The position numbers and the translations under genes are program-made. A stretch of 41,380 bases of DNA, from the NCBI GenBank assembly GCA_009702755.1, contig WLHL01000011.1, positions 1 through 41,380 of the forward strand. The letters are read 5' to 3'. Source of the DNA: Actinomycetota bacterium. GTDB taxonomy: Bacteria; Actinomycetota; Acidimicrobiia; Acidimicrobiales; Ilumatobacteraceae. Below are positions 1 to 41,380 of the stretch, piece by piece; position 1 is the first letter of the stretch, and each line of letters opens with the position of its first letter. The notes beneath the pieces were generated by a model, which was not told the DNA's origin, made no database searches, and worked only from the letters and a program-made list of their open reading frames with translations.

Positions 1-447
1 AGGTGCGGGTTGTCCATGTGATGCCGTCAGGGCTTGTCATGACGTGGGTACCGGTCCCCGTGTTGGCGACGGCTCCCGTGCTGGCGACTGCGACGAATTT
101 TTCTTGTCCTGCTGTTCCGCCCCATGTCACGCCGCGCCAGTCGATGTTGGATGCGGAGGTGCGGGTTGTCCATGTAATGCCGTCGGGGCTTGTCATGACG
201 CGGTTGTTAGTGCCAGTGCTCGCGACTGCGACGAATTTTTCTTGTCCTGCTGTTCCGCCCCACGCCACATCGCGCCACTCGTTGTCGGCTGCGGAGGTGC
301 GGGAAGTCCATGTAATGCCGTCGGGGCTTGTCATGACGCGGTTACCAGTTCCGGTAGTCGACACGGCGACGAATTTTTCTTGTCCTGCTGGCCCACCCCA
401 GGTGATCGAGAGCCAGTTGTTGTCGGCTGCTGAGGTGCGGGTTGTCC
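1..447 (-). repeat. Tandem 138-bp coding repeats
   Basis: The phrase beginning aggtgcgg(g) recurs at 1, 157, 295 and 433. Two units are exactly 138 bp (46 codons); the outermost is 156 bp because of an 18-bp in-frame insertion that adds six residues (an extra Gly/Ala/Thr/Asn loop). Units are near-identical at DNA level, including synonymous positions over stretches such as cgacgaatttttcttgtcc, which points to recent duplication or ongoing homogenisation. The array runs off the left edge. Confidence 0.85.
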
Positions 448-595
448 ATGTAATGCCATCGGCACGCACGAGTGCAGTGGTGCACGAAAGAATTGTGATG
501 GCAGCAACCGCAATCAGAAGCGCAATGAATCGACCCGAAGAAGGTGTGTGTGATCGCACATCAAACGAAAACGCCCTAGAAATACTAGAATTCAT
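1..595 (-). CDS. Secreted tandem-repeat protein, 3' end outside window
   Basis: Reading the minus strand from ATG at 593-595 gives 198 codons open to the window edge, so the C-terminus is missing. The N-terminus has a long polar stretch, then a hydrophobic segment (FIALLIAVAAITILS) and a VRA site near residue 45, i.e. an export signal. The rest is a tandem array of 46-residue units built around DGITWTTRTSAA, W(G)GTAGQEKFVAVAST and RVMTSP. Such units occur in predicted beta-propeller-like secreted proteins of many environmental bacteria; no enzymatic motif is seen. A canonical promoter sits directly on the start codon (next entry). The antisense strand is also open, but only as a by-product of the repeats. 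Function unknown; surface or extracellular role inferred. Confidence 0.8.
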   Translation of the reverse strand, partial: MNSSISRAFSFDVRSHTPSSGRFIALLIAVAAITILSCTTALVRADGITWTTRTSAADNNWLSITWGGPAGQEKFVAVSTTGTGNRVMTSPDGITWTSRTSAADNEWRDVAWGGTAGQEKFVAVASTGTNNRVMTSPDGITWTTRTSASNIDWRGVTWGGTAGQEKFVAVASTGAVANTGTGTHVMTSPDGITWTTRT

Positions 596-630
596 TTTCT
601 AATTCTAATCGAGCGTATGAAACTTCACAA
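596..630 (-). promoter_or_regulatory. Sigma-70-type promoter giving a leaderless mRNA
   Basis: On the minus strand TTGTGA (625-630), a 17-nt spacer and TAGAAT (602-607) match the -35/-10 consensus well. Only 6 nt (596-601) separate the -10 from the ATG at 595, so transcription should begin at or next to the start codon. No Shine-Dalgarno sequence is present. The same geometry recurs at many genes of this window. Confidence 0.7.
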
Positions 631-710
631 GGAGCTACTGCTTCTTTGGTGAATAGGTATTATTCAGATTCTCGTACGACGGCAGTTTGATCGAGAGTTA
701 GTGTCTCCTC

Positions 711-1703
711 ATGAGCATGACCTTCCCAGACCCAGACAAGTTGGATGATTATCTGTTGGAGCCGACTCATGAAGCGGAGTTGAGCCGAGTGCAGGCTCGT
801 CGTGATTCTGTAAAGGCAGAAGGCGCGATCGCTTCCAAGTATTGGGGTGGCATTCAGTGGCGCATCGTGCTGACATTCAGTGTCTATGCAGTGCTGTGGA
901 CCAGTGTGCTTGTTCTTGGTGTGAATGGAATGATTCCGCTCTGGGCCGGACTCATCGTCAACACCGTGTTGGCAGCAACCTTCTATATGCCGATGCACGA
1001 AGCCGTTCACAAAAACATCTGGGGCAAAGTGTCACGTGGGCGAGTGGTGGAAGAAATCATCGGCATGTTGTGCAGCATCCCGCTCTTGATGCCATTCCGT
1101 AACCACCGCGCATCACACATGCGTCACCATGCGTATACGAATGATCCTGATCGCGACCCTGACTACTTCTCTCAGGGCGAACTCCGCGAGTTGCCAGTGA
1201 AGTTCCTCTCAGTGACTTTCGTTAATGCGTTATTGCCGCTCTTTGCATTGGTTCCGCCAATGCGCAAACTGCTGCATCCAGCGATGGTGCGTGCGAATCA
1301 GGCGAGCGCAAACAAGACCGAGGGTTTGATGCAGTTGCGTTTCTGGCTCATCACCCATGGCGTTCTTCTGACGGCTGTTCTTACTGGCTTCGGATGGCAA
1401 GCATTCCTGTTGTGGTATCTCCCAGCTCGACTGCAGTTGTTCTGGCTCGCCTTTGTGTTTGCTTGGTATCCGCATCATCCCGGTAATGAACAGGGTCGAT
1501 ACGTCGACACCCGCGTCGCAGTGTTCCCCGGATCAACGTTCTTGATTCGCGGACATGATCATCACGCATTGCATCACTTGTTCCCTCGTGTTGCGCATTA
1601 TCGCTTGCCTTCAATGTGGCAAGAGATGGCTGCAGATCTAGTTCCTAAGGGTGTTCGTGCTGAAGGCCGTGCTCTCGAGGCAACTGGCCCCGTCGTTTGG
1701 TGA
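711..1703 (+). CDS. Membrane fatty acid desaturase family protein
   Basis: 330 residues of the membrane di-iron desaturase/hydroxylase superfamily (PF00487-like). All three His clusters are visible: HEAVH at 96-100, HRASHMRHH at 132-140 and HDHHALHH at 282-289. Hydrophobic segments near 52-72, 78-95, 164-183 and 211-252 fit the four-helix membrane core. The likely reaction is O2- and electron-donor-dependent desaturation or hydroxylation of a lipid; the substrate (acyl chain or carotenoid) cannot be read from sequence. ATG 711 is preceded by TAGTGT (699-704) and a 6-nt gap, so a leaderless start is favoured over the ATG six bases further on. A second, distinct desaturase lies at 27960-28895. 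Confidence 0.85.
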   Translation: MSMTFPDPDKLDDYLLEPTHEAELSRVQARRDSVKAEGAIASKYWGGIQWRIVLTFSVYAVLWTSVLVLGVNGMIPLWAGLIVNTVLAATFYMPMHEAVHKNIWGKVSRGRVVEEIIGMLCSIPLLMPFRNHRASHMRHHAYTNDPDRDPDYFSQGELRELPVKFLSVTFVNALLPLFALVPPMRKLLHPAMVRANQASANKTEGLMQLRFWLITHGVLLTAVLTGFGWQAFLLWYLPARLQLFWLAFVFAWYPHHPGNEQGRYVDTRVAVFPGSTFLIRGHDHHALHHLFPRVAHYRLPSMWQEMAADLVPKGVRAEGRALEATGPVVW

Positions 1704-1714
1704 TTCGCGGGGTG

Positions 1715-1778
1715 TCTGGGGCATCCCAGATTGTCCTGATTTGATTTGATTTGTTTGAAGGATGACTGGGTTACCCAG
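1715..1778. terminator. Two short hairpins between convergent genes
   Basis: TCTGGG-GCAT-CCCAGA (1715-1730) is followed on the plus strand by a T-rich run with three gattt repeats and could end the desaturase transcript. A second hairpin with the same stem core, CTGGG-TTA-CCCAG (1766-1778), lies directly after the stop codon of the convergent VOC gene. Stems are only 5-6 bp, so efficiency is uncertain. Confidence 0.5.
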
Positions 1779-1779
1779 A

Positions 1780-2139
1780 TCACTTAAGCAGGATGAAACA
1801 GAATTCGTTGCCCTCTGGGTCGCTCATGACTTGAAAGAAATTTGCAGGCTCTTCGTGCACGGTGCCGTGCCGTTTCGCACCAATTTGAGTACTTGACAAA
1901 ACTGCTTCCTCGATATCTGGCACATCCAAGTCAAGATGCACCCGATTCTTCACTTGTTTTGTCTCAGGAACCTTTTGAAATCCCATGAAGCCAATCGCTG
2001 GGACATTTTCAAGCATTAGATAATCATCGGCAGAATCAGCCATGAGGTTCCCGCCAACAAGTTGTTGCCAAAATGAAATTAGAGAACGAGGGTCGTGGCA
2101 GTCCATCGTTATGGCAAGTGGACGAGCAATCGGTGACAC
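1780..2139 (-). CDS. VOC superfamily (glyoxalase-like) protein
   Basis: About 119 residues with the beta-alpha-beta-beta-beta fold signature of the vicinal oxygen chelate family: an N-terminal ITMDCHDPRSLISFWQQLVGG, a central RVHLDLDVPDIEEAV and a C-terminal MSDPEGNEFCFIL. This resembles the 'Glyoxalase_6' type, a group with mostly unknown substrates. A GTG at 2139 is preceded by TAATAT and a 7-nt gap, which fits a leaderless start just ahead of the domain; a GTG at 2163 would add eight residues. Convergent with the desaturase. Function beyond the fold is not assignable. Confidence 0.7.
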   Translation of the reverse strand: MSPIARPLAITMDCHDPRSLISFWQQLVGGNLMADSADDYLMLENVPAIGFMGFQKVPETKQVKNRVHLDLDVPDIEEAVLSSTQIGAKRHGTVHEEPANFFQVMSDPEGNEFCFILLK

Positions 2140-2253
2140 TTGGCTGATATTACACAGTTCCACTTTTTGGTCACAGCACTACACCGACTACGGTCATGGA
2201 TTCACGTTTGTTGCAGCAACGCTGGGCGTTAAGACTCGAGAAAGAGCACGAAA

Positions 2254-2895
2254 ATGGCTATGAAAACTTTGACTGACATCTTGGGATGGCGCTACGCCAC
2301 AAAGAAGATGAACCCAGCAACTCCTGTTCCGCAGGAAAAGGTGGAAGCAATCATTGATGCTGTTCGTATGGCTCCCACATCAAGTGGTCTGCAGCCATTT
2401 GAGCTTTTAGTGATCACCAACAATGACCTTCGTGCCCAGATTGCTCAAGCAGCGAATGGCCAGGCACAGATCACCGATGGCTCTCACCTTCTTGTCTTCG
2501 CAGCCTGGGACAACTACACCGAAGAGCGAATTGACGAAGTTGTTCAATTGACTGTTGATGCTCGTGGTGATTTGCCCACATTGCGCGGGTACTTCGACTT
2601 CTTGAAGGCCAACTATTTGAAGCGTGATGCAGAGGTCAACTACGCGCATGCTGCACGCCAGGCATACATTGCGCTGGGATTTGCAATGGTGGCTGCGGCG
2701 GAGCAAGAGGTCGACTGCACACCGATGGAGGGCTTTAACCCCGATGCTGTTGATGCCATCCTCGGATTGAGAGAGCGTGGTTTGCGCTCCGTGGTGTTAT
2801 TGCCATTGGGCTATCGCGATACCGAAGGCGATTGGTTGTTCCCAATGCCGAAGGTTCGTAAGTCCCGAGCCGCAATGGTCACAGACTTGGCATAA
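2254..2895 (+). CDS. Nitroreductase family NAD(P)H oxidoreductase
   Basis: 213 residues matching the FMN-dependent nitroreductase family (NfsB/YdgI-like): N-terminal RYATKKMNP (FMN phosphate contact region), RMAPTSSGLQPFELLVI (the conserved S-S/N-x-Q-P segment) and C-terminal VVLLPLGYRDTEGDW. The length is typical. It probably reduces nitroaromatics or quinones with NAD(P)H in the cytosol; the natural substrate is unknown. GAAAGAG 8-9 nt upstream acts as a plausible ribosome site for ATG 2254; an ATG six bases downstream is the alternative. It converges on the delta-60 repeat gene with a 27-bp gap. Confidence 0.88.
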   Translation: MAMKTLTDILGWRYATKKMNPATPVPQEKVEAIIDAVRMAPTSSGLQPFELLVITNNDLRAQIAQAANGQAQITDGSHLLVFAAWDNYTEERIDEVVQLTVDARGDLPTLRGYFDFLKANYLKRDAEVNYAHAARQAYIALGFAMVAAAEQEVDCTPMEGFNPDAVDAILGLRERGLRSVVLLPLGYRDTEGDWLFPMPKVRKSRAAMVTDLA

Positions 2896-2922
2896 GTCGG
2901 TCGGATTCAGACTCTGTGCCTG

Positions 2923-4740
2923 TCAGGCATTGAGTCGTCGACGCGTTACGAGCAAGCCAGCTCCAAGAGCAACTAGATACATCGCGGTCAGCAGAGTGTC
3001 GGATGGGTTTGTTGCTCCCGTTGCTGGCAATTGAGACGTGGTGACAGTGATGGGCTGTCGGAAACCTCTTTTGCTCACGGGGGCATAGAGGGCAATAGTG
3101 TGTTTACCGGCACCGAGATTTCTGGGTAACGCTCCCGTGAGAGTCACAAATCCCGATGCGTTGGCGTAACCAGAGCCAATGACTTGAGGTGTTGAAGCAA
3201 CGACAAGTTGGACAAGTTCTCCCGGCGTGAATCCGCCAAACGACACTGTGAGAGGTTGACCGAGCGTCAGTGCACTCTTGGCAACGAGCGGACGTGTGGC
3301 CAACGGTAAACCAGTGACTACAGAAAGTGCGGGCGCACTTTGCGTAGTGGTTTGGTTCGGCGCAGCAGTTGTTGCGATAGTTGTCGAAGTTGAAGTTGAT
3401 GTCGATGTAGTTGAACTCGTCGGGACAGTAGATGCAACAGGAGATGCTGAGTAGTAGCGCGTCGCTAGGAAGTCATCACCTGAAGTTCCGGCGACGATGA
3501 TTCTGCCATCGGCTTGCAAAGCTACTGAAACTGCATTTGATATGGCATCAAAGACAGTGGTGACTTTGCCACCGGTCCCGAATGTGGTGTCGAGACCTCC
3601 GTTGGTGTTGTATCGCACAACCGCATACGCATAGGTGCTGCCGATATATACATTTCCAGCAACAATGATTTTCCCGTCCGCTTGCGATGTCATTGCCATC
3701 GCCTCCGATCGGTTGTTTCCAAAGTCGGTGGTGACTTTGCCACCGGTCCCGAATGTGGTGTCGAGACTTCCGTTGGAGTTGTATCGCACAACCGCAAAGG
3801 ATGAGGTGGTGTCGCTGTAAATACGCCCAGAGACAAGAATTTTTCCATCAGCTTGCAACATCACTGAATATCCTTCGATGGATTCATTGGCGATAGTGAC
3901 TTTGCCGCCGGTGCCGAAGGTGTTATCAAGGGTGCCGTTGGCGTTGTATCGCACAACTGCGAGTTCATTGCGATTAGCTGTCCCTGAGTATCCGGCCAAG
4001 ACAATTTTTCCATCTGTTTGTACTGCCACCGAGTTTCCCCGGTCGTGTATGCCCAAATCGGTGGTGGTCTTGCCGCCGGTGGCGAAGGTGTTGTCAAGGG
4101 TGCCGTTTGTATTGAATCGTGCGATGGCGAAGTCCCACTCGTTGTTGACGTATGAACTTCCGACGATGAGAATTTTTCCATCGGCTTGCAATGTTGCTGA
4201 CACCACATTGTCTCCTGCGCTGTTTCCAATGTCGGCAGTTGCTTTCCCAGTGTTCCCGAAGGTGTTGTCAAGGGTGCCGTTGGAATTGAATCGCACCGCC
4301 GCAAAATCAACTGATCCACTCATTTCTGAATGACCGATGAGAAGAATTTTTCCATCGGACTGGATCAGTACAGACTTTCCGTAGTCGTTATCGCCGGTAT
4401 TGGCAAAGTCGGCAGTCACTTTGCCCCCCGTGCCGAATGTGGTGTCCACGGTTCCATCGGCGTTGTACCGCACAGCAGCGAAGTCCAAGGAACCGCCGAT
4501 GTTTGTATCTCCGGCAATGATGAATTTTCCATCGGATTGGATTGCAAGATGTAGCGCTTGGTCAATGCTCGGCTGGGTGCCGATGTTTGTAGTGACTTTG
4601 CCGCTCGTGCCGAAGGTGTTGTCAAGGGTGCCATCAGCTATTCCGGATGCTGAAGCTGAAAACGACGAAACGGGGATTACCGCGGCGACACAAATCATCG
4701 CAGTTGCAATTGAAGCGAGTAATTCTTTAGGGCGACGCAT
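2923..4740 (-). CDS. Sortase-anchored delta-60 repeat surface protein
   Basis: 605 residues. A signal peptide (about residues 1-32, ending SASASG) is followed by seven repeats of the delta-60 type (TIGR02608-like), each with a DG/NGTLDNTFGTGGKVTTD core and a DGKI(L/I)(V/L)(A/I)G core, predicted to form a beta-propeller. A Ser/Thr-rich linker (about 435-465) leads to an Ig-like domain. The C-terminus is a cell-wall sorting signal: LPATG at 571-575, a hydrophobic helix and RRRLNA. It should be covalently attached to peptidoglycan by a sortase encoded elsewhere. TAATCT (4747-4752 on the minus strand) lies 6 nt before the ATG, again the leaderless layout. Ligand unknown. Confidence 0.85.
   Translation of the reverse strand: MRRPKELLASIATAMICVAAVIPVSSFSASASGIADGTLDNTFGTSGKVTTNIGTQPSIDQALHLAIQSDGKFIIAGDTNIGGSLDFAAVRYNADGTVDTTFGTGGKVTADFANTGDNDYGKSVLIQSDGKILLIGHSEMSGSVDFAAVRFNSNGTLDNTFGNTGKATADIGNSAGDNVVSATLQADGKILIVGSSYVNNEWDFAIARFNTNGTLDNTFATGGKTTTDLGIHDRGNSVAVQTDGKIVLAGYSGTANRNELAVVRYNANGTLDNTFGTGGKVTIANESIEGYSVMLQADGKILVSGRIYSDTTSSFAVVRYNSNGSLDTTFGTGGKVTTDFGNNRSEAMAMTSQADGKIIVAGNVYIGSTYAYAVVRYNTNGGLDTTFGTGGKVTTVFDAISNAVSVALQADGRIIVAGTSGDDFLATRYYSASPVASTVPTSSTTSTSTSTSTTIATTAAPNQTTTQSAPALSVVTGLPLATRPLVAKSALTLGQPLTVSFGGFTPGELVQLVVASTPQVIGSGYANASGFVTLTGALPRNLGAGKHTIALYAPVSKRGFRQPITVTTSQLPATGATNPSDTLLTAMYLVALGAGLLVTRRRLNA
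3490..4640 (-). repeat. Seven delta-60 coding repeats
   Basis: Imperfect tandem repeats of about 53-58 codons inside the surface protein gene. At DNA level the phrase actttgccaccggtcccgaa or close variants recurs along the array. Divergence between units is clearly greater than in the 138-bp array at the left edge, so this array is older or under more varied selection. Confidence 0.75.
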
Positions 4741-4850
4741 TCATTGAGATTAGCAAAAGTTTTAGAAGATGAATTCTAATAATCAGTGGGCATTTGTTCT
4801 GAAGCGCCGATTGGGTTACCCCACGAATAATTTGCCGACTAGTACGGTCA

Positions 4851-5393
4851 ATGAAGATGACTGACGGGTTGACAACAGAGCGATTGGTGCTTCGGAGGTG
4901 GACCGATGCCGACCGTGCCCCTTTTGCTGAGATGAATGCGGATCCAGAGGTGATGCGCTACTTCCCAAATGTGATGACGAAGCAGGAAACTGATTCCATG
5001 GTGGATCGCATTGAACAAGGATTTGAGAACAACGGCTTTGGTCTGTGGGCTGTTGAGATTGATGGCCGTTTTGCGGGATTGACCGGGCTCAATAGAACAA
5101 CGTTTGACACTCCGATGGGACCACACGTCGAGATCGGTTGGCGCTTTGCAAAGTGGGCATGGGGACAGGGCTATGCAACGGAAGCTGCACAATGTGTTCT
5201 TGATGCGGCGTTCACCGACCTTGGTCTCTCCGAGGTCTATTCATTTACAACGGAGACGAATCTTCCGAGCGAACGAGTGATGCAGCGAATAGGAATGAAA
5301 CGGCGCACTGATCTTGATTTTGATCATCCGAATACGCCCGAATGGTGGGGTGCGAAGCACATCGTCTATCAGGCTCAATCATCGGAAAACTAG
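4851..5393 (+). CDS. GNAT N-acetyltransferase, RimJ/RimL type
   Basis: 180 residues beginning TERLVLRRWTDADRAPFAEMNADPEVMRYF, the typical start of RimJ/RimL-like acetyltransferases. The acetyl-CoA site is in VEIGWRFAKWAWGQGYATEA (motif A, with WGQGYA), and the C-terminal region NLPSERVMQRIGM is conserved in the group. It ends WWGAKHIVYQ. Substrate could be a protein N-terminus or a small amine. Divergent from the surface-protein gene; TAGTAC lies 5 nt before the ATG. The next gene follows after 33 bp on the same strand. Confidence 0.85.
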   Translation: MKMTDGLTTERLVLRRWTDADRAPFAEMNADPEVMRYFPNVMTKQETDSMVDRIEQGFENNGFGLWAVEIDGRFAGLTGLNRTTFDTPMGPHVEIGWRFAKWAWGQGYATEAAQCVLDAAFTDLGLSEVYSFTTETNLPSERVMQRIGMKRRTDLDFDHPNTPEWWGAKHIVYQAQSSEN

Positions 5394-5426
5394 AGTTCGA
5401 AGAGTTGTCAACGAGGAGAAGAGCAC

Positions 5427-5831
5427 ATGGGGAACATGGATACTCAGAACGAGACGCTTCGAGTCCTTCGTGCCTACGCACAGGCATGGCTCGCGGCGGA
5501 CCTTGAAAAAGTGTTGGCGTCGTACCACGAGGACATTGAATTGCACTACATGGGAGAAAGTCCGCTTGCTGGTACCCATCGTGGACGTGATGCAGCATTT
5601 GCTGTTCTCGCTCAGGCATCAACACGAACTGCACGCAAGTTGATTGATGTTGAAGATGTACTAGCTGGTGAATCTCTGGGGGCATTAATCGCAATTGAAG
5701 ACCTGGGTGATCCTCCACAGCGTGTCCGCCGAGTACTGCTGTATCGAGTGCAAGATGGAAAACTAAGAGAGTGTTGGCTTTTTGATGAGAATCAAAGGTT
5801 CATCGATGCCATGTGGTCAAAAGGAGATTGA
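5427..5831 (+). CDS. SnoaL-like / NTF2-fold protein
   Basis: 134 residues of the NTF2-like superfamily (PF12680-like): LRAYAQAWLAADLEKVLASYHEDIELHYM, then GTHRGRDAAFAVLAQ and a C-terminal YRVQDGKLRECWLFDENQRFIDAMW. This is the usual size for ketosteroid isomerase-like small proteins whose substrate is unknown. A strong ribosome site GAGGAG (5413-5418) lies 8 nt before ATG 5427. The stop codon is one base from the next ATG, so it is translationally coupled to the DUF1272 gene. Confidence 0.8.
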   Translation: MGNMDTQNETLRVLRAYAQAWLAADLEKVLASYHEDIELHYMGESPLAGTHRGRDAAFAVLAQASTRTARKLIDVEDVLAGESLGALIAIEDLGDPPQRVRRVLLYRVQDGKLRECWLFDENQRFIDAMWSKGD

Positions 5832-5832
5832 C

Positions 5833-6006
5833 ATGCTTGAAATGAAAACTAACTGTGAGAAGTGTGATTGCGGATTGTCCAAGGAGGGCGAAGCATCTAT
5901 CTGCAGTTTTGAATGCACCTTTTGTGTCCCATATAGCGAAGCAATGCAGCGAGTATGTCCAAATTGTGCTGGAGAACTCGTTCGTCGTCCTCCCCGAACC
6001 CTGTGA
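5833..6006 (+). CDS. DUF1272 small Cys-rich protein
   Basis: 57 residues matching DUF1272 (PF06906): MLEMKTNCEKCDCGL, then ICSFECTFC, then CPNCAGELVRRP. The paired cysteines suggest a bound metal, probably zinc, but no role is established for the family. AAGGAG (5821-5826) sits 6 nt before ATG 5833 and overlaps the end of the upstream gene. The stop TGA overlaps the ATG of the next gene (TGATG at 6004-6008), so three genes are tightly coupled. Confidence 0.85.
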   Translation: MLEMKTNCEKCDCGLSKEGEASICSFECTFCVPYSEAMQRVCPNCAGELVRRPPRTL

Positions 6007-6665
6007 TGTCTGAGCATTCGCCTGCGAGTGATCGCACGACCGTCAGGCGAGGTTCGAAACGAGCTGAGTACGGACACGAGAACATTCTGGAGATCCTGCG
6101 TTCGGGATCAGTTGCGCATGTCGGGGTGAACACAGGCGACGGTCCAATAGTTCTGCCTATGGTCTACGGAGTCACCGAAGATGTCATGTACTTGCATGGC
6201 GCATTGGCAAACTCTCTGCTGAAATCCGGTATTGATGCAGAGATGTGTGCGACTGTCACGATTGTTGATGGTCTCGTCATTGCAAAGACACCGTTCAATC
6301 ATTCAATTAATTATCGATCTGTTGTTGTGCGTGGCAAAGCCCGAGTCGTCGAAGACGAAGAAGAAGTCATGCATGCGCTTCGGCTGATGACCGATCACAT
6401 TGTTCCAACATGGGACGTCACCAGAAATCCTTCAGCTAGTGAGATTCGCGCCACTCGAATTGTCGCCCTCCCATTGGATGAGAAGTCGGCGAAAGTGCGC
6501 ACGGGCGGAGCAATCAATGATCCGGACGACGTTGATACCGCTGTCTGGTCTGGCTATATCCCCATCACATCAACGTTTGGAACCCCAGTATCCAATGATG
6601 ATGCGGGTGCCGACGTTCCAGCTGAAGTCATACGAGCAGTGGGTCGAGACGTCCACGAAAGTTGA
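6006..6665 (+). CDS. Pyridoxamine 5'-phosphate oxidase-like flavoprotein
   Basis: 219 residues of the split-barrel FMN-binding family (Pyridox_ox_2, PF12900-like): the N-terminal RRGSKRAEYGHENILEIL, then VAHVGVNTGDGPIVLPMVYG, DVMYLHGALANSLLKS, and NYRSVVVRGKARVVEDEEE are all characteristic. Proteins of this group bind FMN or a deazaflavin/heme and are often linked to stress responses; the exact reaction is not predictable. The start is fixed by overlap with the DUF1272 stop codon. Confidence 0.82.
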   Translation: MSEHSPASDRTTVRRGSKRAEYGHENILEILRSGSVAHVGVNTGDGPIVLPMVYGVTEDVMYLHGALANSLLKSGIDAEMCATVTIVDGLVIAKTPFNHSINYRSVVVRGKARVVEDEEEVMHALRLMTDHIVPTWDVTRNPSASEIRATRIVALPLDEKSAKVRTGGAINDPDDVDTAVWSGYIPITSTFGTPVSNDDAGADVPAEVIRAVGRDVHES

Positions 6666-6721
6666 TTCGTGATTGGTGGGGCGCAAACTTCATCGTTTAC
6701 TCGCCGTGCATTGCACCTACC

Positions 6722-7270
6722 ATGATGCGTATGAGCAATGAGATTGTCCCCGACGACAAGAACTGGACATGGGTGCTGGAAAAACCCTGCATAGATTGTG
6801 GTTTTGATGCTTCGAGATTTGTCGCAACTGGTACGGGCGCAGCACTTCGTGATCAGGCGGCACGGTGGGCTGCAGTTCTCAATCAGAACGATGTGAATAA
6901 TCGACCAAGTCCAACGGTCTGGTCACCTCTTGAATACGCGTGTCATGTGCGTGACGTCTTTCGAAAGTTTGACGAGCGTCTTGCGTTAATGCTGAATGAA
7001 GTCGACCCAGCGTTTGAAAACTGGGATCAGGATGCGACAGCCATTGAAGACCGATACGACTTGCAAGAAGTAGCAGTTGTGTCTGTTGAACTGCGAGAAG
7101 CTGGTCTCGCTCTGGCAGAGCGTTTTGATTCAGTAGTAGGGGAGCAGTGGAAGAGGCGCGGATACAGAAGCGATGGATCCGCCTTTACGGTCGAATCCAT
7201 CGCTCAGTACCTTTTGCATGATCCCGTACATCATTTGTGGGACGTGGGAGCAGAAGTACCTATCTTCTAA
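6722..7270 (+). CDS. DinB family protein
   Basis: About 182 residues with the DinB/mycothiol-S-transferase-like four-helix fold. DDKNWTWVLEKPCIDCGFDA is the typical opening of the actinobacterial subgroup; conserved metal-ligand type histidines lie in LEYACHVRDVFRKF and in LLHDPVHHLWDV. ATG 6722 or 6731 are both possible. The frame is open further upstream to a TTG at 6662, but the extra residues resemble the tail of a GNAT protein (see findings), so they are not counted here. Likely a thiol- or metal-dependent detoxification role, inferred from the family. Confidence 0.78.
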   Translation: MMRMSNEIVPDDKNWTWVLEKPCIDCGFDASRFVATGTGAALRDQAARWAAVLNQNDVNNRPSPTVWSPLEYACHVRDVFRKFDERLALMLNEVDPAFENWDQDATAIEDRYDLQEVAVVSVELREAGLALAERFDSVVGEQWKRRGYRSDGSAFTVESIAQYLLHDPVHHLWDVGAEVPIF

Positions 7271-7296
7271 CTCCCAATCCATCAGGGAGACTTTTT
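7271..7296 (+). terminator. Probable rho-independent terminator
   Basis: CTCCC (7271-7275), a 9-nt loop and GGGAG (7285-7289), then acTTTTTA. It lies directly after the DinB stop codon, between convergent genes. The 5-bp stem is short, so it may be weak. Confidence 0.5.
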
Positions 7297-7699
7297 ATGT
7301 CCAGTCACTGAATGGATTGAATGCCACTTCCCAGAGATGTCCATCAGGGTCGGTCACATAGCCGGAGTAGCCACCCCATGCAGTCGGCTGCGGTGTCTTG
7401 ACCAGGGTGGCACCTGCGGAAATGAATTCGTTGAAGGCGCGATTGACGTCATCTATTGAAGGTTCATTGTGAGCAAGTGTGATGGAGGAGAAGCCTGTTG
7501 ATCTTGTTGCCTCGACTCCAACGTCTTCAGCTAAATCGTCTCGGCCGAACAAACTGAGCATGACTCCGTTGAGTTCAAAGAAGACAACCTTGGATTCAGG
7601 TGTCCAGTTCTGGGGTTCCCATCCAAGTGCTTCGTAGAAGCGGCGCGAGCGATCAAGATCGCTCACACCCAACGTCACGAGTGAGAGTTTCGGCTTCAT
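7295..7699 (-). CDS. VOC family (glyoxalase/bleomycin-resistance-like) protein
   Basis: 134 residues: LSLVTLGVSDLDRSRRFYEALGW opens the fold, VVFFELNGVMLSLFGRDDLA follows, and the second half has SSITLAHNEPSIDDVNRAFNEFISAGATLVK and YVTDPDGHLWEVAFNP. This is the common single-gene, two-domain VOC layout, of unknown substrate. TAATCT (7706-7711, minus strand) is exactly 6 nt from the ATG, giving a leaderless start. Confidence 0.85.
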   Translation of the reverse strand: MKPKLSLVTLGVSDLDRSRRFYEALGWEPQNWTPESKVVFFELNGVMLSLFGRDDLAEDVGVEATRSTGFSSITLAHNEPSIDDVNRAFNEFISAGATLVKTPQPTAWGGYSGYVTDPDGHLWEVAFNPFSDWT

Positions 7700-7755
7700 G
7701 CAGCAAGATTACTCATCTGCTCTGAAGTGCTGGCAGAAGGTTTGTCAATGTCGAG

Positions 7756-8073
7756 CTATTCGCCCCACATCGCTGAAACATCTGTGACGGTGATTTTCAA
7801 CGGGTGTGATGAATATCCAAGTGTCTTCAAGAACAATTCAGCTTCCTCTTGCGCAATGAGACCCGCGGCTTCAGAACCTTCAGATGTGCGCACTTCATAA
7901 CGAAGATTGAAGAACAGCACCTTCTCGTCGTAGGTAAATGTTCCCTCAGCGGTAAACGCCGACTTGAAGATGTCGTGGTCTGGTTGAGCCTTCAACAGAG
8001 AGGAACGTGCTTGTTCACTGAGATTCTTAAAACGACTTCGAGCAGTGACCCGATACACGCGCTCTAAAGACAT
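7756..8073 (-). CDS. DUF6204-like small protein
   Basis: 105 residues. The pattern YRVTARSRFKNLSEQARSSLL, HDIFKSAFTAEGTFTYDEKVLFFNLRYEV is that of the actinobacterial DUF6204 family as I recall it; no function is known. No signal peptide, membrane segment or catalytic motif is visible. TACACT lies 7 nt before the ATG, again leaderless-like. Confidence 0.65.
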   Translation of the reverse strand: MSLERVYRVTARSRFKNLSEQARSSLLKAQPDHDIFKSAFTAEGTFTYDEKVLFFNLRYEVRTSEGSEAAGLIAQEEAELFLKTLGYSSHPLKITVTDVSAMWGE

Positions 8074-8109
8074 GACCTGCAGTGTATGGCTGCATTGAGT
8101 AATAGATCA

Positions 8110-8607
8110 TCATTCGCTGAGATGTAATCCACCGAACTCGTCAAAGGTGATCCGATGTGAGCTACCGAATCGGTAGGTGAGATCGGTAACGACATCATCG
8201 GCGTCGCCTGTTCGTTCGATCGTTTCGGTTGCTGGCGGTGCATGGTGTTTGCAGTACAACTCTTGGCTGATGATCTCGCCTTGGTCATCGAGACGTGTGG
8301 CAACGAAGCGACTATCAGCACGGCACGAAACGCAACGCTTAAATCCCACCTTCCAGATGTGCATCCAATGACGCTCTTCAACGACCCATCGCTGGCCTTC
8401 GCGACGACGTGCATCGAGAAGTGCAATCGCTTCGTCACCATGTGGGTCACAGTGAAAGTGCACTTCCTGAGTGGTGCCACTGGTGTCCACCAAGCTTGAG
8501 GTGTATGTGGAATGTGCGGTGCAGTATTCACATGCAATCACTGACGACGGATCCGCCGCACTCCAATGCCGCATTGCGGTCACGATCTTCCACTTACTTT
8601 TGTCCAT
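8110..8607 (-). CDS. Cys/His-rich protein of unknown function
   Basis: 165 residues, not recognised. It has four Cys/His clusters: CEYC (about 26-29), HFHCDPH (about 50-56), CVSC (about 92-95) and CKHH (about 118-121), which could make two zinc-binding sites (C2-C-H and C2-C-H). The rest is soluble and mixed in charge. A perfect AGGAGG lies 8 nt before the ATG, unusual here because most neighbours lack a ribosome site. It is divergent from the GNAT gene at 8823. The C-terminus (SSHRITFDEFGGLHLSE) has no known motif. Confidence 0.65.
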   Translation of the reverse strand: MDKSKWKIVTAMRHWSAADPSSVIACEYCTAHSTYTSSLVDTSGTTQEVHFHCDPHGDEAIALLDARRREGQRWVVEERHWMHIWKVGFKRCVSCRADSRFVATRLDDQGEIISQELYCKHHAPPATETIERTGDADDVVTDLTYRFGSSHRITFDEFGGLHLSE

Positions 8608-8822
8608 GACTGATTCCTCCTATTGAGGACATCAGAGGCCCGGATGTTTGCGCAATGCGCCTCATCCCCTTGCGGGTAGCACCGTGGCCGGGTGGCTCGG
8701 TTGCTGGGTCTCCATGGGGGAGACCTCTCTTGATGTCACTTTCAATGTATCGCAGGGGTGAGTCAGAGGGTGTCGAATATCTAATGTGGACAAGAGACGT
8801 ACGCGAGCCGGGGAGTCAGTTC
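8608..8822. promoter_or_regulatory. 215-bp divergent intergenic region with several hairpins
   Basis: No convincing ORF. On the plus strand, leading to the GNAT gene, three foldable elements are seen: GATG-ttt-GCGC-aat-GCGC-ct-CATC (8643-8665), an AGCA/CCG to CGGT/TGCT stem with a GC-rich interior (about 8678-8705), and GGTCTCC-atggg-GGAGACC (8707-8725). A GGGGAG ribosome site precedes ATG 8823. This could be a structured leader; I cannot assign it to a known riboswitch class. Confidence 0.35.
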
Positions 8823-9395
8823 ATGAGTAGTGAGTTTCGTCGAGGCACACAGGATGACCTCTCTCGTATCTGCACGACCTTTGCTCGTTCGTTTTGGGAT
8901 GACCCTGTGATGCGATGGCTGTTCCCCGATGACGATGTCTTTCGTGACGGAACTGTGATGCAAGGTTTCTTTCAGCGCGTCATGGCGCACGATTGCACTC
9001 TGGTCACACCAGACGTTGCAGCTTTTTCAATGTGGATTCCACCGACGCGACCCGAACTCGATGTTGACTCCGGCCCTAGCGAACCGCCGTCGGACGAGAT
9101 GTTGGCGAAGTTCATGGCACTACGTGAAGCACTCGCGACGAACACGCCCGAGAAACATCACTGGTATCTGCAAATGGTGGGCACACACCCTGATTGGCAA
9201 CGACGCGGCATCGGATCAACGCTGATTCGTGAGGGACTCACATGGGCGAAACGTGATGGAGTGGGTGTGTATCTCGAGACTGAAACGATCGAGAACGTTG
9301 CCTACTACCGTCATCTTGGTTTTGAGGTGCGCACGGAATGGGATGTTGCCGCAGGTGGACCCCACATGTGGGGCATGTGGCATCCAGTGAACTAA
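8823..9395 (+). CDS. GNAT family N-acetyltransferase
   Basis: 190 residues: EFRRGTQDDLSRICTTFARSFWDDPVMRWLFPD opens the domain; the acetyl-CoA motif is in LQMVGTHPDWQRRGIGSTLIREGL (QRRGIG), followed by VYLETETIENVAYYRHLGFEV, where NVAYYRHLGF is the conserved motif B region. The start ATG 8823 follows GGGGAG by 7 nt; an earlier in-frame ATG at 8784 and an open frame to 8655 exist but have no domain content. Substrate unknown. Confidence 0.82.
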   Translation: MSSEFRRGTQDDLSRICTTFARSFWDDPVMRWLFPDDDVFRDGTVMQGFFQRVMAHDCTLVTPDVAAFSMWIPPTRPELDVDSGPSEPPSDEMLAKFMALREALATNTPEKHHWYLQMVGTHPDWQRRGIGSTLIREGLTWAKRDGVGVYLETETIENVAYYRHLGFEVRTEWDVAAGGPHMWGMWHPVN

Positions 9396-9405
9396 CTGTT
9401 GAAAA

Positions 9406-9681
9406 TCAGAACTCGAAGATGTCGCCAAGAAGGCTCGACATCTTCTTTTTCTTTGGCGACTTCATTGAGTAGCTGCGCTCAATCTCGTCACTGTCATCAC
9501 GACGTGCTGCTGGGCGAGATTGGCTGGGACGAGAAGATGGTGCGTCGTCGTTTGCGCGTTCAATGAGCTTGTCTAACTCGCCACGGTCAAGCCACACTCC
9601 GCGACAATCGGGGCAGTAATCAATCTCGATACCTTGTCGATCTGACATGACCAATGTGGTGGAGCAATGTGGACATTTCAT
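9406..9681 (-). CDS. TFIIB-type zinc-ribbon protein
   Basis: 91 residues. The N-terminal half is the zf-TFIIB family (PF13453): MKCPHCSTTLVMSDRQGIEIDYCPDCRGVWLDRGELDKLI, with CPHC and CPDC as the zinc ligands. A Ser/Arg-rich linker and a basic stretch (KSPKKKK) lead to SSLLGDIFEF, a conserved hydrophobic tail in such proteins. The role is unknown. It is convergent with the GNAT gene with a 10-bp gap. Confidence 0.85.
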   Translation of the reverse strand: MKCPHCSTTLVMSDRQGIEIDYCPDCRGVWLDRGELDKLIERANDDAPSSRPSQSRPAARRDDSDEIERSYSMKSPKKKKMSSLLGDIFEF

Positions 9682-9770
9682 GATTTCTCTTTTCGATATT
9701 TAGTCAAGGAAATAGATACTTCTGCGAACAGTAGTTGCCTGAATATGAAATGTGTCTGCAGGGCAGAGCG

Positions 9771-10070
9771 TTAAAAACGGTCGGGACGCGTCACCTGTGC
9801 CGGAGTCATCCAAGCGATCGTGGCGTATTTGTTGAAATACTTTGCTGACAACATGTCAAGAATTGCCTGTGCCACTTTCTCGGTGACCACGGTCTCCAAG
9901 CGAATACTTGGACCGTTCAAATCAAGAGCATGCTTTCCCGTGACGCCCTCGCCATGTACATGACCGACCGAGTAGCCCTTTGCGCCGCAGGCCTTGATGT
10001 CGGCAATCAGTTTCTGTTCAACAACAGATTCAGAAATGATGGTGACAAGTTGAAGTGGAACTGTGTTCAT
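9771..10070 (-). CDS. sbtB: SbtB-like PII-type regulator
   Basis: 99 residues from ATG 10070, ten bases after the stop codon of the SbtA-like permease. The ferredoxin-like PII fold is visible in VPLQLVTIISESVVEQKLIADIKACGAKGYSVGHVHGEG (beta1-alpha1-beta2, with a T-loop from about residue 35), RLETVVTEKVAQAILDML and YATIAWMTPAQV. In cyanobacteria SbtB binds adenylyl nucleotides (AMP, cAMP) and gates the SbtA bicarbonate transporter. The C-terminal Cys-containing redox loop of many cyanobacterial SbtB proteins is absent. The pairing with SbtA is the main support. Confidence 0.82.
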   Translation of the reverse strand: MNTVPLQLVTIISESVVEQKLIADIKACGAKGYSVGHVHGEGVTGKHALDLNGPSIRLETVVTEKVAQAILDMLSAKYFNKYATIAWMTPAQVTRPDRF

Positions 10071-10080
10071 GTTGTGCCAA

Positions 10081-11037
10081 TCACGTAAGAGCTTGCGCCA
10101 TTGCAATGTAGAGCGGAATTCCCACCGTCAGGTTAAAGGGGAAGGTAATGCCCAGAGATGCGGTGACGTATAGACCTGGACTTGCCTGTGGGAGTGCGAT
10201 GCGGACAGCTGCTGGGGCTGCAATGTAAGAGGCACTTCCGGCGAGAACGGCCATCACGGCGACCCCACCTGTCGAGAGTCCGACTGCCGCACCACCGAGC
10301 GCACCGAGGAAACCATTGATGAGGGGCACAATGATTCCCAAGAGCACAACAACGGGGCCAGCTGATTTGATGTCGCGAAGACGTTCAGCTGCAATCACGC
10401 CGAGCTCGATGAGGAACAGGGTGAGGGCACCCGCAAACAGACCAACGAAAACCGGGTCTGTTGGTGCAAGGCGAGTGGGGCCAACAACGAAACCAATCAC
10501 AATGCCGATTCCCAGCAACGCAATGCTCTTTCCACGTACGACTTCGCTGAGAGCAGACTTCCAGTCACTGCCCTCGGTGGCTCCACGCGCAAGAAAGAGT
10601 GCAACGACAATGCCGATGATTTCGAGGATGGCGAGAAGGCCAGCCATGTACCCCTCATATGAAATCTCCCGCGCTTCAAGGGTGGTGAGAAGAACCGTGA
10701 ATGTCACCGCCGAAACGGATCCGTAGTGCGCAGCGAGTGCTGATGCGTTGATTACGGAGAGGCGCCCAGCAAAACGGAAAAGCGCATAGGCAATCAGAGG
10801 CGTGACGACTCCCAAGATGATCGAAACAATGAGGGGCTTCCATAAGTCAGAAAGAGATGCTGCTGCGAGCGCTCGGCCACCTTTGAGTCCAATCGCGAGA
10901 AGAAGAAATGTGGAGATGATGGGGTACAGCGACTCTGGAAGACGAACATCAAAGCGAAGCAGTGTTGCGATAAGAGCGACAAGAAATGCAATCACCGGTG
11001 CGGTGAGCAAGTTGTCCATGATGGAGGCAGCAAACAT
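10081..11037 (-). CDS. sbtA: SbtA-like sodium-dependent bicarbonate permease
   Basis: 318 residues, almost all hydrophobic, with about ten membrane helices in two inverted halves, as in PF05982. Conserved features: RLPESLYPIISTFLLLAIGLKGG in the first half; AAHYGSVSAVTFTVLLTTLE in the substrate/Na+ region; and the matching second-half element VLAGSASYIAAPAAVRIALPQASPGLYVTASLGITFPFNLTVGIPLY. The family takes up HCO3- with Na+. ATG 11037 overlaps the TAA of the regulator gene (TAATG), so the two are translationally coupled; ATG 11019 is an alternative. In a probable heterotroph it would feed carboxylation reactions; this role is inferred. Confidence 0.85.
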   Translation of the reverse strand: MFAASIMDNLLTAPVIAFLVALIATLLRFDVRLPESLYPIISTFLLLAIGLKGGRALAAASLSDLWKPLIVSIILGVVTPLIAYALFRFAGRLSVINASALAAHYGSVSAVTFTVLLTTLEAREISYEGYMAGLLAILEIIGIVVALFLARGATEGSDWKSALSEVVRGKSIALLGIGIVIGFVVGPTRLAPTDPVFVGLFAGALTLFLIELGVIAAERLRDIKSAGPVVVLLGIIVPLINGFLGALGGAAVGLSTGGVAVMAVLAGSASYIAAPAAVRIALPQASPGLYVTASLGITFPFNLTVGIPLYIAMAQALT

Positions 11038-11354
11038 TATGAGGATTTCGATTTCTTGAGGAGTGGGGAGATGACGGCGCGAATGTCGTGGTCAGATTCA
11101 AGCGGATGACGAAGTGGACGATTGAGATTGACTTCGTAGACGTTGTTTCGTCCATCCTTCAAGATGGTGATGTAGCCGGATTCAGACAGGTCTTGAATAA
11201 TGCGATGCACCGTGCGTTCACGGATACCGACGCGACGGGCAATGTCACCCAAACGCATGTCGGGTTGCTTGGCAACGCAGACGAGAACGTGGGCGTGATT
11301 GCTAAAGAATGTCCACGAAGGAAGGTCTTCTGATGATTCCAAAAAACTTGACAT
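11037..11354 (-). CDS. Winged-helix transcriptional regulator of the sbt operon
   Basis: 105 residues. DIARRVGIRERTVHRIIQDLSESGYI (about 37-62) is a winged helix-turn-helix and KDGRNNVYEVN (about 67-77) the wing; the fold is MarR/ArsR-like, and no ligand domain is present. The start at 11354 is set by a strong promoter whose -10 lies 7 nt upstream; an in-frame ATG at 11381 lies inside that promoter. It is first in the operon and directly coupled to sbtA. A 46-bp imperfect palindrome covers its promoter, so autoregulation is likely (inference). Confidence 0.82.
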   Translation of the reverse strand: MSSFLESSEDLPSWTFFSNHAHVLVCVAKQPDMRLGDIARRVGIRERTVHRIIQDLSESGYITILKDGRNNVYEVNLNRPLRHPLESDHDIRAVISPLLKKSKSS

Positions 11355-11392
11355 AAAACACATGATATAAAAGTCATGCATCTTGTGTCAAG
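11347..11392 (-). promoter_or_regulatory. Promoter inside a 46-bp palindrome (putative operator)
   Basis: Minus strand: TTGACA (11386-11391), 18-nt spacer, TATCAT (11362-11367), 7 nt, then ATG 11354. The whole element is a dyad: 19-nt arms starting CTTGACA and ending TGTCAAG, with a second matching block CATGA/TCATG next to an 8-nt centre; 15 of 19 arm positions are symmetric and the four mismatches are all transitions. The dyad spans the -35, the -10 and the first codons of the regulator. Confidence 0.7.
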
Positions 11393-11420
11393 TAATGGGG
11401 CGTGCCCCAAGAGAGTGCGG

Positions 11421-12176
11421 CTACATCAAGGCGCCGACAAACACCTGCCAAGCGAGAAGGGACTTCGCGACCAAGCTCAAGATGATGTACCAACGCTCTC
11501 CATAGAGATAATCGGCCCATTTGCCTTGGGCCTTGTATTGCTTCCATTGCACAAGTGCGAAGCAGTTGAAGAAGATGAAGAGTGAAATCACAATGCCGAC
11601 GACGAACCCAGGAACAGTGGTTTCTGGTGGGCCACTGGGGGACAGCATGTTGATGAAAACGGCGATCCAGGGAACAGCGCCTGCGATGCAGCCAAACCAG
11701 AACGGCAGCATGTCACCACTGCCTGGCTGTGAATAGCGCTCCTGCAACCAACCGAAGAGAATCATGCTGACGTTGACTCCAAAGATTGCAAGAAACGCGA
11801 CGTAATCGGTGACTCCATTGAGTTGGAGGATGATGACAATCATGATGGACGAAGAGAGTGAGTATTCGATCCATCGATACACATTTATGTGGCGCTTCAA
11901 GCCGTCGACATACTTTGGAAAGATGGGGCCTGAACTCACGAAGAAGTGAAAGAACGCAGATAGGGCCATGAACGACGCAACTGCGTAACTGGTATTGAGG
12001 CTGAAGAGTTCAACTGGTGCTGCGAAGTTACCGGTGCCTGGGGCATCGGATAAGTACGTGGCACGGACAGGCAGTGACCAATCGGTGGAGAGAAACAATA
12101 TTGCTAGTAGGGAAACGAGATGGAGGCAACCAGCTATGAGGTTGAGTTTTCTCAGACTTTTGAATTGATCAATCAT
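11421..12176 (-). CDS. Heliorhodopsin
   Basis: 251 residues with seven hydrophobic helices. Diagnostic heliorhodopsin elements: LNLIAGCLHLVS with His19 in helix A, ALSAFFHFF with His77 in helix B, RWIEYSLSSSIMIVIIL with Glu104 (position of the Schiff-base counterion Glu107 of HeR 48C12) and YGERWYIILSLVAKSLLAWQVF with Lys238, the retinal-binding lysine. Type-1 pump motifs (DTD/NDQ) are absent. Heliorhodopsins insert with the N-terminus inside, have slow photocycles and no known pumping; function is unsettled. GATACT lies 6 nt before the ATG and a palindrome lies just upstream. The sbt operon follows 66 bp downstream. Confidence 0.95.
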   Translation of the reverse strand: MIDQFKSLRKLNLIAGCLHLVSLLAILFLSTDWSLPVRATYLSDAPGTGNFAAPVELFSLNTSYAVASFMALSAFFHFFVSSGPIFPKYVDGLKRHINVYRWIEYSLSSSIMIVIILQLNGVTDYVAFLAIFGVNVSMILFGWLQERYSQPGSGDMLPFWFGCIAGAVPWIAVFINMLSPSGPPETTVPGFVVGIVISLFIFFNCFALVQWKQYKAQGKWADYLYGERWYIILSLVAKSLLAWQVFVGALM

Positions 12177-12182
12177 GGGGAA

Positions 12183-12209
12183 AGTATCTCATCACTTGGG
12201 TATCAAGTG
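12183..12209 (-). promoter_or_regulatory. Heliorhodopsin promoter with adjacent palindrome
   Basis: On the minus strand GATACT (12183-12188) ends 6 nt before the start codon, the leaderless layout of this window. Five bases upstream is CACTTG-GGTAT-CAAGTG (12193-12209), a perfect 6+5+6 dyad covering the spacer between -10 and the expected -35. It has the size of a dimeric repressor or activator site. No protein can be assigned. Confidence 0.5.
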
Positions 12210-12246
12210 GGTGACTTCAGCTTCTCAGTTCAGATTGTGTTCAGAT

Positions 12247-12801
12247 TCAGGACAATTCAGCGAGACGATCCTTCACGATTGCTCGCATGAGGGCACCGTC
12301 TACCTTCCAATCAAAGGGAACTTTGAATGTCTTCTTGTTGGATTCGAACTTCTCGAGTTTCTTGGCAAATGTCTTCACGAAATCTGTGTTGAAGGGCCCA
12401 ATAGTGAGGTGATTCTTCGAAACAGAAATTCCCAAGATGTATTGGTCGCCAGTCTTGAGCATTGGCTGGTTCCATGCCATGACCAATTCAAGATCTGTGT
12501 ACGTCTTCGTAATGCTTGCGAAGATCTCCTTGATCTTCTTCGCGACAGAAGGATCCACGGTCTTGAAGTAGTCAGTAGGGGTAGCGAACTTCTTTGATGT
12601 TGTCGAGCCTCGGACGTACATCACCAATGCGTTGGCATGAGCCTGGCTAAAGCCATGGTTCTCACGCAGAAAAGCGATCTGTTCGGGATACTTTGCCTCG
12701 CCGAGTTCGCGAAGTCGATCTATCCATAGCGAAATGGGGCCACCGTGTTTCTTTTCAATTGCAGGGAAGAACTTCGAGCGGTCTCCGTCATTGCTTGCCA
12801 C
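12247..12801 (-). CDS. DUF4287 + DUF1801 protein
   Basis: About 184 residues. The N-terminal part (AIEKKHGGPISLWIDRLRELG, QIAFLRENHGFSQAHANALVMYVRG) matches DUF4287; the C-terminal part (DYFKTVDPSVAKKIKEIFASI, LVMAWNQPMLKTGDQYILGISVSKNHLTIGPF) matches DUF1801 (YdhG-like, frataxin-like fold). This two-domain form is common in actinobacteria and unexplained. GTG 12801 is preceded by TATGAT and 6 nt; TTG 12822 and ATG 12969 are in frame, but the last would overlap the upstream gene by about 98 bp, so the start is uncertain. Confidence 0.75.
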   Translation of the reverse strand: MASNDGDRSKFFPAIEKKHGGPISLWIDRLRELGEAKYPEQIAFLRENHGFSQAHANALVMYVRGSTTSKKFATPTDYFKTVDPSVAKKIKEIFASITKTYTDLELVMAWNQPMLKTGDQYILGISVSKNHLTIGPFNTDFVKTFAKKLEKFESNKKTFKVPFDWKVDGALMRAIVKDRLAELS

Positions 12802-12871
12802 GTGAACATCATATTCGGCCAACCATGTCGTCTTATTGAGATTGCTCAGTGTGGGTGGTGCAGAAACGAAG

Positions 12872-13528
12872 TTATGAAGCGGTGACGAGACCGGCGACGA
12901 TGTCGGCAGCAACCGTGCGAACGGGGCGTTGTTCACGGCGTGCGATAGAGCGGATCTCCTGAAATGCACTAGGGAAGTCGGTGTGATTTCTTTCAGCGAG
13001 AATTCCCTTGGCCTGCTCGATGATCACCCGGCTGTCAAGAGCACCTTGTAACTGGCTGACGAGTGAATGGGCCTGTTGAATGCGATGGGTCTGGTCAATT
13101 GTCGTAGCAGCAATGTCGGCAATGCTTTGTAGAACTGCGATGGAATGTTCTCCGAGCGCAGAATGGCCCGCGCTGGAGAGATGAATGACCCCGAGTGCAG
13201 CTCCGCGAATGCGAAGAGGAAATGCATATTCGCAGATGAGTTCTCGCCCATTGCCGATGACTGAGAATTCAGACTGCAACGTATTGATAGCTCGTTGCGC
13301 CAAATAGGGAATGGTCTCAGTGACTGGACGAATGGACTTGTCACTTCGAACGGTGAGGGGAGTTTCATTGCCCGTTGGGATCATCACAATCTCGCCTTGT
13401 TCAAGAGATGATGCCTCGAGGCAGTAGGAAAGCAGCATGTGAAGGCCATCTTCGTCAATGCATTCGCAAAAGATGTCGGTCATGTCGGCAAACATTTCGG
13501 CGATTGCACGAGTGTCATTGTTCAAATT
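12872..13528 (-). CDS. GAF-ANTAR domain regulator
   Basis: 218 residues. Residues about 10-150 form a GAF-like sensor (LICEYAFPLRIRGAALGVIHLSSAG, LQSIADIAATTID). Residues about 160-215 are an ANTAR RNA-binding domain: LQGALDSRVIIEQAKGILAERNHTDFPSAFQEIRSIAR. ANTAR proteins bind paired hexanucleotide-loop hairpins in nascent RNA and prevent termination. The start at 13528 is supported by AGGGAG 7-8 nt upstream; an in-frame ATG at 13570 adds 14 residues. No matching RNA hairpin pair was identified nearby. Target genes unknown. Confidence 0.85.
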   Translation of the reverse strand, partial: NLNNDTRAIAEMFADMTDIFCECIDEDGLHMLLSYCLEASSLEQGEIVMIPTGNETPLTVRSDKSIRPVTETIPYLAQRAINTLQSEFSVIGNGRELICEYAFPLRIRGAALGVIHLSSAGHSALGEHSIAVLQSIADIAATTIDQTHRIQQAHSLVSQLQGALDSRVIIEQAKGILAERNHTDFPSAFQEIRSIARREQRPVRTVAADIVAGLVTAS

Positions 13529-13641
13529 CATTGGTGTCTCCCTGTTGAAGCCATTCCACCCGATAATCAAGGTGCTTCAACAAGGCATTGGTACCAAATG
13601 AAATTGACACAAGTACTCCAGGCGCTAATGCTGGACATTCA

Positions 13642-14751
13642 TCACTTGCCGTAATGCACTACTTGTGAGATATATCGCGCATAGGTATCTGCTCGCGCCT
13701 CAAATTGTGCGACTGTCATGTTGTAGACGAACTTGAATGAAGAAAAGAAGTCGCCAGATTCTCGCATGTGTTCATAGAGATTGATGATTTTCGAAAGTCC
13801 TCCGTAGTTTGCAATTAGCAACTCGAGAGCGACTGCTCCTTTGAGGTACTCGCAACCTCCGGTTAACTTGCTATTGCTACGAAGTGTAGAGATTGACGCA
13901 AGACAACTATTCGGCCACGTTGAGAACTTCCTCAGTCGAATAATATGGAAATGAAGATAAGGAAGTTTGCCGTTTGAAGACTTCACACGTGATAGTCCGC
14001 TGACAACTTCAGCAAGACCTTCGCGAAACCATGCTGGTTCGTTTTCAGGGATGAAGCCATCGGTGAGACGATTTCTTGCAACGTGGGTCCACTCATGAGC
14101 GAGTCCTGAAATATTTCGATCAACGAGCGTGTAATGGGTTGTTGAAAATGGAGGCTCGGTTCGCTGTTCCATCGCCATGGTGATTGGCTGTCCAATGTAA
14201 CGGAGGAAGAGATACCCGGTGAGGTTGATCACTATCACGCTTCGGTTGCAGATGGTGGCGCCCATGAGGTATTCACCTTTGTAGAGGGCCAAATTGGGTT
14301 GGCATTCCAGAAGGTTGACTTGTTCTCGAAGGAAAGCTTGACTTCGTCCAATGACGAGAACAACTGGCTTTGTCGCGTCATTGACTGGTACGGATAAAAA
14401 TGCACGAGCCGCATTGAAAGCTTCAATGCCTAGTGCAATGGTCGGAGACTTTGCGGCTGATGGCTCAATTTTCCATTGAATGAGATTGACGGGTGGTGGA
14501 GAAGCTGGTTCCCAATCACTTGCAATTTTCTGAAGTCGACGAATGATGTCGACCTCTGATTTGGAGAGTCTGGTGCGCACTGGTGGGTTGTAGAAACCGT
14601 AGGCCGGTTTGATGGTGACAACCTTTGTGGGTTCAACAACTAATGGTTTTCTGGAGGATTGGAGCGGTGACCCCTGGAGAGCAATTGAAGTAGAAGTCGT
14701 CATCAAGCTCACTGATAGAGCAGCAATGCATGTCTTTGTGATGATCTTCAT
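13642..14751 (-). CDS. Secreted gluzincin-type metallopeptidase
   Basis: 369 residues. A signal peptide (IITKTCIAALSVSLMTTSTSIALQG) is followed by a proline-rich linker. The catalytic site is NISGLAHEWTHVARNRL (HEWTH, zinc ligands and general base) with the downstream EPAWFREGLAEVVSG supplying the third ligand Glu, the pattern of 'peptidase MA-like' gluzincins. One Cys pair (LLECQPN and GATICNR) may form a disulfide. It is exported, target unknown. TAGTTT lies 6 nt before the ATG. Divergent from the surface-protein operon at 14977. Confidence 0.82.
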   Translation of the reverse strand: MKIITKTCIAALSVSLMTTSTSIALQGSPLQSSRKPLVVEPTKVVTIKPAYGFYNPPVRTRLSKSEVDIIRRLQKIASDWEPASPPPVNLIQWKIEPSAAKSPTIALGIEAFNAARAFLSVPVNDATKPVVLVIGRSQAFLREQVNLLECQPNLALYKGEYLMGATICNRSVIVINLTGYLFLRYIGQPITMAMEQRTEPPFSTTHYTLVDRNISGLAHEWTHVARNRLTDGFIPENEPAWFREGLAEVVSGLSRVKSSNGKLPYLHFHIIRLRKFSTWPNSCLASISTLRSNSKLTGGCEYLKGAVALELLIANYGGLSKIINLYEHMRESGDFFSSFKFVYNMTVAQFEARADTYARYISQVVHYGK

Positions 14752-14976
14752 GAGGTGAAACTACGTGCTGCATTTCGCTGATGTGGCTGCTACCGAAGAT
14801 AGGTACTTCTGCGTACTGGCTTGGTACCTCTGTTCATTGATTGCGGGGATGTAGCTCGGTACTTTGCACTTGTTCATCAGATTCTGTTGAACAGATAGCC
14901 CAGACAATTGCTATTCACAACACACCCGCGCAGCCCAGGACCAATGGTTGAGCCTCCGCAAACAAGGAAGTGCCCC
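14752..14976. promoter_or_regulatory. Divergent intergenic region, 225 bp
   Basis: It separates the peptidase (minus) and the surface-protein operon (plus). Seen here: a dyad TGTTCA-N11-TGAACA (14871-14893); GGTACTT/GGTACCT words at 14802, 14822 and 14859; the 18-mer of the dispersed motif (14795-14812); a possible -35/-10 TTGAAC-N18-CTATTC starting near 14888 for the plus operon; and AAGGAAG (14964-14970), 6 nt before ATG 14977. No ORF of note. Confidence 0.45.
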
Positions 14977-16878
14977 ATGGATCCGACTATTGACACAGTG
15001 TCATTGAAAGAGCGTGTCTTTCAAGATCGAAGAAAGTTTTTCAGAACAAGCGCGGCCATGCTCCTGATGGCTTCTGTTGTATTGATGAGCAAATGGGATT
15101 CGCCACTCCAAGCTTCTAGTAAGCCTTCAGTTTCTCTTGAACAGTGTTCAAACCTGACAACAACATGTGACACGACACATTCGTCGAATTGGCAGACCGG
15201 AAACTTGGGAACAAGCAATTCGGACTACGCCGAAGGCGACAGTGTTCCGTACCGCACCATCGCTTCGAACCTCACGGTTGGCAAGACATACAAGTTGCAA
15301 CTTGAGTGGGATACAACGCAGTCAGGGAAACACGCCATTGATTATCCAACGACATACAACCGCACTGAAAGTACTGCTAACCCATGTGCGGGGGTGACGT
15401 GCTCAGGTGGATCAAGCACTCTTGCTATTCCTATTGATCCTCACGTCACAGGCGGCGGAGTGACGCAAGTGTCAGGTCAGAACTTCACCGCCTTTGGCGC
15501 TACCTTCCCTGCGGATGGCGCAACGGTCACTAACTCCGGTGGGAATCTGTGCGGCAGTTCCACCTGCACTATCTCTGCAAACCCCAGTGCCTATTCCTTG
15601 ACCGGTACCTACGCGGAAACTTCACAAACAGGGCTTTTCCTGTACTTCACGGCGACTAATTCAACGGCAGTGATTGCATGGGGCGGTCACATTGCACGTC
15701 GCCTTGATTGGGGTTCAGGCAAGTCGGCAGCTGATGTATCGGGTTCTCCGTACCACATGCGAGTCATTGATTTTCAGTGCTCGAACGTGGACAACTGTTC
15801 TTCAGGAAATATGGATCGTTCATTGAGTGCAGGTGCGGTCACAATTCCTGGTTCCATCACGATCGTGAAGCAAGCAACGAATGAAAGTTCAACAGCATTC
15901 TCGTTCGTGGGAACTCCTTCACCGTTGACAAGCTTTGACTTGGTTGATGACGGAACTCTGGCGAATACAAAAGTGTTCACCGGAATTACTGCATTCGGTA
16001 CGTACACAGTGACGGAAAGCTCATTAGCGGGTTGGGGCTTTGATCGAGCCTCCTGCAGCATTGCGAATCAATCAACAGGCACGGCAACAGTAAACGGTTC
16101 GGTAGCAACGATTGTCCTTGCGGAAGGGGAAGATGCAACGTGTGTGTTTTATAACGCTCCGCTTCCTGCCCCAGAGTTGGGACTTTCAAAGACAGCTGAT
16201 GCAGAGAGTTACTCTGCAGTGGGTGACCAGATCACGTACACCTATGTGCTGACAAACACTGGCAACACCATCTTGGGCCCATCGCAGTTCTTCATTGACG
16301 ATGACAAGATCAATGGAGGAGCACCAATTACTTGTGGCGCTGCATCCACGACTCTTCAAATCAGTGGAACTGTGACGTGCACTGCGGTGTACACAGTGGT
16401 GTCTGGTGATCTTGAGTCGGGGTCGGTGACAAATAGTGCATTCGGTTATGTGGGTGAGCTCTCGAGCCCGACTCGTCAGGTCACGGTGACCTACATTCCA
16501 CCCGCTACAACAACCACTACAACCACATTGCCCATTGCGACGACAACGATCCCCATCGCCACTACGACAACTATTTCCATAGCTGGAACGACGGTTCCTG
16601 CTGCGACAACAACACTGCCCGCTGCGACGACAACCACAGTCGTCCCTTCGACAACTGTTGCACCATCAACAACAACGCCAATTGAGCTTCAGATTGTGAA
16701 CCCAGATAATCCGACAGGAACCGAAGATGTTCTTGACGTGCTATTTCCAGATGCACTTCCTGTCACGGGTTGGCACGTCGGTGGCATAACCCTTCTGGCT
16801 GGACTTGTCCTTCTCTTAGGAGTCGGGGCAATGACATTGTCCACTAATCGTCGCCAGCGTCGAAACGGTGGTCGATAA
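14977..16878 (+). CDS. LPVTG-anchored surface protein with prealbumin-like and DUF11-like domains
   Basis: 633 residues. The N-terminus has a twin-arginine-like motif (DRRKFFRTSAAML) and a hydrophobic stretch to LQASS, so export may be by Tat. Residues about 60-280 form an all-beta domain (YRTIASNLTVGKTYKLQLEWDTTQSGKHAID). Then comes a prealbumin/collagen-adhesin-type repeat (SITIVKQATNESSTAFSF, GTYTVTESSLAGW) and a DUF11/DUF7507-like repeat (LGLSKTADAESYSAVGDQITYTYVLTNTGNT). A Thr-rich stalk leads to LPVTG (594-598), a hydrophobic helix and NRRQRRNGGR. The start follows a clear AAGGAAG site. First gene of a four-gene operon. Confidence 0.85.
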   Translation: MDPTIDTVSLKERVFQDRRKFFRTSAAMLLMASVVLMSKWDSPLQASSKPSVSLEQCSNLTTTCDTTHSSNWQTGNLGTSNSDYAEGDSVPYRTIASNLTVGKTYKLQLEWDTTQSGKHAIDYPTTYNRTESTANPCAGVTCSGGSSTLAIPIDPHVTGGGVTQVSGQNFTAFGATFPADGATVTNSGGNLCGSSTCTISANPSAYSLTGTYAETSQTGLFLYFTATNSTAVIAWGGHIARRLDWGSGKSAADVSGSPYHMRVIDFQCSNVDNCSSGNMDRSLSAGAVTIPGSITIVKQATNESSTAFSFVGTPSPLTSFDLVDDGTLANTKVFTGITAFGTYTVTESSLAGWGFDRASCSIANQSTGTATVNGSVATIVLAEGEDATCVFYNAPLPAPELGLSKTADAESYSAVGDQITYTYVLTNTGNTILGPSQFFIDDDKINGGAPITCGAASTTLQISGTVTCTAVYTVVSGDLESGSVTNSAFGYVGELSSPTRQVTVTYIPPATTTTTTTLPIATTTIPIATTTTISIAGTTVPAATTTLPAATTTTVVPSTTVAPSTTTPIELQIVNPDNPTGTEDVLDVLFPDALPVTGWHVGGITLLAGLVLLLGVGAMTLSTNRRQRRNGGR

Positions 16879-18077
16879 TGCGCTCGATGGTTCTCCCAGA
16901 CAGCCCCATGCGATTGATGCCGTGGTCTCCATTGCATCCATCCGCGGGGAACATGCCCACCGTTGCGGTGATCAGTACATTCCCGCCAACACATTGTGGC
17001 TTGGCAACATTTGCTTCAGCTCTTGCAAATGGGATGAGTGCAGTTGGTGCTCGGGAAGTCGGAATTGTGGATGTCTCTGAAGGGAACATCCACAATCGGC
17101 CTCCATCTGTTGTTGCCCATCTTGTGCAGGGCTCGTCTCGCTCTCGAATTGAAGCTGCCCGAATCATCAATGGTTATGACTTCTTGCTCTTGCAGCATGA
17201 ATTCGGAATCTTTGGTGGTGATGATGGAAGCGAGATCTTGGATCTTCTTGATGATGTTCATGTACCGATTGTTGTCACGTTGCATACAGTTCCGTTGCGC
17301 CCGTCAGGAGGGCAGCGCAGAGTGCTGGAGCAACTAGCGAGACAGGCTCACCTTCTCGTTGCCATGACACAAGTAGCTCGCGATCGGTTCATCTCCCTTT
17401 ATGAAGTTGACCCGGCAAAGGTTGTCGTGATTCCGCATGGAGCTACTTTGCTTCCTGTTTCAAGCGTTCCTCCCGTCGAGCCGTTCACGTTCCTGACATG
17501 GGGTCTTCTCGGCCCAGGCAAGGGTGTTGAGTGGATGATTGACGCAATGGCAATGGTTCCCGAACTTTCAACGCGTATCCGTTACATCGTTGCCGGGCAG
17601 ACCCACCCCAAGATTCTTGCGAATGATGGCGACGGGTACAGAGATATGTTGAAGAGGCGGTCGCGTCTCTTGGGCGTCGAAGGGATCATCGAGTTTGATG
17701 ACACCTATCGCAGTCTTGACTCTCTCTTGGAGCTCATCAATTCTGTCTCCTGTGTTGTATTGCCCTATGACTCGGTTGATCAAATCACTTCCGGCGTACT
17801 CGTCGATGCGCTCTCTGCTCGTCGCCCAGTGATTGCCACTGCATTTCCTCATGCCGAAGAACTGTTAGCGGGGGAGGCGGGGATAGTGGTACCTCATCGT
17901 GATCCTGTTTCTTTGGCATCAGCTATTCGGTCTGTTGTCACGGAAGAGAGCCGATTGGACTCGATGTTCGACGCAACAGCAGATATCGCTCGTCAACATC
18001 GTTGGACAGTTGTCGCGTCGAAGTACTTGGAATACGGAAGTCAACTCGTGAGATCCGGAAGTACGGTTGCATCATGA
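16878..18077 (+). CDS. GT4-like glycosyltransferase
   Basis: Up to 399 residues with a GT-B fold. N-terminal VAVISTFPPTHCGLATFASALANGM is the glycine-containing acceptor-side motif; LLLQHEFGIFGG and VVTLHTV follow; the nucleotide-sugar half has VVVIPHG, FLTWGLLGPGKGVEWMIDAM and a C-terminal SGVLVDALSARRPVIATAFPHAEELL in which the usual ExxxxxxxE region appears degenerate. ATG 16878 overlaps the upstream TAA (TAATG), favouring coupling; ATG 16953 (MPTVAVI) fits the family start better, so the first 25 residues may not be translated. It probably transfers a hexose in cell-envelope glycan synthesis. Confidence 0.85.
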   Translation: MRSMVLPDSPMRLMPWSPLHPSAGNMPTVAVISTFPPTHCGLATFASALANGMSAVGAREVGIVDVSEGNIHNRPPSVVAHLVQGSSRSRIEAARIINGYDFLLLQHEFGIFGGDDGSEILDLLDDVHVPIVVTLHTVPLRPSGGQRRVLEQLARQAHLLVAMTQVARDRFISLYEVDPAKVVVIPHGATLLPVSSVPPVEPFTFLTWGLLGPGKGVEWMIDAMAMVPELSTRIRYIVAGQTHPKILANDGDGYRDMLKRRSRLLGVEGIIEFDDTYRSLDSLLELINSVSCVVLPYDSVDQITSGVLVDALSARRPVIATAFPHAEELLAGEAGIVVPHRDPVSLASAIRSVVTEESRLDSMFDATADIARQHRWTVVASKYLEYGSQLVRSGSTVAS

Positions 18078-19099
18078 CAGTTCTTGAACCTCGCCATCGC
18101 ATGGGGCTTCGGCATCTTTCGCGAATGACCGATGACCGTGGAATTCTTGAACACGCGGAATTTGAACATCCTCGTTTTGAACATGGTTATTGCACGGATG
18201 ACAACGCACGGTTGTTGGTGGTTGCGGCTCGGGACAACGCGGAGAACCCAGACTCTGCGTTACTGGCTCGAATCGCCGCACGCTTTCTGATTGATTCTCA
18301 GAGACGTGATGGATCTGTGCACAACAGAATGAGTTTCGAACGAATGTGGATTGACGCCCCGAGCACAGACGACTGTTGGGGTCGTGCGCTGTGGGGGTTC
18401 GGAACAGCAGTGACACGTTCATCGGATGCAGAACTACGAACAAGTTGTTATGACGCTTTTGGAATTGGTGCTTTAACGCGGTCTGATTCCTTGAGATCAA
18501 TGTGTTTTGCGATGCTTGGTGCTGCCGAGATCATCAAAATGGATTCTTCTCACGAAGGCGCGCAAGCCCTCTTGGCCGATGGCGTAGCGATGTTCGCATT
18601 TCATCCGAATGGACATGGCGACTGGTTGTGGCCAGAGCACCGATTGACTTATGCAAATGCTCTGATTCCTGAAGCAATGCTCGCAGTGGGGGAATCCCTG
18701 AATCACGGTGGGTTAGTTGCTCGCGGTACTCGTTTGCTGCACTGGCTGATTCGGGAAGAGTCATTGGGCGACCATCTTTCGGTGACACCCGTGGGTGGTC
18801 GTGGGCCTGGGGACATCAAACCGGGCTTTGATCAGCAGCCGATAGAAGTTGCAGCAATTGCTGATGCTGCAGCTCGTGCATCTGCTGTGACCGGTGACGA
18901 CTACTGGGAAGAAGTAATTGACCTCGCCGTGAATTGGTTTTTGGGGAACAACGACGTTGGCCTTGTAATGATGGATACGGAAACCGGCGGTGGGTACGAC
19001 GGATTGCGGCCAACAGGCGTGAACCTGAACCAAGGAGCTGAATCTACGCTTGCGATGATCTCAACAATGCAGCATCGATCGTCCATGTGGCTTGTGTGA
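18074..19099 (+). CDS. Alpha/alpha-barrel-like protein of glycan operon
   Basis: 341 residues from ATG 18074, which overlaps the GT4 stop (ATGA). Motifs: HLSRMTDDRGILEHAEFEHPRFEHGYCTDDNARLLVVAAR at the start, then DSQRRDGSVHNRMSFERMW, STDDCWGRALWGFG, and WLWPEHRLTYANALIPEAML. This tryptophan- and acid-rich, helical pattern is that of six-hairpin glycosidase-like proteins that commonly sit between GT4 and GH130 genes. The acidic residues (TDDNAR, DDCWGR, WPEHR) are candidate catalytic or sugar-binding residues. No exact enzyme can be named. It overlaps the next gene by 4 bp. Confidence 0.7.
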   Translation: MTVLEPRHRMGLRHLSRMTDDRGILEHAEFEHPRFEHGYCTDDNARLLVVAARDNAENPDSALLARIAARFLIDSQRRDGSVHNRMSFERMWIDAPSTDDCWGRALWGFGTAVTRSSDAELRTSCYDAFGIGALTRSDSLRSMCFAMLGAAEIIKMDSSHEGAQALLADGVAMFAFHPNGHGDWLWPEHRLTYANALIPEAMLAVGESLNHGGLVARGTRLLHWLIREESLGDHLSVTPVGGRGPGDIKPGFDQQPIEVAAIADAAARASAVTGDDYWEEVIDLAVNWFLGNNDVGLVMMDTETGGGYDGLRPTGVNLNQGAESTLAMISTMQHRSSMWLV

Positions 19100-20580
19100 T
19101 CGGCGCTGGCTCTTCAGATTTTCTTGTTCATCGGACACCTCATCGCCTGCTTCCGGATGCCACGCGTGTCATCTCTCGATTGTTCGTGGCGGGTCAGGAG
19201 GATTACGGAGCAAGTCAGTCGCGCGCAAGTCTGGTCATTGATCGAGTTCTTGCGCTGTCAGAAGAAGACGTCTGCCGAGCGCTCGAGGATGTGTACAGCC
19301 GATTTGCAGAGCGTCATCAGGATCTCACTCATGATTTAGAGATGCACGCCCATCGAGTGGCAAATCGTGTGCAGCCCGGAGTGATTTTGTCGGAAGAGCG
19401 GTGGCGTCTCATTGGGGCACTTTTCTCCCATGAGTTCTCCATCGAGTCAGCAGCACTAACGAACCCGTCCATTGTTCCTCATCCTGATCAATCAGACCTC
19501 GAGAGCGGAGCGATTCGATTCATGATGAGTGTGCGATGCATTGGTGAAGGACATCGTTCGTCCATCGGATTTCGAGAAGGTGTGATCTACGAAGACGGAC
19601 ACGTTGACATCACGAGCCCGGGGGAGCATCCTGTCATCGGTACTCATTGGGAACCACTGTTGTTACAAGCAAACTTCAAGGGATTGCTGGAAGAAATGGA
19701 TGACCTTGGAGAAAATGCCCGATTCATAATGAGCCAACTTGGTGAGAGTTTCACCTTGACGGATCTCAACACGGTGCTCTTCCGTTTCCTTGATGATCGA
19801 GACTCATTTCGCAATGCCGATACAACGGTTCATCATTTTCGAATGATTGCTGAGCGAAATTACTCCGTGTCCTTTTCCACGGAAAGAGATGTTTCAGAGA
19901 GAGTCTTGTGGCCAGTGTCGTACGCCGAGTGGCGGGGGATGGAGGACGCGAGATTTGTGCAATTCACAGAGGATGATGGCAGTTCTCGATACGTGGCGTC
20001 GTACACAGCATTCGATGGAACAAACATTTCTCAGCAACTTCTCTCGACGAGTGATTTTCTTGTTTTCGAGACACACCCCATTGCGGGGAAAGCTGCGAGA
20101 GGAAAGGGAATGGCGTTCTTCCCCCGAAAGATTGGTGGGATGTACGCCGCAATGTCTCGCGCGGATAATGAATCCAATTGGGTGACCTTCTCGGATCATC
20201 TTGACTATTGGAACTCTTCAATGTCGGTGCAGATTCCACTTCGCCCATGGGAATTGATTCAGGTGGGAAATAGCGGATCACCCATTGAGACGGAAGCAGG
20301 CTGGCTCTTGATGACTCATGCAGTTGGCCCTATGCGCACGTATTGCCTTAGTGCTTCGCTTCTTGACCTCGATGACCCTTCTCGCGTGATTGGTGTTCTG
20401 GGGGAGCCCTTGTTAACGCCTCAGAATGATGAGCGAGATGGGTATGTGCCCAACGTTGTCTACTCATGTGGATCAATGAGGGCGAACTCACGTCTGGTAA
20501 TTCCCTATGGAATCTCTGACCATGCGATTGGAATCGCAACTGTGGACCTCAACCAATTGCTGGAGCGACTCACTCAGTAA
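19096..20580 (+). CDS. GH130-type glycosidase/phosphorylase
   Basis: 494 residues starting at GTG 19096, which overlaps the upstream stop (GTGA); ATG 19087 is the alternative. The C-terminal two thirds form a five-bladed beta-propeller of the GH130 / COG2152 group: WRGMEDARFVQF (the conserved G-x-EDPR-like signature, here GMEDAR), YVASYTAFDG, GKGMAFFPRKIGGMYAAMSR, WELIQVGNSGSPIETEAGWLLMTHAVG and NVVYSCGSM. Known members phosphorolyse beta-mannosides; some subgroups hydrolyse. It is the last gene of the operon and ends at a strong terminator. Mannoside specificity is an inference from family. Confidence 0.82.
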   Translation: MIGAGSSDFLVHRTPHRLLPDATRVISRLFVAGQEDYGASQSRASLVIDRVLALSEEDVCRALEDVYSRFAERHQDLTHDLEMHAHRVANRVQPGVILSEERWRLIGALFSHEFSIESAALTNPSIVPHPDQSDLESGAIRFMMSVRCIGEGHRSSIGFREGVIYEDGHVDITSPGEHPVIGTHWEPLLLQANFKGLLEEMDDLGENARFIMSQLGESFTLTDLNTVLFRFLDDRDSFRNADTTVHHFRMIAERNYSVSFSTERDVSERVLWPVSYAEWRGMEDARFVQFTEDDGSSRYVASYTAFDGTNISQQLLSTSDFLVFETHPIAGKAARGKGMAFFPRKIGGMYAAMSRADNESNWVTFSDHLDYWNSSMSVQIPLRPWELIQVGNSGSPIETEAGWLLMTHAVGPMRTYCLSASLLDLDDPSRVIGVLGEPLLTPQNDERDGYVPNVVYSCGSMRANSRLVIPYGISDHAIGIATVDLNQLLERLTQ

Positions 20581-20586
20581 ATGCAA

Positions 20587-20620
20587 ATGGGGGTGGAGAC
20601 CATGTGGTCTCCACCCCCAT
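20587..20620. terminator. Strong bidirectional hairpin terminator
   Basis: A perfect 15-bp stem (587-601 with 606-620 of the 20-kb block: arms ATGGGGGTGGAGACC and GGTCTCCACCCCCAT) with a 4-nt loop ATGT. It starts 7 bp after the GH130 stop codon and lies between convergent genes, so it can serve both. T-runs are short on both sides, so termination may rest on stem strength. Confidence 0.8.
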
Positions 20621-20641
20621 GTGAGGTGATTCTCGAAAGAA

Positions 20642-21058
20642 TTACTGTCCGCCGAAAAGTCCACCGACGAGCTGGAGGGCGTAATCAGCATTCTCTGAAG
20701 CATTGATTGCAAAGATGAACAATGCGCCACCGGCCATCGAGATGTTCTTCAAAAAGCCGATCATCTCCACTTGCTTCGAAGCTGCATCTGCATTCCAGAA
20801 GTCGTGCATCTTGACTGCCATTGCAACAAGCAAGACGGCCAGGACAAGTGCGCCAAGGTCTGTCCAGACACCAAGAATGACGGAGAGTCCACCAAGGATG
20901 CAGAGAAGTCCGGAGACCTGCACTGATAGTTTCGCCATGGGAACTTTTTTGAACTGTGCGTAGCCAGTCATTGCTTCGGTGTGCTTGAAGTGATTCAAGC
21001 CAGAGCCGAGGAACATAAATGCAAACAAGATTCTTGCTGCGAGAAGGACATAGTCCAT
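20642..21058 (-). CDS. DoxX family membrane protein
   Basis: 138 residues with four hydrophobic helices: LLAARILFAFMFLGSGLNHF (typical DoxX opening), LSVQVSGLLCILGGLSVILGVW, ALVLAVLLVAMAVKMHDFW and MAGGALFIFAI. The conserved KMHDFWN motif is present. DoxX proteins are membrane partners in redox/thiol stress pathways in actinobacteria. ATG 21058 follows a GAGAG ribosome site; the longer reading frame to 21097 is probably leader. Its promoter (TTGCTA-N18-TATGAT) overlaps a palindrome shared with the divergent MarR gene, suggesting MarR control. Confidence 0.85.
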   Translation of the reverse strand: MDYVLLAARILFAFMFLGSGLNHFKHTEAMTGYAQFKKVPMAKLSVQVSGLLCILGGLSVILGVWTDLGALVLAVLLVAMAVKMHDFWNADAASKQVEMIGFLKNISMAGGALFIFAINASENADYALQLVGGLFGGQ

Positions 21059-21094
21059 GTGTTTCTCTCTTTCAAGGGAAGATAGTTGAGGACA

Positions 21095-21143
21095 CAATCA
21101 TAAACATAAAATGATTGCGATAGCAACTATCCCACATTTGTGG
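21095..21143. promoter_or_regulatory. Divergent doxX/marR promoter region with operators
   Basis: CAATCAT-N9-ATGATTG (21095-21117) is a perfect 7-bp-arm dyad that contains the doxX -10 (ATCATA read in reverse at 21097-21102; -35 at 21121-21126). A second dyad, CCACA-TT-TGTGG (21132-21143), ends 1 bp before the marR -10 TAGATT (21145-21150). Both are of the size of MarR-family sites. Confidence 0.6.
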
Positions 21144-21156
21144 CTAGATTGAGGGG

Positions 21157-21609
21157 ATGGCAACCAAGTGGCTTTCCTCGCAAGAAATGGACGCGTGGCT
21201 TGCCTTTATTGAGACAACGAGCGACTTGATGAAAGCCATCGAGAAAGATCTGGCTCCCTTTGGCCTTGATCGTGGTGACTATCAACTACTGGCCATGCTC
21301 TCTGAATCTGAGAATCATCAAATGCGCATGTGCGATTTGGCAGATCGGTTGCGTCTAACCCGAAGTGGGTTGACGCGCCGTATGGAAGGCGTTCTGAAGA
21401 AAAAGTTGGTGATGCGTGTGCAGTCAACCGAGGACGGCCGTGTTGCATTTGCTCAGTTAACAACAAAAGGTTTTGATCTTCTCAAGACTGCAGCTCCGGA
21501 ACACCTCGAGAGTGTTCGACGACTGATGATTGATGTGTTGTCACCCACTGAGATCAAGGCATTCGCCTCGGGGTTCTCAAAGATTTCAGCGAATCTCTCC
21601 GCCGAATAG
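21157..21609 (+). CDS. MarR family regulator
   Basis: 150 residues with the MarR winged-helix: LAPFGLDRGDYQLLAMLSESENHQMRMCDLADRLRLTRSGLTRRMEGVLKKKLVMRVQSTEDGRVAFAQLTTKG, i.e. helix-turn-helix about 66-90 and wing (EDGRVAFAQLT) about 96-110. Flanking helices provide the dimer. The TAGATT-6 nt-ATG layout indicates leaderless transcription. It is divergent from doxX with two dyads between them, so it probably represses doxX and itself in response to an aromatic or oxidative signal (inference). Confidence 0.88.
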   Translation: MATKWLSSQEMDAWLAFIETTSDLMKAIEKDLAPFGLDRGDYQLLAMLSESENHQMRMCDLADRLRLTRSGLTRRMEGVLKKKLVMRVQSTEDGRVAFAQLTTKGFDLLKTAAPEHLESVRRLMIDVLSPTEIKAFASGFSKISANLSAE

Positions 21610-21612
21610 CTC

Positions 21613-22347
21613 TTAGGCCGTTAGTGCTGCCTTGACTGCACGCATGCCGTCTACCAACACCGTGCGCTCTGCATCAGTGAGTACTGCGTATGCGGGCTCA
21701 ACGATGCGATCTGTGATGCGCTCTGCTTCTGCACGTGCAGCCTTAATTGCATCAGTGATGACAGGTGCTTCTTCTTCGGTGTAACCAAACTGCTTCCACA
21801 TGTCTGGGCGCTTCATGAAGTGTGCTGTGCGTGAATCCACGCCGGCTGCACGAAGCGCGACAAGGTGAGCGCTGCCGCGGTACTCGCGAAGAATTGCGAT
21901 GAGCTGCAACACGCGACCAGCTGAATCTTCTGCCAATGTCTCTGCATTGATTGCTGCGTACAGCGCGAGTCCGTCAGGGTCGGCTGCGTTGTTGACTTTG
22001 TCGAGGACTGCAACGAATGCATCAAGATTTGGAAGCGACGACAACTTTGCGCGGCTCATGGTGGCGCATGCATTCATGAAGGCAGCACCAGTGACGCGTG
22101 GATCTGATTTTGCGTTCGCTGAGTCAAGGATGCTCTTGAGAAGAGCTGGCTTGAAATATCCGAAGGCTGCAGCAACTGCTTCTGGCTCGGTGTTACCCAT
22201 CTGGCCAGCGCGTCCTTGCACATAGAACTCCATGCCGCCAAGGCCCATTGCCTTACCAACACCGAGTGTCTCGGGAATGAAATAGAAAGCGGCTCCGAGA
22301 TCGTTAATCAGAGGGCACGCTGCGTCAAGAAGTTCTTGGTTATTCAT
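21613..22347 (-). CDS. SCO6745-like family protein
   Basis: 244 residues, mainly helical and soluble: an N-terminal LLDAACPLINDLGAAFYFIPETLGVGKAMGLGGMEFYVQGRAGQMGN, then AAFGYFKPALLKSIL. This matches the actinobacterial 'SCO6745 family' as I remember it (F-I-PE near the start, FY..GR.G.MG, FF.F.P..V). No catalytic residues are known. Several helices are rich in Ala and Glu, as in DinB-like or HTH-adjacent proteins. It converges with marR (3-bp gap) and is divergent from the EamA gene. Confidence 0.6.
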   Translation of the reverse strand: MNNQELLDAACPLINDLGAAFYFIPETLGVGKAMGLGGMEFYVQGRAGQMGNTEPEAVAAAFGYFKPALLKSILDSANAKSDPRVTGAAFMNACATMSRAKLSSLPNLDAFVAVLDKVNNAADPDGLALYAAINAETLAEDSAGRVLQLIAILREYRGSAHLVALRAAGVDSRTAHFMKRPDMWKQFGYTEEEAPVITDAIKAARAEAERITDRIVEPAYAVLTDAERTVLVDGMRAVKAALTA

Positions 22348-22422
22348 AATGAGGCACAGTACCGAAAGCGCCGAGACCTACAGTCATTGGGTGACCTTCG
22401 GCCCCGAAAGCCCTTTTCCATC

Positions 22423-23304
22423 ATGCTGAAGCGGTGGGCGCCAGCAATCTTCGTTGTCTTGTGGAGTACGGGTTTTGTCGTTGCTCGGTACGGCTCAGAG
22501 GACGCGGGGCCGCTCACATTTCTGACTGTTCGAACAGCCATCTCAGCGCTGGTTCTGTGGGGAGTCGCTCGGCTCATGCGCGAGGCACGCCTGGTTCGCC
22601 CTCAACTATCGGTGCAGGTGTGCACGGGAATTGGCATACATGCCATGTATCTCGGTGGCGTATGGGTTGCGATCGATCACGGGCTTCCATCAGGAATTAG
22701 TGCACTCATCGCTGCGCTTCATCCGGTTGTGACCACGGTGTTGAGTCGTGTGCTGCTGGGAGAAGAACTTCCGCGTCGACGCGTCTTGGGCGTGTGTCTT
22801 GGCTTTGTCGGGGTGATTGCGGTTGTGATTGAACATGGTGGTGCAGGCGAGGGAGTCACGTTGTTTGCTGTCATTGCAATGTCCATTGCAGTCGCCGGAA
22901 TGGCTGGCGGCACGTTGGTGCAGCGACGTTTCGCAACAGGAACTCCGTTGCTAGGTGGAACCGCTGTGCAATACGCCGCAACGACCGTTGCACTGGGAAT
23001 GTTGGCGGTGACGTGGGAAGGCTGGCAATTTCAGATCACTGCACGCAGCATGTTCTCGCTCGCATGGTCAGTCATTGTTCTGTCCGTGGCAGCAATCTTG
23101 ATCATGTTGTGGTTGCTGCATCGACAAGCTGCTGCACAAGTCAGCAGTCTGTTTTTCTTAACGCCTGCGCTCTCCACTATTGAAGGTGCGCTGTTGTTTC
23201 AAGAACGGCTTCACCCGTTATCAGTCATCGGGTTAGTGATTGCAATAGTTGGTGTGTGGCTTGCAACCTCCACACCCAAGAGTGTTACTTCTCTACAAAC
23301 GTAA
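22423..23304 (+). CDS. EamA/DMT family transporter
   Basis: 293 residues, ten hydrophobic helices in two EamA repeats: APAIFVVLWSTGFVVARYGSEDAGPLTFLTVRTAISALVL opens repeat one, GLPSGISALIAALHPVVTTVLSRVLLGEELPRRRVLGVCLGFVGV closes it, and QVSSLFFLTPALSTIEGALLFQERLHPLSVIGLVIAIVGVWLA closes repeat two. Members export amino acids, metabolites or drugs; the substrate is not predictable. ATG 22423 is the first codon near the domain; upstream codons to 22216 overlap the divergent gene and are not real. The 3' end overlaps the next gene, on the other strand, by 20 bp. Confidence 0.88.
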   Translation: MLKRWAPAIFVVLWSTGFVVARYGSEDAGPLTFLTVRTAISALVLWGVARLMREARLVRPQLSVQVCTGIGIHAMYLGGVWVAIDHGLPSGISALIAALHPVVTTVLSRVLLGEELPRRRVLGVCLGFVGVIAVVIEHGGAGEGVTLFAVIAMSIAVAGMAGGTLVQRRFATGTPLLGGTAVQYAATTVALGMLAVTWEGWQFQITARSMFSLAWSVIVLSVAAILIMLWLLHRQAAAQVSSLFFLTPALSTIEGALLFQERLHPLSVIGLVIAIVGVWLATSTPKSVTSLQT

Positions 23305-24127
23305 GGTCGGGGCCAACCACAATCTCGCCAGAGAAGTGTTCAGCAGCCATTGCACGCCACTCTTCTTCTTGTCCTGGCTGAATCGCAGGAACAAAGTGAG
23401 TGAGCAACAAGGTTTTTACATTGCACTTCGCAGCTGTCTGGCCTGCTTGTTGCACTGTCGAGTGATAATCAAGAATGTCGAGGAAACGGTCGCCTGTGGG
23501 GACAAGCGGAGCAAATGTGCGCACCAAGTCTTCACGAAGAACTGTCTGCACATAGACATCGGCGTCTTTGCACATGTCGTACAGGCCTTCACACGGAATG
23601 GTGTCGCCTGCAAGTGCTGCAACAACGCCTTCGTGCTCGATGCGGAAACCAACTGTGGGTGCAACAGGACGGTGATCAGTTGCATGGACAGAAATCGCGA
23701 CATCACCGATGCTGAATGTTTCACCAGCTTCAACTTCGCGGACATCAACCTTCATGCCACCAGCAGCGCGCAGATCGTCGTGATGATCGAGACGGTACGT
23801 CTCGTCTTGCGTCAACATCGAAAGAATTCCGTCGACCATCCTCTTGGTGCCCTTGGGGCCATAGATGGGGAGCGCAGTCGCAGCCGGAGTGGAGATCCAA
23901 CGTGTGGTGATGATGTCGTTGAGATCACAGATGTGGTCGCTGTGGAGATGCGTGAGGAAAACGGCTGCGATGAATGGTGGAGGACACCCTGCGCCCACGA
24001 GACGCATGATCACGCCACGACCAGCGTCAACAACAATGTTTTGGCCGCCGGCCTGCACAAGTGTGGATGGCCCAGCACATGTTGCACTAGGGAGTGGGCT
24101 GCCGGTTCCGAGCAAGGTGATCTTCAT
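23285..24127 (-). CDS. MBL-fold metallo-hydrolase (RNase Z-like)
   Basis: 280 residues. MKITLLGTGSPLPSATCAGPSTLV and FLTHLHSDHICDLNDI give the beta-lactamase-type metal site (H60, H62, D64, H65); further ligands are in ATDHRPV, LAGDT and LLLTHFVPA. The N-terminal GTGSPLPS is typical of RNase Z / arylsulfatase-type MBL proteins, but the tRNA-binding arm is not evident, so a small-molecule ester or sulfate hydrolase is as likely. TAGGTT lies 6 nt before the ATG. Tail-to-tail overlap with the EamA gene. Confidence 0.85.
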   Translation of the reverse strand: MKITLLGTGSPLPSATCAGPSTLVQAGGQNIVVDAGRGVIMRLVGAGCPPPFIAAVFLTHLHSDHICDLNDIITTRWISTPAATALPIYGPKGTKRMVDGILSMLTQDETYRLDHHDDLRAAGGMKVDVREVEAGETFSIGDVAISVHATDHRPVAPTVGFRIEHEGVVAALAGDTIPCEGLYDMCKDADVYVQTVLREDLVRTFAPLVPTGDRFLDILDYHSTVQQAGQTAAKCNVKTLLLTHFVPAIQPGQEEEWRAMAAEHFSGEIVVGPDLTFVEK

Positions 24128-24189
24128 AGAAGCAACCTAACTCTGAACAGTGGTGGGTGACGGGAACACGGATTATTCAATCCGCAGTA

Positions 24190-24741
24190 TCAGCGTCCTT
24201 TTGGCTTGAACAGCTCTCGAATCATTGGTTCGAAGTGTGACAACGGTGCGCTCTTGTAATCAGCATCGAATGCAGGGGAGTCGTACTTTGCGCAGAACTC
24301 TTCGGTGTATTCGAAGTATGGATTGCCGCGGAATTGCTCGCGTGCGTTCTTGTCGAGGCCGATGTGATCCCAGAAGTAATACCCCTGGAAGATGCCGTGA
24401 TGCTTGACCATCCACCAATTGGCTTCTGAGACGAACGGCTTCAAGATGCCTGCTGCGATGTCAGGGTGATTGAACGGCGCAAGGTTGTCACCAATGTCGT
24501 GAATCAGAGAGCACATGATGTATTCAGCATCGCGACCATCGGCTTCTGCACGTGTGGCAGTTTGCAGGCAGTGCTCAAGACGATTGACAGGGAAGCCACC
24601 TTGATCCAACTCAAGCATCTGCAATTGCTCGATCACTCGGTCAGCAACCATGGATTGCGTCTCTTGCAGACACACCATGATGTTTTGCCATTCTTCCTTT
24701 GTGGATTCCTGGAATGACTTGAATGTTGCGCGCTCTGCCAT
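24190..24741 (-). CDS. HD-domain protein, PhnZ-like oxygenase group candidate
   Basis: 183 residues: GGFPVNRLEHCLQTATRAEADGRDAEYIMCSLIHDIGDN then FNHPDIAAGIL and MVKHHGIFQGYYF. Metal ligands would be H57, H81-D82, H92, H114/H115 and D154 or D159, the H-HD-H-H-D order of HD di-iron proteins. The preceding LEHCLQTA resembles PhnZ/TmpB-type mixed-valence oxygenases rather than phosphohydrolases, although the substrate is unknown. A GAGGGGG site lies 4-5 nt before the ATG. No phosphonate genes are next to it. Downstream of ldt on the same strand. Confidence 0.75.
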   Translation of the reverse strand: MAERATFKSFQESTKEEWQNIMVCLQETQSMVADRVIEQLQMLELDQGGFPVNRLEHCLQTATRAEADGRDAEYIMCSLIHDIGDNLAPFNHPDIAAGILKPFVSEANWWMVKHHGIFQGYYFWDHIGLDKNAREQFRGNPYFEYTEEFCAKYDSPAFDADYKSAPLSHFEPMIRELFKPKGR

Positions 24742-24789
24742 GGTTCCCCCTCGTGGATAAGGAAAAACTACTACTGGAAAGAGGGAATG

Positions 24790-25392
24790 TCAGCCCCGAG
24801 TGCGAACAACGGCGACGACGGCGCCAATCTTCATGTTTTCAAAGACCCATTTGGCGTCGGTAACTCGCATGCGAATGCAGCCATGCGAAACAGGGGCGAC
24901 TCCGAGCGGGGTGTAGAAGGGCACCTCGCCGTTCTTGGTCACCTTGTAGGGGATGCCATGGAACCCAATGTTTCCACCTTCGCGACCCTTGGTGAATCGC
25001 GTCATGAACTTCATGCGCTCCCGGGGATTCGGGGCGTAGAAGGTCTGGGCGGATTTTGAGAAAACTTTGAATGTGCCAACAGGAGTTTGATCATCAGAAC
25101 CAGTGGAAACAGGAAGTGTGGCGATGAGTCGGCGACTTGACGTATAGAAGTAAGCACGCTGTTCGCTTAACACGATGCGAGAAAATGCAATGTTGATGCG
25201 ACGTTTCTGCGGACGCGACACCGGCGGCAAGGTCGATGTTGTCGAAGTGGCAATGGTCGACTCGACAGTGGTATCGACGGGAAGAGTTGTGTCGGGCGTG
25301 GTGTCGCCAGTTCCTTCAGCGTTGACGGGCATCGCAGGCACAAGAGTGCACAGGGCGGTGACAGCAACAGCGATTCGGAGGGGACGAAACAT
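24790..25392 (-). CDS. Exported L,D-transpeptidase (YkuD)
   Basis: 200 residues: signal peptide (PLRIAVAVTALCTLVPAMPVNA), a Thr/Ser-rich linker (about 30-60), then a YkuD domain: INIAFSRIVLSEQRAYFYTSSRRLIATLPVSTG, TPVGTFKVFSK, GFHGIPYK and the catalytic SHGCIRMRVTDAKWVFE (Cys about 172 with His170). It should make 3-3 cross-links in peptidoglycan or attach proteins to it, in the cell wall. TAATCT lies 9 nt before the ATG, after two palindromes (25407-25434). Confidence 0.9.
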   Translation of the reverse strand: MFRPLRIAVAVTALCTLVPAMPVNAEGTGDTTPDTTLPVDTTVESTIATSTTSTLPPVSRPQKRRINIAFSRIVLSEQRAYFYTSSRRLIATLPVSTGSDDQTPVGTFKVFSKSAQTFYAPNPRERMKFMTRFTKGREGGNIGFHGIPYKVTKNGEVPFYTPLGVAPVSHGCIRMRVTDAKWVFENMKIGAVVAVVRTRG

Positions 25393-25406
25393 GATGATGA
25401 GAGATT

Positions 25407-25434
25407 AATAGCGCTATTGACCCATAAGGGGTCA
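25407..25434. promoter_or_regulatory. Two adjacent palindromes upstream of ldt
   Basis: AATAGCGCTATT (25407-25418) is a perfect 12-bp dyad touching the putative -10 of the transpeptidase gene. TGACCC-ATAAG-GGGTCA (25418-25434) is a perfect 6-bp-arm hairpin that starts within a few bases of the sufU stop. They may be an operator and a weak terminator. Confidence 0.4.
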
Positions 25435-25438
25435 TGCC

Positions 25439-25879
25439 CTATTCAGCAGCGATATCGAGTGCTTCGGCCAGTGTGTTCCAAGAAAGAACTGCACACTTGA
25501 TGCGTACAGGGAACTTCACAACGCCTTGCAATGCTTCAAGATCTCCGAGTGGTGCAGATGTATCGGGCTGTTCGCCTTCTTCGATGGACATCATGTGCTT
25601 GAAGCGACTGATGAGAGCACGCACTTCCGCAATCGGCTTGCCCTTGATTGCAGCGCTCATCATTGATCCTGAGCTTTGGCTGATGGAGCAACCCTGTCCG
25701 CTGATCTTGATGTCGGCAACGATGTCGTTTTCAACAGAGATGAAAACTTCAATCTCGTCACCGCACAATGGGTTATGACCTTCGGCGCGCACTGCAGGTG
25801 GTTCAAGAGAGCCACGGTTACGTGGGCTCTTGTAATGATCAAGAATGATTTCGCGGTAGAGGTCTTCGAGGCCGGGCAT
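25439..25879 (-). CDS. sufU: SufU iron-sulfur assembly sulfur-transfer protein
   Basis: 146 residues: LEDLYREIILDHYKSPRNRGSLEP, NPLCGDEIEVFI, GQGCSISQSSGSMM and FPVRIKCAVLSWNTL. Zinc/sulfur ligands Cys39, Asp41, Cys64 and Cys129 are in place, and the insertion before the last Cys (EEGEQPDTSAPLGDLEAL) distinguishes SufU from IscU. It accepts persulfide sulfur from SufS in the cytosol. It is third in the sufC-sufS-sufU order, 29 bp after sufS. Confidence 0.92.
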   Translation of the reverse strand: MPGLEDLYREIILDHYKSPRNRGSLEPPAVRAEGHNPLCGDEIEVFISVENDIVADIKISGQGCSISQSSGSMMSAAIKGKPIAEVRALISRFKHMMSIEEGEQPDTSAPLGDLEALQGVVKFPVRIKCAVLSWNTLAEALDIAAE

Positions 25880-25908
25880 GGTGTGTCTCCGTGTCTAGAA
25901 CTATGAGG

Positions 25909-27141
25909 CTAGAGGGTGAAGAAGTCGCCCGCGGCGGATAACGCGTCGCAAAGGGCATCAACTTCGTGGTTGGTGTTGTACAGATAGAAACTGGCACGCA
26001 CAGTGGCATTGGACCCGAGAAGGCGCATGAGGGGCTTGGCGCAATGGTGTCCTGCTCGAACACAGACATTTGTTTGGTCGAGGACTTGGCTCACGTCGTG
26101 AGGATGAACGTCCTTGTACGCAAAGCTGATGGTGGCGCCGCGAACGGATACGTCTCGGCTGCCGTGAATCACGATGTCGTCACCAAAGCGAGAAGTCAGT
26201 GTGTTGAGTGCGTAGGTGGTGATGTCGATTTCGTGCTGGCGGATGTTCTCCATGCCCACTGCGGTGAGATAGTCGACAGCAGCACCGAGTCCGACTGCTT
26301 CGATGATGGGTTGTGTTCCCGCCTCAAACTTTGCAGGTAATTCAGCACAGGTAAATCCATCAAGGCGCACATCGGAAATCATGTTGCCGCCGCCAAGGAA
26401 TGGTGGCATTGCATCGAGAAGTTCTTCGCGTCCCCACAACATGCCAATGCCAGTGGGGCCGACCATCTTGTGGCTACTGAATGCAAGGAAGTCAGCACCG
26501 AGCGCTTGAACATCGGTGACCATGTGTGGCACTGATTGGCAACCATCAACAATTGCGATTGCACCATGACGATGTGCTGCGGCAACGAGTTCTGCGACTG
26601 GGTTGATTGTTCCGAGAACATTGGACATTGCGGTGAAAGAAAATGCCTTTGCACCCGTGAGCAATGTGTCTAGGTCGGTGAGATCAAGAAGGCCGTCGTT
26701 TGTGAGCGGAACCCAACGAATGGTGAAGCCATGCTCTGCAGCCAGCATTTGCCACGGAACAATGTTGGCGTGGTGTTCCATGTGTGTGAGGAGAACAACA
26801 TCGCCCTTGTTGAGATTCGCTGAACCCCATGCACGGGCAACAAGGTTGAGTGCTTCGGTGGCGTTCTTAGTGAAGACAACTTCGTGAGCATGGCGAGCAT
26901 TGATGAACGTTGCAACTTTTGCGCGTGCACCTTCATACAGGTCAGTTGCATGGGCTGCCATCTGATACGCGCTGCGGTTGGTGGGGCTGTATGCATGCGA
27001 CATGAAGTCGCTCATTGCATCAATGACTGCTAACGGCTTCTGAGAAGAGTTTGCGGAGTCGAGGTACACCAGTGGCTTGTCGTTAATGACTTCTGCCAGA
27101 ACAGGAAAGTCATTGCGAAGCTTTTGAACGTCGTAACTCAC
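25909..27141 (-). CDS. sufS: SufS cysteine desulfurase
   Basis: 410 residues, the usual length. PLP-Lys is K225 in FSSHKMVGPTGIG; the active Cys is C367 in VRAGHHCAKPLM; YLDSANSSQKP, THMEHHANIVPW and IVDGCQSVPHM are other conserved segments. It removes sulfur from L-cysteine and passes it to SufU. The ATG is 5 bp after the sufC stop codon, so the two are one transcript. Confidence 0.95.
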   Translation of the reverse strand: MSYDVQKLRNDFPVLAEVINDKPLVYLDSANSSQKPLAVIDAMSDFMSHAYSPTNRSAYQMAAHATDLYEGARAKVATFINARHAHEVVFTKNATEALNLVARAWGSANLNKGDVVLLTHMEHHANIVPWQMLAAEHGFTIRWVPLTNDGLLDLTDLDTLLTGAKAFSFTAMSNVLGTINPVAELVAAAHRHGAIAIVDGCQSVPHMVTDVQALGADFLAFSSHKMVGPTGIGMLWGREELLDAMPPFLGGGNMISDVRLDGFTCAELPAKFEAGTQPIIEAVGLGAAVDYLTAVGMENIRQHEIDITTYALNTLTSRFGDDIVIHGSRDVSVRGATISFAYKDVHPHDVSQVLDQTNVCVRAGHHCAKPLMRLLGSNATVRASFYLYNTNHEVDALCDALSAAGDFFTL

Positions 27142-27146
27142 AACAC

Positions 27147-27908
27147 TTAGGCCTTGTATGCCTCGTAGCCGTTCTTTTCCAGCTCTGCTGCAAGCTCCAT
27201 ACCGCCGGACTTCACGATGCGACCATCAATCATGATGTGCACGTGGTCGGGCTGTAATTCGTCAAGAAGGCGTTGGTAGTGCGTGATGAGGAGGATGCCC
27301 AGGTTCGGACGGTCAACTCGTACTTCACGGATACCTTTCGCAACAATGCGCAATGCGTCAATGTCGAGGCCAGAGTCGGTCTCGTCGAGAACCGCGAACT
27401 CTGGTTCGAGCAATGCCATCTGCATGATCTCGTTGCGCTTCTTTTCTCCACCGGAGAAACCTTCGTTGAGGTAACGGTCAACGAAAGAAGAATCCATTCC
27501 GAGGCGCTTCATCCAGTCCATTGCAGACAAGCGAAGTTCAAGAACAGAGAGGTCGATGCCTTTGCGCGCAGATAATGCCTGGCGAAGGAATTGGATGACC
27601 GAGACACCAGCAATTTCTTGCGGGTACTGGAAGGCGAGGAACATGCCGGCCTTGGCACGCACGTCTGTTGTCCAGTCAGTGATGTTCTCGTCATTCAGGA
27701 AGATGTCGCCCGAGGTGACTTCATACTCGGGGGAAGCCAAGAGGGTGCTGGCAAGAGTGGACTTGCCACAGCCATTGGGCCCCATGATTGCGTGGACTTC
27801 ACCAGCAGCCACCTTGAGAGAGAGGCCGCGCAAAATGTCGTCTGCGGACTCACCATCGTCAGTAACGGGGCGGGCGTGGAGGTTCTCGATGCGGAAAAGT
27901 TCGCTCAC
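27147..27908 (-). CDS. sufC: SufC Fe-S assembly ATPase
   Basis: 253 residues: Walker A GPNGCGKS (43-50), Q-loop FLAFQYPQEI, ABC signature FSGGEKKRNEIMQM and Walker B FAVLDETDSGLDIDAL, with H-loop LLITHYQRLL. This is a standard SufC that works with the SufB-SufD scaffold. The start is GTG 27908, 6 nt after TAGACT (27915-27920), so leaderless. sufB and sufD, normally just upstream, are not here: the upstream neighbour is a desaturase. Confidence 0.93.
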   Translation of the reverse strand: MSELFRIENLHARPVTDDGESADDILRGLSLKVAAGEVHAIMGPNGCGKSTLASTLLASPEYEVTSGDIFLNDENITDWTTDVRAKAGMFLAFQYPQEIAGVSVIQFLRQALSARKGIDLSVLELRLSAMDWMKRLGMDSSFVDRYLNEGFSGGEKKRNEIMQMALLEPEFAVLDETDSGLDIDALRIVAKGIREVRVDRPNLGILLITHYQRLLDELQPDHVHIMIDGRIVKSGGMELAAELEKNGYEAYKA

Positions 27909-27938
27909 AAGCCCAGTCTATTAGGGCGGGGGGAATTA

Positions 27939-27956
27939 CCACTATGGGCGTAGTGG
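27939..27956. terminator. Hairpin after second desaturase gene
   Basis: CCACTA-TGGGCG-TAGTGG is a perfect 6-bp stem, a few bases after the stop codon of the desaturase (minus) and upstream of the sufC promoter. It may end the desaturase transcript; no T-run follows. Confidence 0.4.
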
Positions 27957-27959
27957 AAA

Positions 27960-28895
27960 CTAGGCCGGGGAGGACAGTGACTTCCATAACGCCAGGTACG
28001 AGGGGTACTCAAGAGCGTCGTCGAGATAGTTGGCCTCATGAAGGAGGCGGTGGTACTCCTTGAGATGACGGAAGGGAACTCCGGCATCAACGTGGTGAGC
28101 CATGTGGAATCCGATGCTGTACGGCACCAAGAAAAATCGGGCACCCCAATGCTGAGCAACCGAGTGAGTGGTGAAGCGACGGTCATCGTCTTCGCGTAGA
28201 CCGCCATGTTCGGCGATGGAACGCAAACGGTTGATGACACGCCAGACGGTGAGGTACGGCGCCACCCACATCACGGGGTACATCCACCAGTAACCAGCGA
28301 GGGTGAATGCAGCTGCGATTGCTACTTGTACGCCGATCATCTTCCAGAGGGTGTGTCGTACGCGAGCGTCAGTCGAGAGCAGATTTCTGAATTGATTGCG
28401 CAACAGTTTGTAACCCGTTTGGCCTGTGGCATCACGAATGAGTTTGCGACGCAAGCTGGCACGTGAGACGGGGTAGTTCGCGTACAGCGGAATATCTGGT
28501 TCGTTTGGTCCGAACTCACGCTTATGGTGTGCCATGTGCACGCGGCGATACGCCTGTGTGCTTGTCATCACGAAGTAACCAAGAATCCAATTGCCCACAA
28601 AGTCGTTGATTGCTTTATTGGAGAACAACAAACGATGTGCAGCTTCATGCATGAGAGAAGCAAACTGTGCATGGGCACGGCCCATGAGAAGAAACGCGAT
28701 GATCCAACTAACGAGATGGTTCAGTTGAGCTGCTGCGACGAGAATGAGAATGTTCTGTCCAAACAACCACACCGTCGACCACGCGTTTTTGTAGGACGGA
28801 ATTGCGCGTAAACGTGCGCGATCATTGTGTGAGAGTCGACCATCGACAGTTATGTGCTCAGTGGCGTGCGCGACGGGTACTACCTCGGGTGCCAT
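27960..28895 (-). CDS. Membrane fatty acid desaturase-like protein
   Basis: 311 residues: His boxes HEAAH (83-87), HMAHH (120-124) and HMAHH (264-268), with NEPDIPLY after the second. These are the di-iron ligands of PF00487. Hydrophobic helices lie about 43-72, 100-112, 186-218. ATG 28895 starts 19 bp after the MBL gene stop, on the same strand; earlier in-frame ATGs overlap that gene. Little similarity to the desaturase at 711-1703, so they are separate subfamilies. Substrate unknown. Confidence 0.85.
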   Translation of the reverse strand: MAPEVVPVAHATEHITVDGRLSHNDRARLRAIPSYKNAWSTVWLFGQNILILVAAAQLNHLVSWIIAFLLMGRAHAQFASLMHEAAHRLLFSNKAINDFVGNWILGYFVMTSTQAYRRVHMAHHKREFGPNEPDIPLYANYPVSRASLRRKLIRDATGQTGYKLLRNQFRNLLSTDARVRHTLWKMIGVQVAIAAAFTLAGYWWMYPVMWVAPYLTVWRVINRLRSIAEHGGLREDDDRRFTTHSVAQHWGARFFLVPYSIGFHMAHHVDAGVPFRHLKEYHRLLHEANYLDDALEYPSYLALWKSLSSPA

Positions 28896-28914
28896 TGCGC
28901 CAAGAAAAGCTGAA

Positions 28915-29541
28915 CTACCAGCCACGTTCGATCCATTCATTGAGGTGTGGACGTTCGACAGAGATGGTGGTGTCCACGCCATGTCCTGGAAGGACAACAG
29001 TGTTGCCAGGGAATGTGAACAACCGTGTATCGAGAGACTCGATGATTGTTTCAAAGCTGCTGCCAGGAAAGTGCGTTGCGCCAGGGCCGCCAGGAAACAG
29101 TGTGTCGCCAGTAAACAGCAGCGGCGCATCATGCACTTTGAAGGAAACGGAACCAGGAGTGTGTCCTGGGTTATGAATTGCTTCTAAACGCAACTTGCCC
29201 ACTTCAAAGATTTGCGTGTCGCTAATGAAAACGTCGTAGCCAACGTCCTTGAGCATCTCGGCATCTTCGTCCATCACTGCAACTTCGTACCCAGCTTCGC
29301 GCATTGCGGGGACAGCTTGAATGTGGTCGTGATGTCCGTGTGTTTCAAGCACGCGGCGCACGCCTAATGCTGTGCAGAGTTCGAGAAGACGTTCGTGCTC
29401 ATTTGCTGCATCGATGAGAACGGCATCGCCCGTATGTTTGCAGCGCACGATGAACACATTGTTGGCATAGGAACCGACAACAACACGATGGACTTCGAGA
29501 TTGTGATCGAAGTAGTGCAATGTTCCTAGTGGCGACGCCAT
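28915..29541 (-). CDS. MBL-fold hydrolase (glyoxalase II-like)
   Basis: 208 residues: VLETHGHHDHIQAVPAM is the HxHxDH metal site, followed by IHNPGHTPGSVSFKV, LLFTGDTLFPGGPG and VVLPGHGVDTTI. This is the glyoxalase-II-like branch. Possible substrates: acyl-thioesters of mycothiol or a polyketide. ATG 29541 lies 4 bp after the vapC stop, with GAGGA ahead of it, so it may be transcribed with vapBC. Confidence 0.85.
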   Translation of the reverse strand: MASPLGTLHYFDHNLEVHRVVVGSYANNVFIVRCKHTGDAVLIDAANEHERLLELCTALGVRRVLETHGHHDHIQAVPAMREAGYEVAVMDEDAEMLKDVGYDVFISDTQIFEVGKLRLEAIHNPGHTPGSVSFKVHDAPLLFTGDTLFPGGPGATHFPGSSFETIIESLDTRLFTFPGNTVVLPGHGVDTTISVERPHLNEWIERGW

Positions 29542-29545
29542 GTCC

Positions 29546-29950
29546 TCAGCCTGACACAACTTCGAAACCCAGCGATAGTGCGACGGGAATCTGGGCTGCA
29601 TCGAAGGTGACGAATTGAACGGGCTGTGGCAAACGTGCAGCTGCGGCTAGATGCATTGCGGTGGACATACCGACGGGCTGTTCTTGACAGAGCATGGTGG
29701 CCTCATCGAGCAGTGCTTGGTCGAGGGGGACAACATGGAGAAAATCCCACGTGTGGCGCAGCATGTCTTCAAGATGACGAATCAGTACTGCTTCGTCAGT
29801 GAGACGTGAAGCAGCGGCGATTGCTTCGCCAAGCCCAATGGCGCACGCGGTCCAGGTGGTGTCACTTTCGAGTGCTTCACGAACGATGGCGCCCGAGGGT
29901 CCTTCAATATGGAGTGAGAGCAAAGCGCTGGCATCAAGAAAGACGGTCAT
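29546..29950 (-). CDS. vapC: VapC-like PIN-domain toxin with altered active site
   Basis: 134 residues: MTVFLDASALLSLHIEG (Asp6), AIGLGEAIAA (Glu42), then LCQEQPVGMSTAMHLAAAARL and VTFDAAQIPVA (Asp117). PIN ribonucleases use three or four acidic residues; the third, usually in a DALHLAAA motif, is Thr97 here (STAMHLAAA). The protein may be catalytically weak, or another residue may compensate. It overlaps the antitoxin gene by 4 bp (ATGA), the usual toxin-antitoxin arrangement. Confidence 0.8.
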   Translation of the reverse strand: MTVFLDASALLSLHIEGPSGAIVREALESDTTWTACAIGLGEAIAAASRLTDEAVLIRHLEDMLRHTWDFLHVVPLDQALLDEATMLCQEQPVGMSTAMHLAAAARLPQPVQFVTFDAAQIPVALSLGFEVVSG

Positions 29951-30222
29951 GAGCGCACCTGGTTCAAGGCGCGGTCAACGCGAGCGCCCGATGAGAGAAG
30001 CAGGGGGTCATCGGGGATCCAGTCGCCTCGCCGGCGCGGTGGTGCCACGGCACCACGGGCAATGAGGTCGGCCATCGTCGCTCCACCCATGTCGGCAGAC
30101 ATCTGAGACAGCTGTGCCACGGGGGCGCCGTCCACCGTGATGATGACGCGTTCCCCGTGTTGAGCCCGCCGTATGTATGTGGCAAGGGCAGATCTGAATT
30201 CGCGCATTCCGACAAAGGCCAT
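29947..30222 (-). CDS. vapB: Phd/YefM-type antitoxin
   Basis: 91 residues. MAFVGMREFRSALATYIRRAQHGERVIITVDGAPVAQLSQM is the Phd/YefM DNA-binding fold; the acidic/hydrophobic tail is the toxin-binding part. TAGGCT (30229-30234 on the minus strand) lies 6 nt before the ATG. A palindrome upstream covers the -35. First gene of a vapBC-type operon. Confidence 0.85.
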   Translation of the reverse strand: MAFVGMREFRSALATYIRRAQHGERVIITVDGAPVAQLSQMSADMGGATMADLIARGAVAPPRRRGDWIPDDPLLLSSGARVDRALNQVRS

Positions 30223-30238
30223 AAGGTGAGCCTACAAG

Positions 30239-30260
30239 ATGTGTACACGGGTGTACACAT
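30239..30260. promoter_or_regulatory. vapBC operator: doubled GTGTACAC palindrome
   Basis: Two perfect GTGTACAC octamers (30241-30248 and 30251-30258) separated by GG, flanked by AT on both sides; apart from the two central bases the whole 22-bp element is symmetric. The right octamer contains TGTACA, 17 bp upstream of the -10 TAGGCT, so binding here would block the -35. Two sites are consistent with dimer-pair binding by the antitoxin. Confidence 0.75.
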
Positions 30261-30302
30261 ACGGAGTGGCGCAGCCAAGAACTGCTGGGTCAGAATGGCG
30301 TC

Positions 30303-31418
30303 ATGAATTTTGCATTTAGTGAAGAACAAGAAGAACTCCGCAAGATGGTGCGCTCGTTCCTAGAGAACAAGTCATCAGAAGAGGCAGTTCGCGAGAACAT
30401 GGAAACCGTCAACGGTTTCGACGCAGGCGTCTGGTCACAGATGGCTGGCGAAATGGCCCTCCAGGGTCTTGCTATCCCCGAAGAATTCGGTGGCCAGGGT
30501 TATGGCTTCATCGAACTCGGTGTTGTCCTTGAAGAAATGGGTCGCGCACTCTTGTGTGCACCGTTCTTCTCCAGCGTTGTGCTTGCAGCAAACACATTGC
30601 TTCTCTCCGGTGACGATGCAGCAAAGAAGGCATACCTTCCTGGCATCGCAAGTGGCGAAACAATCGCAACACTCGCAACAACAGAGCCATCAGGCCGTTG
30701 GGACGAAGCAGGCATCACCATCGAGGCAAAGGGTGCAGGTTCTGACTTCACCATCAGCGGCACCAAGAGCTTCGTGCTCGACGGTCACACCGCAAACCTC
30801 ATCATCGTTGCAGCACGCACAGCAAAGGGCGTCAGCCTCTTCGCAGTCGAGGGCAATGCAAGTGGTTTGACTCGTACAGCTCTTTCCACAATGGACCAGA
30901 CACGCAAGCAAGCAAAGCTTGAGTTCAGCAACACACCAGCCAAGCTCATCGGTACAGAGGGCAACGGCGGCGCAGTTCTTTCTCAGGTCATGGATCTCGC
31001 AGCAGTTGCACTTGCAGCTGAGCAGGTCGGTGGAGCTCAGAAGGTTCTCGAAATGGCAGTGCAGTACGCAAAGGATCGCATCCAGTTCGGTCGCCCCATC
31101 GGTTCATTCCAGGCCATCAAGCACAAGTGTGCAGACATGTTGCTTGAGGTTGAGTCAGCAAAGTCCGCTGCGTACTACGGCATGTGGTGTGCAGCAGAGA
31201 TGAATGAAGAACTTCCTTCAGTTGCATCTCTCGCAAAGGCATATTGCTCAGAGGCTTACTTCCACGCAACAGCTGAGAACATTCAGATTCACGGCGGTAT
31301 TGGTTTCACCTGGGAACATCCAGCACACCTTTACTTCAAGCGTGCAAAGTCAAGCGAACTCATCTTCGGTGACCCCACCTACCACCGCGAGCTTCTTGCT
31401 CAGCGCATCGGTATCTGA
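30303..31418 (+). CDS. Acyl-CoA dehydrogenase family protein
   Basis: 371 residues: NFAFSEEQEELRKMVRSFLE, MAGEMALQGLAIPEEFGGQGYGFIELGVVLEEMGRAL, TLATTEPSG, RIQFGRPIGSFQAIKHKCADML and NIQIHGGIGFTWEHPAHLYFKRAK. This is the FAD-dependent acyl-CoA dehydrogenase fold; the subgroup resembles those of steroid/branched-chain breakdown (ChsE-like), often working as heteromers. The catalytic Glu of classical members is not evident in the usual place. Base composition is skewed to GCA and AAG codons, unlike neighbours, which suggests high expression. CAGAAT lies 6 nt before the ATG. Confidence 0.88.
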   Translation: MNFAFSEEQEELRKMVRSFLENKSSEEAVRENMETVNGFDAGVWSQMAGEMALQGLAIPEEFGGQGYGFIELGVVLEEMGRALLCAPFFSSVVLAANTLLLSGDDAAKKAYLPGIASGETIATLATTEPSGRWDEAGITIEAKGAGSDFTISGTKSFVLDGHTANLIIVAARTAKGVSLFAVEGNASGLTRTALSTMDQTRKQAKLEFSNTPAKLIGTEGNGGAVLSQVMDLAAVALAAEQVGGAQKVLEMAVQYAKDRIQFGRPIGSFQAIKHKCADMLLEVESAKSAAYYGMWCAAEMNEELPSVASLAKAYCSEAYFHATAENIQIHGGIGFTWEHPAHLYFKRAKSSELIFGDPTYHRELLAQRIGI

Positions 31419-31441
31419 TCACTGTTGAGAACAGATTCAAG

Positions 31442-31480
31442 AAAGAGCCCGGGCTTCGTGCCCGGGCTCTTTTCTTTGTC
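31442..31480 (+). terminator. Rho-independent terminator
   Basis: Perfect 13-bp stem (31442-31454 with 31460-31472; arms AAAGAGCCCGGGC and GCCCGGGCTCTTT), loop TTCGT, then TTTCTTTG. It follows the acyl-CoA dehydrogenase stop by about 24 bp. Confidence 0.9.
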
Positions 31481-31498
31481 CTGACATAGGCTGGGAAC

Positions 31499-31951
31499 AT
31501 GTCAACCAGCATCATCGTGTTTGCAATCGTGTCGGCGCTCGCAGTGTTTGCGATTGCTGCAGTGGTGGTGGGTCGCGAGGCCCGTCGCCTCGATGCTGTT
31601 GCACCACGCGTGGTATACGAGATTGATCAAGCAGTGGAATTTGTTTCAGAGTCTCTGCCGGAGAACACGCAAGCACGACTGACATCGACGGAAGTGCGTG
31701 CGTTACTACTAGGTCATCTCAATTGGATGTCCGAGCGAGATCTCATGCCACGAGACGTCATTGATCGCCGGCAAAGCATTGACACACCAGTTGTGGCAGA
31801 TGAAACAGCACTTGCTGCCTACTTGTTGAGTGAGTCAGTGGCACGCGGTGTTGACGTGCTTGATGACGTTGACGTGGTGTTTGTTCTTGATGCACACAAT
31901 GCGTATCTTGCAGCAATTGGCGCTGTTGGCCCACAAGCAGATTCGTTGTAG
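31499..31951 (+). CDS. Single-TM protein of unknown function
   Basis: 150 residues. One hydrophobic helix (IIVFAIVSALAVFAIAAVVVG, about 4-24), then a soluble, acidic domain: VGREARRLDAVAPRVVYEIDQAVEFVSESLP, TSTEVRALLLGHLNWMSERD and a C-terminal LDDVDVVFVLDAHNAYLAAIGAVG. No recognised family; probably membrane-anchored with the domain in the cytosol (orientation inferred). TAGGCT lies 6 nt before the ATG. It is convergent with the next gene. Confidence 0.7.
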   Translation: MSTSIIVFAIVSALAVFAIAAVVVGREARRLDAVAPRVVYEIDQAVEFVSESLPENTQARLTSTEVRALLLGHLNWMSERDLMPRDVIDRRQSIDTPVVADETALAAYLLSESVARGVDVLDDVDVVFVLDAHNAYLAAIGAVGPQADSL

Positions 31952-31967
31952 ACCCTTCACTGCACGA

Positions 31968-32774
31968 CTAGATCATCATGCTGAATTGAGTGAGGACTCG
32001 TGTGGCATGAGAAGCGTCACCAGAGACTGTGATGTCGCTCGATAGTTCTTCATATTCCGCGCGACCAGTTGCGAGCTGTAAGAACACATCGCTATTCATT
32101 GAGATATCGCACAGCGAGGAAGCGGGTTCTTCATTGCGGATCTGAGCACGTCCGTCAATCACGGGAAGTGCGATCAATCGGGTCACATGGCCGGTGATAC
32201 GAATGATCACGCATTGTCCTTCGGGTGTTTGCGCACGTTTTCCAATCACGATGGGCAGTGTGCGAGTGAGACGATCAATGGTGTGTTCCGCCGAAGGACC
32301 GCTCTGGTGTCCTGGCAGTACCAGCGCACGTCGCATGTCTTGTTCATGTGTCCAACAGTCGAGGACGCGCAAGTGAAGAAAGTCAGCCATGGTTCCTGGA
32401 CCAGCCGGCGTCATGACTTCTTGTGCAAAATAGTCAGCATTTGCAGTACGAAGAGCTTCGAGACGTAACGCTGTCAGTTCATTCCATTCAGCAAGTACTT
32501 GTGCACCGGATAATGAACGGCGCACGTCAACATCATCTTCATTGGAACTTCCGAGTTCATTCTTGATATGTGATTTCTCGGTAGCAACATGTTGTGGGGG
32601 AGGAATTCCTTGGAAATTCGCTTCGAAAGCAACGAGATGAGACAGATTGTCCTGAACGGTCCATCGTGGAAGTTGCGTAAAGGTTTTCCATTGCTCTTCC
32701 GTCAGTGTCTGGCCAAGATTGCTAATTGATTGCCACGTTGCGGCAAGTTTGTTGATTGTCTCTTCGTGGCTCAT
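31968..32774 (-). CDS. Mycothiol-dependent (maleylpyruvate isomerase/DinB) family protein
   Basis: 268 residues: WQSISNLGQTLTEEQWKTFTQLPRWTVQDNLSHLVAFE (N-terminal four-helix DinB-like, His in LSHL), FLHLRVLDCWTHEQDMRRAL (conserved HEQDMR) and a C-terminal sterol-carrier-like part (VIIRITGHVTRLIALPVIDGRAQI, CDISMNSDVFLQLATGR). This is the TIGR03083-type layout. TAGATT lies 6 nt before the ATG. The reaction is unknown. It is divergent from a TetR gene 22 bp away, which may regulate it. Confidence 0.85.
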   Translation of the reverse strand: MSHEETINKLAATWQSISNLGQTLTEEQWKTFTQLPRWTVQDNLSHLVAFEANFQGIPPPQHVATEKSHIKNELGSSNEDDVDVRRSLSGAQVLAEWNELTALRLEALRTANADYFAQEVMTPAGPGTMADFLHLRVLDCWTHEQDMRRALVLPGHQSGPSAEHTIDRLTRTLPIVIGKRAQTPEGQCVIIRITGHVTRLIALPVIDGRAQIRNEEPASSLCDISMNSDVFLQLATGRAEYEELSSDITVSGDASHATRVLTQFSMMI

Positions 32775-32796
32775 CTCCGCAATCTAGTGTGGAACA
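32775..32796. promoter_or_regulatory. Overlapping divergent leaderless promoters
   Basis: Only 22 bp separate two divergent start codons. TAGATT (reverse, 32781-32786) and TAGTGT (forward, 32785-32790) each lie exactly 6 nt from their ATG and share the TA at 32785-32786. The -35 of each promoter must lie within the other gene's coding region. Confidence 0.65.
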
Positions 32797-33399
32797 ATGA
32801 GTTCCAGTTCAGACGTACGCTCACAGATGATTAGTGCAGCCATCGAAATGATGGAAGTTGCGGGCGAGGGTTCTGTACGAGTGGCCAAGATTGCTGAGAA
32901 GGTTGGCGTCACGGAACCTTTGGTGTATCACCATTTCAAGAATCGTGCAGCACTCGTCACGGCCGCCTATGCGGAGTGGTACAAGCGTTGCCAAGACTTA
33001 GAAGTTCCCATTGGTCAACTGATGGCGATGGTGAACAACCAAGAAGAATACGAACGCGCGGTCCGAGCATCGTTGACATGGAGTTACCGGCCAGAGCGTA
33101 TTGCAGCGCGCGGTGTGCGCTTAAGTGTGATTGGGGCAGCCCAAACAAATCCTGAGTTGGCCAAAGCAGTCAACGAAATCAATCGTTCCTTCTTGACTTC
33201 CCTGGCACAGGCCACGGAATACGCGCAAAGCCAGGGCTGGGTTCGCAGTGACTTAGACCCGATGGCGACGGCGTATTGGCTTCACGGTCAGATCAATGGG
33301 CGAGTGGTCGCAGAGATGGACGAAGGCAGTATCGACCTTGCCCACTGGGATGAAGTCTCCTTCGACGCCATTTTTTCGCTCATTCGTCCTCGCAAATAG
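32797..33399 (+). CDS. TetR family regulator
   Basis: 200 residues. RSQMISAAIEMMEVAGEGSVRVAKIAEKVGVTEPLVYHHFKNRAALVTAAYAEW is the TetR DNA-binding head (helix-turn-helix about 23-47). The ligand-binding body follows. Leaderless start (TAGTGT-6 nt-ATG). It probably represses the divergent mycothiol-type gene and itself; no operator other than the shared -10 region is visible. Ligand unknown. Confidence 0.9.
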   Translation: MSSSSDVRSQMISAAIEMMEVAGEGSVRVAKIAEKVGVTEPLVYHHFKNRAALVTAAYAEWYKRCQDLEVPIGQLMAMVNNQEEYERAVRASLTWSYRPERIAARGVRLSVIGAAQTNPELAKAVNEINRSFLTSLAQATEYAQSQGWVRSDLDPMATAYWLHGQINGRVVAEMDEGSIDLAHWDEVSFDAIFSLIRPRK

Positions 33400-33456
33400 T
33401 TGCGGCAAATAGTCGCGTTCGTGTGAGGCGGCTGTGTGGCGACTACCGTTAGACCC

Positions 33457-33681
33457 ATGGAACGCCCCGTACGGTTTGAGCACACCCGATTTCTTGGCGA
33501 CAAGCGCACGCAGCTTGTGTACGACCTTGATGAATGGACTGAAGAAGACATCATCAACGAAATTGTGAACGAGGGAGTCGGTCTCTGTTTCGGCCCCGAC
33601 ACTTTGGCGGAAGCCCGCAACCGCGGCTACTCATTAGCCACTGCTGGTGCGACACGTCGTCACCGCAAGCCTCGCGCGTAA
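33457..33681 (+). CDS. Small conserved-looking protein
   Basis: 74 residues: MERPVRFEHTRFLGDKRTQLVYDLDEWTEEDIINEIVNEGVGLCFGPDTLAEARNRGY, then a basic tail (TRRHRKPRA). No known domain; soluble. TACCGT lies 7 nt before the ATG. It ends 3 bp before the alpha/beta-hydrolase gene, so the two are probably one transcript. Confidence 0.65.
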   Translation: MERPVRFEHTRFLGDKRTQLVYDLDEWTEEDIINEIVNEGVGLCFGPDTLAEARNRGYSLATAGATRRHRKPRA

Positions 33682-33684
33682 TTC

Positions 33685-34452
33685 ATGTCTGGAGGAATGA
33701 ACGGTACGTTCCGTTCGGGACCTCTGACGCTTCATCGGTACCTCGCAGTGCCCAGCACGCCTGTGTCCTCATTGCCAGGTGTCATCATGTGCCACGGTTT
33801 TCCGATTGGGCCACTTGACGCACGTCAAGCCGGAGTGACCTTCCCGCAATTGATCGATCGCATGGCGAATGAACTTGGTTGGGCGGCACTCACATTTACG
33901 TTCCGCGGGTGCGGCTCGAGTGACGGCGACTTCTCCATGCAGGGATGGGTGGATGACTTGCGTGCAGCCATTGATCACCTTGAAGAAGAAGTGCAGCCGA
34001 ACGGCATTTGGTTAGTGGGAACGAACACGGGTGGTGCTCTCGCGCTCAGTGTTGCAGCCGATGATCCGCGAGTGCGCGGTTGCGCATTGTTGGGTGCTCG
34101 TGCCGACTTTGATGACTGGGCAAGTCAGCCACGGCGCTTCTTGGAGCACGCTCGTGAAATTGGTGCGATTCGTACTCCGAGTTTTCCGCAGGCATTTGAC
34201 GAGTGGAGCCGTGAGCTACGACGTTTCCGTCCTGTTGATGCTGCAAGTCGATTCGCACCGCGACCGCTGTTGGTCATGCATGGTGAAGAAGACGAGAGTG
34301 TTCCCGTTGCAGACTCGCGAGTTCTGGCCGAGGCGCATGGCAGCGCCGAACTACGTGTTGTTGCTGGTGCAGGGCATCGCTTGCGTCATGACCCTCGCGC
34401 TATCGCGGTGTTGCTCGGATGGCTTGATCGCCAACGAGCACTCATGATGTAA
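33685..34452 (+). CDS. Alpha/beta hydrolase with Asn at the nucleophile position
   Basis: 255 residues: GVIMCHGFPIG (oxyanion loop), LTFTFRGCGSSDGDFSMQGWVDDLRAAIDHL, then IWLVGTNTGGALALS at the nucleophile elbow, VMHGEEDESVP (acid) and GAGHRLRHDP (His). The elbow normally reads GxSxG; here it is GTNTG, so the serine is replaced by asparagine (codon AAC). Fold and the other two triad residues are intact, so it may be a non-enzymatic or altered-mechanism member. ATG 33685 or 33697 start. It abuts galE (minus strand) at the stop codon. Confidence 0.82.
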   Translation: MSGGMNGTFRSGPLTLHRYLAVPSTPVSSLPGVIMCHGFPIGPLDARQAGVTFPQLIDRMANELGWAALTFTFRGCGSSDGDFSMQGWVDDLRAAIDHLEEEVQPNGIWLVGTNTGGALALSVAADDPRVRGCALLGARADFDDWASQPRRFLEHAREIGAIRTPSFPQAFDEWSRELRRFRPVDAASRFAPRPLLVMHGEEDESVPVADSRVLAEAHGSAELRVVAGAGHRLRHDPRAIAVLLGWLDRQRALMM

Positions 34453-35436
34453 TCAGCTGTCGTGGCCTGCAGGATGCGTGGAGTGCCATGCATAGGCAGT
34501 GGCGATGATGTCCTCGAGTGAACGCGTTGGCGACCAACCAAATGTCTTTGTGATCAGACTTGGATCTGCGTAGCACGCAGCAGGGTCGCCGGCACGTCGA
34601 CCAACAATTTCGTATGGGACTTTCTGTCCCGTGACCTGTTCAGTGGTGTTGATGATGTCCATCACGCTGGTTCCGAAGCCAGTGCCGACGTTGCATGTAA
34701 TGCTCGCGCCCTTGCCTGCAAGGTGGTCAAGAGCAGCAACGTGTGCGGATGCAAGATCTTCAACATGGATGTAGTCGCGGACGCCGGTGCCATCAGGGGT
34801 CGGGAAGTCATTGCCGAACACTTTGAGTGCGGGAGCGTGCCCCATCGCTGCCTTCATCACATGCGGAATGAGATTTTGCGAGAAACGCCAGTCTTCTCCC
34901 AATGTTGCATCCGACGATGCGCCTGCAGCATTGAAGTAACGAAGACAGACATGACGCATTGAGGTGGTGCGCGAGTACCAACTCAGAGTTTTTTCAATCA
35001 TGAGTTTTGTTTCTGCGTACACGCTTTCACAGCGTGGTTCGGCATCTTCGCGAACGGGGACTGTGTCGGGTGTGCCGTATACGCCTGCTGTCGAAGAGAA
35101 AACAACTCGTTCGACACCTGCGCGATGCAATGCATCAAACAACTTCTGTGAGCCCGTGACGTTGTTCTGAAAGTACTTCGATGGGTTCTCCATGCTTTCG
35201 CCAACAGCCTTGTAGGCCGCAAAGTGGACAACTTCATCAACGCCGTGTTCTTTGCAGATGCGTTCAACAAGTTCGGTGTCGGCGACATCGCCTTGTACAA
35301 AGGGTGCGTCGCCAACGGCTGTTCGATGACCATTCTCGAGAGTGTCGAGGACAACAACCGCACGACCAGTGGACCGAATGAGACGTGTTGTGATGGAGCC
35401 GATGTAACCAGCGCCACCCGTAATGAGTGTGGTCAT
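34453..35436 (-). CDS. galE: UDP-glucose 4-epimerase
   Basis: 327 residues: NAD-binding TTLITGGAGYIGS, ENGHRTAVGDAPFVQGDV, YFQNNVTGSQKL, catalytic STAGVYGTP...ESVYAETKLMIE (YxxxK), and VRDYIHVEDLASAHVAALDHL. Complete short-chain epimerase with the GalE-type segments. It interconverts UDP-glucose and UDP-galactose for cell-envelope glycans. ATG 35436 overlaps the stop of the upstream HhH gene (ATGA), so it is in the aceE operon. Confidence 0.92.
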   Translation of the reverse strand: MTTLITGGAGYIGSITTRLIRSTGRAVVVLDTLENGHRTAVGDAPFVQGDVADTELVERICKEHGVDEVVHFAAYKAVGESMENPSKYFQNNVTGSQKLFDALHRAGVERVVFSSTAGVYGTPDTVPVREDAEPRCESVYAETKLMIEKTLSWYSRTTSMRHVCLRYFNAAGASSDATLGEDWRFSQNLIPHVMKAAMGHAPALKVFGNDFPTPDGTGVRDYIHVEDLASAHVAALDHLAGKGASITCNVGTGFGTSVMDIINTTEQVTGQKVPYEIVGRRAGDPAACYADPSLITKTFGWSPTRSLEDIIATAYAWHSTHPAGHDS

Positions 35437-36095
35437 TTCTTCGGCTTCTTTGGTGCAGGTCTCTGAGCTGGAGGCGTAATGATGCCGGCCTTCTTTGGCG
35501 CAGTTGCTTTCGCCGGCATGGGGCGAGATTGCTTGTCGCGATTCGCTGCCTTTTCCATCTTCTTCCATTCACGCACTTTGATGAGCGTTTCCGGGTTGGT
35601 GATGTCGGCAACTGTTCGTGGGTTCTTGTCGCTAAACACGCCGGCGGCTTTTTCCCAGCCCTTGGGCTTCACGCCGAAGCGCTTGCCGAGAAGTGCCATG
35701 AAGATTTGGGCCTTCTCTTCGCCATAGCCTGGCAGAGCGCGAAGTCGCTCAAACACAACCGTTGCATCGTCGGTGTCGTTCCAGATGTTCTCACCCTTGT
35801 TCTTGTACTGCGTCGCGATGATGCCGCACATGCCGTGAATGCGTTGCGCCATTGCTTTGGGGAATCGATGAATCGCTGGCTTGTCGAGACACAAGGCCAA
35901 GAACTCATCGGGGTCCATTGCTGCGATCTTCTTTGGGTCAAGATGGCCGAGGCGATTCTTCAGTGTGTATGCACCATTGAACGCCCACTCCATCGGCACT
36001 TGCTGATCAAGCAACATGCCAATGAGCAATGCAGTTCCATTGGCATTGAGAAGTGCATCTGACTCGGGGATGCCGGTGATGTAGAGAGTGCCCAT
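35433..36095 (-). CDS. HhH-GPD superfamily protein (TIGR03252-type)
   Basis: 220 residues: LYITGIPESDALLNANGTALLIGMLLDQQVPMEWAFNGAYTLKNRLG, then RLRALPGYGEEKAQIFMALLGKRFGV, the helix-hairpin-helix of base-excision glycosylases. There is no cysteine cluster. The basic, Pro/Lys/Ala-rich C-terminal tail (PKKPKK) is long. The actinobacterial family has no proven substrate. It lies 11 bp after aceE, overlaps galE by 4 bp, and has AGGA 5 nt upstream. Confidence 0.85.
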   Translation of the reverse strand: MGTLYITGIPESDALLNANGTALLIGMLLDQQVPMEWAFNGAYTLKNRLGHLDPKKIAAMDPDEFLALCLDKPAIHRFPKAMAQRIHGMCGIIATQYKNKGENIWNDTDDATVVFERLRALPGYGEEKAQIFMALLGKRFGVKPKGWEKAAGVFSDKNPRTVADITNPETLIKVREWKKMEKAANRDKQSRPMPAKATAPKKAGIITPPAQRPAPKKPKK

Positions 36096-36106
36096 GAGTG
36101 TCCTAG

Positions 36107-38818
36107 TTAATCGCGAGAGAGTCCGTGTGTTGCTTCGACGTTGATGCCGAGATCAACGATTGCTTGAGCAATTGTGGCATCTGTGATGCCGTGAGTTCCG
36201 TTTAATGCCGTGAGTACTGCAATCACTACATGTTCTGCATCGGTCTCAAAGAAGCGTCGCAGTGCTTCGCGTGTATCACTGCGGCCCATGCCATCGGTCC
36301 CCAAAGCAAGGAATGTACGGTGTGTGAGGTACGGCGCGAGTTGCTCTGGCACGATGCGCATGAAATCTGAGACGGCAACGATGGGTGTTGTTACGTCGCC
36401 CAATGTGGTCCGCAGGATCGAAGAGCGAGGTGTGTCAGTGGGGTGCAGACGGTTCCATCGCTCAACTTCCATCGCGTCCTCACGCAAGGACTTGTACGAG
36501 GTTGCCGACCACAGATCAACGTTGATGTTGTATGCAGTTCGGAGCATTTCCGATGCTCGCTGTGCGGCCACATACGACGTGCCTGAGAAAAAGATGGATG
36601 CATCTGCGTTGCCTGTTGCGCTTGGTGCGAATTGATACAGGCCATTGATGATGTCGCTTGTCTGCACGTGTGCAGGTTGGGCTGGCATCAACAAGTTCTC
36701 GTTGTACAACGTGATGTAATAAAAGATGTCAGCGGGCGATGCGCCGTACATCTTGTCGAGGCCGTGTTCGATGATGGCGGCTAACTCGTAGGCAAATGCG
36801 GGGTCATAGGCCATGCAAGAAGGAACTGTGCTGGCCAGCAACAAGCTGTGACCATCTTGGTGTTGCAAGCCCTCGCCCATGAGTGTGGTGCGTCCGGCTG
36901 TTGCGCCCATGAGGAAGCCGCGCGTGCGTGCATCGGCTGCTTGCCAAATGAGGTCGCCGACGCGCTGGAATCCGAACATCGAATAAAAGGTGAAGAAAGG
37001 AACCATGGGAACACCACGTGTGGAGTAACTGGTACCAGCTGCAATGAAGCTTGACATTGCACCAGCCTCGGTGATGCCTTCTTCGAGAATTTGGCCTTGA
37101 GCAGATTCTGCGTAGGTCAGCAACAAGTCGTGGTCAACTGGTTCGTACTTTTGGCCGTGTGCTGCGTAAATCCTTTGCTCGCGGAACAAAGAGTCCATGC
37201 CAAATGTGCGAGCTTCATCGGGAATGATGGGCACAACGCGTTGACCGAAGTTGTCATCACGCGCGAGATTGCGCAACATACGAGTAAACGCCATCGTGGT
37301 GCTCACGGCTTGTTCGCCAGAGCCCGTGGTGAATTCTTGGAACACCTGTGGTGAAGGCAATGTGAGAGGGCTGCGATTCCAGTGTTTGCGTTCAGGGACT
37401 GCACCATTCAGAACACGTCGGCGTTCTGCCATGTATTGATACTCAACTGAATCAACGGGTGGTCGGTAGTACGGAGGCTCGTCTGCCTCTAATGCGCTGT
37501 CAGGAATCTCTGGTTCCAACTTGAGGCGATCACGGAGAACGCGCAGCTGCTCGTTGCTCAGTTTCTTGATCTGATGCGTTGCATTGCGCGCTTCGACTTG
37601 CGGCCCGAGTGTCCAGCCCTTGATGGTTTTGCACAAGATTGCAGTGGGCTTTCCTGAACCAAGATTTTCTGCAGCTGCTTTGTATGCCGCATAAATTTTT
37701 CGGTAGTCGTGACCACCACGTGGCAGGTTTACGAGGTCTTCATCACTGAGATGTGCAACCAGCTGTAGCAAGCGCGGATCAGAACCAAAGAAGTTCTTTC
37801 GGATATCAGCGCCATCGGCGGTGGACAATCGTTGGAATTCACCATCAACAGTGGAGTTCAATTTGTTGAGAAGAACGCCGTCGACATCTTTGGCAAGAAG
37901 TTCATCCCACTTGGAACCAAGGATGACTTTGATGACATCCCACCCTGCTCCGCGGAATGTTGCCTCGAGTTCTTGAATGATCTTTCCGTTTCCACGAACA
38001 GGGCCATCAAGGCGTTGCAAGTTGCAGTTGACGACGAAGATCAGGTTGTCGAGGTGTTCGCGTGCTGCAAGAGAAATGGAACCAAGTGTTTCTGGTTCGT
38101 CAGTTTCGCCATCACCGATGAATGCCCACACGCGACTTGTTGATGTGTCATCAAGATTGCGGTTGTCGAGATAGCGATTAAACCGTGCGTGATACAGCGC
38201 AGTGAGTGGTCCGAGGCCCATGGACACCGTGGGGTGCTCCCAGAACTCTGGCATGAGGCGTGGGTGTGGGTAACTCGAGAGACCCTTGCCCTCGCGACCA
38301 ATTTCGCGACGAAAGTGATCAAGGTCGTTTTCGTCCAAGCGACCTTCAAGAAATGCGCGCGCGTAGATGCCAGGTGCAGCATGGCCTTGGAAATACACGT
38401 GGTCACCGGGGGTGCCATCTGCTTTGCCGCGGAAGAAATGGTTGAAGCCCACTTCATAGAGCGCCGCTGAACTCGCGAATGTGGAGAGGTGTCCACCGAT
38501 GCCATCGGATTCATGGTTCGCACGTGTGACCATGACGGCGGCATTCCATCGGATATACGCGCGAATGCGACGCTCCAGATGTTCATCGCCAGGGAACCAC
38601 GGTTCATCATCAAACGGAATCGTGTTCACATAAGGCGTGGATACAACTTCGGGGAAACTGACGTGTGATTGTTGTGCTCGTTCAAGAAGGCGAGCCAACA
38701 AGTAGCGAGCACGATTCGGTCCGTGTCCGATGACAACCGAGTCGAGAGAGTCGAGCCATTCCTGGGTCTCGCCGGGATCTGTATCGGGCAACTGGTGAAC
38801 GGAGTCGTCGTAGATCAC
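36107..38818 (-). CDS. aceE: Pyruvate dehydrogenase E1 component, homodimeric type
   Basis: 903 residues, the full length of AceE. ThDP-binding FIGDGETDEPETLGSISLAAREHLDNLIFVVNCNLQRLDGPVRGNGKIIQELE (GDGE...NCN) and the AceE segments IRWNAAVMVTRANHESDGIGGHLSTFASSAALYEVGFNHFF, HYGKYYPHPRLMPEFW-like (SSYPHPRLMPEFW), and the C-terminal GTDGMGRSDTREALRRFFETDAEHVV. It decarboxylates pyruvate and loads acetyl to the E2 component, encoded elsewhere. Start GTG 38818 lies 6 nt after GAGAAT. First gene of the aceE-HhH-galE operon. Confidence 0.95.
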   Translation of the reverse strand: MIYDDSVHQLPDTDPGETQEWLDSLDSVVIGHGPNRARYLLARLLERAQQSHVSFPEVVSTPYVNTIPFDDEPWFPGDEHLERRIRAYIRWNAAVMVTRANHESDGIGGHLSTFASSAALYEVGFNHFFRGKADGTPGDHVYFQGHAAPGIYARAFLEGRLDENDLDHFRREIGREGKGLSSYPHPRLMPEFWEHPTVSMGLGPLTALYHARFNRYLDNRNLDDTSTSRVWAFIGDGETDEPETLGSISLAAREHLDNLIFVVNCNLQRLDGPVRGNGKIIQELEATFRGAGWDVIKVILGSKWDELLAKDVDGVLLNKLNSTVDGEFQRLSTADGADIRKNFFGSDPRLLQLVAHLSDEDLVNLPRGGHDYRKIYAAYKAAAENLGSGKPTAILCKTIKGWTLGPQVEARNATHQIKKLSNEQLRVLRDRLKLEPEIPDSALEADEPPYYRPPVDSVEYQYMAERRRVLNGAVPERKHWNRSPLTLPSPQVFQEFTTGSGEQAVSTTMAFTRMLRNLARDDNFGQRVVPIIPDEARTFGMDSLFREQRIYAAHGQKYEPVDHDLLLTYAESAQGQILEEGITEAGAMSSFIAAGTSYSTRGVPMVPFFTFYSMFGFQRVGDLIWQAADARTRGFLMGATAGRTTLMGEGLQHQDGHSLLLASTVPSCMAYDPAFAYELAAIIEHGLDKMYGASPADIFYYITLYNENLLMPAQPAHVQTSDIINGLYQFAPSATGNADASIFFSGTSYVAAQRASEMLRTAYNINVDLWSATSYKSLREDAMEVERWNRLHPTDTPRSSILRTTLGDVTTPIVAVSDFMRIVPEQLAPYLTHRTFLALGTDGMGRSDTREALRRFFETDAEHVVIAVLTALNGTHGITDATIAQAIVDLGINVEATHGLSRD

Positions 38819-38885
38819 GTGCCCATTCTCCCACTATTGGGTGGGTATGCCCATTGCGCCCCTTCTGATAAGGGACAATCGGAGA

Positions 38886-39335
38886 ATGGAACATTCCGAC
38901 GACACCGTGGTCATCTACACAGACGGGGCATGTTCAGGGAACCCCGGCCCTGGTGGTTGGGCATGGGCAGTGTCTCCGAGTGGACAGCCACAAGCCAGTG
39001 GGGCAGAGGCGCGCAGCACGAATCAACGCATGGAAATCATGGCTGCGTACGACGCGGTGAAGACATATGCGACGGACCCACGCAAGATCATCATTGTTTC
39101 TGACTCCACTTATGTCGTGAAGTGTTTCAACGACAAATGGTGGAAGGGCTGGCATGCCCGAGGCTGGAAGAACTCTCAGCGCCAACCGGTTGCGAATCGA
39201 GACTTGTGGGAGCCATTTATTGACTTGGTTCTCAGCCGAGGCAACATTGAATTCGCATGGGTCAAAGGACATAGTGGTGACCCCATGAATGACCTCGTGG
39301 ATGTCCTTGCGGTGGCACAAACCCAGGGCAACTAG
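38886..39335 (+). CDS. rnhA: Ribonuclease HI
   Basis: 149 residues: VVIYTDGACSGNPGPGGWAWAV (Asp13), RSTNQRMEIMAAYDAVK (Glu50), IIVSDSTYVVKCFNDKWWKGWHARGWKNSQRQPVANRDLW (Asp73) and WVKGHSGDPMNDLVDVLA (Asp139). The last motif is NDLVDVLA rather than the common NExADxLA. Degrades the RNA strand of RNA-DNA hybrids. GACAAT is 6 nt before the ATG; divergent from aceE with a 67-bp gap. Confidence 0.92.
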   Translation: MEHSDDTVVIYTDGACSGNPGPGGWAWAVSPSGQPQASGAEARSTNQRMEIMAAYDAVKTYATDPRKIIIVSDSTYVVKCFNDKWWKGWHARGWKNSQRQPVANRDLWEPFIDLVLSRGNIEFAWVKGHSGDPMNDLVDVLAVAQTQGN

Positions 39336-39356
39336 CCCTTCGAAGGGTTCGGCTAG
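39332..39356. terminator. Hairpin after rnhA
   Basis: CTAGCC (39332-39337) and GGCTAG (39351-39356) can pair around an inner CCCTTCGAAGGG; the stop codon TAG of rnhA is in the left arm. No strong T-run. Likely a terminator before the SDR promoter. Confidence 0.45.
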
Positions 39357-39389
39357 GAGGCCGCCCCCTGTTTTGCGTAGCCTGACGGC

Positions 39390-40175
39390 ATGGAAATCAA
39401 AGGCGTAAGCGCAATTGTCACTGGCGGAGCATCGGGAATCGGTGCCGCCTCCGTTCGTCTCCTGGCTCAGGGTGGCGCAAAGGTCGTCATCGCCGACCTT
39501 GAGCGTCAGCGTGAAGTTGGCGAGGCTCTCGCGAAGGAAGTCGGCAACGCCGCTTTCTGCCCAGTTGACGTCACCAAGACAGAAGACATCATCAACGCCG
39601 TCGAGATGGCAAAGTCCATGGGACCACTTCGCGTCCTCGTGAACTCAGCCGGTATCGGTGCAGCACAGCGCACCATCGGTAAGGACGGCCAATACTCATC
39701 GGCTGCCGACATCGATCGCTTCAAGCTCGTCATCGCCATCAACTTGGTGGGCACCTTCGATGCGATCCGTATCGCAGCAACTGCCATGAGCCAGACCGAG
39801 CCACTTGAAGATGGCGAGCGCGGCGCAATCGTGAACATCGCATCTGTTGCAGCATTCGACGGCCAGATTGGTCAGAACGCATACTCCGCTTCTAAGGGCG
39901 GCGTTGTTGGCATGACATTGCCAGTCGCTCGTGACCTCGCACCAGTTGGTATTCGTATCAACACTGTTGCTCCTGGTCTCATCGACACACCGATCTATGG
40001 CAGCGGCGATGCAAGCGAAGCCTTCAAGGCACAGTTGCAGAAGGGCGTTCTCTTCCCACAGAAGTTGGGCAAGCCAGAGCAGCTCGCTTCGATGGTTCTT
40101 GAGTGCATCACGAACAGCTACATGAATGCTGAAACCATCCGCGTGGACGGTGGCATTCGTATGCCGCCTAAGTGA
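39390..40175 (+). CDS. SDR oxidoreductase (3-hydroxyacyl-CoA dehydrogenase-like)
   Basis: 261 residues: SAIVTGGASGIGAASVRLLAQGG (NAD-binding GxxxGxG), VLVNSAGIGAA, ASVAAFDGQIGQNAYSASKGGVVGM (YxxxK) and VAPGLIDTPIYG. The overall match is to human HSD17B10-like type II 3-hydroxyacyl-CoA dehydrogenases. It would oxidise 3-hydroxyacyl-CoA with NAD+. TAGCCT lies 6 nt before the ATG. Base composition is GC-richer and codon use more biased than in neighbours, like the acyl-CoA dehydrogenase gene, which suggests high expression. Confidence 0.88.
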   Translation: MEIKGVSAIVTGGASGIGAASVRLLAQGGAKVVIADLERQREVGEALAKEVGNAAFCPVDVTKTEDIINAVEMAKSMGPLRVLVNSAGIGAAQRTIGKDGQYSSAADIDRFKLVIAINLVGTFDAIRIAATAMSQTEPLEDGERGAIVNIASVAAFDGQIGQNAYSASKGGVVGMTLPVARDLAPVGIRINTVAPGLIDTPIYGSGDASEAFKAQLQKGVLFPQKLGKPEQLASMVLECITNSYMNAETIRVDGGIRMPPK

Positions 40176-41083
40176 GCATCGTTTTTCATAACGATCCGTT
40201 CACGCCGTTTGATCGGCACGAAACACCTTTTAACGATTCCCCGGGCTTTGTCCCGGGGAATCGTCGTTCTATCGGTATTCCCGATGGGCTGTTTCCCACC
40301 GCTGTTGATGCAGTGCGATTGCGCGTTGGCGCTCGACCTTTAGATGTGGCGCAGTGGGTGTCACCTATTGATGACGATTGGGCGTCAACGATTGCGATGA
40401 AGCGTGCGCTCATTGCCGAACGCCCTCACGAAGTCATTGCGTACATCGAGGGTGCAGAAGAAGCATGTGAAGAAGTTGCGGCAGGGGTGCTGGCTTCTAT
40501 CGGGGCGAATCCTTCAATGGAATCGGGAATCGATGCGCTGGTCGATGCAGCGCTACAGACGGCCGATGACTTATGCATTCTGTTGCCCGATGAGGATGGC
40601 GTGCCACGACTTGCAGCTGCAGTGTTGTGCTCTCCGAATCGTTGGCGACTAGCCGAGAAGATTGGTGGAACGATGGCGAGTATTCATTCGCCGGTGGCGC
40701 GTTATGAGGAAGATCTCAACTCGCCTGTGAATTCGGTGATGATGCGATTGAGCCCGGAGCGTCCGATGTGGCGCATCAACTGGGGAATCTCGAATCATCC
40801 TGCGCTGTTTCAGCCTGACACGCCGCCTATTACGCCAGAAATGGATGCGGCTGACATGTGGTTCCGTGTGGAGTGGCAGACATTGCGTCGCTTGCCGATC
40901 ACCGGGGGCATTCTGTTCACAATCCGCACATACGTGGAGAAGTTGTCGGACTTTATGGAACGCGACCAACCGTTAGTGCAAGACATCGCTGAACTTGTGA
41001 ACAAGATTCATGAAGATGTCGCCGTGTATAAGAGCATTGCGCCGTATCGCGAGAAACTCTTTGCGTATTTCGAAACCCGCTAA
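40172..41083 (+). CDS. DUF3445 / heme-dependent oxidative N-demethylase-like protein
   Basis: 303 residues. GTG 40172 overlaps the SDR stop codon (GTGA). Conserved DUF3445 segments: LRVGARPLDVAQW, CILLPDEDGVPRLAAAVLCSPNRWRLAEKIGGTMASIHSPVARYEEDLNSPVNSVMMRLSPERPMWRINWGISNHPALFQP and FRVEWQTLRRLPITGGILFTIRTYV. Family members (PF11927) are heme proteins that demethylate small amines. A terminator-like inverted repeat lies within codons 21-31, so the true start may be downstream. It meets argJ tail-to-tail. Confidence 0.85.
   Translation: MSIVFHNDPFTPFDRHETPFNDSPGFVPGNRRSIGIPDGLFPTAVDAVRLRVGARPLDVAQWVSPIDDDWASTIAMKRALIAERPHEVIAYIEGAEEACEEVAAGVLASIGANPSMESGIDALVDAALQTADDLCILLPDEDGVPRLAAAVLCSPNRWRLAEKIGGTMASIHSPVARYEEDLNSPVNSVMMRLSPERPMWRINWGISNHPALFQPDTPPITPEMDAADMWFRVEWQTLRRLPITGGILFTIRTYVEKLSDFMERDQPLVQDIAELVNKIHEDVAVYKSIAPYREKLFAYFETR
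40233..40264. other. Inverted repeat within the 5' part of the DUF3445 gene
   Basis: A perfect 13-bp stem (40233-40245 and 40252-40264; ACGATTCCCCGGG/CCCGGGGAATCGT) with loop CTTTGT, 60 bp after the start codon. It resembles the 31442 terminator (GGGCTTCGTGCCC versus GGGCTTTGTCCC) but has no T-run. Confidence 0.55.
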
Positions 41084-41086
41084 ACC

Positions 41087-41380
41087 TCAGGTGGTGTAGT
41101 CAGCGTTGATGCGCACGTAGCCATCGGTGAGGTCGCAGCCCCACACGGTTGTTTGTGCAGTGCCGGTCTGTAGCGACACATGAATGAGAACGTCTTCGCC
41201 CTTCATGTACTGGCTCAACTTCACAAGACCGGCCTCATCCACTTGTGATGGATACACCTCTTGGGTGCCGAAGCGAATGACGACCTTTTCCTGATCAATG
41301 TCGGTGTAGTTGCTGCACTTGCCAATGGCCATTGCCACGCGGCCCCAGTTGGGGTCTGCACCGTGCACGGCTGTTTTTAC
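41087..41380 (-). CDS. argJ: ArgJ C-terminal fragment, cut by window edge
   Basis: The minus-strand frame is open from the right edge to a stop at 41087: VKTAVHGADPNWGRVAMAIG, then VVIRFGTQEVYPSQ and WGCDLTDGYVRINADYTT, the C-terminus of bifunctional ornithine acetyltransferase/N-acetylglutamate synthase. GADPNWGR and the LTDGYVRINADYTT terminus are diagnostic. It makes ornithine and N-acetylglutamate in the cyclic arginine pathway. The N-terminal part, including the Thr autoprocessing site, is outside the window. Confidence 0.93.
   Translation of the reverse strand, partial: VKTAVHGADPNWGRVAMAIGKCSNYTDIDQEKVVIRFGTQEVYPSQVDEAGLVKLSQYMKGEDVLIHVSLQTGTAQTTVWGCDLTDGYVRINADYTT

Follow-up and report, generated by a model that had tools for sequence, protein, structure and literature searches.

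A heliorhodopsin gene beside a probably self-regulated SbtA-type transporter cassette in a plastic region of Ilumatobacteraceae genomes

The window analyzed here is a whole stretch of 41,380 nucleotides (contig WLHL01000011.1, assembly GCA_009702755.1) from a member of the Ilumatobacteraceae. Genes for a heliorhodopsin (HeR), a winged-helix regulator (wHTH), an SbtA-type permease and a PII-like protein lie on its minus strand in this order. The initial annotation had placed four such genes here, and profile matches confirm their positions, strand and order. With the likeliest starts (11354 for wHTH and 10070 for the PII-like gene), its spacing is also reproduced: 66 bp between HeR and wHTH, a 1-bp overlap between wHTH and SbtA and 10 bp between SbtA and the PII-like gene. 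The features of the locus are the following:

12872-13570, minus strand: GAF-like/ANTAR protein, two genes upstream of HeR (PF03861, 3.6e-16)
12247-12969, minus strand: DUF4287 protein, upstream of HeR (PF14117, 6.6e-12)
11421-12176, minus strand: heliorhodopsin, 251 aa (PF18761 and NF038020; Lys238, Glu104)
11397-11408, minus strand: GGGG-CACG-CCCC hairpin following the HeR stop codon, candidate weak terminator
11362-11391, minus strand: sigma-70-like promoter TTGACA-18-TATCAT between HeR and wHTH, 11/12 matches
11358-11381, no strand assigned: predicted palindromic operator ACACATGATATAAAAGTCATGCAT, overlapping the -10 element
11037-11354, minus strand: winged-helix regulator, 105 aa from the ATG at 11354 (PF09339, PF01047 and PF13412 matches)
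10081-11037, minus strand: SbtA-type permease of the type I clade, 318 aa, with putative Na+ coupling (PF05982, 7cye, model and tree)
9771-10070, minus strand: PII-like protein, TTHA0516/SbtB-like (PF00543; short T-loop, no CGPxGC tail)
9406-9681, minus strand: small zinc-ribbon protein after the PII-like gene (PF13453, 2.2e-20)

The DUF4287 gene is a common neighbor of both HeR and the wHTH-SbtA cassette. The GAF-like/ANTAR protein (12872-13570, minus strand) is a candidate RNA antiterminator, and antitermination of the same-strand run is possible. Elsewhere in the window, a SAM-I/IV riboswitch (8634-8741, minus strand; 57.9 bits) directly precedes an ORF (8110-8607, minus strand) for a 165-aa Cys/His-rich protein without a Pfam or NCBIfam match; the same pair also occurs in loci L138, L136 and L152.

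The heliorhodopsin matches PF18761 over the full length of the profile (residues 8-250, 310 bits, 1.4e-92) and scores 319 bits against the NF038020 equivalog, for which the cut-off is 100. Its matches to the 6uh3 and 48C12 structures have an E-value of about 1e-94. Lys238 (in SLVAKS) and Glu104 (in RWIEYS) align with the retinal lysine and the counterion of solved heliorhodopsins, e.g., 6uh3, which upholds the earlier identification of protein and residues alike. The protein is thus, like 48C12 and its relatives, a full-length HeR with both functional residues. One genome of the same genus has a second HeR gene (G270:C4:49352-50083, L181), whose branch in the HeR tree is very long. A search for Blh-type retinal synthesis (PF15461) gave no match in the window's genome, and control genomes also gave none. 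Membrane desaturase/carotene-hydroxylase-like proteins (PF00487) recur near HeR (window 711-1703, plus strand; L119, L152 and others). Their CrtR-like match of 62 bits lies under the cut-off, and they may have a bearing on carotenoid or retinal supply. In G527, a type I wHTH-SbtA cassette has a gene for an RPE65-type carotenoid cleavage oxygenase (L104:2233-3597) nearby.

The permease matches PF05982 with 325 bits (4.5e-97) and 7cye with 4e-33, and superposition of its AlphaFold2 model (pLDDT 84) on the SbtA structure 8zor gives a TM-score of 0.92. The overall fold is shared with bile acid and pantoate transporters, with SbtA structures as by far the best match. In Synechocystis SbtA, HCO3- was docked on Ser114, Tyr140, Ser324 and Ser327, and alanine mutants of these contacts retain 10-40% activity (PMC8352866). 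Two of the four are kept in the window permease (Ser109 and Ser270, equivalent to Ser114 and Ser324), while Leu135 stands for Tyr140 and Ala273 for Ser327. According to the family alignment, the tyrosine and the second serine are lost in nearly all relatives. The Na+ loop segments (YGSVS, GSASY) are similar to those of SbtA and are kept. Na+-coupled uptake of a small anion is the likely function, and bicarbonate is a possible cargo. The earlier assignment as an SbtA-type HCO3-/Na+ permease hence stands for family and fold and falls short for bicarbonate. A different substrate, either another small anion or an organic acid, is a serious contender at somewhat below even chances and is compatible with any other reading of the locus. 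The two replaced contacts, the fold common to bile acid and pantoate transporters and a genome without a RuBisCO match argue for it; the two retained serines, the Na+ loop segments, SbtA as the nearest fold and the adjoining PII-like gene argue against it.

RuBisCO-based carbon fixation was rejected, as the window's genome (85% complete) yields no RuBisCO match. This fits the probable heterotroph that had been proposed, yet an anaplerotic use of carbon does not follow from it. A beta-carbonic anhydrase match is present in the same genome, as is a second PF05982 permease of type III (G000:C20:5043-6014, L089), which is 33% identical to the first. Two wHTH paralogues lie near this second permease, one of them with the same palindrome, and no PII gene was found on its contig (C20). 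Compared with the cyanobacterial SbtA-SbtB pair (slr1512-slr1513), the window's locus shares the tandem of a PF05982 permease and a PII-like gene, but it adds a putative winged-helix autoregulator, in a host in which RuBisCO was not found.

The PII-like protein (PF00543, 57.6 bits, 1.7e-15) finds its best solved relative in TTHA0516 of Thermus (2cz4, 2.9e-23), whereas the match to SbtB (slr1513) is weaker (3e-7). Some SbtB members carry a CGPxGC tail. In the alignment, the T-loop of the window protein (GEGVTGKHALDLNG) is about 6 aa shorter than that of slr1513, has no arginines at the positions of Arg43 and Arg46, and the cysteine tail is missing; its length equals that of TTHA0516, with VTGKHA in place of SRGIRS. 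These differences in T-loop and tail rule out a classical SbtB, although the gene does lie in tandem with sbtA. The SbtB/PII-like protein of the initial annotation is therefore better described as PII-like and closer to TTHA0516. The window's genome encodes two more PII proteins, both with strong matches. The PII gene is absent from the HeR-linked loci of G470 and G476 and from the g6 cassettes that are readable past SbtA, and PII gating was consequently discarded as the basis of a link with HeR.

The regulator belongs to the IclR/MarR-like profile class. Its model is a winged helix, for which a fold search returned only weak, generic ArsR/MarR/AspA matches. An alternative ORF start at 11381 overlaps the operator, while the family alignment begins near the ATG at 11354. 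Promoter-like sites are as frequent in the region as expected (2 found versus 2.1 expected), but the one between HeR and wHTH has 11/12 matches and is conserved in both G526 and G533. The spacing from its -10 element to the ATG suggests that the cassette RNA is leaderless or has a very short leader. The overlapping palindrome recurs, with the consensus ATACATGATATNNATATCATGTAT, where wHTH begins in type I cassettes, both those linked to HeR and several that are not. In type II relatives, the half-sites ATACATGA/TCATGTAT become ATACCTGA/TCAGGTAT, and such matched changes on both sides fit the operator of a dimer. A matrix scan located the palindrome within 150 bp of 25 out of 48 wHTH starts, a count that includes sites from which the matrix was built; the remaining counts are free of training sites. 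None of the 94 HeR genes has a palindrome within 300 bp, and 1.58 Mb of sequence gave only two additional sites, each a short way upstream of an Sbt gene. Within the window's genome, good palindromes are confined to the present cassette and the other Sbt locus, on C20. At the sequence level, the cassette thus looks self-regulated: its promoter is overlapped by a palindrome whose half-sites covary and which is absent elsewhere. As the palindrome lies at wHTH starts and beside no HeR, the regulator most likely acts on Sbt loci only. Shared control of HeR and cassette through the wHTH operator was rejected on the same counts. The hairpin after HeR, of which the stem is kept in G526 with a different loop, is weak, and read-through from HeR is therefore possible.

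The exact order HeR-wHTH-SbtA-PII is restricted to the window's genome and two relatives (L002, L003; HeR 92% identical) among 51 HeR loci taken from genome contigs. A co-transcribed HeR-wHTH-SbtA-SbtB operon conserved by descent can be dismissed, as these three genomes belong to one genus. In an order-level sample of 397 genomes, HeR occurs above cut-off in 117 and PF05982 in 22, and 18 of the latter carry both (Fisher 2e-7, without phylogenetic correction). Among these 18, only the window's genome has the two genes linked, and no linkage was found outside its family in this sample. Within the family (221 genomes), HeR is present in 146 genomes, PF05982 in 60 and both in about 50. Of these roughly 50 genomes, 11 have HeR no more than 3 kb from an SbtA-family gene on the same contig, across six genera (G000, G526, G533; G581, G582; G470, G476; G481; G463, G460; G564), while 0.2 would be expected. 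The Poisson probability is about 1e-15, or 1e-7 when each of the six genera counts once, in a statistic that ignores shared ancestry and contig breaks and uses genome sizes rounded per genus. The proximity is hence not due to chance, and the neighborhood that the initial annotation singled out does exceed random expectation. Its order is nearly unique, but the proximity itself recurs in other arrangements. Linkage hidden across contig ends was sought as well: no end overlaps were found in eight genomes (some loci end before the contig end) and none in G040.

The window's cassette falls into the type I clade of the Sbt tree (25 rows); the tree also has two type II groups and one type III group, which holds the second Sbt of the window's genome. 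Linkage to HeR is found in four type I sublineages and two type II lineages (G581/G582 and G481). On the HeR tree, a quick tree with one very long branch, six changes of state are required to account for the linked rows. One HeR clade is linked with type I Sbt in eight out of 13 genomes, whereas another is linked with it in none of five tree genomes. Arrangements differ: HeR precedes the cassette in the window, opposite-strand genes lie between HeR and cassette in G460, and in G470 the cassette is followed by a glyoxalase-like gene, DUF4287 and then HeR. In G546, the closest relative outside the three genomes (HeR 84% identical), the upstream genes are the same, but a desaturase and other genes occupy the cassette slot, which counts against the proposed link. 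The slot downstream of HeR is plastic. At type I Sbt loci without HeR, 47 out of 167 neighbor families are common to HeR loci of other genera (type II: 32 out of 300; type III: 7 out of 42), which indicates that HeR and type I cassettes take their neighbors from the same set of small, shuffled genes (for DUF4287, desaturase, ASCH, glyoxalase and isochorismatase proteins). This common plastic region accounts for part of the proximity and weakens the claim of a dedicated HeR-SbtA pair. The type II linked loci lie among unrelated genes, outside this explanation; in G481, for instance, the neighbors are arginine-pathway and phenylalanyl-tRNA synthetase-like genes.

The reading that we consider probable is that of an autonomous, self-regulated wHTH-SbtA-PII cassette and a separate HeR gene, both located in one plastic region. 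The three cassette genes would form a self-contained transporter unit, in which the winged-helix repressor is presumed to bind the palindrome over its own promoter and so to control an SbtA-fold permease for small-anion uptake, probably coupled to Na+. In this lineage, the PII-like trimer would also gate the permease through its T-loop. HeR, just upstream, probably has its own transcription unit. Both HeR and this cassette type would have stayed or come close in the same region, with changing order, in several genera. An autonomous cassette is argued for by the promoter in the HeR-wHTH gap, by a palindrome at HeR-linked and HeR-distant cassettes and at no HeR, and by the wHTH-SbtA pair, which is also conserved without HeR, just as G546 keeps HeR and not the cassette. 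Two observations argue against autonomy, as does possible read-through past the weak hairpin: HeR and cassette share their strand in each of the eight genomes with type I linkage, which random placement would not require, and in G481 and G581/G582 HeR adjoins SbtA genes from two further clades, among unrelated genes.

The same two observations weigh against a strong competitor, in which HeR and transporter are unrelated and their proximity is a mere by-product of the shared plastic region. The common neighbor pool and the confinement of linkage to one family favor this account, and we regard it as quite conceivable, at odds not far below even. A functional pair, in which illuminated HeR binds or modulates the permease, is unlikely, a minority hypothesis that can be tested directly. 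It draws on the recurrent proximity in six genera, on one HeR clade paired with one SbtA clade always on the same strand, on the links with two other SbtA clades and on SbtA being the family near HeR in most genera of an Sbt-enriched sample. There are also precedents: HeR has been reported to modulate the product of a neighboring gene, be it the ABC transporter OmrDE (PMC11109279) or glutamine synthetase (PMC9529153); the window's HeR likewise adjoins a transporter that it may modulate. However, the order is not constant, with opposite-strand genes in between in G460 and G463, the same two clades lie apart in five genomes, linkage was not seen outside the family in the 397-genome order sample, the plastic region explains part of the proximity, and the operator is not common to HeR and cassette. 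Least probable is one long operon from about 14751 to 9406 (metallopeptidase-like, GAF-ANTAR, DUF4287, HeR, wHTH, SbtA, PII, zinc ribbon), perhaps under ANTAR antitermination, in which HeR and transporter are co-transcribed: the run is on one strand with short gaps, is kept in G526 and shows no strong terminator after HeR, but it contains a strong promoter and a predicted operator, its block upstream of HeR persists without the cassette in G546, where slot genes are exchanged, and it was not seen in other genera. An HeR operon has been defined by the same strand and a gap under 10 bp (PMC8612252), while at the sequence level the gap here is 66 bp and holds the 11/12 promoter match.

Against this background, the light-tuned anaplerotic carbon supply proposed earlier is not sustained: the cassette has its own promoter and a predicted operator that is found at no HeR, two of four bicarbonate contacts are replaced, and PII is absent from several HeR-linked cassettes. 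The four-gene module survives in its genes and gaps, but its 66-bp gap contains a promoter and operator and its last gene is an atypical SbtB relative. Likewise, gene identities and non-random proximity hold for the HeR-SbtA neighborhood, while its functional reading does not. A conserved operator predicts the target of a regulator; with its own promoter, it counts here against a single light-controlled operon. Most likely, the cassette is autonomous and regulates itself.

The function of HeR is mostly read from its neighbors, and a recurrent SbtA-family neighbor in one family adds one that is unlisted in HeR surveys as far as their available parts show. SbtA/PII is not among the ten frequent HeR-neighbor families of a 2024 survey (PMC11109279), and the main text of a 2021 survey mentions neither bicarbonate nor sodium (PMC8612252). 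Judged by the titles and abstracts of papers containing both 'heliorhodopsin' and 'bicarbonate', an incomplete literature set, no HeR-bicarbonate link is apparent. It is a long shot, slightly more so than the functional pair in general, that one HeR clade has come to regulate an SbtA-type anion symporter in response to light, with the permease gene kept nearby through repeated rearrangements. If so, freshwater actinobacteria that do not photosynthesize would use light to tune how much bicarbonate, or which amount of some other small anion, they take up.
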